Below are positions 1-64,000 of a DNA stretch of 64,000 nt, in pieces (positions within the stretch are counted from its first letter, which is position 1; every line of letters begins with the position of its first letter). Origin of the DNA: Thermodesulfobium narugense DSM 14796 (GTDB taxonomy: Bacteria > Thermodesulfobiota > Thermodesulfobiia > Thermodesulfobiales > Thermodesulfobiaceae). Location: assembly GCF_000212395.1 (NCBI RefSeq), contig NC_015499.1, positions 1,834,866 through 1,898,865 of the forward strand, in the 5' to 3' direction. The position numbers were made by a program, and so were the translations under genes. The notes under the pieces are model-generated. The model was not told the DNA's origin and searched no databases. It saw nothing but the letters and a program-made list of their open reading frames with translations.

Positions 1-371
1 GAAATTTCAAAAAAATCGAAGAGGTTAAAAAATTAGATTTAATCGATGCAAGAAGATTTCTTCTCGGTATAAACGGCATTGGATATGAAACTGCTGATTC
101 TATTCTTCTTTATGCTCTTGAATACCCCATATTTGTAATTGACACATACACTCTAAGATGGCTCGAAAGGCTTAATATAAAATTTTCTGGTAACAAAAAG
201 GAGATTTATCATAAATCACAAGATTTCTTTATGAAGAATTTGCCAAATGAAACTGAATTGTTCAAAGAATATCACGCTCTAATTGTAAAACTTGGAAAAG
301 AATTTTGTAAGAAGAAACCAGATTGCAAAGAATGCCCTTTTCTTGTCAAAGCTCAACAACACTTTCTATAA
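1..371 (+). CDS. Endonuclease III-related DNA glycosylase (3' part only)
   Basis: The window opens inside this gene; the frame starting at base 3 runs to a TAA at 369-371, so the N-terminal half is missing. The visible part has a helix-hairpin-helix segment (LLGINGIGYETADSILLYAL) followed by VIDTYTLRW, whose Asp matches the catalytic Asp of the Nth/MutY superfamily. Near the C-terminus is EFCKKKPDCKECPF, giving three Cys of the usual four-Cys iron-sulfur loop; no fourth Cys follows. This layout resembles the Endonuclease III-related group (COG2231) more than true Nth. It would remove damaged bases in base excision repair. Its 3' end overlaps the convergent efflux gene by 26 bases. Confidence 0.8.
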   Translation, partial: NFKKIEEVKKLDLIDARRFLLGINGIGYETADSILLYALEYPIFVIDTYTLRWLERLNIKFSGNKKEIYHKSQDFFMKNLPNETELFKEYHALIVKLGKEFCKKKPDCKECPFLVKAQQHFL

Positions 372-1977
372 CCTTTGAATCTTCTTTATTCTTTAGCTTA
401 TCAGGTCTAGTATCTCTAATTAGAAAGCTAAACAAAGTAGCTACAATAAATAGAAAGAGTATCCAAAAAAACGTAGTATTATAAGCCATAATAGCTGCAT
501 GACGGTCAATATAATTGCTCAAAATCGCAAAAGTCTTGTCCGGCAAATCAGCAGGTGTAGAGCCCGCATTTTGCATCAAAGCTCCACTTAGGCCAGCAAA
601 CCAAGTGCTAAGTATTGGAGACGTAGTAGCAGGGCTAACCAAAGAGCTTTGCGTATAAAATGGGTTGTTTGTAACGATGTGTTCTACCATATATGCTCTG
701 TTTATAGTTGTGGAGTTTTCAAGCATGGTAGCAAAAACAGCTATCCCAACGCTGCCACATACAGTTCTTATAAGATTAAAAAGTCCAGATGCTCCAAACA
801 TATACCTTTTTTCAACAGTCATTAGAGCTGCAGTGCTCAAGGACACAAATATAAAAGCAAAGGCAACTCCCTGAATTAACTGAGGAACCAGTATATCCCA
901 AGCATTAGTGTTAAGATTCATTACAGTTAGAGGGTAAAAGCTAATTGTAGCCAATACTGTAGCAATAAAAATCATCTTTTTTGGTCCCAAAAAATTATAT
1001 ATTCTTCCTGCAAGTGGCATGGCAAAAGCCATAGCAAGGCTTCTTGGCATAAGAGCCAAGCCAGATTCCATCACCGAATAACCAAGAAGGCTCTCAAAAA
1101 GCATCGGCAATAAAAACAAGCTCCCGAAGAGACCCATGCCAAAAATCCCACCAAGTGCAGTAGCACTGGTAAAGGATAGGTCCTTTAAAACCCTTAACTC
1201 AACAATAGGTTTATCAGTTTTTAACTCCCAAATTATAAACAATATAAGAGAAACTGCACTGGTAACAGCAAGTCTTACTATAAAATCAGACTCGAACCAA
1301 GAATTTTCCTGGCCTTTTTCGAGCATTATCTGTAGGGTTGAAAGGCCTATCGTCATTAATATAAGTCCTATATAATCAATTTTACCGGTATGTCTCTCTC
1401 GATCAGAAGACTCTTTTAAAAAGAAAGAGATTAGTATTAGGTTCAATATTATAAATGGCATATTTATATAAAAAATCCAGTTCCAGCTATAGTTATCAGT
1501 AATATAGCCGCCGAGTGTAGGTCCAATACCGGGTCCCAAAACAACCCCCATACCAAAGATACCCATAGCCTTTCCTTGTTCTTCTGGAGGAAACGTTTCT
1601 CTGAGAATTGCCTGTGACATAGGAATTAGAGCGCCGCCGCCCACCCCTTGGATAACTCTAAAAAAGATCATCGATTCCATATTCCAAGCAAGGCCGCACA
1701 AAAATGAACCTACTCCAAAAATAATCACGCTAAACGTGAAGAATCTTACTTTGCCAAACAAGTCGCTTAAAAAACCAACCGCGGGCATCACAACCACATT
1801 TGATAACATATATGCTGTTGAAACCCAGGTAATTTCAGTAACTGACGCACCAAGAGAACCCCTCATATTCGGCAAAGCAACGTTTACAATACTGGTGTCA
1901 AGGGCGGCTACCAGCGTGCTTATCATTATTGTAAGTGTTACCATCCATTTATTCGGTAAAGCAGTATCTGTAGACAT
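346..1977 (-). CDS. emrB: EmrB/QacA-type MFS drug efflux permease (DHA2 family)
   Basis: This is a 543-residue, highly hydrophobic protein with the 14-helix pattern of the DHA2 drug:H+ antiporters. The N-terminus has the family signature LDTSIVNVALPNM in helix 1 (motif D1), then GFLSDLFGKVRFF (motif A), and GVVLGPGIGPTLGG (antiporter motif C) in helix 5. I start it at the ATG at 1977 (MSTDTALPNKW), with AAGGA upstream; an upstream in-frame start at 2025 would add 16 residues unlike the family. It lies 130 bases downstream of an EmrA-type adaptor on the same strand, so the two probably form a pump across the inner membrane and periplasm. Substrate cannot be read from the sequence. Confidence 0.9.
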   Translation of the reverse strand: MSTDTALPNKWMVTLTIMISTLVAALDTSIVNVALPNMRGSLGASVTEITWVSTAYMLSNVVVMPAVGFLSDLFGKVRFFTFSVIIFGVGSFLCGLAWNMESMIFFRVIQGVGGGALIPMSQAILRETFPPEEQGKAMGIFGMGVVLGPGIGPTLGGYITDNYSWNWIFYINMPFIILNLILISFFLKESSDRERHTGKIDYIGLILMTIGLSTLQIMLEKGQENSWFESDFIVRLAVTSAVSLILFIIWELKTDKPIVELRVLKDLSFTSATALGGIFGMGLFGSLFLLPMLFESLLGYSVMESGLALMPRSLAMAFAMPLAGRIYNFLGPKKMIFIATVLATISFYPLTVMNLNTNAWDILVPQLIQGVAFAFIFVSLSTAALMTVEKRYMFGASGLFNLIRTVCGSVGIAVFATMLENSTTINRAYMVEHIVTNNPFYTQSSLVSPATTSPILSTWFAGLSGALMQNAGSTPADLPDKTFAILSNYIDRHAAIMAYNTTFFWILFLFIVATLFSFLIRDTRPDKLKNKEDSKVIESVVEL

Positions 1978-2107
1978 TATTAGTTTTTTCACATCCTTAG
2001 AATTGAAAATAAAGTATAAGCACAATAAATTAAAGTTTGTTTAATTCTTCATTTAGGAATGAAAACTTTAAACTAACTAATTAAAGTTGTTCAAAAAGGT
2101 CTGTTAA

Positions 2108-3193
2108 CTAAAATCCTGTATCCACATAAGGATTTACAGAAAGCCCAGGATAAAGAGGATGTTTAGGATCATATGGGCTATCAATTGCTATCCTCACAGG
2201 TACCCTCTGAACAACTTTGACGAAGTTTCCTGTAGCGTTCTCGGGTGGCAAAAGACTAAATACTGCTCCTGTGCCTGGTTGGAAACTTTCAACGTGCCCT
2301 TCAAACTTAATTCCAGGGTAAGCATCAACGTATATATCTACCTTTTGACCCACTCTCATCTTGTCAAGCTGAGTCTCTTTAAAGTTTGCAGTAACCCATA
2401 GATCATTCTTTTTTACTAAAATGAACAAAGTCTGACCCGGCACAGCATAGTTTCCTACTTCTGCAAACTTTTTTGCAATATAGCCGTCTTCTGGAGCATA
2501 AATTTTCGTTCTCTTAACGTTAACAAGGGCTTGATCCAGATTTGCCTTAGCTTGTTTAATAGCATATAAAGCTGTAACCTTTTGGGCCCTGATGGTGTCT
2601 AGAGCCGCCTTAGCCTGAGCAACGGCTTTTTTTGCGGCTTCCATTGCAGCTACAGCAGTCTTTTCCTTGGTAACATAGGTATCATAAACGTCAGCTGAGA
2701 CTGCATCTTGTTTGTAAAGATCTTCATACCTCACCTTTTCCTTTTGTGCAAGCTCTGCCTGTGCTTTAGCTGATGAATAGTTATCCATTGCTTGTTGCAA
2801 GGCAGCTTCAGCTTGTTTTTCAGAACTTTCGAGTTCATTGATTGTTGCCTTAGCTTTGTTTAGTGTAGCCTCGTTGAGATTAAGGGCATTTGTATAATCA
2901 GAAGTTTCAATTTCAGCTAGAACTTGACCTTTTTTCACTTCTTGATATCTCTCTACATTTACTGCAACAATCTTGCCTGATATCTCAGGAGAAATATAAA
3001 TATACGTGCCTTCAACATATGCATCGTCTGTGCTCTGGTGGGTAAGAGAATAAACTATCTTTTGGTAAGCAAAAGGAGAAAGTATTACAAGCACAACTAA
3101 GAGAAATATAAGAAAACCCTTTTTGGAAGGCTTTTTTGGCTGTGGGAGTTTAAACTTAGCCTTGATATTGTTTTCTTTAAGTTGGTCTGACAT
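2108..3193 (-). CDS. emrA: EmrA/HlyD-type membrane fusion protein
   Basis: A 361-residue periplasmic adaptor. One N-terminal transmembrane helix (about residues 27-47, FLIFLLVVLVILSPFAY) is followed by the lipoyl-like half-motif around DAYVEGTYIYISPEISGKI. A long Ala/Lys/Gln-rich coiled-coil hairpin spans about residues 100-220, and the second lipoyl half is KIYAPEDGYIAKKF. The C-terminal beta-barrel includes VGQKVDIYVDAYPG. The ATG is preceded by AGGAGG at good spacing. It is the first gene of an emrA-emrB pair. The TGA(C)-type palindrome about 50 bases upstream suggests TetR-type control, but no regulator gene is present in the window. Confidence 0.92.
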   Translation of the reverse strand: MSDQLKENNIKAKFKLPQPKKPSKKGFLIFLLVVLVILSPFAYQKIVYSLTHQSTDDAYVEGTYIYISPEISGKIVAVNVERYQEVKKGQVLAEIETSDYTNALNLNEATLNKAKATINELESSEKQAEAALQQAMDNYSSAKAQAELAQKEKVRYEDLYKQDAVSADVYDTYVTKEKTAVAAMEAAKKAVAQAKAALDTIRAQKVTALYAIKQAKANLDQALVNVKRTKIYAPEDGYIAKKFAEVGNYAVPGQTLFILVKKNDLWVTANFKETQLDKMRVGQKVDIYVDAYPGIKFEGHVESFQPGTGAVFSLLPPENATGNFVKVVQRVPVRIAIDSPYDPKHPLYPGLSVNPYVDTGF

Positions 3194-3241
3194 AATTCCT
3201 CCTAAATAGTTTCTTATTGATAAAGTATTATTTTAGTAAAT

Positions 3242-3257
3242 ACTGACCAATCAGTCA
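3242..3257. promoter_or_regulatory. Candidate TetR-type operator upstream of emrAB
   Basis: The stretch ACTGACCAATCAGTCA contains ACTGA-CCAA-TCAGT as a perfect inverted repeat, overlapping a second imperfect palindrome TGAC..AT..GTCA. Sites with TGAC/GTCA half-sites of this length are typical of TetR-family efflux regulators. It lies about 50 bases upstream of the emrA start codon. The assignment is inference, because the cognate repressor is not in the window. Confidence 0.4.
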
Positions 3258-3395
3258 ACCACATAATTTTATGTGAAAAATAGTCTAATTTAAAGATATA
3301 TATAATTAAAAATGACAGAGTTTCATCTTTGATAGTTGGTTGTTATAAATAACTTAATTTTTTGGATACAGAAAGAATTCTAATGAAAAAAGGTA

Positions 3396-3422
3396 TTTAC
3401 AAATTATTTAAAGTGATATAAT
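3396..3422 (+). promoter_or_regulatory. Putative sigma-70 promoter of the Usp gene
   Basis: TATAAT at 3417-3422 has a TG-like extension (TGATATAAT), with TTTACA 15 bases upstream at 3396-3401. The 15-base spacing is short, but the extended -10 may compensate. It is 34 bases upstream of the usp start codon and is followed by AAGGAGG at 3441-3447. Confidence 0.5.
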
Positions 3423-3455
3423 TTAGTTAGTAAATATTTTAAGGAGGCGTTTGAC

Positions 3456-3872
3456 ATGGATCGGAAGTCTGTTTTGGTAGCCTTTAAGAACTTTAATGTA
3501 GACAGATCTGTCTTGAAAGAGGCTACAAGGATTGCAAGGTCAAATAATGCTGTCGTTTATCTTCTGAACATAGTCGAGCGCTCTAGTTTCCTTGGGGTAT
3601 ATAACCCTAATGCTGAAGAAGAACTTCTTAAAAAAGCAGAAAGCGAGATTGCAAAGGCAAAAGACTATCTCAGATCAGAAGGTGTCGAAGCGTTTGGACT
3701 TGTAAGATTTGGCGAAAGAAGTGAAATAATATGCGACGTTGCTAAAAAAATAAAACCAGTAAGAATTGTAATTGGAAACAGAGGGCTTAAAGGTATAAAG
3801 AGATTTTTGTTTGGTGGAGTACCAGAAAGAGTAGTAAAAACTTCGCCTTGCCCTGTATATGTTGTAGAATAG
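3456..3872 (+). CDS. Universal stress protein, single domain
   Basis: This 138-residue protein is one full UspA fold. The N-terminus (SVLVAFKNFNVDRSVLKEA) is strand 1 plus helix 1. The C-terminal GNRGLKGIKRFLFGGVPERV fits the nucleotide-binding pattern G-x2-G-x9-G-[ST], except that the last position is Gly rather than Ser/Thr. The family binds ATP or other nucleotides and protects cells under stress, and it acts in the cytoplasm. It is monocistronic: its own promoter lies upstream and a strong terminator follows the stop codon. A second, two-domain Usp occurs at 49397-50221. Confidence 0.9.
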   Translation: MDRKSVLVAFKNFNVDRSVLKEATRIARSNNAVVYLLNIVERSSFLGVYNPNAEEELLKKAESEIAKAKDYLRSEGVEAFGLVRFGERSEIICDVAKKIKPVRIVIGNRGLKGIKRFLFGGVPERVVKTSPCPVYVVE

Positions 3873-3892
3873 TTTAGAGAAAACAAACTTTG

Positions 3893-3926
3893 CCCCCGAA
3901 GTAAATTTTCGGGGGTTTTTATTTTT
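3893..3926 (+). terminator. Rho-independent terminator after usp
   Basis: CCCCCGAA (3893-3900) pairs with TTCGGGGG (3908-3915) around a 7-base loop, followed by TTTTTATTTTTT. It ends usp transcription and separates it from the convergent alaS. Confidence 0.92.
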
Positions 3927-3931
3927 TATAT

Positions 3932-6496
3932 TTATACAGTTTTCAAAAAATCTTTTAAAGCAATGATAGCAGAGTTAAGTTTGTTAATATTTTTAATCCC
4001 ACCTTGTGAAACCTTGTCTCGACCACCAGCTCCTCCACCCGTAACACTTGTAATGACCTTCGCTAATTCCTTTGCACTCAAACTTTGTGACAATTTGTCT
4101 GAAATCGACAATACGAAACTGGCGCTTTGATTATTAACCGAATAAATAAACAATATCAAATTATCAAAACGATTTCTTGCCAAATCAACAAAAAAAAGCA
4201 TATCTTCGCTAGCAAAACCATCTAAATTTTCAGAGTATAAGGAAAATTTCCCAATCTCTTCTACAGTAAGGTTGTTAGCTTTCATTCTCAAATAATTCAT
4301 GGTAACTTCTCTAAGTCGCTTTTTAGTTTCATCAAAATCTTTCAAAATAGAAAGTGACTTTTTCAGCGGAGAACCGCTTGCATCCAAAATTTTATCTATT
4401 TCATCAAGGTCTTTTCGTTTTTGTTGAAAATATTTTAAAGCTTTAAGTCCAGTAAACGCTTCAATCCTCCTAACAGAACTTGCAATAGACTCTTGTTTCA
4501 CAATAACAAATGTACCAATTTCACCAGTCATTTTCACATGAGTACCACCACACAGTTCTGAAGAAACGCTGTCAATACTTACCACTCTAACCCTGGACTT
4601 ATATTTGTCTGAAAACAAAGCTATAGCACCTGATTTTATTGCATCCTCAAGATCCATTTCCTGAACTATAACTTTAAAATTTTCCATTATTATTTTGTTT
4701 ACAGATCTTTCAATATCAGCAATATCTTCATCAGACAAAGCATTTGAAAAAAAGTCAAATCTTAATAGTTCATCTGAAACAAACGAACCTTTTTGTTTAA
4801 CAGTCTCACCAAATTTTTCTCTAAGTACAGCATGTAGAATATGAGTACAGGTATGATTGCTTGAAGATAATCTTCTACGCTTTATATCAATTTCTGCCTC
4901 TACATAATCCCCAGCGCAAAAGCTTCCAGATTCTACCTTCCCAAAATGAAATATTGCATCCTTTTCCCTTTGCACACTTGTTACTCTAAATGTAGAATTT
5001 TCTGATACAATATAGCCGATATCAGAAACCTGACCACCGCTCTCCGGATAAAAAGGAGTCTTATTCAGGATAATATAGCCTTCTTCCCCAGCTAATAGGC
5101 TTCTTACTTCATTATTATTTTTGTATATACCAAGTATTTTTGAATTAGTTTTAAGGTTATCATAACCAACAAATTCTGAAGTAAAAGAAGTAGTTATAAT
5201 TTCGTCTACAAACTGGGACCCCTGTCTAGAAAGATTCTTTCTTTGCATCAACAGTTCGTTAAATCCCTCAATATCAACCCCTATATTGAATTCTGCAGCC
5301 ATTTCTTTAGTTAACTCAACAGGAAAGCCATAAGTATCATAAAGCAAGAATGCAATTTCTCCAGAAATAATACCATCTTTTTTAATTTGAGGCATTAATT
5401 TGTTAAACATGCTTAAACCATCTTTGAGACTCTGAGAAAATTTTTCTTCTTCCGATCTTATAGCATCTATAATATAATCTTTTTTCTCAAAGAGTTCAGG
5501 ATATGAATGACGGTAAATGTTAGAAACGGTTGGAACTGCCTTATATATGAATGGAGTCTGATATCCTGACAAGTGTGAAAAGGTAAGAGCCCTTCTCAGA
5601 AGTCTTCTGACTACATAGCCCCTCCCTTCATTCGAAGGAAGTACCCCATCTGAAATTGCAAAAACAGCACCTCTTAGATGATCAGACATAACTCTTAATG
5701 GAATAATCCCTTTTCCTTTGTATTCTATTCCCGTAATAGAAGAGAGCTTTTCAATAATAGGATATATTAAGTCTGTCTCATAATTAGAATCCTTTCCTTG
5801 TAAAACTGAGGCTATCCTTTCAAGTCCCATTCCGGTATCTATACCCTTTTTACTAAGTAAAGTTAAGTTAGATTCTTCATCTCTATTGTACTGCATAAAA
5901 ACAAGATTCCAAATTTCAAGAAACCTATCACAATCACATAGAGGCGAACAATCAGGTCTCTTACAACCAAAATTTTCTCCTCTATCATAGTATATTTCAG
6001 AACAGGGGCCACAAGGACCTACGGGTCCAGCAGACCAAAAATTATCCTTTTCACCTGATCGATAAATCTTTTCAGCAGGTATGTCTAAAGACCTCCAAAT
6101 CTCATATGACTCATCGTCATCCTTGTATATAGTTATAAAAAGCCTTTCCTTTTGCAAATGTAAAACTTCTGTAACAAAAACCCACGCAAAAGGGATAGCT
6201 TTCTCTTTAAAGTAGTCGCCAAAGGAAAAGTTACCCAACATCTCAAAAAACGTATGATGTCTGGCGGTTTTTCCTACCTCTTCAATGTCATTGGTTCTCA
6301 AACATTTCTGAGAAGTGGTTGCTCTTTTGAAGGGCGGTTCTTCTCTTCCTAAAAAATATGGCTTGAATGGAACCATTCCTGCAATTGTAAACAAAATTGT
6401 TGGATCTTCTGGAACAAGCGAAAAACTTGGTAAAACAGTGTGGCCTCTCTCTTTAAAATAATTTAAAAAAAGGCGTCTAATGTCATCTGAAGTCAA
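3932..6496 (-). CDS. alaS: Alanine--tRNA ligase
   Basis: An 854-residue class II synthetase charging tRNA-Ala. The catalytic core is N-terminal (PTILFTIAGMVPFKPYFLG; RTNDIEEVGKTARHHTFFEM), followed by the tRNA-recognition region. The editing domain carries HTCTHILHAVL (HxxxH) and CGGTH, which together form the zinc site clearing Ser/Gly-tRNA-Ala. The C-terminal DHHA1-type C-Ala domain ends with TGGGAGGRDKVSQGG. The start codon is TTG at 6494-6496, supported by AGGAGG at 6505-6510 with 8-base spacing; no ATG fits the conserved N-terminus MTSDDIRRLFLNYF. The length is normal for the family. It appears to be transcribed alone. Confidence 0.98.
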   Translation of the reverse strand: MTSDDIRRLFLNYFKERGHTVLPSFSLVPEDPTILFTIAGMVPFKPYFLGREEPPFKRATTSQKCLRTNDIEEVGKTARHHTFFEMLGNFSFGDYFKEKAIPFAWVFVTEVLHLQKERLFITIYKDDDESYEIWRSLDIPAEKIYRSGEKDNFWSAGPVGPCGPCSEIYYDRGENFGCKRPDCSPLCDCDRFLEIWNLVFMQYNRDEESNLTLLSKKGIDTGMGLERIASVLQGKDSNYETDLIYPIIEKLSSITGIEYKGKGIIPLRVMSDHLRGAVFAISDGVLPSNEGRGYVVRRLLRRALTFSHLSGYQTPFIYKAVPTVSNIYRHSYPELFEKKDYIIDAIRSEEEKFSQSLKDGLSMFNKLMPQIKKDGIISGEIAFLLYDTYGFPVELTKEMAAEFNIGVDIEGFNELLMQRKNLSRQGSQFVDEIITTSFTSEFVGYDNLKTNSKILGIYKNNNEVRSLLAGEEGYIILNKTPFYPESGGQVSDIGYIVSENSTFRVTSVQREKDAIFHFGKVESGSFCAGDYVEAEIDIKRRRLSSSNHTCTHILHAVLREKFGETVKQKGSFVSDELLRFDFFSNALSDEDIADIERSVNKIIMENFKVIVQEMDLEDAIKSGAIALFSDKYKSRVRVVSIDSVSSELCGGTHVKMTGEIGTFVIVKQESIASSVRRIEAFTGLKALKYFQQKRKDLDEIDKILDASGSPLKKSLSILKDFDETKKRLREVTMNYLRMKANNLTVEEIGKFSLYSENLDGFASEDMLFFVDLARNRFDNLILFIYSVNNQSASFVLSISDKLSQSLSAKELAKVITSVTGGGAGGRDKVSQGGIKNINKLNSAIIALKDFLKTV

Positions 6497-6573
6497 GGGG
6501 CAAACCTCCTACATTTCAATCTAAGCAAGAATTTAAATATTTTAAATATTATATCTATATTATATAAACAAAG

Positions 6574-7212
6574 TTACATAAAGCGTAGCACTTCACTAAC
6601 GCTTTTGCGTTTTGGTGGAACCAGATCTTTTATTGCAGGTTTTCCTAAAGGTATAGTAGCAACAATCTTATCATTTTCTTGAATCCCAAGAATCTTGCCC
6701 ATTTCCTTTCTTGCAATATTTGGTGCAGTCATCCAACAACTTCCATAACCTAATATATGTGCAGCAATCTGAAGTTGCAAAATACTTGCTGAAACGCTTT
6801 GTATTGATGCCTCGTAGGCAAAAGAAGGTTCATCTTCTTCTACAAAGTACTCATTTATAAAATCCATTACAGACTTGTATGGTTTCGCAATAGCAAATAT
6901 TACAACGGGAGCCTCTTTAAAGAAGGTAAAATAAAAACTCGATTTTGAAATGAGTTTTATCTGCCTGGCATCCTTTTCTTTATCAAGAGTAGATGCTAGA
7001 AATTCAAGCTTTTTGAGAACTGCATTTGCAAGCTCTTCCTTTACACCATTATCATACACCGCGACATATTCCCACGGTTGAGAATTAGTTGCAGATGGAG
7101 ACATAGTTGCGATATATATAATTTTTTCAATATCCTCTTTTGGGACTGAATCAGGTAAAAATTTTCTATGAGATCGCCTACTCAAAAGAACTTTAACAAA
7201 ATCTTCTTGCAT
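6574..7212 (-). CDS. Nitroreductase family protein
   Basis: A flavin-dependent oxidoreductase of about 212 residues. The N-terminal RRSHRKFLPDSVPKEDIEKI contains the RRS-R-F FMN-phosphate signature of the family. SPSATNSQPWEYVAVYD is the second FMN-contacting motif and GYGSCWMTAP is the conserved region near the C-terminus. Three consecutive ATG codons follow GGAGG directly; I choose the third (7212) because it gives 6-base spacing, while an upstream TTG (7254) lacks a ribosome site. Substrate is unknown; the family reduces quinones, nitro compounds or acts in cofactor chemistry. It stands between alaS and the slipin gene with no obvious partner. Confidence 0.88.
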   Translation of the reverse strand: MQEDFVKVLLSRRSHRKFLPDSVPKEDIEKIIYIATMSPSATNSQPWEYVAVYDNGVKEELANAVLKKLEFLASTLDKEKDARQIKLISKSSFYFTFFKEAPVVIFAIAKPYKSVMDFINEYFVEEDEPSFAYEASIQSVSASILQLQIAAHILGYGSCWMTAPNIARKEMGKILGIQENDKIVATIPLGKPAIKDLVPPKRKSVSEVLRFM

Positions 7213-7282
7213 CATCATCCTCCATCTTATATTTTTACAAAAGAGATATCTCAAATGTGCAGATTTTGAAATTTTAAAATGC

Positions 7283-8089
7283 TTATTTATCCTCTTTTTC
7301 TACACTTTGTAAATATGCAGGATTGAAAATGTGGCTCAAGAGGTTTATTGGAATAGGAAGTATAGTAGTTGTGTTTCTCTCAGGAGAAATATCAGCAATT
7401 GTTTGTAAAAACCTTAGCTGAATGGTTAAGGGGTTCTGCGCCATAACTTCGGCAGCCTGTTTTAGTTTCTCTGATGCCTGAAATTCTCCATCTGCGATAA
7501 TAACCTTTGCTCTTCTGAGCCTTTCCGCTTCAGCCTGTTTAGCTATAGCCCTTTGCATCTCTTGAGGTATTTCAACGTCTTTTAACTCAACTACGCTTAC
7601 TTTAATGCCCCATGGGTTAGTTTGTTCGTCTATAATTTGTTGAAGTCTGTGGTTTATGGCTTCTCTTTGTGACAACATTTCATCAAGCTCAGATTGACCA
7701 AGAACTGATCTCAAAGTAGTTTGTGCAATTTGAGATGTGGCTCTCACAAAATTCTCAACTTTAAGCACTCCAAGTTCAGGATCAACTAATCTAAAATATA
7801 CTACTGCATTTACCCTCACAGGAACATTATCCTTTGTAATGATCTCTTGTGGAGGGACGTCCATTGTAATAGTTCTTAAATCTACCTTTACCATTCTTTC
7901 AACAAAAGGAATTAAAAGTATAAGACCTGGTCCTCTCACTCCTACAAATCTTCCTAATCTAAAAACAACACCTCTTTCATACTCCTGAGTAATTCTTATA
8001 GCACTTGGAAGAACTATTGCAATTACAAATATTACAAATAAAATAAAAATTAAAACTGAACTAAAAGCAAATCTAACAATCTCGTACAT
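7283..8089 (-). CDS. Slipin (stomatin/prohibitin-family membrane protein)
   Basis: A 268-residue SPFH-domain protein. One N-terminal membrane helix (about 8-28) is followed by the stomatin hallmark [22 protein letters not shown] and then [20 protein letters not shown]. The C-terminal half ([22 protein letters not shown]) is the charged oligomerisation helix. AAGGAGG precedes the ATG. It is directly downstream of the NfeD-like protease gene with a 49-base gap. In bacteria and archaea slipin and NfeD form a conserved pair in which the NfeD protease cleaves the slipin C-terminus (established for the Pyrococcus homologues). The likely role is membrane-domain organisation. Confidence 0.95.
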
Positions 8090-8138
8090 CTTAACCTCCT
8101 TTCAAAACTTTTTAATATAGTTTAGTTAATTATATAAC

Positions 8139-9440
8139 TTAAGTTGTTTCTACTTTTCTCACTTTAAGCACAATACCTTCTTTCCCTACTATTTTTACCA
8201 TATCGCCAACTTTATAAATTTGATCGTCTACTGGTTTTGCACTCCAAAGTTCTCCATCGAAAAAAACTAAAAGCAATTTTGTGCCTTCTCTGACATCTTT
8301 TACTTCGACTTCCTTGTCAATAATATTGGAAAAATCTATAAATGGCTTTTTTCTTCTGGTTCCTAGAACAAGATAAAAAAGCATAGCTATCAATAAACCA
8401 GTTAATATAGCAGCCGGGATTGCAACTGTAAGAACTGATGGATAGCCCAATCTTTCAGAAGGTTCAAAAAGCATGAACATCCCAAAAACTAAACTTATAA
8501 TACCACCTATAGTCAAAATACCGAAAGAGGATACAAAAATCTCTGTAACAAAAAGAACAACAGCAAATCCTATAAAAAGTAGTCCTGTGATATTAAATGG
8601 TATATTCCCAAGCGCAAAAAATGATAACACAACGCATATGAAACCAATAATTCCTGGAAAAATTAACCCAGGACTTGCCAACTCAAATATAATTCCATAG
8701 ATTCCGATCATCATTAATATACTTGCCACAGTAGGATTTGAAATAAGATGTAAAAAATTTTCAAAAAAAGACATTTTATAATACACAAAATTTGGCTCTA
8801 AATTTAAGGTCACTTTATTATTATCAGCTACAACTGTCCTACCATTCGCTTGAGAAACTAAAGAATCTAAATCTTTAGCCACCATATCTACTGCACCTTC
8901 TTTAAGTGCCTCTGAATCGTTTAGACTTTGACTATTTAATACCGAGTTTTGAGCCCAATTTTCATTTCTTCCATGAATTTTCGCAAGACTCCTAATATAT
9001 GAAGCTGCATCTTGAGCTGCCTTTTCAAGTAGGGTCTTATCATTTCCCCCTCCAATCATCACAGGATGAGCAGCGCCTATAGAAGTATTGGGAGACATAA
9101 CAGCCAAAGAGGACGCTTCTACAATAAAAGTACCTGCAGATGCTGCCCTTGCACCAGATGGGTATACAAAGCTTGCAACAGGCACCTTTGATTTTAAAAT
9201 AGATTGAACTATCTCTCTCATAGATTGATCAAGCCCCCCAGGCGTATCAAGTTCTATTACTATAAGTGACATATTATTGTTGTTTGCGCTATCAATACCA
9301 CTTTTTATATACCTTGCCACCACGGGGTCTATTGCACCATTAACCTGTAGAACTAAAATTCCTCCTGCATAAGCTTTATGAAAAAAAGACAAAGTAAAAC
9401 AAAACAAAAAAGTTATGATTATAAGATTAAAATATCTCAT
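8139..9440 (-). CDS. NfeD long form (NfeD1b), membrane ClpP-like serine protease
   Basis: A 433-residue protein in three parts. It begins with a signal peptide (about 1-25), then has a ClpP-class protease domain with DTPGGLDQSMREIV and YPSGARAASAGTF; the Ser in the ASAG context is the likely nucleophile and the Lys in VDMVAKDLD the general base. Four to five transmembrane helices follow (about 225-355), and the last domain is an OB-fold NfeD domain (GTKLLLVFFDGELWSAKP). This is the full-length arrangement found next to slipins. Translation starts 2 bases after the stop codon of the upstream gene with no strong ribosome site, suggesting translational coupling. Confidence 0.95.
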   Translation of the reverse strand: MRYFNLIIITFLFCFTLSFFHKAYAGGILVLQVNGAIDPVVARYIKSGIDSANNNNMSLIVIELDTPGGLDQSMREIVQSILKSKVPVASFVYPSGARAASAGTFIVEASSLAVMSPNTSIGAAHPVMIGGGNDKTLLEKAAQDAASYIRSLAKIHGRNENWAQNSVLNSQSLNDSEALKEGAVDMVAKDLDSLVSQANGRTVVADNNKVTLNLEPNFVYYKMSFFENFLHLISNPTVASILMMIGIYGIIFELASPGLIFPGIIGFICVVLSFFALGNIPFNITGLLFIGFAVVLFVTEIFVSSFGILTIGGIISLVFGMFMLFEPSERLGYPSVLTVAIPAAILTGLLIAMLFYLVLGTRRKKPFIDFSNIIDKEVEVKDVREGTKLLLVFFDGELWSAKPVDDQIYKVGDMVKIVGKEGIVLKVRKVETT

Positions 9441-9442
9441 AA

Positions 9443-10636
9443 CTAATTAACCATTATTTGAATGTGTAAGGGACCAATTGCATAAGTATCTTCTGCTGCA
9501 AGAATACTAACCTTGACTTTACTCTGATAGGATAAATTTTTAATATTTCTTATCGCATTATAAAGAACAGGATATGATACGTTCCCAACAGTTCCGGTTA
9601 AAGGATCTGGAACAATCCCCCTTAACTTCGCTACGTGATTGGTCTCTTGTAACAAGAGTCCTAGTTTAGCAAGAAGCAAATTGCTGTCAAGATTTGGATC
9701 TATTTCAGCAGATACTATTGTTTCATCCTTTCTAAAAACAAGATTGTTTTCAAAAACTTGAAGAGAGGCAAGAATATGTTTCTCACCAACCACAACGTTG
9801 CCCTCAGAAAGTATCCTCACCGCAAATTGAATATTGTTTCTTGCCATCAAGTTAATAGAATCAACAATATTTTGCTTTGGGATAAAAAGAACAGTATCAG
9901 TATTTTTTAGCCCCAATTCATTTACAAGAATAGAGTTGGTCCTTTGTATAAAATCATTTAGTTCACTTTCACACATCGTTTTGTCTCCGCCCTGAATTAT
10001 TGTTTGAGCAATTATTTGATGTGCCTCAAATTGAAGCTTGCCTGTCCTAAGAGACTGAATTGATGTTTTTAGCTTATCTAGCAAGGCTCTCGAAGAACTA
10101 ATATCGTTTAATAAATTTTCTTTTTCAGAATTTAAAGAAGCAATTTTTTCATCCAGCAAGGATTTTTGATATTCCATTTCTTTTATATGAGAAAGAGCTA
10201 GTTTATTTTCGTTTTTTAGATTTATAGTATCTAAAATAAGTTTTCGCTTTTCATTATTGACGTTATCTAGATCAAGCTTAAGATTTTTCAATTCATCTGA
10301 ACTTTTATTGTACTCCTGTAAAAGCCTATCCTTTTCTTGTGCCAAATTATTTTTTTCTTTTGTGAGAACAGAAATCTCTTCTTTTAAGGTCTGAAGACCA
10401 AAAAGAGCTACTCTCGCATTTTGAGAAAGAGAAAGCATAACAACAACAGTTATTGCAGCTATTAAAATTCCTGAACTAACAGACATAAAGGTTGCAGTAT
10501 GTTTAGGTCTTAGACCAAAAATAGAAAGCTTTTTTTTGCCAGCTTTTTTCCCTAATTTATCTGCGATGTAGGCAACTACCGCGCTAAGAACAAGAAGAAT
10601 TGGTATAAAATAGAACCCTAATTCTAAGTGTCCCAC
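9443..10636 (-). CDS. DUF3084-like coiled-coil membrane protein
   Basis: A 397-residue protein. Its first helix (about 5-25) and second helix (about 52-72) are membrane-embedded and separated by the basic loop KLGKKAGKKKLSIFGLRPKHTA. Residues about 80-195 form a long coiled coil rich in Lys, Glu, Leu and Asn. The C-terminal 190 residues form a soluble domain ending in AEDTYAIGPLHIQIMVN. The pattern matches the DUF3084/COG4372 family of unknown function. The start codon is GTG within the last codons of the LptF/G gene (13-base overlap), so it is translationally coupled to envelope transport genes. Confidence 0.75.
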   Translation of the reverse strand: MGHLELGFYFIPILLVLSAVVAYIADKLGKKAGKKKLSIFGLRPKHTATFMSVSSGILIAAITVVVMLSLSQNARVALFGLQTLKEEISVLTKEKNNLAQEKDRLLQEYNKSSDELKNLKLDLDNVNNEKRKLILDTINLKNENKLALSHIKEMEYQKSLLDEKIASLNSEKENLLNDISSSRALLDKLKTSIQSLRTGKLQFEAHQIIAQTIIQGGDKTMCESELNDFIQRTNSILVNELGLKNTDTVLFIPKQNIVDSINLMARNNIQFAVRILSEGNVVVGEKHILASLQVFENNLVFRKDETIVSAEIDPNLDSNLLLAKLGLLLQETNHVAKLRGIVPDPLTGTVGNVSYPVLYNAIRNIKNLSYQSKVKVSILAAEDTYAIGPLHIQIMVN

Positions 10637-11721
10637 TTGACAACCATAAATATCCCAAAGATTGTAATTAATATGTCCGCTCCGAATGAAGCTATAAAGG
10701 GAGGAAGGTAACTCATATAACCTAGGGTTGTAAACAGGCTAAAAATTAGATAATAGAAAAGAACAGTAGTTATAGCAATGCCAAAACCTATAGCAGATGA
10801 CTTTCTTTCAGAAGCTATTCCAAAAGCTACACCTATACATGCAAAAGCAAAACACGCAAATGGAAGAGAAAGTTTGTTATATAAATCAACGTACAAAGAC
10901 TTATCGACAATGTCTTTGGAATTTGAAAGATAGCTCAATAACTCAAAAAAGCTCATATCTCTAGGCTTTTTTGTAGGCAAAGCCTTTACAGTTTGAGGCA
11001 AAACCCCAAGAGGAACAATTAATTTTTCGAAATCAAGTCTCCCCACAATAATTCCATCCTTTGAAAATTCATAAGACAATCCCTTTGATGCTACCCATCT
11101 GTTACCTGTAAATGAAAGTTCACTTGAATAAATTGTTCTTTTCAAAAACTCATTGTCAAATTCCTGAATATAAACGTCTTGTAAAGACATTGTAGCAGGT
11201 TTATAGTCTTTTGCGAAGATTATAAATTTTGGTTGAGGGCTATCAGGAGGCAACTTAAATAAAACATTTTGCCTTTCGGTATTAAGCTCTTTTTTTAGGT
11301 CCTTTGCAATAATATATCTACTTTTATCTAACAGAGGATAGGCTAGTTTTTCAAATGTAAAAAAAGAGACTGTTGAAAAAATAATGCCAATTATTATAAA
11401 GGGCAAAGAAAATTTGAAAATAGACAAGCCTGCAGATCTTAAAGCTACAAGCTCCCAATTTGATGAAATCCTGGAAACTGCCATCAAAACACCTAAAAGA
11501 GTTGCCATTGGAAAAGCAAACGCTATAGAATAAGGCAGCCCACAAGCAGCAAGTTTTGCGCCTGTCAAAAACGACCCTTGATTATCAGCAACTAATTTTA
11601 TGGTTCTCATTGATTCCCCAGCCAACATCAATCCAGAAAACGCAAGAAGGCCAAAGAAAAAAAAAGGTAAAAAATCTTTCAATATATAAGACCAAAAAAG
11701 TTTATTTAAAAGAAGCCTCAT
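10624..11721 (-). CDS. LptF/LptG (YjgP/YjgQ) family permease
   Basis: A 365-residue inner-membrane permease of the lipopolysaccharide exporter. It has three N-terminal helices, a periplasmic jellyroll-like domain (about 130-240; FKLPPDSPQPKFIIFAKDYK) and three C-terminal helices including ACIGVAFGIASERKSSAIGFG. In the characterised system LptF and LptG form a heterodimer with ATPase LptB. Only one such permease gene is present here and no lptB, so partners must be elsewhere or this one forms a homodimer. Its ATG overlaps the stop of the LptA-like gene (ATGA), so both are co-translated. Presence of this pair argues for a diderm envelope. Confidence 0.93.
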   Translation of the reverse strand: MRLLLNKLFWSYILKDFLPFFFFGLLAFSGLMLAGESMRTIKLVADNQGSFLTGAKLAACGLPYSIAFAFPMATLLGVLMAVSRISSNWELVALRSAGLSIFKFSLPFIIIGIIFSTVSFFTFEKLAYPLLDKSRYIIAKDLKKELNTERQNVLFKLPPDSPQPKFIIFAKDYKPATMSLQDVYIQEFDNEFLKRTIYSSELSFTGNRWVASKGLSYEFSKDGIIVGRLDFEKLIVPLGVLPQTVKALPTKKPRDMSFFELLSYLSNSKDIVDKSLYVDLYNKLSLPFACFAFACIGVAFGIASERKSSAIGFGIAITTVLFYYLIFSLFTTLGYMSYLPPFIASFGADILITIFGIFMVVKWDT

Positions 11722-12284
11722 TGTCCTGTGTTTGTATTAGTTTCAGAAGAATTGTTCGTATCTTTTTTTGAAGAAGTTTCTACGTTGGCTGACTTCACGT
11801 TTGTTCCTTCAATCTTACCTGTTTTTAAATTTATAGAAAACTTATCACCTGTCATTCTGGAAGAAGAAGAACCAATTGAAGCGTTTCCAATTAATGTAGC
11901 TATATCATCAGACAAAGTTAGCTCGTTACAGGAAAAAGAATATTCTTTATAAACTCCGTCTTTAACGTTAAAGGCATCTACATTAGTTTTGTTATCTGAT
12001 TTCTTCAAAATAATTTTTTTCGCTAGAAAACTTACATCTTTTCCACTTAATTTGCCATTAAAAAGGTCTAGGACAGATGTATTAGGATAATATTCTGCCT
12101 TTTCACCAGTAAACTCGTAGTCCTTGTAAGTAATTACAACATTTCCCTCGGCAACCCAAGTGCCAGAGCCAAAATCAAGATATACTTGATCTGCTTTTAC
12201 ATTTGGAGTTTCAGCAAAAGAAATGCCTGTAAGCAAAAACAATGTTACAAAAAAAACTAAAAAAATTCTTATAAAATTCAACAT
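11718..12284 (-). CDS. LptA/OstA-like periplasmic lipopolysaccharide transport protein
   Basis: About 188 residues: a signal peptide (FIRIFLVFFVTLFLLTGISFA) followed by OstA/LptA-type repeats, for example VYLDFGSGTWVAEGNVVITYKDYEFTGEKAEYYPN, which would make the beta-jellyroll slide connecting inner and outer membranes. The tail is Ser/Asn/Thr-rich. I place the start at the ATG at 12284; the GGAGGG just upstream leaves only about 2 bases, so the adjacent TTG at 12281 is equally possible, while a longer frame from 12335 would bury the signal peptide. It is the first gene of the lptA-lptF/G-DUF3084-nfeD-slipin run. Confidence 0.85.
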   Translation of the reverse strand: MLNFIRIFLVFFVTLFLLTGISFAETPNVKADQVYLDFGSGTWVAEGNVVITYKDYEFTGEKAEYYPNTSVLDLFNGKLSGKDVSFLAKKIILKKSDNKTNVDAFNVKDGVYKEYSFSCNELTLSDDIATLIGNASIGSSSSRMTGDKFSINLKTGKIEGTNVKSANVETSSKKDTNNSSETNTNTGQ

Positions 12285-12441
12285 TCCCTCCAAAATTAAG
12301 GTTTTAATTTTAAAGCTATTATTTTTAGCTATCAACTATATTAAATACATTATATATTATAAATGAAATAAGATTAGATTAATTTTAAAAAAGCATAAGC
12401 TTTACACTTGAACAATTATAAATATCCTTTTAAACATCTGG

Positions 12442-12492
12442 TTGACAAAAACCAACAATTATACTAAACTTTAATTGTTAGTCAAAACTAAC
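12442..12492 (+). promoter_or_regulatory. feo promoter with overlapping inverted repeat
   Basis: TTGACA at 12442-12447 and TAAACT at 12465-12470 are 17 bases apart. Just downstream GTTAG (12477-12481) and CTAAC (12488-12492) form a perfect inverted repeat with a 6-base centre, located around the expected transcription start and ahead of GGAGG (12496-12500). A metal-dependent repressor (DtxR/IdeR or Fur class) is a reasonable guess for an iron-uptake operon, but the repeat does not exactly match either classical box. Confidence 0.5.
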
Positions 12493-12507
12493 TTTGGAGG
12501 AAAAATT

Positions 12508-12684
12508 ATGGATATTTTATTTATTTTATTAGTAGGCATTGTTTCCTTTTTTGTGTTATATAAAATTTTCTCAAAAAGAAAAACTATATGCGACAGTTGT
12601 CCCAACAAAGCTTGTAAAACAAAAGATTTTAACTGCTGTGATCTAGAAACCTTTCCCAAGGAGGAAAAAGATGGTTCTAAATAA
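12508..12684 (+). CDS. FeoB-associated Cys-rich membrane protein
   Basis: A 58-residue protein beginning MDILFILLVGIVSFFVLY, a single membrane helix, followed by a basic patch and five Cys in CDSCPNKACKTKDFNCC. This shape and its place directly ahead of feoA-feoB match the FeoB-associated Cys-rich family (PF12669), a FeoC-like accessory of bacterial ferrous iron transport. The ATG at 12508 is preceded by GGAGG at 12496-12500; an upstream in-frame start at 12475 lacks a ribosome site and would overlap the putative operator. Its end overlaps feoA by 14 bases. Confidence 0.88.
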   Translation: MDILFILLVGIVSFFVLYKIFSKRKTICDSCPNKACKTKDFNCCDLETFPKEEKDGSK

Positions 12685-12898
12685 GGCATTAAAAAACAAA
12701 AAGTATAGAGTAATTGACATAAAACTAGATGAAAAGCTTGCAAGAAGACTTCAAGAGTTGGGAATAGTAAAAGGCGGAAAAATTCACATGATAAGAAAGG
12801 CTCCTCTAGGAGATCCTATACACATCTGCGTAAACGGTCAAAATATTTCGCTAAGGAATTCGGTTTGTTCAGGCATCGTTATAGAAGAAGACAAATAG
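12671..12898 (+). CDS. feoA: Ferrous iron transport protein A
   Basis: A 75-residue SH3-like FeoA-domain protein (YRVIDIKLDEKLARRLQELG, then KGGKIHMIRKAPLGDPIHI and a C-terminal NISLRNSVCSGIVIEE). AAGGAGG lies 6 bases before the ATG, inside the preceding Cys-rich gene. FeoA is a small cytoplasmic partner needed for FeoB-dependent Fe(II) uptake. It overlaps feoB by 34 bases if feoB starts at the TTG at 12865. Confidence 0.95.
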   Translation: MVLNKALKNKKYRVIDIKLDEKLARRLQELGIVKGGKIHMIRKAPLGDPIHICVNGQNISLRNSVCSGIVIEEDK

Positions 12899-15027
12899 CC
12901 AACTTAAGCGAAAAAATCGTAAAGGTCGCTTTTGTAGGCAACCCAAATGTGGGAAAATCTGCACTTATAAACGCACTTTCCGGATCGAATCTAAAGGTTG
13001 GCAATTGGCCGGGAGTTACAGTCGAAAAAAAGGAAGCAAACATTATTATAAATAACCAGATGTTTTCACTGGTAGACTTGCCAGGTGCATATTCTTTAAA
13101 CCCTTTTTCTTTAGAAGAAAAAATAACAAGAGATTTCTTAATCAAAGAAAGACCAGATGTAATAGTAAACGTAGTAGATAGTAATCAACTCGAAAAAAGT
13201 CTTTTCTTAACTTTTGCTTTATCAGAATTTGAAATACCTATGGTAATAGCTCTAAACTTTTTTGACGAAATGATCAAAAACAAAACAGAAATAGACATTA
13301 AAAAATTAAGAGACATTTTATCAATAGAAGTAGTTCCTACATCAGGAATAAAAGGAATAGGAATAGATGAGCTTAAAAAAGCGATTTACAAAAGTGTAAG
13401 CGAAAGAGATTTGCCAAATATCTTATTCGAAGAAAAACTCGATAAAAGATTTAAGCGAATTAAAGAAATATTATCTGATAAGAAAGAGAAATTGGGTTAT
13501 CCTTTATCTTTTGTAGCTGCAAGAATTCTAGAAAACGATCAGCAAGTGATAAGTGAGCTAAACGACAAAAAGCTTCTCGATAAAGGTATTTTAGAGCTTG
13601 CTGTTGACAACACAACATATATCGAATCAAGATACAAACTTATATCCTCAATATGCAAAAAGATTTTGGTAAGACACAAAGACAGCAATGAAATAACTCA
13701 AAAAATTGATTCAATACTTTTGAATAAATTTTTCGGCTTGCCACTCTTTTTCATAATGATGTTTATAGTATTCAAACTTACCTTTGATCTGTCAAAACCA
13801 TTTGTAGACTTTACCAGTTATTTCATAAATGACTACGTTGGAAAGTATACAATTTATCTTCTCTGGTTTTTGCCAGATATACTCAAATCACTTATAAAGG
13901 AAGCCATTATAGGCGGTGTAGGTTCGGTAATAAGCTTTTTTCCACTAATAGGGGTATTTTTTTTGTTTATATCAATTCTTGAAGAAAGCGGTTACATGAC
14001 GAGAGCAGCTTTTCTTATTGACAAACTCATGAGTTCAATTGGTCTAAGTGGCAAAGTTTTTATTCCTCTTATACTTGGTTTTGGATGTAATGTTCCTGCT
14101 ATTTACGCCACAAGAGGTCTTGATTCCCAAAAGGATAGGCTTCTTGCTGGTCTTATGATACCTTTAATGTCTTGTTCAGCAAGATTGCCAGTATATCTTT
14201 TGTTTACTGCTGCTTTTTTTGAAAACTTTAAAGAATTAGTAATACTTTGTCTATACTTCCTGGGAGCCTTTATTGCAATAATACTTGTCATATTACTACA
14301 ACTTGCAGTCCCATCTCTAAAGATGGACTCCACGCCGTTCATATTAGAACTTCCACCATACAGAATCCCTCCTCTAAAATTTCTCTTGAAACTCACAGGT
14401 TTTAGAGTAAAGTCTTTCGTAAGAAAGGCCGGGTCGGTAATACTATTCACAATGATACTTGTGTGGAGCGTAAATTCTTTACCATACAACGCACCTAGCG
14501 GCGAAAGTTATCTTGCACAAGGTTCAAAAGCAATTTCGTTTATATTTGCTCCTGCAGGTTTTGATAAATGGGAAGCGGTCGCAACCCTTTTGCCAAGCGT
14601 AGTTGCCAAAGAAGCGGTCATTGGAACTCTGGGTCAGATACTTGAAGGAGAGCAAGGAAATTCAAATACAGCCAAAGATTCGGAAGAATACAATTTTCTA
14701 AGCGATACTTCAAAGGTAGCTGTAAGGTTTAAGGATTCTTTTATTGAAGCTGCTTCAAATCTCTTAAATTTCTTTACAATTCAATCATTTCAGGAAAAAG
14801 AAAAAGATGAAGGACTTATCAACAGGCTAAAAACTTTATTTACCCCACTTTCAGCTCTTTCATTTATGATATTCATTTTACTCTTTGTACCATGCATTGT
14901 TACTATTAGCGTTTTAATTCAAGAATACGGAATAAAATGGACTATATTTGAAATCTGTATGCTACTGTTTATTTCATATAGCGTTTCTACCCTTGTTTAT
15001 CAAGCTGGGAAATTATTTGTGCACTGA
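12865..15027 (+). CDS. feoB: Ferrous iron transporter B
   Basis: A 720-residue GTP-dependent Fe(II) transporter. The N-terminal G domain shows GNPNVGKS (G1), GNWPGVTVE (G2) and DLPGAYSL (G3). A helical GDI-like domain follows (about 180-270), then two Gate-type membrane blocks with GFGCNVPAIYATR and SCSARLPVY, both conserved in FeoB. The reading frame can only start upstream at TTG 12865 (AAGGA at 12853-12857), inside feoA; an ATG nearer the G domain is absent. The frame is intact. Activity under anoxic conditions, where iron is ferrous, is expected. The last 15 bases overlap the convergent comF-like gene. Confidence 0.97.
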   Translation: MFRHRYRRRQIANLSEKIVKVAFVGNPNVGKSALINALSGSNLKVGNWPGVTVEKKEANIIINNQMFSLVDLPGAYSLNPFSLEEKITRDFLIKERPDVIVNVVDSNQLEKSLFLTFALSEFEIPMVIALNFFDEMIKNKTEIDIKKLRDILSIEVVPTSGIKGIGIDELKKAIYKSVSERDLPNILFEEKLDKRFKRIKEILSDKKEKLGYPLSFVAARILENDQQVISELNDKKLLDKGILELAVDNTTYIESRYKLISSICKKILVRHKDSNEITQKIDSILLNKFFGLPLFFIMMFIVFKLTFDLSKPFVDFTSYFINDYVGKYTIYLLWFLPDILKSLIKEAIIGGVGSVISFFPLIGVFFLFISILEESGYMTRAAFLIDKLMSSIGLSGKVFIPLILGFGCNVPAIYATRGLDSQKDRLLAGLMIPLMSCSARLPVYLLFTAAFFENFKELVILCLYFLGAFIAIILVILLQLAVPSLKMDSTPFILELPPYRIPPLKFLLKLTGFRVKSFVRKAGSVILFTMILVWSVNSLPYNAPSGESYLAQGSKAISFIFAPAGFDKWEAVATLLPSVVAKEAVIGTLGQILEGEQGNSNTAKDSEEYNFLSDTSKVAVRFKDSFIEAASNLLNFFTIQSFQEKEKDEGLINRLKTLFTPLSALSFMIFILLFVPCIVTISVLIQEYGIKWTIFEICMLLFISYSVSTLVYQAGKLFVH

Positions 15028-15639
15028 GTTTTTATAATTTTCCCAAAAAACTGGTGAAACAGCAAAGGTCAAAGAATAAACTATTTTAGAACCTGATCTG
15101 GTTAGCTCTTTATATGCGCTTCTTAAGGTTGCTCCTGAAGTAATAACGTCATCAATTAGTAATATTTTTTCAGGGCTAAATTCTGCCTTAAAGCAGTTTT
15201 CTACGTTAAGGCGTCTTTCACCAAAGTACAAAAGATGTTGTTTTTTCGTTTCCTTTATCTTCTGAAATCTATATATAGGAAGCTTTTTCTCTCTAGAAAT
15301 ATTATTTACAATTCTGTCAAGATGTGAGCGTCCAAACCTGTCATCAGGAATACACGAAATATAAAACCCTTCAAACTTTTTGTCCTTTAGAAATTTCAGA
15401 ACTAACTTAGATATCACTTCCATTGCTATCGTGTTTGACTTTGCTTTTATCACTAAATCTTTAAACTTGTCTTTATATATCCCAATAGCAAAAGACTTCC
15501 GAAAGGGGGGATAAAAAAATTCAAATGCGTTTTCAAACGTTGAAACACAGTTTGGGCAAACATATTCAAGGCTTAAATCGTCACATAAAATACAATGCCC
15601 TCCAAATAGGAGGGCAAAAAAATCTTTTAAGGCTTTCAA
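15013..15639 (-). CDS. ComF-family phosphoribosyltransferase-like protein
   Basis: A 208-residue protein with an N-terminal Cys pair region (CILCDD and CPNC, a zinc ribbon) and a C-terminal phosphoribosyltransferase fold with ILLIDDVITSGATLRSAYKEL, which contains the PRPP-binding DD-x-TSG-T loop. This is the ComFC/GntX layout; ComFC supports DNA uptake and recombination in competent bacteria. The start lies 23 bases downstream of the metK stop, so it is probably co-transcribed with metK. No other competence gene is visible nearby. Confidence 0.88.
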   Translation of the reverse strand: MKALKDFFALLFGGHCILCDDLSLEYVCPNCVSTFENAFEFFYPPFRKSFAIGIYKDKFKDLVIKAKSNTIAMEVISKLVLKFLKDKKFEGFYISCIPDDRFGRSHLDRIVNNISREKKLPIYRFQKIKETKKQHLLYFGERRLNVENCFKAEFSPEKILLIDDVITSGATLRSAYKELTRSGSKIVYSLTFAVSPVFWENYKNSVHK

Positions 15640-15661
15640 GGTTAAACTCTGGATTTAAACT

Positions 15662-16855
15662 CTAATTTAAACCCTTCTTAAGTTCCTCAACCTTGTCTAA
15701 TTTCTCCCAGCTAACCCCCAGATCAACTCTACCCATATGACCATAAGCAGCAAGTGGCCTATATATGGGACGTCTGAGATCTAACTGATTGATAATAGAT
15801 CTTGGTCTAAAATCAAAAACATCCCTAACTAGTTCTTCTATTCTCTCCTCTGGCACATTATTAGTGCCAAAAGTATCTATCATTATAGAAAGCGGATTAG
15901 CTTTCCCTATAGCATAGGAAACTTGAATCTCAACCCTTGATGCAAGTCCTGCAGCCACAATGTTTTTCGCTACGTATCTTGCATAATATGCACCAGATCT
16001 ATCAACCTTTGTAGGATCTTTGCCAGAAAAAGCTCCTCCTCCATGTCTAGCCATACCTCCATAAGTATCAACAATTATTTTTCTACCAGTCAAACCAGAA
16101 TCTCCTTGCGGACCGCCAATTACAAACCTTCCAGAGGGATTAATTAATATCTTCATTGAATCATCTCTTAAATTCTCTGGAATTACTGGCATAATAACCT
16201 TTTCTATAACTTCTTTTTCAATTTCTTCATTTTCAATATCGGGCTTATGCTGAGTAGATATTAGAACGGTATCAACTCTTATTGGCCTAAAACCCTCGTA
16301 CTCTACAGTAACCTGAGTTTTGCCATCAGGTCTTAAAAAGGGAATTATTCTATTTTTCCTGACAAAAGCTAGTCTTTTGGCCAAATTATGGGCAAGTGTA
16401 ATCGGGAGTGGCATATATTCTTCTGTCTCATCACAGGCAAATCCGTATACCATTCCCTGATCGCCTGCTCCAAGCTCTTCTTCAGGCGCACTCACTTTTT
16501 CACCACGTTTTTCTAAAGCCACGTCAACTCCATGAGCTATATCGGGTGATTGTGGATCTATAGAGGTCAGAACCGCACAGGTTTCGCTATCAAATCCGTA
16601 CTTTGCCCTAGTATAACCAACCTCTTTGATAGTCTTTCTGATAATACTAGGAATATCCACATACGTCTTTGTAGTGATCTGCCCAACCACTAGCACCAAC
16701 CCTGTAGCAACAGTAGTCTCAGCCGCAACTCTCCCCGCTGGATCATCTTCTATTATTGCGTCCAGAATGGCATCAGAAATTTGATCTGCAATCTTATCTG
16801 GGTGGCCTTCTGTAACAGATTCTGAGGTGAAAAAATAATGCTTGTTTTGGATCAA
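15662..16855 (-). CDS. metK: S-adenosylmethionine synthase
   Basis: A 397-residue enzyme forming AdoMet from methionine and ATP. Diagnostic motifs are [20 protein letters not shown] (ATP-binding His), [12 protein letters not shown] (methionine/ATP loop) and [19 protein letters not shown] (P-loop-like). The length is normal. The start codon is TTG (16853-16855), with AGGAGG 8 bases upstream; there is no ATG ahead of the conserved TSE motif. A consensus-like promoter precedes it. I looked for a SAM riboswitch in the 115-base leader and saw none. Confidence 0.98.
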
Positions 16856-16890
16856 TTTTTGTACCTCCTGAAGATTAAATTTTAATTCAC

Positions 16891-16919
16891 ATTATCAAAT
16901 ATTTATTACAAAATTGCAA
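16891..16919 (-). promoter_or_regulatory. Putative sigma-70 promoter of metK
   Basis: Read on the reverse strand, TTGCAA (16914-16919) and GATAAT (16891-16896) are separated by 17 bases, close to the housekeeping consensus. The start of transcription would be some 30 bases before the metK TTG codon. Confidence 0.55.
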
Positions 16920-16970
16920 GCATTACAATTTATTTGTGTTAATAGAATTCGCATTTCAAGTAAACTAGCC

Positions 16971-18221
16971 CTATTCTGTTGCCCAATTATTAATAGCGTT
17001 GTTTATGTCAGGCCAGACCTCAGGAACTAAGTCAGAAAGAACCTTCCCCTCTTCAAAGAGAATTTGTTTCCTAGTGACCCACGTTTCGTTTTGGTGTAAA
17101 TGAAAAGATATTTCTTTTTTTATCTCGTCTGACCAAACTGTTCTCCCTTCCACATCAATCAACTTGAAGTCCACGTTCATAAGAATCTTCTTTTTTGGAG
17201 ATAAAGACAAAAATCTTCCAACCCACCAGGAGCCACCAAAAGATGGTAGACTTAAAAGATCAAGAATAGCTCCAGGACTTGATGCTATTGGCTGGGGCAA
17301 TAAAAGAGGTTGAGGAAAGTTTGGGACGTGAGATATAGTTGTGACCAAAAAGAGCGTTTCTTCAGGCTTAAAGCCCATTTTGTCTGCTATAAAGGCTCTT
17401 GAATCAGTAGTCATATTCACAGGATTAAATGCTGCAACATCTTGAAAGGATAAAAGCATAACATCACTTTTATATTTTTTTAAAGAATCTACAAACATCT
17501 TCATAGGAAAAGGTATTTCTTCATAAGAAGCAAGATATATTCCATTTTTTGCTTGCGGGGGAAAAACTATAATTGATGGTACAACTCCCGAAGTCTTTTT
17601 CTCGAGAGGATAATATGGAGCATTTAGTATCCTAACTCCAGACAAAAAAGGCTTTAATGCGGTTTTTATCTCGCTGTGTAAGTATTGAAGATATTCTATC
17701 TCTCTAATCCTTTGTGGAAATCCACCAGGCAAATATTTGACAGGACCAGAATTAAAAGTTTTTATATTCCTTTGAGCTACTCCATAAATTAAATCTCCAG
17801 TCTTTGCGTTATAAATTCTTATTTCAAGCCATATATTGATTTCATATTTATCAAAAATTAAATTTGGAAGACTAACAATATCAACAAGGTGTATAATTGG
17901 CAATACTACTATATCGTCATTCTTAACACTTCCTAAGGCAAAGTATGCGCAAGACATAATAAATTCCTTATTTATCCCTTTAAATTTCTTTTCAAACAAT
18001 TTAACATCATCAGCATCCACGTATTTAAGAGAATATCCAGGAAGTGTGTTGTCAAAAGCTCTTATTTGCGATTCAGAGTATCCAGGATCTTCGTCCAAAA
18101 AAGTCGTCTCAGCAAGATAAGGAAGTATTACAGCCTTTTTCCCATCAATAGGACCTGCATTAGCCTTTGGAACAAGGGTGTAAAAAACTAAAAATACTAT
18201 TAACAAAATTTTCAATCTCAT
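16971..18221 (-). CDS. Conserved-looking secreted protein of unknown function
   Basis: I do not recognise this 416-residue protein. It begins with a clear signal peptide (MRLKILLIVFLVFYTLVPKANA) with an Ala-x-Ala cleavage site, so it should be exported. The mature part has alternating strands and helices, Pro-rich segments (FPQPLLLPQPIASSPG) and a late strand-rich section (ILMNVDFKLIDVEGRTVWSDE) reminiscent of a periplasmic or lipoprotein-like assembly domain, in which a GRTVW-type phrase is common. There are no catalytic motifs that I can name. It stands alone between metK and the chemoreceptor gene. Confidence 0.65.
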   Translation of the reverse strand: MRLKILLIVFLVFYTLVPKANAGPIDGKKAVILPYLAETTFLDEDPGYSESQIRAFDNTLPGYSLKYVDADDVKLFEKKFKGINKEFIMSCAYFALGSVKNDDIVVLPIIHLVDIVSLPNLIFDKYEINIWLEIRIYNAKTGDLIYGVAQRNIKTFNSGPVKYLPGGFPQRIREIEYLQYLHSEIKTALKPFLSGVRILNAPYYPLEKKTSGVVPSIIVFPPQAKNGIYLASYEEIPFPMKMFVDSLKKYKSDVMLLSFQDVAAFNPVNMTTDSRAFIADKMGFKPEETLFLVTTISHVPNFPQPLLLPQPIASSPGAILDLLSLPSFGGSWWVGRFLSLSPKKKILMNVDFKLIDVEGRTVWSDEIKKEISFHLHQNETWVTRKQILFEEGKVLSDLVPEVWPDINNAINNWATE

Positions 18222-18391
18222 GTTAGTATTTTATCAAAAAAAGTTAAAAATTAATTAAGATATATATTAACTATTCTGAATATTTAGAAAACTTAACTTT
18301 TTGTAGTATACCAAGATTAGATGTTAAAATTCATTAAGTAACTTATTAATTAAAATATTTTATATTTAATAAAAGCTATTAGGAGGAGTAA

Positions 18392-19489
18392 ATGTCGTCA
18401 GAAGAAAGATTGAAAGAGGCAATAAGTTATTTTGGAGAAGAAGAGCTAAAATTATCAAAGTTACTTACAGAGGAAGAAAAGAAATGGATATACGATTTTT
18501 TTGATAAACTTTCAAGAGAACTTGATTTTGCGGTAACGGTATCAGACCCAGAGGGCACTCCTGTTATACCTGTGATAAACCATTCTGACCTGTGTGGCAA
18601 AATTATACGCGGCACTGAGAAGGGATTGGCAAGATGCAAGCAAGAAGCGGCAAAGCGCGGAAAAGACGCAATGGAACAAGGCAAACCTCAATATTACTTT
18701 TGTCATGCAAATATTCAAGATTTTATAGTTCCAATTTTGCTTTATGGCAAAAGAATTGGAAATATTGCAGGGGGACAGTGCCTGCCAAAACAACCTGACG
18801 AAGAAATGACAGAACACTTTAGAAGGTATTTTGCTGAAATTGGAGTTGAAAACGTAGAAGAAGCACTTAAAACTTTAAAAACTGCCCACATAAATCCAAG
18901 AGAGAGAATAGGAAATTTTACTGTAATGTTTGACGCTCTTGGAAAAATCATCTCAAATTATCTCATGTTTCAGGTAGAAGCAAGAATAGAAGAAATGAAA
19001 TTATTTGAAACTATAAACAAAAACCAAAAAATATCTTCTTCATTAACCCAAACGCTTAGCTCACTATCGGCAAGTTCTGAAGAACTAGCTGCGTCAAGCG
19101 AAGAAACAGCAGCAATCGTTCATGAAGCAAGAAACAAATTGGACGAAACTGACGCAATAAATACTTTTATCAAAAAGATTGCGAATCAAACAAGACTCCT
19201 TGGTTTAAACGCAGCAATAGAAGCATCTAGAGCAGGCGTTCATGGCAAGGGCTTTGGGGTTGTAGCCAGTGAAATACAAAAGCTTGCTACTGAGTCGATG
19301 AAATTTGCAAATAAGATAAACGAAACATTAAACGAAATAAGCATGTCTGTAAAACAAATTCTTGAAAGTTCTCAAAATATAGCCAAAGTGTCAGAAGATC
19401 AAGCAATGTCTATAAATGAATTATCAAAAGTAGCAGAAGATTTATACGCAATCTCAGAAAAACTTTTAAAAATGAGAAACGCTAAATAA
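18392..19489 (+). CDS. Soluble methyl-accepting chemotaxis protein with PocR sensor domain
   Basis: A 365-residue receptor without a transmembrane helix or HAMP domain. Residues about 25-200 match a PocR ligand-binding domain ([58 protein letters not shown]). Conserved Cys/His positions might hold a metal or redox group. The second half is a short signalling coiled coil with the CheA/CheW-binding tip [20 protein letters not shown] and [16 protein letters not shown]. Few residues remain for methylation helices, so adaptation may be limited. AGGAGGAG precedes the ATG. It likely senses a cytoplasmic ligand or redox state and feeds the flagellar motor encoded 5 kb downstream. Confidence 0.88.
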
Positions 19490-20092
19490 TTACCTTTTTT
19501 CTAATTTTTTATACAGTTCGTGAAGTGAATTATAAAAACTTTCGTTCGGATCTTTACATACCAGATTTTTCATAAAACCAGCTAAGGTGCCAGCGCTTTG
19601 GTCGTCAACTACATCAACGTCGTCTGGTCTGTAAGCGGCTGTATATCCCAGACCCCATATCAGTGCATATCCTACAAGGTCGTCTGAGGTTGTGTCGCTT
19701 GAATTAAGAGAGCTTAAGAACGCTTTACATGTATACCTTTTTGGGTTAAATATTGCTACATTTTCACCCTTTTTTGAACTTCCTACATATTTAAAAGTAA
19801 AATATTTTCTGACAAATTCAATAAAAGATGCGTCTAAATTTTGAGAACAGCCTTCACTTAGTTCGTTAGTTAAAGACTTTAACATATCGCTGTTTAAAGA
19901 CATAAGACTTTCGTCTTTAAATGTTAGAAAACCCCATGCCCACAGTGTCTGCAAAGCAACGCTGCCAGAATCATTTGAATAGCTTTGAACAAAGTCCCTA
20001 CAGGTATAAATATTTGGATCAAATCCTTGAGCACAAGCATTAGAATTGACAATAAAGCAAAAGAACAAAATCAATAATATTATTTTTTTCAT
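19490..20092 (-). CDS. Periplasmic protein with two tandem HdeA/HdeB-like domains
   Basis: A 200-residue secreted protein. A signal peptide (about 1-21) is followed by two repeats of one pattern: YTCRDFV...WAWGF...C (Cys31 and Cys82) and YTCKAFL...IWGLGY...C (Cys122 and Cys179). The C-x2-F start, central W-G and a single distal Cys, giving one potential disulfide per repeat, are the features of HdeA/HdeB acid-stress chaperones, which protect periplasmic proteins at low pH. Known HdeA proteins have one such domain of about 90 residues, so the duplication is unusual. The family link is my inference from motifs. It ends one base after the convergent receptor gene. Confidence 0.6.
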   Translation of the reverse strand: MKKIILLILFFCFIVNSNACAQGFDPNIYTCRDFVQSYSNDSGSVALQTLWAWGFLTFKDESLMSLNSDMLKSLTNELSEGCSQNLDASFIEFVRKYFTFKYVGSSKKGENVAIFNPKRYTCKAFLSSLNSSDTTSDDLVGYALIWGLGYTAAYRPDDVDVVDDQSAGTLAGFMKNLVCKDPNESFYNSLHELYKKLEKR

Positions 20093-20112
20093 TTTTGCTC
20101 CCCCTTTAATAT

Positions 20113-20463
20113 TTACGGCTTTATATATGAAAAGCCTAACTCTTGAAGCCTTACTATCTCAGTAATACCAGCCTTAACAACCTTAGCCCAATCAAATACT
20201 AATTTTTTATCTATCTTGTAAAGATTTAGAGCGTTATTGCAAAATTCAAAGATAACCCCCTTATCAGACAATTTTTTCATAGTAGGTTCAAGCTCACTTC
20301 TTAGTTCATTTGTTAAAATTAATACTCCTGCCGAGTTAGCTACAACCTTTATATCAAATTCACTTTCGTCTGATATATCATTAATAAAATTATTAATATT
20401 TTTTAAGGCAACCGGCCAGTCTTCAAGTTTTGAAACGTGAAAACACACTTTGAATTGATTCAT
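20113..20463 (-). CDS. DsrE/DsrF-like family protein
   Basis: A 116-residue protein with the compact alpha/beta fold of the DsrE/YchN family: an N-terminal strand VCFHVSKLEDWPVALKNINN, FDIKVVANSAGVLILT in the middle, and FEFCNNALNLYKI near the end, where the single Cys sits at the position used by sulfur-carrying members (COG1416 style). Such proteins act in sulfur relay or as small regulators. The start overlaps the stop of the preceding molybdopterin gene by 4 bases (ATGA), so co-translation is likely. Whether it carries sulfur for molybdenum cofactor sulfuration is speculation from position only. Confidence 0.75.
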   Translation of the reverse strand: MNQFKVCFHVSKLEDWPVALKNINNFINDISDESEFDIKVVANSAGVLILTNELRSELEPTMKKLSDKGVIFEFCNNALNLYKIDKKLVFDWAKVVKAGITEIVRLQELGFSYIKP

Positions 20464-21440
20464 CTTAATAAGCCTCCATGCCCAGAATGTCTAATCATCT
20501 CATAGGTAATCCTCAAACCAGCAAAGGCAACTTGACCAAACAAGTCAAATGCCCCAGGATCAAATCTAAGTGCACCTCCAGGAATACCAAAAATTGGGAT
20601 GTCACCAAGATAGGCCACAAGAAACATTGCACCAGGTGAAAGTGGTGCACCATAACTTACTACAGATGCGCCAGATCTTCTTATACCTTCGGCAGAAACA
20701 TCATCTGGGCTCATCCCACCTGTTATAATTATGATCTGAACTTTATTTCGAACAAATTTTAAAATAGCATTAGATATTAGATCAGGATCATCTGGTAAAC
20801 ATTCTCTCATAACTACTTCAGAGTTAAACTTTGCTACTTTACTAACAATTAGCGGCGTAAATGAATCCTCTTTTCTGCCATAATAAATCTCAGAACCAGT
20901 AACAATCAAACCTACTCTCATTTCTATAAATGGATAAAGGGTTAGAACCTTTCCAAGATTTTTACACTCACCCTCAATTAATTCTATTTCTCTTTTCTTT
21001 ATAACCAGTCCTTGAACCTTCGCCTTTGCAACAACCCTGCCTTCTTCAACCACAGTATTGTTCCTCAAAGTGGCAACAAGTGTATCTCCCCTTGAATTTA
21101 TAGCATCAAGTTGTCTCACCCTAACTTTAAAAAGGCCTTTTTTTGCTGCAATCACATCAGCCCAAGCTTCACCAGGCATTTTGACAATTAGATTATCACC
21201 CGAAATCGCGCTTGCAAGCCTTAAAGCTGCTTCATCCTCATGAAGTTCGTCTTCAGCAATTTTTAAATCCCATATGAAATCTTTTCCGATCTCTTTCAAT
21301 ATAGGTATATCATCTGCAGTAATAACATGTCCTCTTCGAAAAACAGCCTCTTTGTGCTTGCCAGGAACAATTCTTGTTAGATCGTATCCCAATGTCATAC
21401 CAACGCTTTCTTCAACCGGCACCTTTTTAGAAGGATACAT
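20460..21440 (-). CDS. Molybdopterin-binding (MoaB/MogA-domain) protein
   Basis: A 326-residue protein. The C-terminal half is a MoCF-type domain with VGLIVTGSEIYYGRKEDSFTP, IIIITGGMSPDDVSAEGIRRSG and FGIPGGALRFDPGAFDL, all matching molybdopterin-binding loops. The N-terminal half is not a MoeA domain and looks unique to a group of MoeA-adjacent proteins. It begins 2 bases after the upstream moeA-like gene, so both belong to one operon for molybdenum/tungsten cofactor insertion. It might perform adenylylation or act with MoeA as a split bifunctional enzyme. Confidence 0.85.
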   Translation of the reverse strand: MYPSKKVPVEESVGMTLGYDLTRIVPGKHKEAVFRRGHVITADDIPILKEIGKDFIWDLKIAEDELHEDEAALRLASAISGDNLIVKMPGEAWADVIAAKKGLFKVRVRQLDAINSRGDTLVATLRNNTVVEEGRVVAKAKVQGLVIKKREIELIEGECKNLGKVLTLYPFIEMRVGLIVTGSEIYYGRKEDSFTPLIVSKVAKFNSEVVMRECLPDDPDLISNAILKFVRNKVQIIIITGGMSPDDVSAEGIRRSGASVVSYGAPLSPGAMFLVAYLGDIPIFGIPGGALRFDPGAFDLFGQVAFAGLRITYEMIRHSGHGGLLR

Positions 21441-21442
21441 TG

Positions 21443-22606
21443 TTAAACCTCCAAAGAAAATTCAAATACCCTTACTTTAGCTCCTATATCCTGTGGAGGA
21501 CCAGGATTTAACATAGCAATATGAGTCATATCTCTAAAGCCTTTAAGAGAGTGACTGTGTTGTGAAAATTTTTTAAAATAAAACTTGTTGTCAATTAAAG
21601 TACCTCGCAAAAATCTTGCTTCTTTAGAATTTTTATTAAAGGCTTCCCCAAGCACGCTCTCAAAAGATTTAAACTTATAATCTTGACCAGAAAGCAAAAA
21701 TATCAAAGGCCTTATAAAAAGATAGAAACCCAAGACAGCAGCCCAAACGTTGCCAGACAAACCAAAATAATACGTTTTATTTTTTTTAAAAGCCATTAAA
21801 GATTTTCCGGGTTGCATTTTTACCCTCCAAAAAATTGGTTCAAATATTTTTTGGACAACAGGAAAAAGACCATCACTTGAATCAAACGACGCATTTCCAA
21901 AAGAAATTATTATGTCTGAATCATCAAGTGCCTTCTTCAATTCGCCTTCAATCTCATAATTGTTCCTGCATATAATATTTCTTTTAATTTCTATATGAGG
22001 CCTTCTTAAAATTTCCTCGAAAGTGGGAGTTAAAAAATTTTTATAAAGGCCTTCTTCTTCACAACTTACAAGTTCTTTTCCAACTGCCAGTAAAGATATC
22101 TTAACCTTTTTAAAAACCTTTACTTTAGTTTTATTAAGTCTACAAAAAGTAGCAAAATCAAATGGCGAAATCTTTGAGCCATTATAAGAAACAATTGATC
22201 CGGCTTCATATTCTTCGCCCATTTTAAAAATATTTCTTCCCTCTAAAGGCATTTTTTTAATATAAACCACATCAGAACTTACCAACGTGTCTTCGATCAG
22301 AACTACAGCATTGCTTCCTTTTGGAAGAACTGATCCAGTTGAAACTTTTACAGCTTCATTTTGAGAAATCTCCCCCAGGAAGGGTCTCTCCGTTCTGGAC
22401 TCACCAATTATTTTACACTTGTCATCACATGGCAGTTTTATTGCAAAGCCATCCATAGCAGACAGGTTTCTAGCTGGCACATCTTCTTCTACTTTAATAT
22501 CTTCAGCTAGTATTCTGCCTATTGAGTCTTTGAGAGAGACATATTCCGTTCCCAGAAGAGATGCATTTTGCAGTATCAAAATTTTAGCTTTCTCAACGTC
22601 AACCAC
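21443..22606 (-). CDS. Divergent MoeA-like molybdopterin molybdenumtransferase
   Basis: A 387-residue protein. The N-terminus keeps the MoeA hallmark VPARNLSAMDGFAIK and the GSVLPKGSNAVVLIE segment. In the MoCF domain, however, the usual TGDEL is VGKELV, and the usual GG-x-S-x-GD-x-D loop reads FGNASFDSSDG, so residues that bind the pterin and metal are altered. Either this MoeA has lost its metal-insertion activity or works on a different substrate. It is followed immediately by a MoaB-like gene with intact loops, which could compensate. The methyltransferase gene just upstream may be part of the operon. Confidence 0.82.
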   Translation of the reverse strand: MVDVEKAKILILQNASLLGTEYVSLKDSIGRILAEDIKVEEDVPARNLSAMDGFAIKLPCDDKCKIIGESRTERPFLGEISQNEAVKVSTGSVLPKGSNAVVLIEDTLVSSDVVYIKKMPLEGRNIFKMGEEYEAGSIVSYNGSKISPFDFATFCRLNKTKVKVFKKVKISLLAVGKELVSCEEEGLYKNFLTPTFEEILRRPHIEIKRNIICRNNYEIEGELKKALDDSDIIISFGNASFDSSDGLFPVVQKIFEPIFWRVKMQPGKSLMAFKKNKTYYFGLSGNVWAAVLGFYLFIRPLIFLLSGQDYKFKSFESVLGEAFNKNSKEARFLRGTLIDNKFYFKKFSQHSHSLKGFRDMTHIAMLNPGPPQDIGAKVRVFEFSLEV

Positions 22607-22636
22607 AATTTAAACCCTTTCTAATCATTTATTTGA

Positions 22637-23203
22637 TTAAAATTTTTGTTCTGAATTACTAATTCTGTCAGATTTTTTTAATATTACGTGATAAATTGAA
22701 GGCGTTAGGTCTTCCATGTGAATCAGATCAAATCCTGAGAATATTAGAGTACCCAGAAGTAAATCTTCCTCTACCCTAACTACAGCCGGTGGCCCAAAAT
22801 TCTCTTTTCTTTCCTTTTTCCACTCAATTACAGAAAGTATGCCTGTAGATCTTAACCACCTGTTTATTCTTTTCAGAATTAAAGGAGCATCTTCTAATTC
22901 GTGATATACAGAAGACATTATTACAAGATCAAAATATTCTTCTTGAAACTCTAAGTCTTCAAAACTCGAATTAAGAGCAATTAGATTATTAATATTTTCA
23001 CTTTTTGCACGATTTAACATTATGTTTAAAACTTCAGTATTTTTATCAACAGCAAATATTGTTCCCTTGGTAAGCATTTTTGCACATGGTATAGAGATTG
23101 CTCCTCCTCCACAACCAAGATCTAATATCCTTAGATCATCTTTAATTATTATTTCATCTAAAACTCTTTTAACGTCTATAAACTGCGATATGTCTTTGTG
23201 CAA
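22637..23203 (-). CDS. Class I SAM-dependent methyltransferase
   Basis: A 188-residue protein with a full Rossmann core: LRILDLGCGGGAISIPCAKM (motif I, SAM glycine loop), IFAVDKNTEVLN (acidic end of strand 2) and FDLVIMSSVYHEL (motif IV). No target-recognition domain is visible, so the substrate (small molecule or other) cannot be given. It sits 30 bases upstream of moeA, and it may lead that operon. About 210 bases without any gene separate it from the divergent thiM. Confidence 0.85.
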   Translation of the reverse strand: MHKDISQFIDVKRVLDEIIIKDDLRILDLGCGGGAISIPCAKMLTKGTIFAVDKNTEVLNIMLNRAKSENINNLIALNSSFEDLEFQEEYFDLVIMSSVYHELEDAPLILKRINRWLRSTGILSVIEWKKERKENFGPPAVVRVEEDLLLGTLIFSGFDLIHMEDLTPSIYHVILKKSDRISNSEQKF

Positions 23204-23410
23204 TTCTACTACCCTCCTAAAAAGCCCTTTAAAACATTATAACGCTAAAAACTAAACTGTTTTTTAAAGAAATTTATTAATAAATTTTATTAATTTATAA
23301 AATAGAATAACTACTAAGAGGTTCATTTTAAGATTCAGTAATCCTTACATAACAATCTATAGTATTATAAAATATAGGATTCTAAAATAAGACTTTAAGG
23401 AGCCAAAGAA

Positions 23411-24220
23411 GTGAATGATTACGAATGGATTAAAAAAATATTACAGAAAATAAAGGAAAGAAAACCCTTGATTCATCATCTTACAAATTACGTCGTAATG
23501 AACGATAGTGCAAACATAACGCTTGCAATTGGAGCTCTTCCAATAATGGCGCTGGAAGAGGTTGAATTAGATGATATAACGAATATGGCTTCAGCAGTAT
23601 TGCTAAACATTGGAACTCTTAAGCAAGATGAAATAAATCACATGCTCGTTGCCGGAAAATATGCAAATTTTAAAAACCTCCCCCTAATTTTAGACCCCGT
23701 TGGGGCAGGAGCAAGCAAGTTTAGAACAAGAACAGCAAAAAATCTTTTGCAAAATTTGAAAATAAGTATTATAAAGGGTAATTCCTTTGAGATAGCAACT
23801 CTTATTGATTTGCCTGCTGAAGGCATAGGAGTAGATGCCACCCCTTCTAACAAAAATTATGCTAATATAGCAAAAGAGGCTGCTAAGAAATATAGAGCCA
23901 TAGTTTTGGTAACAGGAGAAAAAGACTTTGTTAGTGATGGTGATAAAGTATTTGAAATTGAGGGTGGAAGCTCTTTGATGTCAAAGGTAACCGGTTGTGG
24001 TTGTATGTTAGGATCTATTGTTGCCTCCTTTGCAGCCATAGAAAGTGATAATTTACTAATGGCTTCTCTTGGAGCAAGCATATTTTTCAAATCAGTTGGA
24101 AAGGTAGCCGAGCAAAGAAGCTCATTACCTGGCTCATTTAGAAATAACTTAATAGATTCAGCTTACCTAATTGCAAATGATGAGGAAAAATTAAACGCGA
24201 TTTGGAGGGAAGAGAAATGA
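23411..24220 (+). CDS. thiM: Hydroxyethylthiazole kinase
   Basis: A 269-residue ribokinase-like enzyme that phosphorylates 4-methyl-5-(2-hydroxyethyl)thiazole in thiamine salvage. Motifs are HHLTNYVVMNDSANITLAIG at the substrate site, LDPVGAGASKFR, IIKGNSFEIATL and the catalytic-region VTGCGCMLGSIVASFAA (the TGCG Cys conserved in ThiM). The start codon is GTG at 23411 with AAGGAG 8 bases upstream. I looked in the 200-base leader for a TPP riboswitch (CUGAGA) and found none. The stop overlaps the start of an acylphosphatase gene. Confidence 0.95.
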   Translation: MNDYEWIKKILQKIKERKPLIHHLTNYVVMNDSANITLAIGALPIMALEEVELDDITNMASAVLLNIGTLKQDEINHMLVAGKYANFKNLPLILDPVGAGASKFRTRTAKNLLQNLKISIIKGNSFEIATLIDLPAEGIGVDATPSNKNYANIAKEAAKKYRAIVLVTGEKDFVSDGDKVFEIEGGSSLMSKVTGCGCMLGSIVASFAAIESDNLLMASLGASIFFKSVGKVAEQRSSLPGSFRNNLIDSAYLIANDEEKLNAIWREEK

Positions 24221-24486
24221 CCCTATATGCCAAAGTAATAGGAAAAGTTCAAGGAGTATATTTTAGGGCTTTCACGCAAAAGATAGCTAGAGAATTAGAC
24301 CTTAGAGGTACAGTTAGAAACCTAAGCGATGGTTCTGTAGAGGTTGTAGCCGTTGGAGAGGAAGAAAAAATAAATAAGTTAATAAAAGAATTAAAAAAGG
24401 GATCACCCGGTTCAAAAGTAATTGACATAGAAATAAAAAAGGATAAACACGATTTAGACTTTGAAGATTTTAAAATTGTTTACTAA
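24217..24486 (+). CDS. acyP: Acylphosphatase
   Basis: An 89-residue protein with the full acylphosphatase fold: GKVQGVYFRAFTQKIARELD contains the phosphate-binding loop with the catalytic Arg, and GTVRNLSDGSVEVVAVGEE provides the catalytic Asn. The ATG overlaps the thiM stop (ATGA), with GGAGGG upstream; a longer in-frame start at 24202 lies inside thiM and lacks its own site. It hydrolyses acyl phosphates such as acetyl phosphate. It is convergent with the flagellar operon, 12 bases away. Confidence 0.95.
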   Translation: MTLYAKVIGKVQGVYFRAFTQKIARELDLRGTVRNLSDGSVEVVAVGEEEKINKLIKELKKGSPGSKVIDIEIKKDKHDLDFEDFKIVY

Positions 24487-24498
24487 AATAAATATAGT

Positions 24499-25659
24499 TT
24501 AAATTTTTTCCAGCCTCTCTCTGGGGCTTATTATTTCTGTGATTCTTATGCCAAAATTTTCATCTATAACTACCACTTCGCCTCGAGCAATTAACTCATC
24601 GTTTATCATTACTTCAAGAGCCTCTCCAGCAAGCTTATTTAATTCAATAACAGACCCTGACCTTAACTCTAACACGTCTTTTAGCGTCATCTTTGCATTA
24701 CCAAGTGAAACACTAAGCTCAAGAGGTATATTCAAGAGATTTTCAATGTTAATCGAATCCCCTTGAGGTGATGGCTGAAGCTGTTGAAATTGGGCTTGAG
24801 AAGCCTGTATTTGAGGTTGTTGTTGGTATGTAGGTGGAGGTGGCGGATAACTATATGGTGGTGGTGGATAATTATAGGGGTTTTGCTGCGATGCTTGTGG
24901 CGGATACGAATATGGGGGTTGCTGAACTCCAGACTGAGGAATTGAAGAATTAACAGCCGTTGAACCCGCAGCACTTAAAGGCTGTGAAGCACTTTGAGGC
25001 GACATAGTAGTGCTTTGATTCTCTAAGGAAGAAGCTTTAGACGCGCTGTCATCTTGGTTTTCAATCATAGCCTTAGCTTTATTAACAGCCATCTGAGCCA
25101 TTTTTTGGGCTACGGGCTCCGATAATATCATGACCAACTTCGTTTGAAAAACATTTTCTCCTGTAAAATCAAATAATACCTCTACCGCTTCTTTCCCTGA
25201 TGCTATCTGCTTCAGCGATTCTACAATCGGCTGTTCATCAAAATTGACTACACTAGGAGGCATTATATTAATCCTGCCACCTAAAAGGCTAGCAAGAGCC
25301 GTTGAAGCTGCTCCCATCATTTGATTCATAGCTTCCTGCAGAGCCGATTCAGCAAGTTCATCGAATGGAAGCTCTGGATTTCCCTCTCCGCCCATCATAA
25401 GATCAGCAATAATTGAACCATCAGTTTTTTTAACAACAAGCAAAGAGGAACCTTCCACTTCTCCTTCATAACCTATCATCACGCCGATGGAATTGTCTTC
25501 GAAATCAGCTGCAATCTGTTCAATATCGCTTATGTCAACCATTGGAGAAGTAATCGATATCTTTTTATTAACCAGTTGTGAAAGAGTGGTGGCTGCAGAG
25601 CCCATAGCCATATTTAAGACTTCACCAATAGCATCTATTTGTTCGTCAGTTAGATTCAT
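24499..25659 (-). CDS. fliY: Flagellar motor switch phosphatase FliY/FliN
   Basis: A 386-residue protein with an N-terminal CheC-like phosphatase domain that contains two related helices (EVLNMAMGSAATTLSQ and SALQEAMNQMMGAASTAL). The E-x2-N-x2-gap pattern is that of CheC/FliY sites that dephosphorylate CheY-P. A Pro/Gln/Tyr-rich linker (about 225-300) leads to a C-terminal FliN/SpoA domain (NIPLELSVSLGNAKMTLKDVL, GSVIELNKLAGEALEVMI). FliY takes the place of FliN in Firmicutes-type switch complexes. It is the last gene of the flagellar run. Confidence 0.95.
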   Translation of the reverse strand: MNLTDEQIDAIGEVLNMAMGSAATTLSQLVNKKISITSPMVDISDIEQIAADFEDNSIGVMIGYEGEVEGSSLLVVKKTDGSIIADLMMGGEGNPELPFDELAESALQEAMNQMMGAASTALASLLGGRINIMPPSVVNFDEQPIVESLKQIASGKEAVEVLFDFTGENVFQTKLVMILSEPVAQKMAQMAVNKAKAMIENQDDSASKASSLENQSTTMSPQSASQPLSAAGSTAVNSSIPQSGVQQPPYSYPPQASQQNPYNYPPPPYSYPPPPPTYQQQPQIQASQAQFQQLQPSPQGDSINIENLLNIPLELSVSLGNAKMTLKDVLELRSGSVIELNKLAGEALEVMINDELIARGEVVVIDENFGIRITEIISPRERLEKI

Positions 25660-25663
25660 ACGT

Positions 25664-26635
25664 TCATTCCCTCAACACCTCAGTAATTTTTATTGCCAAA
25701 TTCTTACCAACCCTTCCAGGCACTCCTAAAAATTTTTGTTTCTTCTCTATTTTAACATCAAGTGGTTTATCAACCTTCGTATCTAACAATAAAGTGTCAC
25801 CAACTCTTAAATTAATCAAATCTCTCAAAGGAATATGCATATGTCCCAAACATACCTGCAAGTTAACCATTACGTTCAAAACATGTTGATAAACGTATTC
25901 TCTTTCTATGTCATTTTCTGCCTTTTTCTTTACAAAAAATCTTTGAGCAGAAAGGTGATTAACTATTGGTTCTAACAAACTATATGGAATTGCTAAGGAC
26001 ATTATACCACTAAGATCTCCAATGCCTATGTCCATAGTAATTAGTACCACCATTTCATTCGCTGGGACAATTTGTGCAAATTCAGGATTTGTTTCTGTTC
26101 CTACAAAGGTAAGACTTACAGGGTAAACTGTTCTCCATGCCTCCTCAAGGGCTACAAGGTGCCTATCAACAAGCTTAGCAATTAAAGCATTTTCTATGTC
26201 TGTTGGAGCTCTTGGACTAGGCGGTGGGAGTCCAGAACCTCCTAACAATCTGTCCACAAGAGCCAAAGTAATGTTCAAATTCATTTCCAAAACCATTGAT
26301 AGTCCGGTATTTTCCCAACTAATTATTACAATCATTGCAGGGGGGATTAGCGAGTTTATAAACTCTTCGTAAGGAACTTGATCTATTGCAGAAAAATCTA
26401 ACCTCATGCTGCCTCTTACCAGGCTTGAAAGAGAGGTCGCTACTAACCTTCCATACGTTTCATGGATCAGTTCAAGCGTTCTGAGATGATCTCTAGAAAA
26501 TTTACTAGGTCTTTTGAAGTCGTAAGTCTTTACGGTCTTTTCTGGCTCTTTTTCAAGCAGATCAGCGCTAACCTGACCTGTATTAAAGGCATTTAGGATT
26601 GCATCTATTTCGTCTTGGCTTAAAACATCAGCCAT
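25664..26635 (-). CDS. fliM: Flagellar motor switch protein FliM
   Basis: A 323-residue C-ring protein. The extreme N-terminus DVLSQDEIDAILNAF is the CheY-P-binding motif, the middle domain starts YDFKRPSKFSRDHLRTLELIHE, and the C-terminal SpoA domain is in LRVGDTLLLDTKVDKPLDVK. Its start overlaps the last base of motA. In most Firmicutes-type operons motB and fliL lie between motA and fliM; here they are missing. Confidence 0.97.
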   Translation of the reverse strand: MADVLSQDEIDAILNAFNTGQVSADLLEKEPEKTVKTYDFKRPSKFSRDHLRTLELIHETYGRLVATSLSSLVRGSMRLDFSAIDQVPYEEFINSLIPPAMIVIISWENTGLSMVLEMNLNITLALVDRLLGGSGLPPPSPRAPTDIENALIAKLVDRHLVALEEAWRTVYPVSLTFVGTETNPEFAQIVPANEMVVLITMDIGIGDLSGIMSLAIPYSLLEPIVNHLSAQRFFVKKKAENDIEREYVYQHVLNVMVNLQVCLGHMHIPLRDLINLRVGDTLLLDTKVDKPLDVKIEKKQKFLGVPGRVGKNLAIKITEVLRE

Positions 26636-27429
26636 TATGCACTAACTCTTTCCTTTTCTTTTTGTGCCTCATACGCTAACCTTAGCGTAGGGGGCAAAAA
26701 TACCTTCAATTTTTCTTCTATTATTCTTGGATTATCCCCTGCCTGTATTGAGAGTATGCCTTCCATTATCATTGTCTTAATTTGCGTTTCCTCTTTGCTC
26801 CTAACGCCCAATTTCCCAGCAATGGGCAAAAACACAAGGTTAGCTACGCCAACACCATATAGAGTAGCTATAAAGGCGCCAGCAATTGCCTGACTGACGC
26901 CACTTGGATCTTCCAAATTTGCAAGCATGTGAACAAGACCCATAACCGTACCAAGAATACCTAAAGTGGGCGCAAATCCCCCCAACCCTACAAAGAAATT
27001 TTCGCCCAATTTGTGTCTCGCTTCCATTATCTCTAAATCATTTTCTAAAATTGCTCTAACTAGTTCAGGATCAACAGCATCTACTACCAGCTGAACTCCT
27101 CTTTTCATAAACATATCATCAACGCCCTCAAGCTCGGCTTCAAGTGATAGCAGACCTTCTCTCCTGGCCTTTTCAGCAAGCCTTACAATCTGATCTATAA
27201 CTGTCACAGGATTATCCTTAGGTGCAAAAAAGGCCTTTCTAACAATTTTTGGAACCATTTTTAATTGATCCACTGTTGTGTTTATGACTACTGCACCAGT
27301 AGTTCCACCAAGCACCAACACAAAAGCTGGTAGGCTCAAATAGTGTGAAAATGACCCACCTTCAATAATGACAGATAACATTATAGAGCCAAAAGCAATG
27401 GCAAAGCCTGCAACTGTTGCTATGTCCAT
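26635..27429 (-). CDS. motA: Flagellar motor stator protein MotA
   Basis: A 264-residue protein with four transmembrane helices: two at the N-terminus (about 3-22 and 30-50), then a large cytoplasmic domain including the charged residues that contact FliG, and two more at about 150-170 and 180-205. The stator signature GFAPTLGILGTVMGLVHML lies at the beginning of helix 3, and GAFIATLYGVGVANLVFLP is helix 4. MotA needs MotB to make an ion channel, but no motB follows. Confidence 0.96.
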   Translation of the reverse strand: MDIATVAGFAIAFGSIMLSVIIEGGSFSHYLSLPAFVLVLGGTTGAVVINTTVDQLKMVPKIVRKAFFAPKDNPVTVIDQIVRLAEKARREGLLSLEAELEGVDDMFMKRGVQLVVDAVDPELVRAILENDLEIMEARHKLGENFFVGLGGFAPTLGILGTVMGLVHMLANLEDPSGVSQAIAGAFIATLYGVGVANLVFLPIAGKLGVRSKEETQIKTMIMEGILSIQAGDNPRIIEEKLKVFLPPTLRLAYEAQKEKERVSA

Positions 27430-27432
27430 ATA

Positions 27433-27660
27433 TTAACCCTTGTTTTCGGATGTGTTTTGCATTCTGGCCTGGGCAAACCTTAAACCTACCTTTTTATTAT
27501 ACTCGATTATTTTTTCAACTATTTCTTCGGGAGTCTCCTTTACCATAAATTTTTTTCCTGTAAAAAGAGTTATAGTCGTATCAGGTGAACTCTCTATAGA
27601 TTCTATCAAATCTGAATTTAAGATAAACTCTGCATCGTTTAACTTTGTTAATTTTATCAT
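27433..27660 (-). CDS. flbD: FlbD family flagellar protein
   Basis: A 75-residue protein matching the small FlbD (FlbD/SwrD-like) family: MIKLTKLNDAEFILNSDLIESIESSPDTTITLFTGKKFMVKET-like sequence, of which I quote LFTGKKFMVKETPEEIVEKI as the conserved end. SwrD in Bacillus boosts flagellar stator power. It overlaps the hook-type protein gene by 4 bases and precedes motA by 3 bases, the usual order. Confidence 0.92.
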   Translation of the reverse strand: MIKLTKLNDAEFILNSDLIESIESSPDTTITLFTGKKFMVKETPEEIVEKIIEYNKKVGLRFAQARMQNTSENKG

Positions 27661-28424
27661 ACTATAAGTCCTATTGCAGTCTGAAGCATACTATCGCTTG
27701 TAGTAATAGCTTGAGCGTTTACCTGATAAGTTCTTTCATAATCGATTAAATTGGCCATCTGAGTTGCAAGGTCAGTATTTGAACCTTCTAAAGCATTTTG
27801 GATTATTGAGTAACCGTTGCTTAGCGCTACTGGATTTCCAGAATTTACAGATGGACTAAAATTATTTCCTCCTACGTTTATAAGTGCATTTTTGTTTATA
27901 AAATCAACTACCATAATTTTCCCATCCAAAACAGACTGCCCATTCGAGAAATTTGAATAAACTGAACCGTCCGGCTTAACTGTAAAGTTTACGAAATTTT
28001 TAGATGTAGTATCGATATTTATATTACCATTTGTACCTTGTACATACAAACCATCTGCAGTTACAAGGTTGCCGTTGCTATCTAGGCTAAAGGATCCATC
28101 CCTCGTATAATAGGTATTTGTCCCATCAGAAACAACAAAAAATCCGCTACCGCTGATTGCAAAATCTGTAGGGTCGTTAGTAGTTAGAACTGGTCCCTGA
28201 GTAAAAGATAGCGACGTAGAGTCAAGCTTAGATCCTGCTCCGATCTGAAGAGGGTTTGTCCTGGAGGTTGCAAATGAAAGCTCTTGTGACAAGACATCAG
28301 CAAAAGTAGGGTTGCTTTCTTTAAACCCCGTCGTATTAACGTTTGAAATATTGTTTGCCACTACATCCAGAGCACTCTGGCTGGAGAGGGCACCACTTAC
28401 AGCAGTAAAAATAGAATTATCCAT
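27657..28424 (-). CDS. Flagellar hook/rod-family protein (FlgG/FlgF-like)
   Basis: A 255-residue axial protein. The N-terminal ALDVVANNISNVNTTGFKES is the rod/hook signature and the C-terminal DLATQMANLIDYERTYQVNAQ is the matching coiled-coil end; the middle has DFAISGSGFFVV and YYTRDGSFSLDSNG. It is shorter than FlgE immediately upstream and lies in the same operon, so this operon has two hook-type genes. It could be a second hook protein (the small FlgE form), FlgG or FlgF; sequence alone does not decide. Confidence 0.88.
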   Translation of the reverse strand: MDNSIFTAVSGALSSQSALDVVANNISNVNTTGFKESNPTFADVLSQELSFATSRTNPLQIGAGSKLDSTSLSFTQGPVLTTNDPTDFAISGSGFFVVSDGTNTYYTRDGSFSLDSNGNLVTADGLYVQGTNGNINIDTTSKNFVNFTVKPDGSVYSNFSNGQSVLDGKIMVVDFINKNALINVGGNNFSPSVNSGNPVALSNGYSIIQNALEGSNTDLATQMANLIDYERTYQVNAQAITTSDSMLQTAIGLIV

Positions 28425-28453
28425 AACTTTAACCTCCTAAAATTCACAAACTC

Positions 28454-30133
28454 CTACGGAGCAGCCTTTAGCGATAATAAATCCTGAAGCATTTGATCAG
28501 ATGTGGTTATAACTCTGGCATTCGCCTCATAACCTCTTTCAGTAGTAATCAAGTTCGTAAACTGCTGGGAAAGATCTACGTTGGACATTTCAAGGGCACT
28601 TGGAATAATCGTTCCTATACCGCCAGAACCAGCAGCACCAATTTGGGCAGTTCCAGAATTTGAAGAAGTACTATATATGTTCGATCCATTACTGGTTAAG
28701 CCTGATGGATTTGGGAAATTAGCTAGTGCAATCTGACCTATAGCGTTTGTAAGACCATTAGAATAAGTTCCGGTAATAACGCCTGACTGATCTATAGAAT
28801 AGCTCTGTAAAGAACCAGAAGAATAACCGTCCTGGCTAGCAAAGTTTAGACTAGACGATCCTCCGTATTGCGTCATGCCGGAAAAGTTAATTGTGGGAGT
28901 CCATGGAGTAGAAGCACCTGTTGACGGATTTATCAAAAGTGTTGCTGTAGAAGTAGAGGGAGTTGGATAAGTAGTAGTAACATTTGAAAGTGAGCCATTA
29001 GAGTTGAATGTTAGTGTACCGTAGCCAGAAGTAGCATAAACGTTTGAAACAGGAGTAGTACCTACATCAGATGAAGCATAAGAAAAATTATTAAGCCCTG
29101 TAGCAGCTCCTGTTGAACCATCATTCTCAGTGATTGTTAACCAGTTCGTTCCATAAGTACCAGTCGGATCCACCAATTTTGACTGCAAATTAACGCTACC
29201 ACTATTATTGCTTGCTACAAAATAATTTTTCAGTATTTGATCGTTGTTTATAGCGTTTATGACCTTCTGTTCTATTGTAGAGGTCGTGTCACCATTTTGA
29301 ACTGTAATAGATATATTGTAGGGCACGTTGTCTCCAACAATGCTCTGGATTGCATAGCCATTAAAAGAAAGGGTTATGTTCCCTGTTGCAGTAGCAGGTC
29401 CACTAGGAGCAGCAGCGGTCTTACTTGGAACATCAGCAGACGGAAGAGTTGTAAGAGTTCTCCACTTCCATGTGTTTTGAGTACCAGTTGGGGTAATAAC
29501 TGTGGTAACAGAGTGGGATACGCCAAGAGAATCATATATTGCCCCAGATGACGTAACGGCATACGGAGTAGTAGAAGATGATGTGTTCGCGTACTGGGAT
29601 GCGTCAAGATTCCCCGTCATAGTAATGTTGTTTGACTGTTTTGCAGGCATAGACTGTCCTATTGGAATCTTCAAGTCAGACACAGGACCTGAGGGATTTA
29701 CTACACCACTAGAATCAGCCTGCCAACCTTGAACCTTAAGACCTGCACTATTTACAAGATTTCCGTTTGCATCTACGTTAAACGAGCCGTCTCTGGTATA
29801 AAAATTTTGAGAGCCGTTGTTCACGATAAAAAAGCCGTTGCCCTGTATAGCAAGATCGGTATTTACTCCAGTATTTTCAGTAGAAGAACTAGTAAATGGA
29901 GTAGAAATAGCAGCGATTTGAGTGCCCAGACCAATTTGCATTGGATTGATCCCCCCCAAACCGTTTTGAGGAGCTGACGCTCCGCTGAGAGTTTGAGAAA
30001 GCATTTGAGAAAAGGTAACTGTACTCGCCTTAAAACCAATAGTATTAACGTTTGCGATGTTATTACCTATTACGTCCATAGCTGTTTGGTTATTTTGTAA
30101 ACCACTAACAGCAGAAGACATAGCTCTTAACAT
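28454..30133 (-). CDS. flgE: Flagellar hook protein FlgE
   Basis: A 559-residue secreted axial protein with terminal signatures AMDVIGNNIANVNTIGFKAS and SNVDLSQQFTNLITTERGYE. The long Ser/Thr/Asn-rich central part (about 180-470) carries the variable D2-type domains, typical of a large FlgE. AAGGAGGG precedes the ATG. A 52-base gap separates it from the small flagellar gene upstream. Confidence 0.95.
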   Translation of the reverse strand: MLRAMSSAVSGLQNNQTAMDVIGNNIANVNTIGFKASTVTFSQMLSQTLSGASAPQNGLGGINPMQIGLGTQIAAISTPFTSSSTENTGVNTDLAIQGNGFFIVNNGSQNFYTRDGSFNVDANGNLVNSAGLKVQGWQADSSGVVNPSGPVSDLKIPIGQSMPAKQSNNITMTGNLDASQYANTSSSTTPYAVTSSGAIYDSLGVSHSVTTVITPTGTQNTWKWRTLTTLPSADVPSKTAAAPSGPATATGNITLSFNGYAIQSIVGDNVPYNISITVQNGDTTSTIEQKVINAINNDQILKNYFVASNNSGSVNLQSKLVDPTGTYGTNWLTITENDGSTGAATGLNNFSYASSDVGTTPVSNVYATSGYGTLTFNSNGSLSNVTTTYPTPSTSTATLLINPSTGASTPWTPTINFSGMTQYGGSSSLNFASQDGYSSGSLQSYSIDQSGVITGTYSNGLTNAIGQIALANFPNPSGLTSNGSNIYSTSSNSGTAQIGAAGSGGIGTIIPSALEMSNVDLSQQFTNLITTERGYEANARVITTSDQMLQDLLSLKAAP

Positions 30134-30185
30134 ATTTCACCCTCCTTAACTTTTCGAGGGCCTCCGACATGCGGTCCAGCCCATT

Positions 30186-30539
30186 TTATAATATTATTGC
30201 ACTATCAATATTTGTAAAAACGTTATCCTTTAAATTCTCCTGGCTTACAGCAGTTATAATAGTTTTGCTTTTAGGATTGACTACAAAAGCCCTGTTGTCC
30301 ATAAGCACAAGAGATTCTCTTGAACCTTTTTTTGAAAGCTTTTCCATAGCATAGTTCATCTTTGAAATATCTTGAGAACTAAGACTTATACCTCTTGATT
30401 CAAGGCGCTTTGAGGCGTGATTTGTAAGGTTTATGTTACTAAGTTCACTGTTTAAAATCTGGGCAAAACTTGAATCTGACTGAAGTTTTGGAAAACTGCT
30501 ATTAGAAGTGCCTTGTCCTTGAATTTTATCTATCTTCAT
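30186..30539 (-). CDS. Flagellar operon protein (TIGR02530-like)
   Basis: A 117-residue protein with NLTNHASKRLESRGISLSSQDI and a C-terminal SRESLVLMDNRAFVVNPKSKTIITAVS. This is the pattern of the small flagellar operon protein found between flgD and flgE in Firmicutes-type operons (TIGR02530). The function is unknown. The ATG overlaps the flgD stop (ATGA). Confidence 0.88.
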   Translation of the reverse strand: MKIDKIQGQGTSNSSFPKLQSDSSFAQILNSELSNINLTNHASKRLESRGISLSSQDISKMNYAMEKLSKKGSRESLVLMDNRAFVVNPKSKTIITAVSQENLKDNVFTNIDSAIIL

Positions 30540-30955
30540 GAAACGCTTACTACGCTCGAAAGATTTATAGTAGAACCGTTATCTAATACCAAAGAAGGAT
30601 TTCCATTTTTTATAGTAACCTGGGTAACTGTAGCGCTTTGTGTGCTGTTGTCAGCAGCGGTATACTGAATTTTTTTACCTATTAAGTTGGTAGCATACAG
30701 ATTGTTTATGTTTGTCATAGAATTTTGTACGGAATTACTCATGTTTGTCATTTGTTGTGTGGTAGTAAGAGCTGATAACTCGTTCATAAACTCGTTTGTG
30801 CTCATAGCGTCAAGAGGATCCTGATTTTTTAGCTGAGCAATTAAAAGGGTCAAAAAAGCATTGGTGCTTGCCAGGCTATTAGCGCTCGAACTTGAACTGG
30901 TATTAGAACTTGCACTAGTACTATTACTCGTTGAACCAACGCTTGAAACTGACAT
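30536..30955 (-). CDS. flgD: Flagellar hook-assembly (capping) protein FlgD
   Basis: A 139-residue hook-cap protein. After a Ser/Asn/Thr-rich export tail comes the family core FLTLLIAQLKNQDPLDAMST and FMNELSALTTTQQMTNMSNSV. A small tudor-like end (IGKKIQYTAADNSTQSATVTQ) follows. It lacks the larger Ig/FN3 region of enterobacterial FlgD, as in Bacillus. GGAGG precedes the ATG. Confidence 0.95.
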   Translation of the reverse strand: MSVSSVGSTSNSTSASSNTSSSSSANSLASTNAFLTLLIAQLKNQDPLDAMSTNEFMNELSALTTTQQMTNMSNSVQNSMTNINNLYATNLIGKKIQYTAADNSTQSATVTQVTIKNGNPSLVLDNGSTINLSSVVSVS

Positions 30956-30972
30956 TTTAATGCCTCCTTTTT

Positions 30973-32715
30973 CTAAACTCTTATATCAACACCGCTTTTA
31001 AGGCTTTGGATACCTGTTATAAGCGCAGTATCTAAAGAAACATTATTATTATTATCTAAAGGATAAATTACGTGACTGAAATCCTGACTGAATCCTTGGC
31101 CTTTTTGATCAGAGTTTACATAGACGTTTACGTTATTTGTTGCAAAACCATTTGACTGCAAAATCTGCCTAAAATCTTGCATATTTGACAAAATGGCGTG
31201 CTTTGCAAGATCGTCTACAACAAAAAACGTCATGTTTACAGAGTTTGTAGCCTTATCAAGTGAAACGTTTAATTTTACTTTGCCCAAATCTGGCGGTTCT
31301 AGCAAAAATTCTATATCCTTTGGAGAATTAAATCTCAAATCCTGCATCATATTCTGAATCTTTTGATAAGCGTCGAGTGAAATGGAGTGATAAGATATCC
31401 CCTGATTTGGCATCACCATATTACTGCTATTTGATATAGAAACATTAGGCAAGCCTGAAAGAATAGCTTCATTTGTACTTGTTAATTTGCTATCAGGTGA
31501 ATTAGACAAAGAATTTGTCTGATTAAAGTTGGAGATTATTTGTCGGGAGAGAATGTTAGCAGCACTAATTTGAGAGTTCACAGAAGAGGGTATACTTAAG
31601 TTGCTGAGTATCTGAGAAGTAATATTGTTTGAGATATTTTGTGCCGCAACCTGATTTTGGTAGATAAAGGCTTCTTGGTTTAGGTTCTGAGAAGATAAAA
31701 GAGGTCCTGTAACAGAATTTGGCAAATTTGATTGATTTATAACGACTTGCAAATTTGGCATTAACTGTAGGATGCTAGATGATTTGTTAGAAATTGTCTC
31801 TAAATTTTGCGAAAGATTTGACAAAGTATTTAAGGTAGCAGCATTTGCTCCAGAATTATCCTGAGACATACTGCCAGGGGTTTGTAATGTTTGAATATAG
31901 CTAAAATTAGGCACAATATTGTTCTGAGCTAGCTGATTAGAAAGTGTGGAATTAGCAGCTTGGACAGGTGTACTTTGAGGCGCTGATTGTGCTTGAAAAA
32001 TATTTAATTGGGTATCTAATAAGAATGGAGTTTGATTACTTGTTTGCAAAGTACTTGATACATTAGAGTTACTTTGAGAATTAGTTGCAACACTATTTAT
32101 TTGAGAATTTGAGACAGGAGGAGAATTTAAAACATTTGAAAGTAACTGGTTTATAACAGTGCTTTCAGAAACAGGAACACTAGCAGGCATATTGTCATTA
32201 TTTATTAAATTACCAAGATCTTTACTTTGGTTTGTGAGTAAAATATTAGGTGGCTGTATAGAAACTAATTGAACGTCTTGCAGTGGTCCTAGGATCTGGG
32301 TATTCGGTTGAGTAAGAGTATTGATGCTTGCGTTAGTTTGCTCTTTTAAAGAGCTTTGAGTGCTGATTTGATCCTGAGATGAATTTGAGCCCTGAAGAGC
32401 AAGAATTTGAACTGGCAAATTTATAATTGGCATTTGATTTGATACTGAAATTGGCACGACAGAAGGTTGCATTTGTCCTGAAACGCTCTGATCGCTACTT
32501 TCATTTCCAGATTGCAATTGAGATTTTGATGTAGGTGCTTGGACATTGGTTTGTGAGCTTTGAGCTACATTAGTCTCATTTTGAGTAGCTTCGCTAACAA
32601 TTTGTTCTAAAATCGAAGAGAAGGCTTCGTCCTGTGAGATAGATGACTGATTCTGATTTGACACAGAATTGCCAGACTGCACTATGGGCAAATTAACTAA
32701 AGGCAAGGAATTCAA
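30973..32715 (-). CDS. fliK: Flagellar hook-length control protein FliK
   Basis: A 580-residue, low-complexity protein rich in Ser, Asn and Gln for most of its length, as expected for the export-ruler part of FliK. The conserved C-terminal domain is near residues 455-545, with DIEFLLEPPDLGKVKLNVSL (the LxPxxLGxVxv motif of Flg_hook). The start is TTG (32713-32715) behind AAGGAGG. It is the first gene of the flagellar run and lies behind a FliA-type promoter-like sequence. Confidence 0.92.
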   Translation of the reverse strand: MNSLPLVNLPIVQSGNSVSNQNQSSISQDEAFSSILEQIVSEATQNETNVAQSSQTNVQAPTSKSQLQSGNESSDQSVSGQMQPSVVPISVSNQMPIINLPVQILALQGSNSSQDQISTQSSLKEQTNASINTLTQPNTQILGPLQDVQLVSIQPPNILLTNQSKDLGNLINNDNMPASVPVSESTVINQLLSNVLNSPPVSNSQINSVATNSQSNSNVSSTLQTSNQTPFLLDTQLNIFQAQSAPQSTPVQAANSTLSNQLAQNNIVPNFSYIQTLQTPGSMSQDNSGANAATLNTLSNLSQNLETISNKSSSILQLMPNLQVVINQSNLPNSVTGPLLSSQNLNQEAFIYQNQVAAQNISNNITSQILSNLSIPSSVNSQISAANILSRQIISNFNQTNSLSNSPDSKLTSTNEAILSGLPNVSISNSSNMVMPNQGISYHSISLDAYQKIQNMMQDLRFNSPKDIEFLLEPPDLGKVKLNVSLDKATNSVNMTFFVVDDLAKHAILSNMQDFRQILQSNGFATNNVNVYVNSDQKGQGFSQDFSHVIYPLDNNNNVSLDTALITGIQSLKSGVDIRV

Positions 32716-32780
32716 TTCTTCACCTCCTTTCTGTCTTTAGACTATATACTCCTTTATTAAAAAATAATTACTCTATCGAA

Positions 32781-32808
32781 TTATCGACAAAAAAACTAAT
32801 TTTATTTA
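32781..32808 (-). promoter_or_regulatory. Candidate FliA/SigD-type flagellar promoter
   Basis: Read on the reverse strand, TAAA (32805-32808) is followed after 16 bases by GTCGATAA (32781-32788). The FliA/SigD consensus is TAAA-N15-GCCGATAA, so the -10 element matches in 7 of 8 positions and the spacing is one longer. It lies about 65 bases upstream of the fliK start codon. In AT-rich DNA the TAAA part is not very informative. Confidence 0.42.
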
Positions 32809-32820
32809 AGATAGGTTGAA

Positions 32821-33411
32821 TCAAGTAGATTTTGAAGTAAGAGTCTTTTCAACCATATCACAAATTATGTGTCCGATCATAATATGACACTCCTGTATTC
32901 TTGGCACTTTTTTTGATGGGACGCTTATACAAATATCAGATAGTTTTTCCATTTCGTTGCCAGTCATACCTGTAAGTGAAATTGTGCTTATATGATAAAG
33001 TTGAGCAATTCTTAAAGCCTTTATTAAATTCTTAGAATTTCCACTTGTTGAAATTGCAAAAAAGACGTCGCCCATCTCACCCAGTGCCTCAATCTGTCTT
33101 GCAAAAACGCTTTCATATCCAAAATCATTTGAAACAGCAGTAATAATTGAAGTGTCAGTAGTAAGAGCTATAGCTCTTAGTGCTTTTCTTTCCAATAAGA
33201 ATCTTCCAACAAACTCTGCTGCAATATGCTGAGAATCAGCAGCACTACCGCCATTTCCAGCAATCAAAAGTTTTTTCCCAGATCTTAGCGCTGCAGATAT
33301 AACTTTAACGCTCATTTTAACAGTTTCTAAAAATTTATCATCAGAAAGCAGTCTATTTTTTAGCTCCAGCGATTCAGATATTGCTTTTTTAATTTCATCT
33401 TTTACAATCAT
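32821..33411 (-). CDS. gmhA: Phosphoheptose isomerase (sedoheptulose 7-phosphate isomerase)
   Basis: A 196-residue SIS-domain protein with GKKLLIAGNGGSAADSQHIA and FVGRFLLERKALRAIALTTD, both diagnostic for GmhA; VFFAISTSGNSKNLIKAL binds the sugar phosphate. It converts sedoheptulose 7-phosphate into D-glycero-D-manno-heptose 7-phosphate for surface glycans. It overlaps the upstream glycosyltransferase gene by 4 bases, so both are in one unit next to the flagellar operon. Confidence 0.93.
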   Translation of the reverse strand: MIVKDEIKKAISESLELKNRLLSDDKFLETVKMSVKVISAALRSGKKLLIAGNGGSAADSQHIAAEFVGRFLLERKALRAIALTTDTSIITAVSNDFGYESVFARQIEALGEMGDVFFAISTSGNSKNLIKALRIAQLYHISTISLTGMTGNEMEKLSDICISVPSKKVPRIQECHIMIGHIICDMVEKTLTSKST

Positions 33412-35795
33412 TTACTTTCTCTTTCAAAAAAGTTGAGCATCTCTTTGGAAAAGTTTTGGACGGAAAACTTTTCCATCACAAAAGCTCTTGCCCTTTCTCC
33501 AAGTTCTCTAGCAAAATCTCTATCTTTAGCCAATTTAATCATAGCACTATACAACTCATCTTCATCAGGGAGCGCCCATTCCCAATCTGGGTTATATCCT
33601 GAATTATTCTGACCTATTTTTTCAAACTTATAGCTTAAAAGTATGGAATTATCTTTATTCATAAACTCAAGATTCCCACCATACGCTGTAGCTATAACTG
33701 GCTTTCCAAGCCACATAGCCTCTATTAAAGGAAGAGCCATACCTTCACAGCTGTGAGGCGAAACATACGCATCAGCAGCATTTAATATTGTAATGTAACC
33801 ATCTCTATTTGTAGTTTCGTCTACAAACACAACATTGTCAATAATATCCAATTCTTTAATGTATTTTGTAAGTTTTACTTGATTTTCAGAATATTTTGCA
33901 GCCTGAAAAGTCTTAAAAATTAGATATACATCGCTACATTCTCTTACAACTCTCGAGAGAGCCTTCAGAAGCAAAAACGGCCTTTTTCTGTCAAAATCTC
34001 TGAAAAAGTCTAAAATAAACATGAAAACAAATGAATCATAAAAACCAAAGGTTGCTCGAAGATTCTTTCTGTGTTGTAATATTCTCCAATCGTAAGTGAA
34101 TGGATATGGGAATTTATATACTTTTTCTCCTCCAGCTTTTATTAAAGCACCTTTTACAAAATCCGAATAACACATAACTTCATCCACCAAAGAAAAAGCC
34201 CTTGGGTCATCAAAATATTTGTCAAATTCCCAATTCCAGATTGCAGACGTTCTGCCTCTAAAAATATTACTCGATATATCTTTAAGATAAGCCAAATCCT
34301 CTGAGTTAATGAAAAATATTGTGTTATTAAATGACAGATTATTAACATTAAAGCATGCGATATTTTTAATCTCTTCTTCAGAAACTCTCAAATTTGAAGC
34401 AACGGGCAAAAAGAAAAGAGAACATGGAATGCCCAGTGAAGAGGCCTTTCTAAAAAAAGATCTCGCCTGAACTCCAAGTCCAATTTTTGATTCAAAAAAC
34501 CCAACAATATTTATCCCAAAGGAACTATGTTCAATACGAGAAGTATAAGTGAGGTTGTAATTAACCCTTAAGATATCCTTCAATGCTGCCGTGTTTATTG
34601 TGCCCGTACTGGAAAAAGCTAAGTTTAAATCCTGCCTCGACTCGATCACACATCTCGCAAACCTGCTTATAGAACTATATTTTGGGTGTAGAAAGGAAAG
34701 TATTGCTCTTACGTTCTCACTGTCAGGTAAATATGGATTTCTAAATCTCTTAAATATTTCTTCTGAGTACCTCTTTCTTACTTCAAGAGGTACTCTTATT
34801 TTTGTTAATGGGAGGTATTCGAAATAATATGGCAATTCTTCAAACTTTCTTTTGTTCTGGAAAAAGTCTTTATTATAGTATTCATTTATTAACTTTACAT
34901 ATGATTTGTTTATTGATCCAAAAAAGCTCACATGATCGAACAAAAATAGGTCATCTAAATAAAATCCACTAAATTCAAAAAGTGACAATTTCCTAAGTTG
35001 ATTTTTTCTGTTTACAAAATAACTAGATTCTTTAAATACGATATCTTCTTTTTTAACGTTATAAAAAGTCAAAGTATACTGCAAATCGTCTAGCTCAAGA
35101 TATTTAAGCTTTGAAATCTCTTTCTTATGGAAATAGGAAATATTAGCTTCGGTGTTTTTTAAGGCATATATTGATTCTTTGAAACGAATTACGTCATAAT
35201 CGTCCAAAAGATCGTATAAGCCCCTTACGTCAGAAAGGCAAAAAATATTTTTCGATAAGTACAAACTCTTCTTAAAGCCAACATAAGCAAAGTATTCGAA
35301 AACATACGGCAAAATCCAGTTTTTCGCTTCGTCCTTTGTGGATGTCCAAAGAACTTTATGCATATCTCTGCAGGAAATTTCTGACAAAAGCTCACACAAG
35401 AAAAAAAATTTAATGCCTTTAGATACTAACTCATTAAAGAGTCTAAACTCTCTAATATCTTTTAAAAGGTCTACAACTACTACTACAAAATCAATTTCTG
35501 GATTATTTCTTAAAAAGCTATCCCTTAAATTAAGAGCGTAGTGCATCTCGTCTTTGTTAATTATAGTAAACGCAACATCTTTATGTTGAACAGGAATTTT
35601 AGGAGAGTAGTCAAAATTTATCTTAACAACTCTTAGATCTTGCCAGAAATCTTTTGCTTTAAAAATTTCATATTTTATCTTTTCTAAACCTTTACTTAAC
35701 GAAGTTGCAAAACCTTTTTCCTGATAATTTTTTAAAGATTTTCTAAATGAAATATATCTTGAAAGAGAACTTTTAAATAGAGTACCCTTAAACAT
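33408..35795 (-). CDS. Large two-domain glycosyltransferase (GT4-type C-terminus)
   Basis: A 795-residue cytoplasmic protein. The N-terminal 400 residues begin with a GT-A-like segment (KDVAFTIINKDEMHYALNLRD and a run VVVVVDLLKDIREF), resembling GT8-type enzymes without a clear DxD. The C-terminal 380 residues are a GT4-type transferase with SPHSCEGMALPLIEAMWLGK, whose E-x7-E pattern binds the sugar nucleotide, followed by PVIATAYGGNLEF. It is followed by gmhA and by the flagellar genes, so a role in flagellin or envelope glycan is possible but unproven. A pair of selenoprotein candidates lies immediately upstream on the same strand. Confidence 0.82.
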   Translation of the reverse strand: MFKGTLFKSSLSRYISFRKSLKNYQEKGFATSLSKGLEKIKYEIFKAKDFWQDLRVVKINFDYSPKIPVQHKDVAFTIINKDEMHYALNLRDSFLRNNPEIDFVVVVVDLLKDIREFRLFNELVSKGIKFFFLCELLSEISCRDMHKVLWTSTKDEAKNWILPYVFEYFAYVGFKKSLYLSKNIFCLSDVRGLYDLLDDYDVIRFKESIYALKNTEANISYFHKKEISKLKYLELDDLQYTLTFYNVKKEDIVFKESSYFVNRKNQLRKLSLFEFSGFYLDDLFLFDHVSFFGSINKSYVKLINEYYNKDFFQNKRKFEELPYYFEYLPLTKIRVPLEVRKRYSEEIFKRFRNPYLPDSENVRAILSFLHPKYSSISRFARCVIESRQDLNLAFSSTGTINTAALKDILRVNYNLTYTSRIEHSSFGINIVGFFESKIGLGVQARSFFRKASSLGIPCSLFFLPVASNLRVSEEEIKNIACFNVNNLSFNNTIFFINSEDLAYLKDISSNIFRGRTSAIWNWEFDKYFDDPRAFSLVDEVMCYSDFVKGALIKAGGEKVYKFPYPFTYDWRILQHRKNLRATFGFYDSFVFMFILDFFRDFDRKRPFLLLKALSRVVRECSDVYLIFKTFQAAKYSENQVKLTKYIKELDIIDNVVFVDETTNRDGYITILNAADAYVSPHSCEGMALPLIEAMWLGKPVIATAYGGNLEFMNKDNSILLSYKFEKIGQNNSGYNPDWEWALPDEDELYSAMIKLAKDRDFARELGERARAFVMEKFSVQNFSKEMLNFFERESK

Positions 35796-35796
35796 A

Positions 35797-36072
35797 TCAA
35801 GCTACCACTATAAGTTCTTTGAAAAATAAAAATTTTTTCAAACCAATTCTTGTCTTATTCTTAAGGTTCAACTCCTTTGGTATATAAATTTCTATTCCCT
35901 CCTGTTCAAAAACTTTATAGGCTATACCTTCAAGTGGTTCTCCCGCTCTAACTGAGGGAGGCAAAGGAACCCTACTTCAAGAAAAACATGATGAAGCATT
36001 TATAAAAAAAATCTTTGAACCCTTTGATTTTATATATTCTTTAGCTTCTTTATCAAATTCAAATTTAGGCAT
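35797..36072 (-). CDS. Candidate small selenoprotein A with in-frame TGA (CxxU)
   Basis: Reading through one TGA (35977-35979) gives a 91-residue protein from ATG 36070-36072 to TGA 35797-35799. GGAGG lies 5 bases upstream. Codon 32 is the internal TGA in ASSC-FS-[TGA]-SRVPLPPSV, forming a Cys29-x-x-Sec32 pair. The protein continues after it with a coherent sequence: PSVRAGEPLEGIAYKVFEQE, then GIEIYIPKELNLKNKTRIGL, ending FKELIVVA. It aligns with the neighbouring candidate: Cys29 and the TGA codon are at the same residue numbers, followed by PSVRxGxP and a YIPK motif. The overall layout is vaguely HesB/IscA-like; a known bacterial family of CC/Se-motif proteins may be the closest relative. 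Its stop is 1 base from the glycosyltransferase start. Function is unknown; a thiol/selenol redox or metal role is inferred. Confidence 0.75.
35936..35971 (-). promoter_or_regulatory. Candidate bacterial SECIS element of selenoprotein A
   Basis: Five bases after the internal TGA the RNA folds as GGUU / AACC (outer) and CUCCC / GGGAG (inner), with apical sequence UC-AGUUA-GA. The loop AGUUA (35949-35953) is 23 bases after the TGA, within the window used by bacterial SECIS hairpins that recruit SelB. The same loop at the same distance is present in the neighbouring gene. Confidence 0.62.
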
Positions 36073-36367
36073 CTTTACCTCCATCTAAAGCATATATAAA
36101 AATATATTCCTTGCCATAAGAGCTTCTCTTTGCATCGACCACTAGATCTTTGTCGTAAGAAAAATTTTTCGGTATATAAACTACAATATCATTAAAATAC
36201 ATACAAACATACTTATCAAATTCTTTCTTAGGTCTTCCCCATCTAACTGATGGGATTCCTGAACCAGTTCCTCAAGTGCTACACAACAAATCCCTCGATG
36301 GCAAGATATATATTTCTTTGCCGCTACTTTCAATTAGTTTTATTGCCTTTTTAGTTAAAGATATCAT
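36065..36367 (-). CDS. Candidate small selenoprotein B with in-frame TGA (CxxU)
   Basis: Reading through one TGA (36272-36274) gives a 100-residue protein from ATG 36365-36367 to TAA 36065-36067. The internal TGA is codon 32, in LLC-ST-[TGA]-GTGSGIPSV, i.e. Cys29-x-x-Sec32 exactly as in the next gene. Downstream it has PSVRWGRPKKEFDKYVCMYF and NDIVVYIPKNFSYDKDLVVD, with clear sequence kinship to its neighbour. Its last codons overlap the ribosome site and ATG of selenoprotein A (ATGCCTAA), so the two are translationally coupled. The ribosome site is weak: AGGAG lies about 24 bases before the ATG. Function is unknown. Conservation across two paralogues on both sides of TGA argues strongly against a pseudogene. 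Confidence 0.75.
36231..36265 (-). promoter_or_regulatory. Candidate bacterial SECIS element of selenoprotein B
   Basis: After the TGA at 36272-36274 the RNA contains CCCAUC-AGUUA-GAUGGG, a perfect 6-base-pair stem with a 5-base apical loop at 36244-36248, and an outer GGU / ACC pairing across an internal loop. The loop is 23 bases after the TGA, identical in sequence and distance to that of the paralogous gene. Stem bases differ between the two genes while pairing is kept (CAUC/GAUG versus CUC/GAG). Confidence 0.68.
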
Positions 36368-36501
36368 TATATATATTAAATCATATTAGCTCCTAAGAGT
36401 GAAGATCCAAAAAATATTGTTTACACAAACTTCTACACAAATTTAAAAAAATAAGATAGTATTTATAAAGTGAGTTAGTAAATAAAATTTTTGGAGGAAT
36501 T

Positions 36502-37371
36502 ATGTCATTAACCAATTACAAAGAAAAGCTACAAAATGCCGTTGACTTAGTCAACAAAAACGAGCTCGACCAAGGAAGGGAAGTGTTACAAGAATTAATT
36601 GATGAGCTTTATGAAAGTCAAACAAACGAAGAAAAAGACATTCTTGCAACTGCACTGGATATACGAAGTCTTATTAGAGCCTATGGCAGAGATTTTGAAG
36701 GTTCAATGAAAGATCTTGATGAATCGATTTCTCTTAGAAGGTTTCTTTTTAGCGAAAATTTTAGTAAAAATCAGGAAGATATTGCTCGGTTATTAACGCA
36801 CAAGGGAATAAACTTAGGACAGATGGGCAAGCTTGATGAAGCCCTTTCTCAAATCAAAGAAGCAATTAAGTTATATGAAGAATGCTACAAAAATGGCTCT
36901 CTTTCCAATGCCGGACTCTATACTCATGCTCTAAATCAGCTTGCAATTACACAAAAAAATATGAACAATTTTGAATCTTCTTTTGAAGCCTTTAACAAGG
37001 CCATAGATATTTTAGAAAAAGAAACAAAAGTTGACAGTTCTCTTAACTTAGACCTTGCTATAACTTATATGAACAGAGGTATAAACAACGTAGAGGTAGC
37101 AAAAACTCAAGATTCAATTGACGATTTCAGAAAAAGTATCGATATTGTTATAGATTCTTTAAAAGAAAGGCCAGAACTTGTTGGACTTTACTCGAGATTA
37201 GTCTATTATTCCATTCTCTCGATGGCAAGATCAGGCCTTATATTGCCAGATAAGATGGAAAAATTTAAAACAGAATCAGAATACGTGTTTAATACGTATG
37301 GCATGACTGAGGAAGCAGAATTTTGGATGACTAAAATCGGTGAATTATTTGCTCCACCACAAAGTTCCTGA
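36502..37371 (+). CDS. TPR-repeat protein
   Basis: A 289-residue all-helical protein with several degenerate tetratricopeptide repeats, most clearly GINLGQMGKLDEALSQIKEA, NQLAITQKNMNNFESSFEAF and TYMNRGINNVEVAKTQDSID. There is no signal peptide or membrane helix, so it is a cytoplasmic scaffold. GGAGG precedes the ATG and a terminator follows the stop. It is divergent from the selenoprotein pair across 134 bases; the partner is unknown. Confidence 0.85.
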   Translation: MSLTNYKEKLQNAVDLVNKNELDQGREVLQELIDELYESQTNEEKDILATALDIRSLIRAYGRDFEGSMKDLDESISLRRFLFSENFSKNQEDIARLLTHKGINLGQMGKLDEALSQIKEAIKLYEECYKNGSLSNAGLYTHALNQLAITQKNMNNFESSFEAFNKAIDILEKETKVDSSLNLDLAITYMNRGINNVEVAKTQDSIDDFRKSIDIVIDSLKERPELVGLYSRLVYYSILSMARSGLILPDKMEKFKTESEYVFNTYGMTEEAEFWMTKIGELFAPPQSS

Positions 37372-37387
37372 GGACCGGGCTGCTAGT

Positions 37388-37408
37388 CCCTTGGTCTAAG
37401 GGTTTTTT
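37388..37408 (+). terminator. Rho-independent terminator after the TPR gene
   Basis: CCCTT (37388-37392) and AAGGG (37398-37402) enclose GGTCT and are followed by six T. An overlapping alternative pairing, GACC-GGG with CCC-GGTC just upstream, would compete with this stem. Confidence 0.7.
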
Positions 37409-37415
37409 GGAATAC

Positions 37416-37451
37416 AAAAAAAAGAAGAGACAATGCTCTCTTCTTTTTTTT
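37416..37451. terminator. Long A/T-flanked hairpin, bidirectional terminator
   Basis: Eight A plus GAAGAGA (37416-37430) pair perfectly with TCTCTTC plus eight T (37437-37451) around the 6-base loop CAATGC. The 15-base-pair stem could stop transcription in either direction and backs up the terminator of the TPR gene. Confidence 0.7.
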
Positions 37452-37510
37452 GTTACTATTAGCATATTCTTAACGTACTTTATAAAAAAGTGTGAGTTCG
37501 GAGGTAAAAG

Positions 37511-38185
37511 ATGTGCAATGTGTGCAGCAGAAGATCTTTTATTAAAAAACTTATTGGTAGCTTTGTTGCTTTCAAGTTGTTTTCAATTAGCTCAGATTCA
37601 CTTGCGGATTCATCTAGCGAGGTGTGGGGTCAATGCCCAAAAGGGCTTCAATATGACCCATATCCTGGCAAATGCTCAAGATACATTGACACAAACAACG
37701 ATGGCTACTGTGACTATTCAGAGCCACCTCCAAAATCTACATCCAATATAAATCCATCTTATTCACCCAATACAGACGAAAACTTTAAAAGCACACAACC
37801 ATTGTTTGGTGACGACATAGCTGAAGCAGCAAACAGAGAAAGAAGACGCTCAATTATTGAAAGTTATAATACAGGAACACTGTCCATATTAGCAATTCTT
37901 TTTTCCTTAGTATCTAGCTTTTTAGTACAGAAGAAAATAATAAAAAAACAAACACTTCTAAAAATATGTAACTTTGTCTTAGCAATATCTTTTGTAATAT
38001 CTGCAACTCTTGGAATGATCCTTTCACTTAAATACGATGGTCTTATAAGCCTTCTTTTACCGTCCTGGGTTTTGTTTTTGCACGTAGAATTTGGGATAGT
38101 CTTTTGTGTTTTTGCGATTCTACATTTAGTTCTAAATTGGAAATCAATGCTTTGCTTGTTTAATCTTAATGGTAAAAAAAATTAG
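37511..38185 (+). CDS. Tat-exported Cys-rich protein with C-terminal membrane (DUF4405-like) domain
   Basis: A 224-residue protein. The N-terminus CSRRSFIKKLIGSFVAFKLF is a twin-arginine-type signal, with extra Cys at residues 2 and 5. The exported part has CPKGLQYDPYPGKCSRYID and DTNNDGYCD, an EF-hand-like calcium loop with Cys. The C-terminal half has four membrane helices; the last (LHVEFGIVFCVFAILHLVLN) carries two His one helix apart in a pattern often seen in b-type heme proteins and DUF4405. It could be a small membrane electron carrier or redox sensor. It starts about 60 bases after the long hairpin terminator with GGAGG ahead. Confidence 0.7.
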   Translation: MCNVCSRRSFIKKLIGSFVAFKLFSISSDSLADSSSEVWGQCPKGLQYDPYPGKCSRYIDTNNDGYCDYSEPPPKSTSNINPSYSPNTDENFKSTQPLFGDDIAEAANRERRRSIIESYNTGTLSILAILFSLVSSFLVQKKIIKKQTLLKICNFVLAISFVISATLGMILSLKYDGLISLLLPSWVLFLHVEFGIVFCVFAILHLVLNWKSMLCLFNLNGKKN

Positions 38186-38218
38186 TCTTACCCTCGCTCT
38201 TTCAAGGCAAGACTAATT
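38174..38218 (-). terminator. Terminator for the NhaC-like gene (reverse strand)
   Basis: AATTAGTCTT (38180-38189) and AAGACTAATT (38209-38218) form a perfect 10-base-pair stem. The A-run at 38174-38181 becomes a T-run on the reverse strand, so it fits termination of leftward transcripts from the antiporter gene, about 155 bases beyond its stop. The stem also overlaps the last codon of the forward gene. Confidence 0.6.
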
Positions 38219-38375
38219 ATAGTTAGGGGGTGTACTTCACAGTATTTAGTTTTATATTGACTATATTTTTATTATAGACTCAATTACCATAAAACAATAT
38301 TGTTTTTCCAAAAGGAATAATTATGAATATATTGAATTTATTAATGACAAATCAAATTAAAAAAAATTATTTTAT

Positions 38376-39710
38376 TTAATCTTTTTGAGCAAAAAAGCTA
38401 AAAAGAAGATTTGTTATCGGTAAGATCCACAAAAGAAGTGCAAAGGGTATATAATATATTGGCTTAACCCCAAGTAAAATTGCGCATATTTGAGCCAGTA
38501 GATTCCAGGGAACAATTCCTGGAAAGACATGCGCGCTATCTGCAATAACTCTTGACAAAAGAGAGAGGCTAAACGACTTTTTCCATTCATTTCTTAATTG
38601 CTGTGCAGCAAGCATTATGGGCAAGGCTTGATTACAAAAAAGCATTGAGGATATGAGATTGAGAACTATGACTCTAAAAACTGACTGATTATAGCTTTTA
38701 GGGTTTATGATTCTCTTTATAAAGGAGTCTAGAAGTCTACTCTTCTGAAGCAGTGAATTAAATGCAGAAGAGATACAAACAAGTGCTACCAAGGGTAACA
38801 TAGAAAAAATACCGTTTAAGTGATTGAATGGCCAAATGCTTATTCCATAAAAAATATATTGCATAAGATTAATGTTAAAACTTACACTACTTATAATGAG
38901 GGCAAATATAGATGAAAGAAGAAAAGAGAAAAAAAGTGGCACTTTCTTCATAAACAAAACAAGCAAGATTAAAATAGGAAGCAATTTAAAATAGGAAATT
39001 TTTGACAAATAATTAATATTTAAGTTAACTGAATTAATGGAAAGTTCAAAAAAAAGAGGCAAAACTAATGAATAAAAGATTAAAATTAAAATAACAGAAA
39101 TTATCGTAGTAGGTAAAATTGCCATAAAGTGAGTTTTCACATCAACCCCCACACATATTGCAGTCAATCTAAGCGCAGAAGAAAAAACAGAAGTTCTATC
39201 CCCTAGCATTGCACCAGAAACTAGAGCACCTGCCACCAAATAAGATGGGTAGTGTACACTATTTGAAAGCGCCATAATTGGAGCAGAAAGAATACACAAA
39301 GCACCAGTAATGCTTCCAACAATCAAAGAAAGAATTGATGCAAATATAAACGAAAACAAAGCTAGATATCTTGGATTTAAGGTAGATATAAAAATATTTA
39401 GTATTTCGTTTAGAGTCCCAGACAGTGCGAATGAAGGAAGCATTATTCCAACACCTATAAGTATACCCACTACCTCTTTTACCATCAGTACCCCCTCTAA
39501 TGAAACAAAAAGTAGTTGGATAAAGCCATTTTTTAAAGCTAAAAGGTAAACAAACAAAATACAATATGCAGGTATTAATCCTAAAAAGAGTGGTAAAGAA
39601 AAAAATATGCATGTGCCTATTCCAAAAAGGATGAACAAAACCAGGGTAAGTAAGACAAATTCTGATCTATAATTATTGAGTGTTTTAAACATATAAATAT
39701 TATAAATCAC
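38376..39710 (-). CDS. NhaC-like Na+/H+ antiporter family protein
   Basis: A 444-residue protein with about 11 transmembrane helices. SGAMLGDRTSVFSSALRLTA matches the NhaC-type core motif (family form GA-x-x-SGA-x-x-GDK-x-S-P-x-S). It starts at GTG 39710 or at ATG 39692; the second sits 10 bases after TTTATAATATT, which looks like a -10 box, so translation may be leaderless. It is divergent from bioA by 27 bases. The family exports sodium for protons, useful at changing pH; some members move amino or organic acids, so a role with the biotin genes cannot be excluded. Confidence 0.78.
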   Translation of the reverse strand: MIYNIYMFKTLNNYRSEFVLLTLVLFILFGIGTCIFFSLPLFLGLIPAYCILFVYLLALKNGFIQLLFVSLEGVLMVKEVVGILIGVGIMLPSFALSGTLNEILNIFISTLNPRYLALFSFIFASILSLIVGSITGALCILSAPIMALSNSVHYPSYLVAGALVSGAMLGDRTSVFSSALRLTAICVGVDVKTHFMAILPTTIISVILILIFYSLVLPLFFELSINSVNLNINYLSKISYFKLLPILILLVLFMKKVPLFFSFLLSSIFALIISSVSFNINLMQYIFYGISIWPFNHLNGIFSMLPLVALVCISSAFNSLLQKSRLLDSFIKRIINPKSYNQSVFRVIVLNLISSMLFCNQALPIMLAAQQLRNEWKKSFSLSLLSRVIADSAHVFPGIVPWNLLAQICAILLGVKPIYYIPFALLLWILPITNLLFSFFAQKD

Positions 39711-39737
39711 TACAATAATTATGCTTTAGGAGGTATT

Positions 39738-41063
39738 TTGTTGATACAAATTTGGCATCCTTGTACACAGATGAAAGACCACGAAAAATATCCATTAATA
39801 AAGATAAAAAACGCAAAGGGGGTGTATCTTTACGACTTTGAAGGTAATTCTTACATTGACGGAATATCCTCCTGGTGGGTAAACCTCTTTGGACATTCCA
39901 ATGAAAGATTAAACAGAGCTATTTCTAATCAGATTGCTTCACTTGAGCAAGTAATTTTTGCCGGCTTTACACACGAACGAGCTTTAGAACTAGCAAAGCT
40001 TCTTTCAGAAGTTGTGCCGGACAATCTTTCTAGAATGTTTTTTGCAGAAATTGGTTCAAGTGCAGTAGAAATTTCACTTAAGATGAGCTTTCACTACTTT
40101 CAAAACATAGGTCAAAGAAAAAGAAAAAAATTTGTATCATTAAAAAATGGTTATCACGGCGAAACTATAGGCGCGCTTTCTGTTAGCGGTGAAGATTTAT
40201 ACAAAAAGGCTTATAAAAATATTTTGCCAAAAAATATTGTTTCCCCTTCTCCAGATTGTTATAGGTGTAAATTCGGATATTCAAGAGAGACCTGCAATAC
40301 AGAATGCTTTTCAGATATCGAAAAAATATTGATGTCAAACAGCGAAAAGATATGCGCTGTAATAGTTGAGCCTCTAGTACAATTTGCAGGCGGTTTCAAA
40401 ATTTATCCCGCTGAATACTTGGTAAAATTAAGAAATCTTACCTCAGAACTTGGAATTCATTTAATCCTTGACGAAATTGCAACTGGCTTTGGAAGAACAG
40501 GTAAGATGTTTGCGTGTGAATGGGCAAATGTTAAACCGGATTTTATGTGCCTTTCAAAAGGAATAACAAGCGGCTATCTACCTCTTTCAGTAGTGCTTAC
40601 AACCGAAGAAGTTTATAAAGCTTTTTATGATGATTATATAACTCTTAAAGCCTTCCTACACAGTCACAGCTATAATGGCAATGCCATATCCTCTGCTGTA
40701 GCTGTTGAAACCTTAAAAATATTTAAAGAAGAGAATGTCCTAGAGAAAAACAAAGAAAAGTACAAATATATGAGAAGCCTTATAGAAGATAAATTTTGTG
40801 AATTAAGTCATGTAGGAGAAATTAGACATATTGGATTTATTAGCGCTGTTGAAATTGTAGAAAATAAAAAAACAAAAAAGCCCTTTAATTGGAAAAGAAG
40901 AATTGGATTTAATATCTACAGAGAAGCGCTTAAGAGAGGCGCCTTACTTAGAAACTTAGGAGATATAATTTACTTTCTTCCACCATATATAATAGAGCCG
41001 CATCAAATTGAAGCCTTGGTTGAGGCGGCACACCAATCATATTTGGAGGTATTAAATAGATGA
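39738..41063 (+). CDS. bioA: Adenosylmethionine--8-amino-7-oxononanoate transaminase
   Basis: A 441-residue class III aminotransferase that makes 7,8-diaminopelargonate in biotin synthesis. Signatures are HPCTQMKDHEKYP at the N-terminus, GISSWWVNLFGHSN and LILDEIATGFGRTGKMFACE, with SKGITSGYLPLS containing the PLP-lysine. Two consecutive TTG codons (39738 and 39741) follow AGGAGG; the second gives better spacing. It overlaps bioD by 4 bases. The rest of the path is nearby (bioD, bioC, bioF); bioB is not in the window. Confidence 0.95.
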   Translation: MLIQIWHPCTQMKDHEKYPLIKIKNAKGVYLYDFEGNSYIDGISSWWVNLFGHSNERLNRAISNQIASLEQVIFAGFTHERALELAKLLSEVVPDNLSRMFFAEIGSSAVEISLKMSFHYFQNIGQRKRKKFVSLKNGYHGETIGALSVSGEDLYKKAYKNILPKNIVSPSPDCYRCKFGYSRETCNTECFSDIEKILMSNSEKICAVIVEPLVQFAGGFKIYPAEYLVKLRNLTSELGIHLILDEIATGFGRTGKMFACEWANVKPDFMCLSKGITSGYLPLSVVLTTEEVYKAFYDDYITLKAFLHSHSYNGNAISSAVAVETLKIFKEENVLEKNKEKYKYMRSLIEDKFCELSHVGEIRHIGFISAVEIVENKKTKKPFNWKRRIGFNIYREALKRGALLRNLGDIIYFLPPYIIEPHQIEALVEAAHQSYLEVLNR

Positions 41064-41626
41064 TTTTTTTTATAAGCGCTACAGATACTGGAGTAGGCAA
41101 AACTTATTTTTCCTATCTCCTAGCAAAAAAATTTTTAAGTGAGGGAAAGAAAACAAAATATATTAAACTAGTTCAAACTGGTTACCCCGAAGATGATGAC
41201 AGTGCCTTTGTGTCAAAATCAAAAGCTGAAGCAAAAACATTGTATTTTGGAAAAGAACCCCTAGCTCCATATTTCATCTTTAAAAATTTTCCAGTAGATG
41301 AAGCAATATCTCGACTCAAAAGCGAGGAAGTTGATTATACAATTGTAGAAGGCTCTGGCGGCTTACTAGTGCCTTTAGACAAAAATAACTTTATAGTTGA
41401 TATACCAAAAAGAATGAACCTAAGAACTATTGTAGTTGTGCCAAACAAACTTGGATGTATAAACCAAACGTTACTAAACTTATATTATTGTGAAAAAGAA
41501 GGCATAAATTTATATGGTTTTGCGCTAAACGACTTTTTTATGACAACATTTGACAATTTTGATGTTTTAGAAAAACTTACTCGCAAAATCAAGTATAGAT
41601 TTAAAGATGACATAATAACAATATAA
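41060..41626 (+). CDS. bioD: Dethiobiotin synthetase
   Basis: A 188-residue ATP-dependent carboxylase-like enzyme: FFISATDTGVGKTYFSYLLA contains the P-loop, KYIKLVQTGYPEDDD the substrate-contacting Lys, and TIVEGSGGLLVPLDKNN the conserved Gly-rich loop. It is slightly shorter than typical BioD but has all these motifs. It overlaps the end of bioA (ATGA) and is followed 12 bases later by the flavoprotein gene. Confidence 0.93.
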   Translation: MIFFISATDTGVGKTYFSYLLAKKFLSEGKKTKYIKLVQTGYPEDDDSAFVSKSKAEAKTLYFGKEPLAPYFIFKNFPVDEAISRLKSEEVDYTIVEGSGGLLVPLDKNNFIVDIPKRMNLRTIVVVPNKLGCINQTLLNLYYCEKEGINLYGFALNDFFMTTFDNFDVLEKLTRKIKYRFKDDIITI

Positions 41627-41637
41627 ATGGGAAAAAG

Positions 41638-42261
41638 ATGAGAAGAAAGGAATTTTTAATCTCAGACTCTGTAGAAATACACAATTTATTAAATAAAATA
41701 GAATATGGGGTTTTGTCTTTAGTTGATTTGAACAATAAGCCGTATTCAGTAGCTTTAAGCTTCCTTTATTCTGAAAATAATATTTTCTTTCATAGTGCAA
41801 CAAAAGGGAAAAAGGTTGATATCATAAGGAAAAATCCACTAGGTTGTTTTTTAGCAGTAAAACCCTATTCTTTTTTGCCGTCTTATTTTAAAAATGAAAA
41901 AAAAGCATGCTTTGCAGGTCAATTATATGCCTCAATTTATTTAGAGGGCGAAATAAATGAAATAGAAAATAGTCTCAAAAAATGTGAGTATCTAAATCTC
42001 TTAATGAAAAAGTATCAGCCCGAAGGACGCTTTGACCCTATTACTATAGAAGATATAAAATACTTAAAGGTCATAGAAAATGTATTGTTATTTAAGCTAA
42101 AAGTTTCTTTTATCAGCGCTAAATTTAAGTTTGATCAACACAGAAGCTATTTAGATAACAAAAATCTAATTGAAAAATTAAAAACAAGAGGTACAAAAAT
42201 CGACTTAGAAACTGTAAAAATGATAGAAAAGTTTTCGTTAAACAATTCTGATCATTTATAA
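41638..42261 (+). CDS. Pyridoxamine 5'-phosphate oxidase-like FMN-binding protein
   Basis: A 207-residue split-barrel protein of the flavin-nucleotide-binding type (PF12900 style): an N-terminal helix with IHNLLNKIEYGVLSLVD, then KPYSVALSFLYSENNIFFHSA and KGKKVDIIRKNPLGCFLAV. It has no evident catalytic residue beyond the FMN pocket. It follows bioD in the same operon and could be a stowaway or a redox helper. Its last bases overlap convergent bioC. Confidence 0.8.
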   Translation: MRRKEFLISDSVEIHNLLNKIEYGVLSLVDLNNKPYSVALSFLYSENNIFFHSATKGKKVDIIRKNPLGCFLAVKPYSFLPSYFKNEKKACFAGQLYASIYLEGEINEIENSLKKCEYLNLLMKKYQPEGRFDPITIEDIKYLKVIENVLLFKLKVSFISAKFKFDQHRSYLDNKNLIEKLKTRGTKIDLETVKMIEKFSLNNSDHL

Positions 42262-43019
42262 AAACCAGCAATAAGATAACTGTAAGTTGTGTATATTCTA
42301 TCTTTAGTCTTAAAATTTTTTTCATAAAAATCACAAAATTTTTTAAATTTTTCTTTAGGGCAAAGTGAATTAAAATTTGTAAATCTTGCACCAGAAGCCT
42401 TATGAAATCTTAGAAATTCAATCGGATTTTGAAAGTATAGCTTTTTGGTGCAAACGTATTTATAAATCAAATTTAAATCTTTGAAAATATCTAGGTAAAA
42501 CCTTTCATCTTTAAGTTTCAATGTAGAACCAAAACCAGAAAAAATGCTTGTTAGTTGCATTTCTTTAAAAGTGGGTTCAATAAAAACTCCAAAATGTATC
42601 TGACCCATATCTTTCAAAAGATATATAAACTTTTTCAAAGTTTTTTCAGGGTAAAGAAGCCACTGTATAGAGGAAGAAGATAAAATCAAGTCAAATTGTT
42701 TCCCAGAGAAGTCGTAATTTTCTACATCATCAGTTATAAAATCAAAGCCATTTCGATTCTTAAGTTTGCTTTTCAGTCTATTTAAGGCTTTATCTGAAAT
42801 ATCAATACATGTGTAATTATTGAAGCCAATAGTTACACATTGAGTCAAATGTCCTGTTCCAGCGCCAACTTCTAAAACGCTCTCAAAATATTCTGATCCA
42901 ATATTTAGCGAGATTAAATGTGCTATCTCCTTTTGTATAGGAGTATGGCTTTCATAAAGAATAGCTCTATCAAATGAATTCTTGGTAAAATTTTTTATAG
43001 ATTGCATTTTCTGGATCAT
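42252..43019 (-). CDS. bioC: Malonyl-ACP O-methyltransferase BioC
   Basis: A 255-residue SAM-dependent methyltransferase with VLEVGAGTGHLTQCV (SAM motif I), YTCIDISDKALNRLKSKL and FDLILSSSSIQWLLYPEKTL, the last being typical of BioC. BioC makes malonyl-ACP methyl ester, which enters fatty acid synthesis to become pimeloyl-ACP methyl ester; the ester must later be removed by a BioH-type esterase. The gene follows the esterase-like fragments, overlapping the second fragment by 4 bases, so the original operon was bioF-esterase-bioC. Confidence 0.92.
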   Translation of the reverse strand: MIQKMQSIKNFTKNSFDRAILYESHTPIQKEIAHLISLNIGSEYFESVLEVGAGTGHLTQCVTIGFNNYTCIDISDKALNRLKSKLKNRNGFDFITDDVENYDFSGKQFDLILSSSSIQWLLYPEKTLKKFIYLLKDMGQIHFGVFIEPTFKEMQLTSIFSGFGSTLKLKDERFYLDIFKDLNLIYKYVCTKKLYFQNPIEFLRFHKASGARFTNFNSLCPKEKFKKFCDFYEKNFKTKDRIYTTYSYLIAGFYK

Positions 43020-43182
43020 ATATTTTCAAAAATAATCTTTTCTAAAATTTTCTCTTCAACGTAGTGATTTGAATATATCTTAATAAGTCCTCCAGAAATC
43101 TTTTTGTGAACGTCCATAAAGGCCTTAAGGGGCAAGATTTTATCATTTGTTAAAGCTATAGTCAATATATTTTTCTTATGGG
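43016..43182 (-). pseudogene. 3' fragment of BioH/BioG-like hydrolase, cut by IS
   Basis: This end piece encodes the last 49 residues plus the target duplication (HKKNI). It begins in the same frame as the first fragment once the IS and one target copy are removed. It contains the probable catalytic Asp (LTNDKILPLKA) and His (YSNHYVEEK) of an alpha/beta hydrolase. An open frame from a GTG inside the IS end (43207) gives a 63-residue product lacking the nucleophile, so it should be inactive. Confidence 0.85.
43166..43182. repeat. 17-bp target-site duplication, left copy
   Basis: TATATTTTTCTTATGGG flanks the IS here and at 44659-44675 with no mismatch. On the reverse strand it encodes the HKKNI segment of the disrupted hydrolase in both fragments. 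Confidence 0.9.
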
Positions 43183-43190
43183 TGTCAAGG

Positions 43191-43243
43191 GACACTGATT
43201 TTGTCACTACAAAAGTAAATTAATGAGACACTGATTTTGTCAC
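43191..43243. repeat. Two direct copies of a 17-bp motif at the IS left end
   Basis: GACACTGATTTTGTCAC occurs identically at 43191-43207 and 43227-43243, start points 36 bases apart. They are likely transposase-binding sites. The inner copy lies inside the last codons of the transposase (VTKSVS). Confidence 0.85.
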
Positions 43244-44605
43244 CCCTCTTTTATCAAATAATGATGAATTGTCATTGCTATTTGAATTTGAATTAGAACT
43301 TGAATTAGAATTTGAATTAGGTCTTTTAAACTTGTTGATAACCATATGACGCCAGGGGTGGTCTGCAGCAGGTATATAAGGTTTTTTGGTTGAAGTGTTT
43401 TTAGAGCCATTCTTTACTTTTTCTTTAGGTGGTATGAGTAATTCTTGTAGTAAGTAATATTTATCAGCGTATAATGCGCTGAATGATCCATCTAGATGAG
43501 TTAGAACTTTTACTGTACTTTTAGGAGTTAAAGGTATTACCTTGCCATTAGAATCTACTAATTGATAGATATGACCCAGGTAAGATATATAAGAGCCGTG
43601 AGATGCCTTGCGTTCTTGATGCCATGACAGAATCTCTTCTAGTTTGTCTAATGAAGGGCAAGGGCTATAAGTTAACTTGGGGTTATCTGGAACAACAGCG
43701 AACCTTTGATTAAACCTTTTAATAAAGTCTGGTAGAAATTCATTTGCTGCTTCAATAGTAGATATACCTGCCATACGCAGTTCAATTGTTAGTCTCTTTT
43801 GTAATGTGCCCCAAAGACGTTCAATACGTCCTTTGGCCTGTGGAGAACGAGCGGGTATATGTCTAATCCCTAATTCTGAAATAGCTCTGCCAAACTGAGT
43901 TAAGGGAACAGTTTGCCCAGATAATTCTTCTGAAATTGATAACTTATCCTCTTTAGGTGAAAAGAAAATGGTATGACGATCACTGTATATGCTTTTAGGT
44001 ATTCCAAAGTTCTGTGCTACTTGTTGAATAAGTTTTAAGTAACCAAAAAGACATTCATGAAGTTCAAAATGTAATCCCTGAACCTTACTAGTAGCATCAT
44101 CAATAGAACCGTGCAAAGAAAGCATTGGTCCTCTATCTTCAAGCCATTCAAAAGGACTGGCGTCTATTTGAGAAAGTAGACCTTCCTGAGGTAAACGTTT
44201 ACGTGACCTCTTAAGCTTAGATGACCTGTGCGTATGACTTAATGGAATATTATTTTTCTTTAAGATACGATTTACTGTCTTGGATGAAACATCTATGTTA
44301 TAAAACTCTTCAAGTATTTCAGCTATTTGCTGACAACTGGCATTGTGAAGACTATCCTGAGCTAATTTAACAATCCTTTCTCTAGTTTCTTTAGGTATTC
44401 TCTGTTTTGATTCTCTGCCTCTATTTTTGTGAACCAGACCAGTAACGCCTTCTGTTTTCACCCTCTCCTTCAAACGAATAATTTGACGTTTACTTAAGCC
44501 TAAAACTTCAGCTGCCTGTCTATTAGTGATATTGCCTTCAATTGCTTGTTCAATTACAAAAACTCTGCGTGATTCCTTAACACTCAAAAATATCTCTCCC
44601 ATCAT
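43220..44605 (-). CDS. DDE transposase of IS1202/ISNCY type
   Basis: A 461-residue transposase. The N-terminal helix-turn-helix is in ITNRQAAEVLGLSKRQIIRL, and a second one in ISSKTV-like sequence around residue 110. The catalytic DDE triad is visible as LSQIDASPFEWL, KSIYSDRHTIFF and KGRIERLWGTLQKR. Near the C-terminus is the HPWR motif that marks this transposase group, followed by an Asn/Ser repeat (SNSNSSSNSNSNSN) encoded by a 6-base microsatellite. The annotated start at 44605 lacks a ribosome site; TTG at 44587 (MSVKESRRVF) behind GGGAGAG may be the true start. The C-terminus overlaps the terminal repeat of the element. Confidence 0.92.
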   Translation of the reverse strand: MMGEIFLSVKESRRVFVIEQAIEGNITNRQAAEVLGLSKRQIIRLKERVKTEGVTGLVHKNRGRESKQRIPKETRERIVKLAQDSLHNASCQQIAEILEEFYNIDVSSKTVNRILKKNNIPLSHTHRSSKLKRSRKRLPQEGLLSQIDASPFEWLEDRGPMLSLHGSIDDATSKVQGLHFELHECLFGYLKLIQQVAQNFGIPKSIYSDRHTIFFSPKEDKLSISEELSGQTVPLTQFGRAISELGIRHIPARSPQAKGRIERLWGTLQKRLTIELRMAGISTIEAANEFLPDFIKRFNQRFAVVPDNPKLTYSPCPSLDKLEEILSWHQERKASHGSYISYLGHIYQLVDSNGKVIPLTPKSTVKVLTHLDGSFSALYADKYYLLQELLIPPKEKVKNGSKNTSTKKPYIPAADHPWRHMVINKFKRPNSNSNSSSNSNSNSNDNSSLFDKRGVTKSVSH

Positions 44606-44606
44606 A

Positions 44607-44650
44607 GTGACATTATTACTGTCTTCTTAAGGGGTGACAATATCACTGTC
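44607..44650. repeat. Two copies of the 17-bp motif at the IS right end
   Basis: On the reverse strand, GACAGTGATATTGTCAC (44634-44650) and GACAGTAATAATGTCAC (44607-44623) are variants of the left-end motif, start points 27 bases apart. They precede the transposase gene, so binding there might also repress it. Confidence 0.8.
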
Positions 44651-44652
44651 CG

Positions 44653-45093
44653 TTAACATATATTTTTCTTATGGGGGTATTCTTTAAAACTGTTTCTCTC
44701 TTTAAGAAATATTAAACCATCTTTAAGAGAACTGCTTATTTTTGTTTTTATATCCATTTTAATGCCTATTCTAGTCCAAAAGTCGCTAATACACCTTTTT
44801 TTATTTTCTTCAAAAGCTCGAATCATAAGATTTACAATTCTTTCATTAACGTAATCAGTAAAATTCAAAAAGGGCGCTATGAGAATTATTTTTTTTGCAT
44901 TTAATTTATCAATATCTCTTAAGATTAAGTTCGCTCCCAAAGACCACCCTACAATCATATCCTCTTCGCGCTTTATCTCATCTAAGTACCAATCCAAAAA
45001 ATTATAATCTTGAAAAGGAACAATGAATTTAGACCTTTTAGATATTTCAGGATATATTTCGCTAAAACCGCTCCAACCAGATAAAAATATCAA
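44653..45093 (-). pseudogene. 5' fragment of BioH/BioG-like alpha/beta hydrolase, cut by IS
   Basis: The fragment encodes 145 genuine residues before reading one codon into the IS and stopping. IVGWSLGANLILRDI contains the nucleophile elbow G-x-S-x-G with Ser51, and an N-terminal IFLSGWSGF is the oxyanion-loop region. The Asp and His are on the other fragment, so the full protein would be 194 residues. Starts at TTG overlapping the bioF stop. Position between bioF and bioC suggests the pimeloyl-ACP methyl ester esterase, of BioH or BioG type; which one is not settled by motifs. Confidence 0.85.
44659..44675. repeat. 17-bp target-site duplication, right copy
   Basis: Identical to 43166-43182. 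It encodes HKKNI of the N-terminal fragment in the same frame as the other copy. Confidence 0.9.
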
Positions 45094-46241
45094 ATTTTGC
45101 CTGCCAGTGAAGTAAATGCTTGCTTTATAAGTTTAACTTCATCTAAGTTTAGATCGGATCTGAGAGAAATTCTAAGTCTTGCAAAATTTGTTGGTACAGT
45201 TGGCTCTCTTATCGCTGCTACAAACAAGCCCATATCAAACAACATTTCTTGGGCTCTCAAAGTCTTCTCGCTATCGCCCAAAACTATAGGAATAATTTGG
45301 GAAGACGAGTTTAGTGTTTCAAAACCCAAAGATTTTAAATAATTTCTAACATCATCAGATATCTGAAGAAGCACTGCCCCACAAGATGGGTTTTCTCTGA
45401 TAAATTTTAATGCCGCAAGATTGGCAGCTATAACAGATGGGGGGAGAGCAGTAGTATATATGAGAGATCTTGCAAAATTAATAAGATATTCTATAGTAAC
45501 TTTATCCCCAGATAAGTATCCACCTAAACTTCCAAGCGCCTTTGAAAAGGTTCCTACATTAAGATGAACGTCATTCTCCAAAGAATATTCATGTGCCAAA
45601 CCTCTTCCATTCCCAAATATTCCAGTAGCATGTGCTTCATCTAAAATCAGGAAAGCATCGTATTCTTTTGAAAGCTTAACCAAATTAACTAAATCACATT
45701 TGTCTCCGTCCATACTAAATACGCTTTCTGTAACAATTACTTTCTGATTATTTGAACTCTTTAGCATTTTCTCCAGGTGATCTAAATCATTATGTTTAAA
45801 CCTGTGAAACCTTGCTCCTATAAGAATAGCACCATCTATCAAGCTTGCATGGCAAAGTCTATCCATAAAGATGTCACAATTCTTTGCGATGGATAAAGCC
45901 GCAAGATTTGCGCAATATCCGCTGTTTAACACTAAAGAGTTTTGTTTATTTTTAAAATCAGAGATCTCTCTTTCAAGTTCATCATATAAAATGTTGTTAC
46001 CTGTGATAAGCCTTGAAGAAGAGGCCCCTGTACCAAACCTTTTTATCCCTTCAATTGACATATTTTTTATTACTTTGTTATTTGTTAAGCCCAAATAGTT
46101 ATTAGACGCAAGATTAAGAAGTTTTTTGCCATCTATAGTTATATATTTTTCGGCGCCATTTGAAATAGATCTTATAGATCTAAAGTTAAAGTTCGACCTT
46201 AGATCAAAGAGTTTGTTTTCAAGAACCTTTAAAAACTCCAT
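45090..46241 (-). CDS. bioF: 8-amino-7-oxononanoate synthase
   Basis: A 383-residue PLP-dependent alpha-oxoamine synthase. NLASNNYLGLTNNKVIKNM and GTGASSSRLITGNNILYDEL are N-terminal signatures, AFLILDEAHATGIFGNGRGL is the PLP-binding Asp/His region and GTFSKALGSLGGYLSG contains the PLP-lysine. It condenses pimeloyl-ACP with alanine. It is first in the reverse-strand bio operon and starts 3 bases after ndk. Confidence 0.95.
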   Translation of the reverse strand: MEFLKVLENKLFDLRSNFNFRSIRSISNGAEKYITIDGKKLLNLASNNYLGLTNNKVIKNMSIEGIKRFGTGASSSRLITGNNILYDELEREISDFKNKQNSLVLNSGYCANLAALSIAKNCDIFMDRLCHASLIDGAILIGARFHRFKHNDLDHLEKMLKSSNNQKVIVTESVFSMDGDKCDLVNLVKLSKEYDAFLILDEAHATGIFGNGRGLAHEYSLENDVHLNVGTFSKALGSLGGYLSGDKVTIEYLINFARSLIYTTALPPSVIAANLAALKFIRENPSCGAVLLQISDDVRNYLKSLGFETLNSSSQIIPIVLGDSEKTLRAQEMLFDMGLFVAAIREPTVPTNFARLRISLRSDLNLDEVKLIKQAFTSLAGKI

Positions 46242-46244
46242 ATG

Positions 46245-46703
46245 TCATTCTAAATTTTCATATATGTCTTTATCAATTACCCTTTCATAGTCTAACACTT
46301 CATCCTCTTCGAAGAAGATCTTGATTTCTCTCTCAGCTGAATATACTGAGTCAGAACCGTGTATCACATTTCTGCCCAAATCCATCGCAAAATCTCCTCT
46401 TATTGTGCCTGGAGCAGCATCTCGAGGATTTGTTGTTCCCATCATAGTTCTTACCACAGTAACCGCATCTTTTCCTTCTAACACTATAGCTACTATTGGA
46501 CCAGAAGTAATAAAAGAAACAAGGTTGTCAAAAAATGGCTTTTTCTTATGCTCTGCGTAGTGTTCCATCGCCTTTTCTTTAGAAAGCTGCATAAGTTTAA
46601 GACCAACTATCTTTAATCCCTTATCCTCAAATCTTGAAAGTATCTTGCTTGTAAGCTGCCTCTTTACGGCGTCAGGCTTAATTAATACTAAAGTTCTTTC
46701 CAA
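46245..46703 (-). CDS. ndk: Nucleoside diphosphate kinase
   Basis: A 152-residue enzyme equilibrating NTPs and NDPs. ERTLVLIKPDAVKRQL opens the protein, RTMMGTTNPRDAAPGTIRGD is the nucleotide-binding region and NVIHGSDSVYSAEREIKIFF contains the catalytic His (NxxHGSDS). GGAGG precedes the ATG. The C-terminus is about 10 residues longer than usual. Confidence 0.97.
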   Translation of the reverse strand: MERTLVLIKPDAVKRQLTSKILSRFEDKGLKIVGLKLMQLSKEKAMEHYAEHKKKPFFDNLVSFITSGPIVAIVLEGKDAVTVVRTMMGTTNPRDAAPGTIRGDFAMDLGRNVIHGSDSVYSAEREIKIFFEEDEVLDYERVIDKDIYENLE

Positions 46704-46747
46704 ATATTTTTCCTCCTTAAGAAATTAAATTTTAAAATTATTACAAG

Positions 46748-47647
46748 TTAATCCTCGAGCCCATAAATACTAAAAATCTTTTCGACAAGACTGTCGAGCT
46801 CCTCCTTCGAGTAAAACTCGATGACAAAACGTCCAACATTACCGGAGAATGATATATGAACTGGAGTTTTAAGTTTTTTTGAGATTTCAATTTCAATAAA
46901 CTTAAGCTCTTCATCTTGTTTCACCTCTTTTTGGCTTTTTAAAGGCCTAGACTTGCTTTTAATGCTTTTAGATAAACCCTTAATGCTATCTTTATTTGAA
47001 ATAAATTCTAGTTTTAACTCTTCGGCAACTTTTACCGGTATGCCATCCTTAACAATTCTTCTTGCAAAGTTTAATATTTCTATCTCATCCTTCAACGAAA
47101 GCAGCACCCTTCCGTGAGCAGGACTTAAAGTATTGTTCTCTATATATTTTATTACTTCATCAGGCAGTTGAAGAAGTCTAATTGTATTGGTAACATATGA
47201 TCTTGATTTCCCAACTGAATTCGCTATCTCTTCATGAGTCATAGAAAACTTATCTTGAAGTTCAACATATGCCCGAGCTTCGTCAATTGCAGAAAGATTT
47301 TCTCTTTGCAAGTTTTCAACTAAAGCAAGTATAGCCATTTGCTCATCGGTTACTTCTTTAACTATTGCAGGTATCTCTGAGATCCCTATCCTTTCACAGG
47401 CCTTAACCCTTCTTTCGCCAGATATTAGCTCATAGAGTTGTCCCTTTTCTCTTACTACTATTGGCTGAAGCACTCCGTGTTCTTTTATTGATTCAGATAG
47501 TTTCAAAATACTCTCTTCATCAAAACCTTTTCTTGGCTGATATGGATTTGGAAGTATCTTTTCAAGCGAAATAAGTTTTAAAATTTTATCAGATTTATCG
47601 TCTCCCAACAGGGCATCAAGACCTCTACCCATACCTCTTTTAGACAT
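46748..47647 (-). CDS. parB: Chromosome partitioning protein ParB (Spo0J-like)
   Basis: A 299-residue CTPase/DNA-binding protein. NPYQPRKGFDEESILKLSES and ELISGERRVKACERIGISEI are the CTP-binding motifs, MTHEEIANSVGKSRSYVTNT is the parS-reading helix-turn-helix, and the C-terminus is a dimerisation domain. It overlaps parA by 8 bases. Two palindromes resembling altered parS sites lie at 49355 and 56843. Confidence 0.96.
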   Translation of the reverse strand: MSKRGMGRGLDALLGDDKSDKILKLISLEKILPNPYQPRKGFDEESILKLSESIKEHGVLQPIVVREKGQLYELISGERRVKACERIGISEIPAIVKEVTDEQMAILALVENLQRENLSAIDEARAYVELQDKFSMTHEEIANSVGKSRSYVTNTIRLLQLPDEVIKYIENNTLSPAHGRVLLSLKDEIEILNFARRIVKDGIPVKVAEELKLEFISNKDSIKGLSKSIKSKSRPLKSQKEVKQDEELKFIEIEISKKLKTPVHISFSGNVGRFVIEFYSKEELDSLVEKIFSIYGLED

Positions 47648-48407
47648 TTTTTTCTATCTCCTGTAAAAGTTCTCTAAAAGCATTGCTAACTACTGACCTG
47701 GGGTCAAAAGTTATCATTGGTTTGCCAAAACTTTGCGATTCTACTACTCTCACACTTCTTGGAATAATCGTTTTAAAAACTTTATTTTTAAAGTGTAATC
47801 TTAAATCGTTTAGCACTTCATTTGAAACAACTAACCTTTGCATAAACATATTAACTATAATACCTAACAAATTTAATTCAGGATTAAGTCTGGATTTAAT
47901 TCTCTCATAAGTATTAATTATCATGCTAAGACCTTCCAGGGCATAAAATTCAGCCTGCATTGTGATAATTAAATCCCTTGCTGCAGCAAGCCCGTTAATG
48001 GTCAATATGCCCAAAGATGGCGGTGTATCAATAATTATTACGTCAAAATTGCTGTAATTTTCTAATTTTTTTCTCAATTTTAAGTTCCTATCAGTATCAT
48101 CTACCAGTTCAATTTCTGCTCCAGCAAGATCTGGGTGTGAACAAATTATCTTAAGATTCTCAATGTCCGTATCAATTGGTTCAACAAATTCCTTTGTAAC
48201 CAAAAGTTCATATGTTGAAGATGATAAACTTCTTTTATCAATCCCCAAACCCGTAGTGGCATTGCCTTGAGGATCTAGGTCTATTATAAGGGTGTTTTTG
48301 TTTATTTCAGCATAGGAAGCAGCTAAATTTATCGCACATGTAGTCTTTCCTACTCCACCCTTTTGATTTGCAAATACTATAATCCTTTTCAACGCTTCAC
48401 TCTGCAA
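47640..48407 (-). CDS. parA: Chromosome partitioning ATPase ParA (Soj-like)
   Basis: A 255-residue P-loop ATPase with deviant Walker A IVFANQKGGVGKTTCAINLA, Walker A' LIIDLDPQGNATTGL and Walker B VIIIDTPPSLG. The protein family normally starts at KRIIVFANQKGG, so TTG at 48392 is a likely start; TTG at 48407 would add 5 residues. It overlaps the end of the NIF3-like gene. It works with ParB to segregate the origin. Confidence 0.96.
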   Translation of the reverse strand: MQSEALKRIIVFANQKGGVGKTTCAINLAASYAEINKNTLIIDLDPQGNATTGLGIDKRSLSSSTYELLVTKEFVEPIDTDIENLKIICSHPDLAGAEIELVDDTDRNLKLRKKLENYSNFDVIIIDTPPSLGILTINGLAAARDLIITMQAEFYALEGLSMIINTYERIKSRLNPELNLLGIIVNMFMQRLVVSNEVLNDLRLHFKNKVFKTIIPRSVRVVESQSFGKPMITFDPRSVVSNAFRELLQEIEKNV

Positions 48408-49339
48408 AGTCCAGATGTAGGAATAATATTAATGCCCTTTTTTTCTATCTCATCTAGTATAAAGTTCATTCCGATTGAATCTGATGGCATATGACCCGCA
48501 ATAACAACGTTTATGCCAAACTTTTTTGCCTCTTCAAGATGATCTTCTTTCATGTGCATGCCAACTATAGTTCCAATACCAGCAATTGATAACTTTTCAT
48601 AAGCATTTTTGCTTCCTGAAGTTCCACCAGTCATATCTACCCAAATCTTTCCACAACGACTTTTCTCTGAACCATTTACTATTTTTGGCCCAAAATTATG
48701 TGCTTGAGCATCTTGATATTCTGGAATCTCAAGCAAGATGTCTACAATTTCGCCAACAGTTTCAGGCTTCTTTTCCGCAAAAAGTTCAGTTAGAAATTTT
48801 GTAACAATGTTATCAGCTGGTGTATGAATGTTCATAAAGGCAAAACCCAAAAGTTTTGCTGCATCTACAGCTCTATTATGATTAGCCGGATGAACAGAAC
48901 GAGAAACTTCAGCAATTCTGTTTCCCATAAGATTTTCAGCCAGGTTTATTGGTATGCCTTGTGAAAAAAGTATGTCTTCTTGTATGTGCATAACTCCCTC
49001 CAAACCTGGCAAAGATTTACCTTCAGGATGATGAGCAAGTATTAGGTCTATTCTTTCTCCTTTTTCTCTTAGTCTATCAGCTAAAACAATTTCAGGAACT
49101 TCCATATCAATTCCAACAAGAATGCCCTTTATTATCTGATCTTCTTTCCCGTTGAGGATTCGGCTGTCAGAGTATGGATTTTCTAAAAGCTCTTTGTCAA
49201 ACCTTGCCTTTTTCTTTTCGCTTAATTCTTCATAATCCTTTTTTACCTTTTCAAGATATCTAAAAACTTCTTCTTTTCCCCTAGGATCGGCTTCAATGCC
49301 CATATTAATAGCCAACTTATAAATCTCACCTAGTTTCAT
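48389..49339 (-). CDS. NIF3-like (NGG1p-interacting factor 3 family) protein
   Basis: A protein of about 316 residues of the YbgI/NIF3 family of dinuclear metal proteins with unknown reaction. LILAHHPEGKSLPG supplies the His-His metal ligands, VHPANHNRAVDAAKLLGF follows, and GTIVGMHMKEDHLEEAKKFG and VVIAGHMPSDSIGMN hold further His. ATG at 49339 has GGAGG six bases upstream; the TTG two codons earlier is less likely. It leads parA-parB, which it overlaps, and is itself preceded by a parS-like palindrome. Confidence 0.8.
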   Translation of the reverse strand: MKLGEIYKLAINMGIEADPRGKEEVFRYLEKVKKDYEELSEKKKARFDKELLENPYSDSRILNGKEDQIIKGILVGIDMEVPEIVLADRLREKGERIDLILAHHPEGKSLPGLEGVMHIQEDILFSQGIPINLAENLMGNRIAEVSRSVHPANHNRAVDAAKLLGFAFMNIHTPADNIVTKFLTELFAEKKPETVGEIVDILLEIPEYQDAQAHNFGPKIVNGSEKSRCGKIWVDMTGGTSGSKNAYEKLSIAGIGTIVGMHMKEDHLEEAKKFGINVVIAGHMPSDSIGMNFILDEIEKKGINIIPTSGLCRVKR

Positions 49340-49354
49340 AATCAACCTCCAAAA

Positions 49355-49370
49355 TGTTTCTCAAGAAACA
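49355..49370. promoter_or_regulatory. parS-like palindrome, copy 1
   Basis: TGTTTCTCAAGAAACA has arms TGTTTC/GAAACA identical to the bacterial parS consensus TGTTTCACGTGAAACA, but with CTCAAG replacing CACGTG at the centre. It lies just upstream of the NIF3-parA-parB run. An identical palindrome in the opposite orientation is at 56843. Confidence 0.6.
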
Positions 49371-49396
49371 TTTTTATAATAAAACAAAAAATGATA

Positions 49397-50221
49397 TTAA
49401 TCAAACAATATAGGAACCCTTGTGTGAAGCAATAGATGCTCAGCTACGCTCCCTAAAAGAAGCCCTTCAAAAAAGCCTAACCCTCTTGTACTCATAACAA
49501 TCATAGAAATGTTTTCTTTTTCAATAATAGACTCAATCAGTTTAGAAGGATTGCCCTCTAAAACTAGATATCTAGCATTTATATTATTTTTTACCAGTTC
49601 TAAGGTAAGTCTTTCTATAGCTTCATTTGCTGTGGAAGCCTCTTTTATCATAAGCTCTGGATCAGATGGCTTTAGAACATGAAGCAAAAGAGTCTCTTTT
49701 ATAGCTGAAGATATCCCTTTTAAAAATTCAAAGGCTTTCATTGAATTTTTGGAAAAGTCAGTGGGGAATAGTACTTTGTTAAACCTATTTTTTGGCAATA
49801 TGAAACCGTTATCAGTTTTATAAAACCTCTCCACATAAATGGGTCTTTTTATAGTTCTTATAAAATTAAACAAATTGCTTCCGACAAATATATCCTTAAA
49901 AAATCCCTCTCCATGCTCTGAAGCAAAAAATAAATTTGCATTTATTTCTTCACAATAATCTCTAATCTGTTCTACAACATTTCCAATAAGAATTTCTAAA
50001 AAAACGTTAACTCCTTCTGAAAGATAGTTTTTTATATATAAGCTAAAGTGATCAGAAGCAATTTTAACAATCTCTTTATTCACTTCAAGGGCATCCGGGC
50101 TTACAACGTGAACAAGATGAATTTCACGAATACCAAATCTTTTAAAATCGTTAACAGCATTAAAAAGCTTTGAAGATTGTTCTGAAAAATCAAGAGCAAC
50201 CACTACCCTTTCGATCTTCAC
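49397..50221 (-). CDS. Tandem universal stress protein (two Usp domains)
   Basis: A 274-residue protein made of two Usp domains. The first (about 1-130) begins ERVVVALDFSEQSSKLF and keeps ASEHGEGFFKDIFVGSNLFN, where the G-x2-G-x9-G-S/N nucleotide motif is altered; the second (about 140-274) has NKVLFPTDFSKNSMKAFEFL and MSTRGLGFFEGLLLGSVAEHL, which keeps the pattern. The start is GTG (50219-50221) behind GGAGGTG. No partner is indicated by context. Confidence 0.9.
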   Translation of the reverse strand: MKIERVVVALDFSEQSSKLFNAVNDFKRFGIREIHLVHVVSPDALEVNKEIVKIASDHFSLYIKNYLSEGVNVFLEILIGNVVEQIRDYCEEINANLFFASEHGEGFFKDIFVGSNLFNFIRTIKRPIYVERFYKTDNGFILPKNRFNKVLFPTDFSKNSMKAFEFLKGISSAIKETLLLHVLKPSDPELMIKEASTANEAIERLTLELVKNNINARYLVLEGNPSKLIESIIEKENISMIVMSTRGLGFFEGLLLGSVAEHLLLHTRVPILFD

Positions 50222-50321
50222 TTTTCACCTCCATATATTTAATAGAATTTATTTTAAATTATAAATAAACATTATTAATTTTCGTAAATTGAAAAAATAA
50301 AAAATTACCTCAACTCGCTTA

Positions 50322-50349
50322 TTGACACAATACAATTTTTTGCTATCAT
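50322..50349 (+). promoter_or_regulatory. Putative promoter of the trp operon
   Basis: TTGACA (50322-50327) and TATCAT (50344-50349) are 16 bases apart. In the 70-base leader AAGCTAA (50355-50361) and TTAGCTT (50376-50382) form an inverted repeat that could be an operator or a small hairpin. There is no Trp-codon leader peptide; the ATG at 50416 opens only a 7-codon frame without Trp. Confidence 0.55.
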
Positions 50350-50419
50350 AAAGAAAGCTAATTAATTAAAGTTATTTAGCTTAGACGAGGCAATTTAGAA
50401 GAGAGGAGAAGAGAGATGT

Positions 50420-51865
50420 ATGTCAAAACTACTCGTTAGGTCCTATTGTGCCGATTCGCAAACTCCAATAAGTTTGTATGAAAAGTTAAAGAATCTGCCT
50501 TACTCTTTCTTGCTGGAGAGTAAAACTTTCAACAAGCTCTCAAGATATTCATTTTTAGGGACTTTTCCAAGATTCATAATTTCTACGGATACAAAATCCA
50601 CAAGAATTATAGCAGATATGGACCTTGAAAATATTGGAATCAGAAACACCAATACTACGGATTCTTTTATAGACGTTTTAAAAAATATTTTTAGAAAGCT
50701 ACCTAAAGTTGACACAATATGCCCTTTTAGTTCTGGGATAGTAGGCTATATTGGCTATGAATGTGTAAGATTTTACGAAAAATCTTTAAGATTTGATAAA
50801 CCTGCGATATTCCCTGATGCAATGCTCTTTTTTCCTGGCTTAATAATTGCATTTGATCACTTTACCGATACTATCTACCTTATGAGTCATGCTCTTTATA
50901 AGTCAGACGAAAAGAGGGCAGAATTTTTTATTAACGAGGGAGAAAAATTTATTCAGTCAACAAATAATCTAAATTCAACAAGCAAAAACCTCCTATCTAA
51001 TCAGAATCTTATATATGACGAAGTTAAAGATAATAACAGCATAATAAATCACATAAAAAGAATAGACTTTGAAAATGCAGTTAAAAAGGTTAAAGAATAT
51101 ATAAGAAATGGCGATACCTTTCAAACGGTTCTTTCTCAAAGGCTCTCTTCTAATTTTTTTGGTGATCCCTATGAATTTTATAGAAACTTAAGAAGATTAA
51201 ATCCATCTCCATATTTATTTCACATAAAATTAAACGATATAGTAATATCCGGTTCATCTCCAGAAACCTTTCTTACATTAAGAGATGGAAAGCTCTTTTC
51301 AAGACCTATAGCAGGAACTAGAAAAAGAGGAAAGGACCCTCTTGAAGACAAAAGGCTTGCGAAAGAACTCTTATCTGATCCCAAGGAATGTGCAGAACAC
51401 GTTATGTTAGTAGACCTAGCAAGAAACGACCTTGGCAGAGTATGCGTTCCATCATCTGTAAAAGTTGAGGATTTTATGAAGGTTGAAAACTACTCCCACG
51501 TGATGCATATCGTTAGCGAAGTTACAGGAATTTTAGACAAAAGTGTAAACCCTTTAGAAGCATTTTTTGCTTCATTCCCAGCAGGAACTGTATCTGGCGC
51601 TCCAAAAATTAGAGCAATAGAAATAATAGATTCCATAGAAACTGAAAGAAGAGGACCATATGCTGGAGCAGTTGGATATTTTGATATAAGTTCAAATTTT
51701 GATACTTGTATAGCAATAAGAACAGCATTTTTTAAAGACAATAAAATTTATTTACAAGCAGGTGCAGGTATAGTAGCAGACTCGGACCCATCTAGTGAAT
51801 ATCTCGAAACAATTCACAAAGCAAAGGCTCTTTTATCTATTGTTAACAGGGGAAACAAACTATGA
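50420..51865 (+). CDS. trpE: Anthranilate synthase component I
   Basis: A 481-residue chorismate-utilising enzyme. PYSFLLESKTFNKLSRYSFLG and YIGYECVRFYE lie in the N-terminal regulatory domain, where LLESK and related residues form the tryptophan feedback site. The catalytic domain has FQTVLSQRLSSNFFGDPYEF, SRPIAGTRKRGKD, DLARNDLGRVC and FPAGTVSGAPKIRAIEIID. GAGGAGA precedes the ATG at 50420, and an overlapping ATG at 50416 opens a 7-codon frame. It is first in a complete trpEGDCFBA operon and overlaps trpG by 4 bases. Confidence 0.97.
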   Translation: MSKLLVRSYCADSQTPISLYEKLKNLPYSFLLESKTFNKLSRYSFLGTFPRFIISTDTKSTRIIADMDLENIGIRNTNTTDSFIDVLKNIFRKLPKVDTICPFSSGIVGYIGYECVRFYEKSLRFDKPAIFPDAMLFFPGLIIAFDHFTDTIYLMSHALYKSDEKRAEFFINEGEKFIQSTNNLNSTSKNLLSNQNLIYDEVKDNNSIINHIKRIDFENAVKKVKEYIRNGDTFQTVLSQRLSSNFFGDPYEFYRNLRRLNPSPYLFHIKLNDIVISGSSPETFLTLRDGKLFSRPIAGTRKRGKDPLEDKRLAKELLSDPKECAEHVMLVDLARNDLGRVCVPSSVKVEDFMKVENYSHVMHIVSEVTGILDKSVNPLEAFFASFPAGTVSGAPKIRAIEIIDSIETERRGPYAGAVGYFDISSNFDTCIAIRTAFFKDNKIYLQAGAGIVADSDPSSEYLETIHKAKALLSIVNRGNKL

Positions 51866-52452
51866 GAGAGAAACTTTTGATTGTTGATAACTTTGATTCC
51901 TTTACATACAATCTGGTTCAAGGATTTGCAAAGATTAGAAGAACAAAAAAAGATATGCTAATATTAAGAGACAATGAACCATTTGAAAAAATTCTTGAAT
52001 TCAATCCAGACAGATTGGTAATATCACCCGGACCAGGACATCCAAAGGATTGCAATCTTTCTTCAAGGGCATTTGAATATGCAGTTAAAACAAAAAAACC
52101 ACTTTTAGGAGTTTGTCTTGGTCACCAACTGATTGGATACCTTTCTGGGGCTAAAGTTATTAAAGCAAACAACCTAATGCACGGAAAAACCAGCATGATT
52201 AATTTTGTAAGCGATCCTATTTTTTCAGGTTTAAAAAAACCATTTCAAGCAATGAGATATCATTCGCTGTGCTTAGATGAAAAAAGCTTTCCAAAAGAAC
52301 TTGCAATAATCGCAAAAAGTTCTGATGATAACATTATAATGGCACTAAAGCACAAAGAGTTGCCTATTTATGGGCTTCAGTTTCACCCAGAATCAATTAT
52401 GACCACAGTTGGTCAAAAAATTCTCAAAAATTTTCTAAATTTAAAAGCATAA
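51862..52452 (+). CDS. trpG: Anthranilate synthase component II (glutamine amidotransferase)
   Basis: A 196-residue class I amidotransferase supplying ammonia to TrpE. Catalytic motifs are LLGVCLGHQLIGYLSGAK with the nucleophile Cys, and YGLQFHPESIMTTVG with the His-Glu pair; DNFDSFTYNLVQ is the N-terminus. Starts by overlapping trpE (ATGA). Confidence 0.97.
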   Translation: MREKLLIVDNFDSFTYNLVQGFAKIRRTKKDMLILRDNEPFEKILEFNPDRLVISPGPGHPKDCNLSSRAFEYAVKTKKPLLGVCLGHQLIGYLSGAKVIKANNLMHGKTSMINFVSDPIFSGLKKPFQAMRYHSLCLDEKSFPKELAIIAKSSDDNIIMALKHKELPIYGLQFHPESIMTTVGQKILKNFLNLKA

Positions 52453-52461
52453 AAACAATTA

Positions 52462-53505
52462 ATGAATAAAGATGAGAGGAGAGAGATAGAGGTGGTAAAG
52501 AGTATTTTAAACAAGATTTTAAACAACAAGCATCTTTCAGAAGAAGAGGCAAAAGATCTTATGGACAATATAATGGATGCAAGATTTACACAAAGTCAAA
52601 TTGGTGCAATTCTTGTTGGACTTAGGATGAAAAGAGAAACTCCAGAAGAGTTAACTGGATTTGTAAAATCAATGAGAGAACACGCAAAAAAAATCAAAAC
52701 CAGACATCCAATTGTTGTCGATACTTGTGGAACTGGAGGCGATGGCCTCAAAACCTTCAATATTTCTACTGCGAGTGCTTTTGTAGTTGCAGGAGCAGGA
52801 ATTCCCGTAGCAAAGCATGGCAACAGGAGCGTCTCCAGCTCTTCTGGTTCTGCAGACGTTTTAGAAAGATTAGGCTTCAATATAAATCTTAGCTCTCAAG
52901 CAATTGAAGACTGTCTCAATCATATAGGAATAGCCTTTTTGTTCGCTCCATTGCTTCATCCTTCAATGAAAAATGTAGCTTTAACAAGAAGAGAACTAGG
53001 CATTAGGACATTCTTCAATATTTTAGGACCCCTTACCAATCCAGCAGGAGTAGACAATCAAGTAATAGGAGTATTTGACAAATCAATAATGCCAACACTA
53101 GCTGAGGTAATAAAAAATCTTAATCCAAGACATATTTATCTAGTCCACGGTGCAGGAGGAATGGATGAGCTATCACTTGAAGGTCCTAATTATGTAATAG
53201 AAATTAAGGGAAACGAGTCAAGAGAATTCTTTTTAGATCCTGAACAATACAACTTTCAAAAAGTTCCATCATCAGAATTTGTAGTAGAAAACTCTGAAGA
53301 AAGTGCAAGAAAAATAATGAGAGTTCTAAGAGGAGAAAAAAGTTTTGACAAGGATATAGTAGTCTTAAATGCTGCTATAGCAATAATGGCCTCAGACTAC
53401 ACCTCAGATTTCAAAGAAGCAATTATGATGGCAAAGGATTCAATTGACTCAAAATTAGCTCTGTCAAAATTTGAAACTCTTAAAACTTATACAAATGCGC
53501 TATGA
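52462..53505 (+). CDS. trpD: Anthranilate phosphoribosyltransferase
   Basis: A 347-residue enzyme adding phosphoribosyl to anthranilate. VVDTCGTGGDGLKTFNISTA is the PRPP-binding signature; KHGNRSVSSSSGSADVLERLG and RTFFNILGPLTNPAG bind anthranilate. The ATG at 52462 has no clear ribosome site, while GTG at 52492, behind GAGAGGAGAG, would give a start of MVKSILNKIL that better fits the family. It overlaps trpC by 4 bases. Confidence 0.96.
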   Translation: MNKDERREIEVVKSILNKILNNKHLSEEEAKDLMDNIMDARFTQSQIGAILVGLRMKRETPEELTGFVKSMREHAKKIKTRHPIVVDTCGTGGDGLKTFNISTASAFVVAGAGIPVAKHGNRSVSSSSGSADVLERLGFNINLSSQAIEDCLNHIGIAFLFAPLLHPSMKNVALTRRELGIRTFFNILGPLTNPAGVDNQVIGVFDKSIMPTLAEVIKNLNPRHIYLVHGAGGMDELSLEGPNYVIEIKGNESREFFLDPEQYNFQKVPSSEFVVENSEESARKIMRVLRGEKSFDKDIVVLNAAIAIMASDYTSDFKEAIMMAKDSIDSKLALSKFETLKTYTNAL

Positions 53506-54296
53506 ATATCTTGGAAGAAATTTCAAAAAGAGAGACAGAAGAGTTTAATCAAAGAAGAGAATTTTTAAATGTGTTTAAAAAATACGGAAGAATATACCCT
53601 ATTGTTTCCTTTTCTGACGCCTTAAAACCAATAAGCATTATAGGAGAATTCAAGCCGGCCTCACCCGTAAAGGGAATCTTTATTAAAAATCCTAAAAAAG
53701 AAATTAGAAATTTTATTGATATCTACGAAAAGATTGGCTGCAAAGCCATTTCAGTTTTAACAAACAAAAGGGATTTTAATGGAGATCCATTATACATCTC
53801 TTACATAAAAGCATTTTGCAACCTGCCTATCCTATACAAAAATTTCATTCTTTTAGAAGATCAAATAGAAGAGGCTTTTTTGCTAGGTGCTGATTGTGTA
53901 CTACTTATAGCTTCTATTCTAAAACCAAAAAGATTAAAGTCTTTATATGCTTTTGCTAACAATCTTGGCCTTGATTCCTTAATAGAAATTCACGACGAAG
54001 AAGAGTTAAATGTGGTTTTAGAATTAAAACCAAAAATAATTGGAATTAATAACAGAAACCTAAAAACTTTTGAAGTCGATATCAACAATACTTTTAGGCT
54101 ATCAAAAAATATACCCGGTGAAATCAAAATAGTTTCAGAATCAGGAATAAAGTCCTCAGAAGAAATTGATAAACTTTTTAACTGCGGTATTTCAGGAGTT
54201 CTTATAGGAGAAGCAATGGTAAAACTAGCCAATAAACCCGGTGATCTAAAGCTTAAAAATTTTTTAAAAAATAGTAACGTTCAAAATGCTTGTTAA
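53502..54296 (+). CDS. trpC: Indole-3-glycerol phosphate synthase
   Basis: A 264-residue TIM-barrel enzyme. IGEFKPASPVKGIF holds the catalytic Lys (family S/FKRRSPSKG), AISVLTNKRDFNGDPLYI and IGINNRNLKTFEVDINNT are the central motifs, and SESGIKSSEEIDKL and GVLIGEAMVK the phosphate site. It is the monofunctional form, separate from trpF, which it overlaps by 11 bases. Confidence 0.95.
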   Translation: MNILEEISKRETEEFNQRREFLNVFKKYGRIYPIVSFSDALKPISIIGEFKPASPVKGIFIKNPKKEIRNFIDIYEKIGCKAISVLTNKRDFNGDPLYISYIKAFCNLPILYKNFILLEDQIEEAFLLGADCVLLIASILKPKRLKSLYAFANNLGLDSLIEIHDEEELNVVLELKPKIIGINNRNLKTFEVDINNTFRLSKNIPGEIKIVSESGIKSSEEIDKLFNCGISGVLIGEAMVKLANKPGDLKLKNFLKNSNVQNAC

Positions 54297-54909
54297 AATC
54301 TGTGGTATTAAAAGTCTCGATGATGCAATTATATCAAGTTCGTTTTATCCAGATTATCTAGGTTTAATATTTTGCGATAGCCCTAGAAAAATAAATATAG
54401 CAACGGCCAAAAAAATAGTCAATAGCTTAAATAATAAAAAGTTTATAGGCGTCTTTCAAAACAATCCCATAGAAGAAGTATTAGAAATTGCAAAGATTTG
54501 TAACCTATTCGGAATTCAACTTCACGGAGAAGAAGACCCAAATGATATAGAAATTATCAAAGAAAACAAATTTTTAGCAATAAAGGCATTTAGAATAGAA
54601 AGTAGTCTTCCTGAAAATCTTTCAGAATATAAGCCTGATTATTTTTTGTTTGACAAAGTAAAAGGGGTTAAAAATCTAAACACTGATGCCTTGAAGAGTT
54701 ACAACTTAAATGTTTTGTTCTTTATCGCTGGTGGACTCAGTAGCGAAAACGTCATAGAAACAATACAAAAGATCTCAAACCCCAAGTTTTGTGGAATTGA
54801 TCTAGCATCCGGTGTTGAAAGAGAAAATAAAAAGGACCCTATTCTTTTAAACAATTTCTTTAATGTGCTTAAAAAACAAAATTTTTTTGGAGGTCAAAAA
54901 GTTGAATAA
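54286..54909 (+). CDS. trpF: Phosphoribosylanthranilate isomerase
   Basis: A 207-residue TIM barrel with [14 protein letters not shown] (catalytic Cys), [10 protein letters not shown], and [13 protein letters not shown] with the phosphate loop. [10 protein letters not shown] includes the catalytic Asp at the typical D-x-x-x-G place. It overlaps trpB by 8 bases (TTGAATAA). Confidence 0.95.
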
Positions 54910-56095
54910 AACCTTAAATGGAAATTTTGGCAAATTTGGAGGTGCTTTTGTTCCTGAAACTCTTATATACGCGCTAGATGAACTAGAAAATTATTACAAC
55001 AAAATAAGAGGAGATAGAGATTTCTTTAGAGAATTTAACAACTTATTAACAGAATATGCAGGAAGGCCTACCCCACTAACATATGCCCCTAATTTTTCCA
55101 AAAGATTTGAAATAAATACATATCTAAAAAGAGAAGATTTACTTCACACGGGCGCTCATAAACTCAATAATTGTCTTGGGCAGGGCTTGATTGCTAAGGG
55201 GTTAAACAAAAAAAGAATTATTGCAGAAACTGGAGCAGGTCAACACGGTGTGGCCACAGCTACAGTTTGTGCATTTTTGAAGATACCCTGTGAAATATAT
55301 ATGGGCTCTATTGACTATGAAAGACAGAAGTTAAACGTATTCAGAATGCAACTTCTTGGCGCAAGGGTAAACAAAGTTGAGAGCGGATCAAAAACTCTAA
55401 AGGATGCAATGAACGAGGCCTTAAGAGATTGGGTAACAAACATCAACACCACACACTATATGATTGGATCAGCCGCTGGTCCTCATCCTTTTCCGACAAT
55501 AGTAAGAGATTTTCAAAGAGTAATCGGTGAAGAGGCAAGATCTCAAATTTTCAAAAGTACAGGAACTCTCCCAGACGCAATCTTTGCCTGTGTAGGTGGA
55601 GGCAGCAATTCTATAGGTCTATTCAAAGCTTTTATCCAAGATGAAAGCGTTAAAATTTTTGGCGCAGAAGCTGCGGGCAAAGGGATAGAAACAGGTCTAC
55701 ATTCAGCCACCCTCTCAGCAGGTAGACCAGGAGTGTTACACGGTTCTCTTAGTTATCTCTTACAGAATTCTGACGGACAAGTAGAAGAAGCTCATTCTAT
55801 TGCTCCTGGACTAGATTACCCGGGAGTTGGTCCAGAGCACTCATATCTGAAAGAATCAAAAAGAGCTATATATGAAGGAATAACCGATGATGAAGCTCTG
55901 GAAGCTCTTGAAATTCTTGCAAAAGAAGAGGGAATAATTTGTGCTCTTGAGAGCGCACACGCTGTAGCTTTAGCCATAAAGAAGGTAAAGGAATTAGGAA
56001 AGGGTAGCACAATTATTATAAGTCTATCGGGCAGAGGAGATAAAGATATGCAAACAATTATGAATAGTCTGGAGGCAAAAAATGAGCAAAATTAA
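54902..56095 (+). CDS. trpB: Tryptophan synthase beta chain
   Basis: A 397-residue PLP enzyme joining indole and serine. [20 protein letters not shown] begins it, [20 protein letters not shown] contains the PLP-lysine, and [17 protein letters not shown] and [12 protein letters not shown] bind substrate and PLP phosphate. The start is TTG 54902 overlapping the trpF stop, with GGAGG 8 bases ahead; a longer in-frame start at 54863 lies inside trpF and is not needed. Confidence 0.97.
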
Positions 56096-56840
56096 AGAAA
56101 TTTTAAAAGAAAAGAAAACTTTGATTCCTTTTTTGCCTGCTGGTTATCCATCACTAAATGCCACTAAACAGTTTGTTAAAGTGTTAGTAGAGTGTGGGAT
56201 AAAAGCAATTGAAATTGGAATTCCTTTTTCAGATCCAGTTGCGGACGGCCCTACTATTACAAACAGTTATTCTTATGCTATTAAAAATAGAATAAAGAGC
56301 GAAGACGTTTATCTATTGTCAGAAGAGTTAAAAGATGAATACAAAATTTCAATTATTCCAATGCTTTATTACAATCTTATATATAATAAGGGTGAAGAAA
56401 ATTTCGCAAAAAGGATTTCTACCTTTGCAGATGCAGTAATAGTGCCAGATTTACCCTTTAGAGAATCTCATAGGCTAAGGCCCCATCTTGAAAAATTTAA
56501 TATCTCTTATATTCCTTTTGCAACACCAAATATAAGAGAAGAGGATATAAGAATTATCTCAAAGTATACAAATGCATTTATATATGCAGTTACAGTTTTT
56601 GGCATTACAGGTGCAAGATCCAATTACAGTAAAGATACATATAAGTATTTAGAGCGAGTAAAAAAAATTAGTTCAAACTTTGTAGCCGCTGGATTTGGCG
56701 TCAGTTCAAAAGAGCAATTTGAAAGGCTGCCAACTGATGCAGTAATTATAGGAAGTGCCTTAGTTAAGCAAATTGATCCTAACAACCTTGAAAAAAGCAA
56801 AGAAAATATTAAAAAGCTAATAAATAGCATAATTAATTAA
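56082..56840 (+). CDS. trpA: Tryptophan synthase alpha chain
   Basis: A 252-residue TIM barrel that cleaves indole-3-glycerol phosphate. [38 protein letters not shown] (catalytic Glu and Asp) and [12 protein letters not shown] (phosphate loop) are all present. It overlaps trpB by 14 bases and is the last gene of the operon; the parS-like palindrome begins 3 bases after the stop. Confidence 0.96.
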
Positions 56841-56842
56841 AT

Positions 56843-56858
56843 TGTTTCTTGAGAAACA
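56843..56858. promoter_or_regulatory. parS-like palindrome, copy 2
   Basis: TGTTTCTTGAGAAACA is the exact reverse complement of the sequence at 49355-49370. It lies 3 bases after trpA. No T-run follows, so it does not look like a terminator. Confidence 0.6.
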
Positions 56859-56995
56859 TTACATATTTATTTAATTCTTATGTGAAAAAGAGTTGAGAGA
56901 AAAGAGATGAAAATTTTAAAATTAAAATGAATTTAAAAAGGTTTTTTTTATAAAATAAAATAAAATTCTTATATATTGAATATCGTAAATCTTAG

Positions 56996-57001
56996 TATAA
57001 T
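56996..57001 (+). promoter_or_regulatory. Possible -10 box of the ClC gene
   Basis: TATAAT occurs 33 bases before the start codon. A weak TTGAAT is 14 bases upstream, shorter than standard spacing, so the -35 is uncertain. The rest of the 194-base gap holds only the parS-like site. Confidence 0.4.
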
Positions 57002-57034
57002 ACTTGAAAAGAACAAATAAAATTTGGAGGAGAA

Positions 57035-58873
57035 TTGATAGGCAAAAATTTTGAAAACAACTTAACTATTCTTCTTCAGAATCTTAATAACCTACCATTT
57101 GTAGACAAAGTAAGAACAAAAGAAGCAAGAAGATATCTCTATGTCCCAGTATTAATAGGAATCGTAGTAGGGATTTTTGCTGTAATATTCTTACTCGCTC
57201 TTCATTATACATCTTTTGTTTTTCTAAGACTACTAGTTGGTTATTATCCTCCAGCAGTTACAGGAGAAGGCGGCAATCCTGACTTATATCATATTATTAT
57301 AGCAAGACCTTACTTATTCCCGATAAGCGTTGGGCTTGGAGGTCTAATATCTGGATTATTAATATACAAATTTGCCCCTGAAGCAAGTGGAGCTGGAACT
57401 AATGCAGCAATAAAAGCTTATCACTTCGAAAAAGCAATAATTGATATAAAAACAACATTTATAAAGCTTATAGCCTCAACTATAACTATAGGCGCTGGGG
57501 GAACATCCGGAAGAGAGGGACCAATGTCTCTAATTGGTGCAGGGTTAGGGTCTTTTATAGCACAGAAATTAAATTTAAGCGAGAGAGAAAGAAGAATAGC
57601 TCTTGCGGCAGGCTTGGGGGCTGGACTTGGTGCTGTATTTAGAGCACCCCTAGCTGGAGCAATAGTGGGGGCAGAAGTCTTTTATAAAAAGGACTTCGAA
57701 ATACAATCCATGCTAAGTTGCTTTATTGCAGCGATAATTGCCTATACCTGTGTAGGACTTACCTTTGGGTTTGAACCATTATTTTATATTCACGTAGACG
57801 CAAACAAAAATTTTAAAATACTAGCGCTCCTTCAATATATAATACTTGGTTTTGCTTGTATGTTAGTTGCAAAATCTATAATGAAATCATTTTACTATTC
57901 TAAGAGGCTTGCAAATATGTTGCCAGTACCAAAATACATGATCCAACCAATAGGTGGGTTTGTTACAGGCTCAATTGGGATTATTAGTCCTGTTGTTATT
58001 AGTAGTGGTTATGGTTGGATTCAACTTATTACAGAGAAAAGACTCGACATCATAACACCTCAATTTACAATTGTTGGAATTATTGCGATGATTTTTGCGT
58101 TGGGCTTTACTTTGGGATTTAATAGTCCTGGAGGTGTATTTGGTCCATCTCTTGTTTCAGGTGGACTTACAGGATTTGCTGTCAGCAACCTTTTATCAAA
58201 TATTATCCCAAACAATAATCTTGACACCACATCATTTACTATTGTAGGAATGATGTCAGTTTATGCAGCAGTATCAAAAGCTCCTTTATCAACAATAGTT
58301 ATGGTTGCAGAGATGAGCCACGGATATGATCTACTTATTCCCTCAATGATTTCTGTATTTATTGCCGATTTTTTCTCCGGGCACCAAAGTATATACAGTG
58401 CCCAAGTAGAAAGAAGGATCGATTCACCAGCATACCAAGATGAGTGCATATCTCACTACCTAACATACATTAAGATAAAAGAAGCAATGCAAAAGCCTCT
58501 TACAGCCAGCCCAGATTTAAAGATATCTGAAATTGAAGAAATTATGACAAAAAATATTTACACAGGCATTCCGATTACTGATAATGGTTTTTTAGTTGGA
58601 ATGATAACCAAAACAGATTTGTGGAAGGCAAGAAATCTTGACAAAAATAAAGTACTTGCAAGAGATATAATGACAAAAAATTTAATAACGTTAACCCCAG
58701 ACGATTCACTTTATGACTTTATGAAAATAATTGTCTCAAAGGGTATTGGGAGAGTTCCGATAGTCAAAGATAAAACGAGCAATGAATTAGTTGGTATAAT
58801 TACCAGATCAGATATTGGAAGGATTATGAGAGAAGAAACAAGCGAAGATATTCTTTCTACAACAGGAGTATAG
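57035..58873 (+). CDS. ClC-family chloride channel/antiporter with CBS domains
   Basis: A 612-residue protein. The membrane part (about 30-440) has the three anion-site motifs: GAGTNAAIKAYH (family GSGIP), GTSGREGPMSLIGAGLG (gating Glu in GREGP) and NSPGGVFGPSLV (GxFxP). An inner Glu (VGAEVFYKKD) near the proton-path position suggests H+/Cl- exchange. The C-terminal domain (about 480-605) is a CBS pair, with MTKNIYTGIPITDNGFLVG and MTKNLITLTPDDSLYDFMK, likely binding nucleotides. Start is TTG behind GGAGG. In acid stress ClC antiporters balance charge. Confidence 0.94.
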   Translation: MIGKNFENNLTILLQNLNNLPFVDKVRTKEARRYLYVPVLIGIVVGIFAVIFLLALHYTSFVFLRLLVGYYPPAVTGEGGNPDLYHIIIARPYLFPISVGLGGLISGLLIYKFAPEASGAGTNAAIKAYHFEKAIIDIKTTFIKLIASTITIGAGGTSGREGPMSLIGAGLGSFIAQKLNLSERERRIALAAGLGAGLGAVFRAPLAGAIVGAEVFYKKDFEIQSMLSCFIAAIIAYTCVGLTFGFEPLFYIHVDANKNFKILALLQYIILGFACMLVAKSIMKSFYYSKRLANMLPVPKYMIQPIGGFVTGSIGIISPVVISSGYGWIQLITEKRLDIITPQFTIVGIIAMIFALGFTLGFNSPGGVFGPSLVSGGLTGFAVSNLLSNIIPNNNLDTTSFTIVGMMSVYAAVSKAPLSTIVMVAEMSHGYDLLIPSMISVFIADFFSGHQSIYSAQVERRIDSPAYQDECISHYLTYIKIKEAMQKPLTASPDLKISEIEEIMTKNIYTGIPITDNGFLVGMITKTDLWKARNLDKNKVLARDIMTKNLITLTPDDSLYDFMKIIVSKGIGRVPIVKDKTSNELVGIITRSDIGRIMREETSEDILSTTGV

Positions 58874-58882
58874 GCAAATCGA

Positions 58883-59539
58883 TTAATGCTCAACAGAAGC
58901 TTCCTTTATTATTTTCCCAGAAGAAATATACAAAATTCTATCTCCAATTCTTTCAGCTTCTTCGTGATCGTGAGTTACAAGCAAAAAAGGAATTTTAAAG
59001 TCTTTTTGAAAGGATCTAAGCTCATTACCAAGTTTGACCCTGGTTTCATAGTCTAAAGCAGAAAGGGGCTCATCCAGAAGAATAAGATTTGGTTCAGTCA
59101 TCAACGCTCTTGCTAGAGCTACCCTTTGCCTTTCTCCTCCAGAAATTTTTAAAGGGAATGAATTTTTCAAGTGCTTTATTTTAAATTTTTCCATTAATTC
59201 TTCGGCCTGTTTAATAATTTCCCTATCTTTAGGTTTTTTTGCTCCATAAATAATGTTGCTAAAAACGCTCATATGAGGAAAGAGAGCATAATCTTGAAAC
59301 ATCATACTAAATTTTCTTTCTTGAGGCCCAATAAAAACCTTTTTATTGGTATCATCAAAAACTTTATCTTTAAAATAAATATATCCCTTATCCATTCTTT
59401 TCAAACCAGCAATAATTTTAAGTGTTGTGGTCTTTCCACATCCAGATGGTCCAAAAAAGACCAATATTTCATTAAATACATCAAATCTTAAATTAATATC
59501 AAAGTTACACAATTTTTTAAAGATATTACAGCTTAGCAT
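58883..59539 (-). CDS. modC: Molybdate ABC transporter ATP-binding protein
   Basis: A 218-residue ABC ATPase. Walker A is FGPSGCGKTTTLKIIAGL, the signature KISGGERQRVALARAL and Walker B NLILLDEPLSALD; THDHEEAERIGDRI is the H-loop. It lacks the C-terminal TOBE/Mop domain of larger ModC proteins, so molybdate regulation through it is absent. Start overlaps the modB stop by 1 base. Confidence 0.92.
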   Translation of the reverse strand: MLSCNIFKKLCNFDINLRFDVFNEILVFFGPSGCGKTTTLKIIAGLKRMDKGYIYFKDKVFDDTNKKVFIGPQERKFSMMFQDYALFPHMSVFSNIIYGAKKPKDREIIKQAEELMEKFKIKHLKNSFPLKISGGERQRVALARALMTEPNLILLDEPLSALDYETRVKLGNELRSFQKDFKIPFLLVTHDHEEAERIGDRILYISSGKIIKEASVEH

Positions 59540-60219
59540 TATTTGTTTCCATCAGATTTATAAAGTAGTTTACTTTTTGACCATTTGTTAGATAAAAGTA
59601 TTAAGAATAAATTAATTATACATATTATCAGAACATACACACTCGCACCTTTAATATCTCCGTTTTCGGTTGCAAAAAATATCTGAATAGGTATTGTATT
59701 AGTCTTGCCAGGAATATCACCTGCCACCATGATTGTAGCTCCGAATTCACCAAGTGCTCTTGCAAAAGCCAGAATAAAGCCTGACACTAACCCAGGTAAA
59801 GAAAGAGGCAAAGTAATAGTAAAAAAAATTTTCCAATTGCCCGCACCAAGGGTTTTTGCAGCATCTTTAAGATTTTCATCTACACCTTCAAAGGCAGATC
59901 TTGCACTTTTATACATTAAAGGGAATGCTACCAAAAAAGATGCAATAGAAGCAGCATAAATAGTAAAAATAATAGAGGTATTAAAAAATCTTTCTAAAAA
60001 TATCCCAATAGGTCCATACTTACCTAATAAAACCAGTAGTATAAAACCTACTACAACAGGGGGAACCACTAAGGGTAAAATCAAAAAACCTTCTATTACA
60101 TCTTTGCCATAAAAATCTACTTCTGACATAAATTTTGCCACCAAAATACCAAAAACAATCAAAAAAAATGATGCCATCCCTGCAGCCTCTAATGATAATA
60201 CTATAGGCACGTAATCCAT
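59539..60219 (-). CDS. modB: Molybdate ABC transporter permease
   Basis: A 226-residue protein with five or six membrane helices. LPLVVPPVVVGFILLVLLGK and the EAA-type loop AKTLGAGNWKIFFTITLPLSLPG, of which I cite GNWKIFFTITLPLS, followed by ARALGEFGATIMVAG, match ModB/CysW permeases. It sits between modA and modC, 16 bases after modA. Confidence 0.95.
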   Translation of the reverse strand: MDYVPIVLSLEAAGMASFFLIVFGILVAKFMSEVDFYGKDVIEGFLILPLVVPPVVVGFILLVLLGKYGPIGIFLERFFNTSIIFTIYAASIASFLVAFPLMYKSARSAFEGVDENLKDAAKTLGAGNWKIFFTITLPLSLPGLVSGFILAFARALGEFGATIMVAGDIPGKTNTIPIQIFFATENGDIKGASVYVLIICIINLFLILLSNKWSKSKLLYKSDGNK

Positions 60220-60235
60220 AATGCCTCACCAAAAG

Positions 60236-61027
60236 CTATTTTTGATGAAAAGGTAAGAAGCCGTATTCTTCAAATATTTCTTGTGCTTGTTTACTTAAAA
60301 GAAAGTTCATAAATTCCTTTGTTTCAGTCGGATATTTCGTTGAATTAATAACGCCAGCATAGTACAAAATAGGTTTGTGAATGGAATCTGGTACTGTATA
60401 GGCTATCATTACTCCCTTTGAAGTGGCAGCATCAGTTCTATAAACAAATCCAGCATCTACATTCCCTGTATTTACGTATTCTAAAACTTGAACAACATCC
60501 TTGCCATAAACAAATTTAGGCTTTAAATCATTAAAAATTCCTACTTTTTCAAGGCTTTCCTTTGCATAAACTCCTGCAGGAACACTAGGAATTGCTCCAA
60601 TTGCTATTCTTTTTACATCTGGTTTTTTAAGATCTTCTAAACTTTTTATATTTAGTGGATTGCCTTTTGGTACAATAAGTACCAAAACATTTTTTGCAAA
60701 AACAACTGAATTAGATGGATCAATAAAACTTTCTGATTCCAGAGTCTGTAAATCTTGTTCTGAAACAGGCAAAAAAAGGTCCACCTTCGCACCTTGTTCA
60801 ATTTGTTGTCTTAAAACACCAGAAGCACCGTAATTAACGCTAATTTTAATATTTGGATGTCCTTCTTCAAAACTATTGATAATTTTATTTAAAGAATTAG
60901 TAAGACTTGCAGCAGCAGAAATAGTAAGATTAATCTTTTTACTTTCACTAGAAGAACAACCGGATATAAATAGAAGCACTAAAACAAGAAAAAGAAAGCC
61001 AAATAAAGCAAGAAAAAACCTTTTCAC
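60236..61027 (-). CDS. modA: Molybdate-binding lipoprotein
   Basis: A 263-residue binding protein. The signal has a lipobox (LLFISGCSSSESKK), so it is anchored at the cell surface or periplasmic face. NLTISAAASLTNSLNKIINS and VNYGASGVLRQQIEQGAKVD are the ModA oxyanion-binding motifs. The start I choose is GTG 61027 with AGGAGG 5 bases before; the longer frame to 61075 runs into the riboswitch. Molybdate or tungstate could be the ligand. Control by the upstream RNA is likely. Confidence 0.95.
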   Translation of the reverse strand: MKRFFLALFGFLFLVLVLLFISGCSSSESKKINLTISAAASLTNSLNKIINSFEEGHPNIKISVNYGASGVLRQQIEQGAKVDLFLPVSEQDLQTLESESFIDPSNSVVFAKNVLVLIVPKGNPLNIKSLEDLKKPDVKRIAIGAIPSVPAGVYAKESLEKVGIFNDLKPKFVYGKDVVQVLEYVNTGNVDAGFVYRTDAATSKGVMIAYTVPDSIHKPILYYAGVINSTKYPTETKEFMNFLLSKQAQEIFEEYGFLPFHQK

Positions 61028-61035
61028 GTTTTCCT

Positions 61036-61140
61036 CCTTTTCAAAAAATGTGAAGGCATGCTCGTTTCCAAACATACCCCGTGAGTTTAAAACTCAGGCT
61101 ATCTGCCATGACAGAACGTTTTAGGCAAAATAGCTCGGAG
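61036..61140 (-). ncRNA. Moco (molybdenum cofactor) riboswitch-like leader of modABC
   Basis: The reverse-strand leader contains CUCCGAGC, a stem GCUAUUUUGCC...GGCAGAUAGC, the segment AAAACGUUCUGUCAUGGCAG, a GAGUUUUAAACUC hairpin and GGUAUG...GGAAACGAGCAUGCCUUCAC. This ordered set matches my memory of the MOCO RNA motif (RF01055), found ahead of molybdate transport and cofactor genes. The last stem GGUAUG/CAUGCC with the GGAAAC loop is close to the ribosome-binding site AGGAGG, so control of translation start is plausible. Bounds are approximate. Confidence 0.72.
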
Positions 61141-61145
61141 ACCCC

Positions 61146-61226
<81 letters not shown>

Positions 61227-61228
61227 AA

Positions 61229-61304
61229 TGGGGTGGATGAGGGGACTCGAACCCCCAACAACTGCAGCCACAGTGCAGTGCTCTGCCTTTGAGCTACATC
61301 CACC
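61229..61304 (-). tRNA. tRNA-His (anticodon GUG)
   Basis: Cloverleaf with acceptor GTGGATG/CATCCAC, loop CTGTGGC with anticodon GTG (61269-61271), T-loop TTCGAGT and encoded CCA. A G precedes base 1 (61304) and faces a C discriminator, the extra G-1:C73 pair special to tRNA-His. Only 6 bases separate it from tRNA-Arg. Confidence 0.95.
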
Positions 61305-61345
61305 ACTTGGTTTTATTATATTTTAGAAACTCTATAACTGTCAAA

Positions 61346-61969
61346 TCAAAATTTGACCAGCAAAAACTTTCTTGTCCCGAACCCTTCTGGCAAGGTATAA
61401 TTAAATACTTCGTAATTAAATTTTTCTAAAATAGAGTTATCAAAAGTTTTCCCTATCCATAATCCGACAGTAAGATTATGTTGTTTTTTTAAAGTTAAAA
61501 ACATTTTTTTCAAAGGAAAGGTTGCTCTTGAAATTACTCTCTCAGGAATTTCTTTTAAATTTTCAAGTCTCTCTTGAAAAACAATAGCATTTTTTATATC
61601 AAGTTCTAAAATTACGCCTTCAAGAAAGATAACTCTTTTATATTTCGGCTCCAATAATATCCACAAACTTTCAGGAAAGCAAATTGACAAAATTAAACCA
61701 GGAATTCCTGCTCCCGTTCCAATATCGAGAAACTCTTTTGTACTGAAAAAATCAGGACATAATACAGTCGGAAATAAAGAATCATATACATGTTTAAAGA
61801 AAAATTCTTCAACAGAATTAAACGAAACTAAGGAGTGTCTTTTGTTGTATAAAAAAAGCTTTTCTGAATATAGCGAAATTTCATCTAAATATTTAGTAAA
61901 ATTAGACAAATATTTTTTAAACAATAAATTAAATTTCTGACCATCGAAAAATATATCATCTTTTATCAT
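61346..61969 (-). CDS. rsmG: 16S rRNA (guanine-527-N7)-methyltransferase
   Basis: About 207 residues. EFLDIGTGAGIPGLILSICFP is the RsmG SAM motif, and VISRATFPLKKMFLTLKK the family-specific region with R and A. I begin at ATG 61969; TTG 61984 is also in frame inside the end of jag. It follows jag in the conserved origin-flanking order. The C-terminus (FGTRKFLLVKF) resembles the RsmG end. Confidence 0.93.
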   Translation of the reverse strand: MIKDDIFFDGQKFNLLFKKYLSNFTKYLDEISLYSEKLFLYNKRHSLVSFNSVEEFFFKHVYDSLFPTVLCPDFFSTKEFLDIGTGAGIPGLILSICFPESLWILLEPKYKRVIFLEGVILELDIKNAIVFQERLENLKEIPERVISRATFPLKKMFLTLKKQHNLTVGLWIGKTFDNSILEKFNYEVFNYTLPEGFGTRKFLLVKF

Positions 61970-62594
61970 TATTGACTGGTTCAATTACTATGTGTCTACT
62001 TCTACCTGAGCCAACGCTATAAACGGCAAGATCGCTACGTTTTGAAAGATAGACGTGAATTACTTTTCTTTCATGTGCTGGCAGTGGTAAAAATTCAACT
62101 TTTCTCTTATATTTAATACATTTTTTTACAAGCTTGTCAGAAAGCTCGTATAAAAATGAGGTTCTGTCTTTCCAATAATTATTGATATCAAGATTAATTT
62201 GATAGTTATTAAAATTAATTTTTGCTATCCTATTTAGCAAAAACTCTATAGACTTTAAAATTAACCCGTGTCTACCTATAAGACAACCTAAATTTTCACC
62301 TCTTACATCTACATAAAAGGTGTTCTCATTAAGATTAAAATCTATAGAAAAATTACTGCTTGGAATTTCTTTTACTAAAGATTTTATTACCTTAGAAATC
62401 AATTCATCAATGGTGGGAGTGTATCTTAAAATTATCTTCGCCTCTTTTGAGCCTATACCTAATAAACCCTTTTTCGGCTGTTCTAAAACTTCATAGTCAT
62501 ATTTAAAATCCTCATCAATACCAAGTAGTTCAAGACCTTTTTTAATAGCTTCTTCTTGACTTTTAGCACTAACAAGTATTTCTTTAACCATCAT
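61956..62594 (-). CDS. jag: Jag/KhpB RNA-binding protein
   Basis: A 212-residue protein with an N-terminal Jag domain (EILVSAKSQEEAIKKGLELL and KGLLGIGSKEAKI), a KH domain with GCLIGRHGLILKSIEFLLN (the family GxxG) and a C-terminal R3H domain (FLPLPAHERKVIHVYL, SRSRHIVIEP). It binds RNA and influences cell division and envelope in Gram-positives. It overlaps yidC by 4 bases. Confidence 0.95.
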   Translation of the reverse strand: MMVKEILVSAKSQEEAIKKGLELLGIDEDFKYDYEVLEQPKKGLLGIGSKEAKIILRYTPTIDELISKVIKSLVKEIPSSNFSIDFNLNENTFYVDVRGENLGCLIGRHGLILKSIEFLLNRIAKINFNNYQINLDINNYWKDRTSFLYELSDKLVKKCIKYKRKVEFLPLPAHERKVIHVYLSKRSDLAVYSVGSGRSRHIVIEPVNNDKR

Positions 62595-63235
62595 GCATGT
62601 TTTCTCATTACTATAAATGATTGTATGATACCAATTATATTAGAAACGTTCCAATAAATTAATATTCCTGCAGGAAATTGAATAGATATAAAGCCCAAAA
62701 AAAGCGGCATTATTAAAAGCATCTGCCTTTGCATCCTATCAGCGGTATTTGTAGTAATCTTTTGTTGAATATAAGTCGTTATCATAAGTAAAGCAGGCAA
62801 AATATAAAATGGGTCCTTTTCAGTTATATCATTAATCCATAAAAAGTTAACTGCCGAATGCGTTTGTTCGATAATACTTTTTAATTCAGGGCTGAGTAAA
62901 AAATAATAAAAAGCAATAAGGATAGGCAATTGAATAAGCATAGGCAAACATCCACCAAAAGGATTTATCTTGTTGTTTTTATAAAAAGCTACCATTTCCG
63001 TTTGAAGTCTTTGTGGATCAGATTTATACTTCTCTTGAAGTTCTTTAATTTTGGGTTGAAGTTTTTGCATTTTTTTCATCTGATCAAGAGATATATGATT
63101 AAGAGGCCACAACAAAGCTCTAATTAAAAGGGTAATAAGGATAATAACCAAACCAAAATCATGCAAAAAACTTAATAAAGAATAAAAAATAGGATGAAAA
63201 ACGTTAGTGTCAAACCAGCTAAAAAAGGAATTCAC
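62591..63235 (-). CDS. yidC: Membrane protein insertase YidC/Oxa1
   Basis: A 214-residue short form without the large periplasmic domain of proteobacterial YidC and without a lipobox. VIILITLLIRALLWPLNHIS begins the conserved core with the positive Arg in the membrane; PFGGCLPMLIQLPILIAFYY, and FPAGILIYWNVSNIIGIIQS are hallmark segments. Charged cytoplasmic hairpin (KMQKLQPKIKELQEKYKSDP) is present. It inserts membrane proteins together with SecYEG. Confidence 0.95.
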   Translation of the reverse strand: MNSFFSWFDTNVFHPIFYSLLSFLHDFGLVIILITLLIRALLWPLNHISLDQMKKMQKLQPKIKELQEKYKSDPQRLQTEMVAFYKNNKINPFGGCLPMLIQLPILIAFYYFLLSPELKSIIEQTHSAVNFLWINDITEKDPFYILPALLMITTYIQQKITTNTADRMQRQMLLIMPLFLGFISIQFPAGILIYWNVSNIIGIIQSFIVMRKHA

Positions 63236-63489
63236 TATTTCATTTCTCCTCTCGAACTAATAGTTTTTTCTGGAACCGGATCATAACCACCTCGATTAAA
63301 AGGATGACATCTTAATATTCTTTTTGTTGCTAAAAAACTGCCTTTTAAGGGCCCAAACCTTGAAATAGCAATAATTGCATACTCAGAACAAGTAGGATAA
63401 AATATACAGCTTCTTCCCTTTAGAGGGGAGATAAATTTTTGATAAAATCTTATTAAAAAAATTAAGAAGTAGCCTACATACTTTTGCAT
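63235..63489 (-). CDS. yidD: Membrane protein insertion efficiency factor YidD
   Basis: An 84-residue protein with [25 protein letters not shown], of which [17 protein letters not shown] is the family signature, and [14 protein letters not shown]. It lies between rnpA and yidC as usual and overlaps rnpA by 16 bases. Confidence 0.96.
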
Positions 63490-63803
63490 AACTCTTCTAA
63501 TTCTTTTAAAACCTCACTTTTGTTTTTTTTAGAGAAAGGCCTTTTTACTAAAAATATCATATCAAAAAAAACTTTTTTGTCAGCTTTATATATAAATTCT
63601 TTTATAAAAAAACCCTTAACGAATCTTTTCATATAATTTCTCATAACTGATCTTTTCGTAACCTTCTTAGATACAATAACACAAATCCTAAAATATTGAG
63701 AAGGCCGATAAAAAAGGGTGAAAAAAAGGCCTTCTCTTCTTTTAGAATTAAATATTTTCATTATTTCCTGTGAACTATTCAGTAAAACTTTTTTACTAAG
63801 CAC
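63474..63803 (-). CDS. rnpA: Ribonuclease P protein component
   Basis: A 109-residue basic protein. [20 protein letters not shown] is the RNR-type RNA-binding signature (here [10 protein letters not shown]). The start is a GTG overlapping the rpmH end by 8 bases. It helps the P RNA mature tRNA 5' ends. Confidence 0.93.
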
Positions 63804-63939
63804 TAACAGTAAGTTTATGTCTACCTTTCATTCTTCTCGCCTTAATAACCTTTCTACCTGCCTTAGTACTCATTCTGCTAAGAAAACCGTGTACTCTAAA
63901 CTTTTTTCTAACTTTTGGTTGATAAGTTCTTTTTGACAT
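63796..63939 (-). CDS. rpmH: 50S ribosomal protein L34
   Basis: A 47-residue basic protein, [20 protein letters not shown] then [20 protein letters not shown] and HKLTVSA. Family motifs RTYQP and GRKVI-x-RRRxKGR are nearly exact. The ATG (63937-63939) has GAGGTGG upstream. It leads the rpmH-rnpA-yidD-yidC-jag-rsmG run. The remaining 61 bases to the window end are AT-rich with no further gene. Confidence 0.97.
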
Positions 63940-64000
63940 AATTACCACCTCAAACCTATTTAGAATTTAGAATATTTACGATAACCTATCTATGATAAAA

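Follow-up and report, generated by a model that had tools for sequence, protein, structure and literature searches.

Two small overlapping genes in Thermodesulfobium narugense (genome of 1,898,865 bp, one contig) are predicted, with a probability of about 95%, to be selenoprotein genes in which an in-frame TGA inserts selenocysteine (Sec). All comparative tests applicable to the sequences favour selenocysteine, and the support is strong. The first-pass annotation of the window (the whole stretch of 64,000 nucleotides that was analysed) had proposed selenocysteine and homology of the two genes, and both proposals held, whereas the kind of protein turned out to be already catalogued and the proposed CxxU redox pair to be only partly right.

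The gene pair, its TGA codons and the selenocysteine machinery

Gene A (36065..36367, minus strand) has a frame of 100 codons followed by TAA and predicts a 100-aa selenoprotein, with a single in-frame TGA at codon 32 (36272..36274, minus strand) in the context C29-S-T-U32 (CSTU). Gene B (35797..36072, minus strand) has 91 codons followed by a terminal TGA and predicts a 91-aa selenoprotein, with a single internal TGA, again at codon 32 (35977..35979, minus strand), in C29-F-S-U32 (CFSU). Both codons were assigned from the read-through frames and the orthologues within the genus. On re-reading, the two minus-strand frames and their TGA positions described in the first-pass annotation were recovered, as was the 8-bp overlap of the genes (36065..36072, minus strand), which adjoins the ribosome site GGAGG of gene B. 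This site, GGAGGTAAAG-ATG, is strong and sits inside the 3' end of gene A. The motifs PSVR-x-G-x-P (PSVRWGRP and PSVRAGEP) and YIPK, which had been described as shared, are likewise common to both read-through translations. The pair is flanked just downstream by a glycosyltransferase gene (33408..35795, minus strand), assigned by Pfam PF00534 and synteny, and upstream by a divergent TPR-repeat gene (36502..37371, plus strand).

In the collection used, the phylum is represented by four genomes, all of one genus. In all four, A and B lie in the same order between the TPR gene and the glycosyltransferase gene, and both frames, the overlap and the codon-32 TGA (4/4 in gene A and 4/4 in gene B) are conserved. 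Values of dN/dS after the TGA were 0–0.11 for gene B and 0.15–0.34 for gene A and similar before it, so purifying selection on both genes does not relax past the TGA. Because frames, TGA codons, overlap and flanks are kept in 4/4 genomes and dN/dS after the TGA is low, the two frames go beyond chance. The final stop of gene B is TGA here and TAA in one sister species, and the final TGA is therefore taken as a terminator.

The machinery for selenocysteine is complete in the same genome. A tRNA-Sec (selC) with anticodon TCA was found at 74 bits, selB follows directly after its gene, and selA and selD are present, selD itself carrying a TGA. The selenocysteine assignment thus passed the main test proposed for it in the first-pass annotation, the presence of selA, selB, selC and selD. 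Presence of selB does not discriminate well for Sec members, as it was found in 20/20 genomes with a TGA-containing member of the family described below, in 11/12 with Cys-only members, and in 7/10 with none.

SECIS-like hairpins lie shortly after both TGA codons. That of gene A (36237..36255, minus strand) has a 7-bp stem and an AGUUA loop that begins 23 nt downstream of the TGA, and agrees with the published bacterial SECIS model. That of gene B (35940..35960, minus strand) also carries AGUUA within its loop, roughly 23 nt past the TGA, and, at -6.6 kcal/mol, is too weak for the strict cut-off; gene A of one sister genome falls outside the strict definition as well. Folding energies alone are unremarkable, with MFE z-scores of around 0 for both hairpins. 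Across the family the SECIS signal is strong: hairpins conforming to the model were found in 66/85 Sec members compared with 65/300 control TGAs of matched GC content and with 9/22 Cys members, and a loop start at precisely 23 nt occurs in 44/85 Sec members compared with 5/300 controls. Rfam RF00031 (SECIS) gave no match at the locus and likewise none for the control, and the Rfam scan of the locus returned chance matches only.

Family relationships and conservation of the selenocysteine column

Gene B belongs to the NCBIfam family NF041239, "CC/Se motif family (seleno)protein", scoring 59.6 bits above a cut-off of 40 bits. Gene A stays below this cut-off (32.2 bits, E 8.7e-8) and is therefore regarded as a divergent relative and not as a formal member. 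The family was first predicted in Moorella thermoacetica and shares its Sec/Cys column with gene B; the present locus differs in the strong divergence of gene A and in the arrangement of A and B as an overlapping tandem pair. A review from 2026 (PMC13188914) includes NF041239 among the predicted selenoproteins, with a CxxU motif, and describes it as hypothetical. The family of A and B is thus not a new selenoprotein family.

An alignment-based scan for relatives found no sufficiently conserved stretch to work from, and SelA was used as the route into other phyla. The family is carried by 90/398 genomes of one other phylum, most members having exactly one TGA. In a scan of 282 genomes of another phylum the family was not found, and the controls were also unmatched in the same scan. 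Genes A and B are only about 27% identical and are placed separately in the tree, with A on a very long branch. From these sequence comparisons they appear to be old paralogues, and a recent tandem duplication was rejected on account of the low identity and the lack of grouping in the tree.

At the column of codon 32, the 110 distinct aligned members carry U (85), C (22), A (2) or V (1), so that homologues show Sec or Cys at this residue, a check that the first-pass annotation had put forward. Its argument that the parallel TGAs reflect selenocysteine instead of two independent mutations is borne out by this conserved column together with the selection downstream of the TGA. That both frames do contain a stop codon would fit ordinary genes broken by a TGA, whether pseudogenes or sequencing errors; yet four genomes share the same TGA, many further species have one at the aligned column, and purifying selection continues behind it. 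Cross-species conservation refutes this account in practice, and its probability is negligible. General read-through, or reassignment of TGA to another amino acid, is also highly improbable. No support for it was found, and TGA serves as the ordinary stop of 20/57 long ORFs in the window, which indicates the standard code with TGA unreassigned; the full Sec machinery and Cys as the usual replacement at the column likewise speak against it. Selenocysteine insertion remains the preferred reading of both codons.

Further relatives were seen in the same genome and elsewhere. A Cys form of the family (C1:1155437-1155712, plus strand) has a lone Cys (TC) and the genome's best family score. A third Sec relative (C1:1530165-1530380, minus strand; 114 aa, YCGAU) is distant, reaching only 23 bits to NF041239, and its TGA is kept in two sister genomes. 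In one subfamily, found at loci L137–L141, two in-frame TGAs stand side by side (GUU); some of these loci also hold a gene resembling aldehyde:ferredoxin oxidoreductase. Another locus (L088, G391:C13:26000-35000) contains two family copies with Cys at the Sec position, each with one internal TAA or TAG according to the genome scan; these copies are perhaps decaying.

A predicted A-type carrier fold with selenocysteine at the first conserved cysteine

Sequence, profile and structure comparisons point to an A-type carrier fold (IscA/SufA/HesB), which the family very probably adopts, Sec taking the position of the first conserved cysteine. By far the commonest weak Pfam match of the family was PF01521 (Fe-S_biosyn), found for 25/67 members with a best value of 8.4e-5, and NCBIfam models of IscA/SufA/HesB likewise appeared as weak matches. 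Neither gene A nor gene B matched PF01521 in Pfam, and ten other members scanned singly stayed below its gathering score of 26.3 bits. Alignment of the family with HesB/IscA proteins by hhalign gave 97.2% and placed U32 on the cysteine of GGC, which we take to be Cys35 in IscA numbering; in BLASTP, a family Sec was paired with that of a HesB-like selenoprotein. A search of PDB sequences with the family profile gave no match, and the fold link therefore rests on the Pfam and NCBIfam matches, hhalign and structure comparison.

AlphaFold2 models reached a pLDDT of 88.6 for B and 80.2 for A, with low confidence around the Sec loop. Foldseek returned IscA, SufA and DsrR as top matches for both models (E-values 0.005–0.05), and VIA-align gave Z scores to IscA of 8.4 for the predicted model of B and 9.1 for that of A, the first unrelated chain for A scoring 2.1. 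DsrR of Allochromatium vinosum (2k4z), which shares the IscA fold, had Z scores of 7.9 (B) and 8.3 (A). DsrR is an IscA-like protein of sulfur metabolism that lacks the cluster-binding cysteines and is not a selenoprotein.

Compared with the A-type Fe-S carriers IscA, SufA and ErpA (PF01521), A and B would share the overall fold, with Sec32 aligned to Cys35 of IscA, but have no C-terminal CxC and score below the PF01521 cut-off. From the three ligand cysteines of IscA, only the first position is present in A and B, as Sec. Since the CxC is missing, the family is kept apart from the A-type carriers despite the predicted fold. In the HesB-like selenoprotein (TIGR01911 / NF038090), Sec aligns with the corresponding position of this fold, but its motif is UxGP, it lies nearer to true A-type carriers and some of its members keep the C-terminal cysteines; its models did not match A or B. 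The fold assignment seems to be new, as do the gene pair and the divergent gene A.

Possible functions of the selenol

The explanation that best covers these findings would have ribosomes insert Sec at codon 32 of A and B by means of tRNA-Sec, SelB and the hairpin just after the UGA. A and B would be diverged relatives of the CC/Se motif family, which would take the A-type Fe-S carrier fold but lack its C-terminal CxC, Sec standing in for Cys35 of IscA. Computation supports the genes, the Sec codons, the machinery, the conservation and the fold assignment, and this core, leaving function aside, is likely to be correct. The working part would be a reactive selenol, often with a nearby cysteine as helper, which would perform thiol/selenol redox chemistry or bind a metal or Fe-S cluster and be kept reduced by the thioredoxin system. 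Decoding of the UGA in the cell, the biochemical role and a thioredoxin link in the organism are steps that we infer. A reactive selenol for redox or for metal or cluster handling, coupled to thioredoxin, is the favoured, though tentative, proposal for function.

Neighbouring genes in other genomes bear on such a role, with gene names read from sequence. In one clade a thioredoxin gene of the same orientation adjoins the family gene at a distance of at most about 45 bp (loci L052, L056, L057, L063, L065, L066, L067, L070 and L076). Other members adjoin arsenic-type operons, and at loci L103, L107, L109 and L129 Cys or Sec family genes stand beside ArsR-, ACR3- or ArsC-like genes. A CstA-like carbon starvation gene was also seen immediately upstream of Cys forms (loci L105, L118 and L126). 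No thioredoxin or arsenic genes adjoin A and B in this genome.

The first-pass annotation had likened C29-x-x-U32 to a CxxC redox pair, and A and B might accordingly be classical CxxU thiol-redox proteins with a thioredoxin-type pair, the IscA-like fold being merely a scaffold. This is a possible but doubtful account. The motif is present in both A and B and in 32/85 Sec members, it is given as the family motif in the review (PMC13188914), and thioredoxin genes are neighbours of family genes in other genomes. Against this, other Sec members show UC (24), UxxC (9), CU (3) or a lone U (15/85), the Cys forms of the family are mostly CC, and most members, like the Cys paralogue of this genome, lack C29. 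CxxU is one local pattern among several, and a thioredoxin-style pair therefore does not define the family. The structure matches shown also favour IscA-like over thioredoxin-like proteins: IscA-like chains lead for both models, and no thioredoxin occurred among those matches. CxxU redox selenoproteins such as GrdA share the motif with A and B, but no link in family or fold was found, and CxxU is inconstant in the family of A and B. Somewhat less likely still, A and B would handle a metal, a metalloid or an Fe-S cluster and so replace A-type carriers missing from the organism. The predicted fold with Sec at a ligand cysteine, the arsenic-type neighbours of some members and the lack of any PF01521 match in this genome and in one sister genome are in favour, whereas the lack of the CxC ligands that IscA carries at its C-terminus speaks against it. 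Many Firmicutes and other anaerobes have no A-type carriers (PMC2682760), so the absence of PF01521 here is weak evidence.

A broader and distinctly speculative proposal, unlikely as it stands, would see the family as widespread one-ligand selenoproteins of A-type carrier fold in anaerobes without ordinary carriers. Sec would replace the three-cysteine set for Fe-S clusters, metals or metalloids, aided by thioredoxin, and A and B would be a two-subunit version.

On comparative grounds both hidden genes very probably encode genuine selenoproteins, and the curated model now in use misses one of them. The family, called hypothetical in the literature, gains a predicted fold and ligand position, and function thereby becomes testable as selenium redox chemistry versus the holding of a metal or cluster. 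Overlapping, diverged selenoprotein paralogues kept across a genus are unusual, and this genus stands alone in its phylum within the collection used. The conserved overlapping pair may point to a heteromeric complex of A and B.
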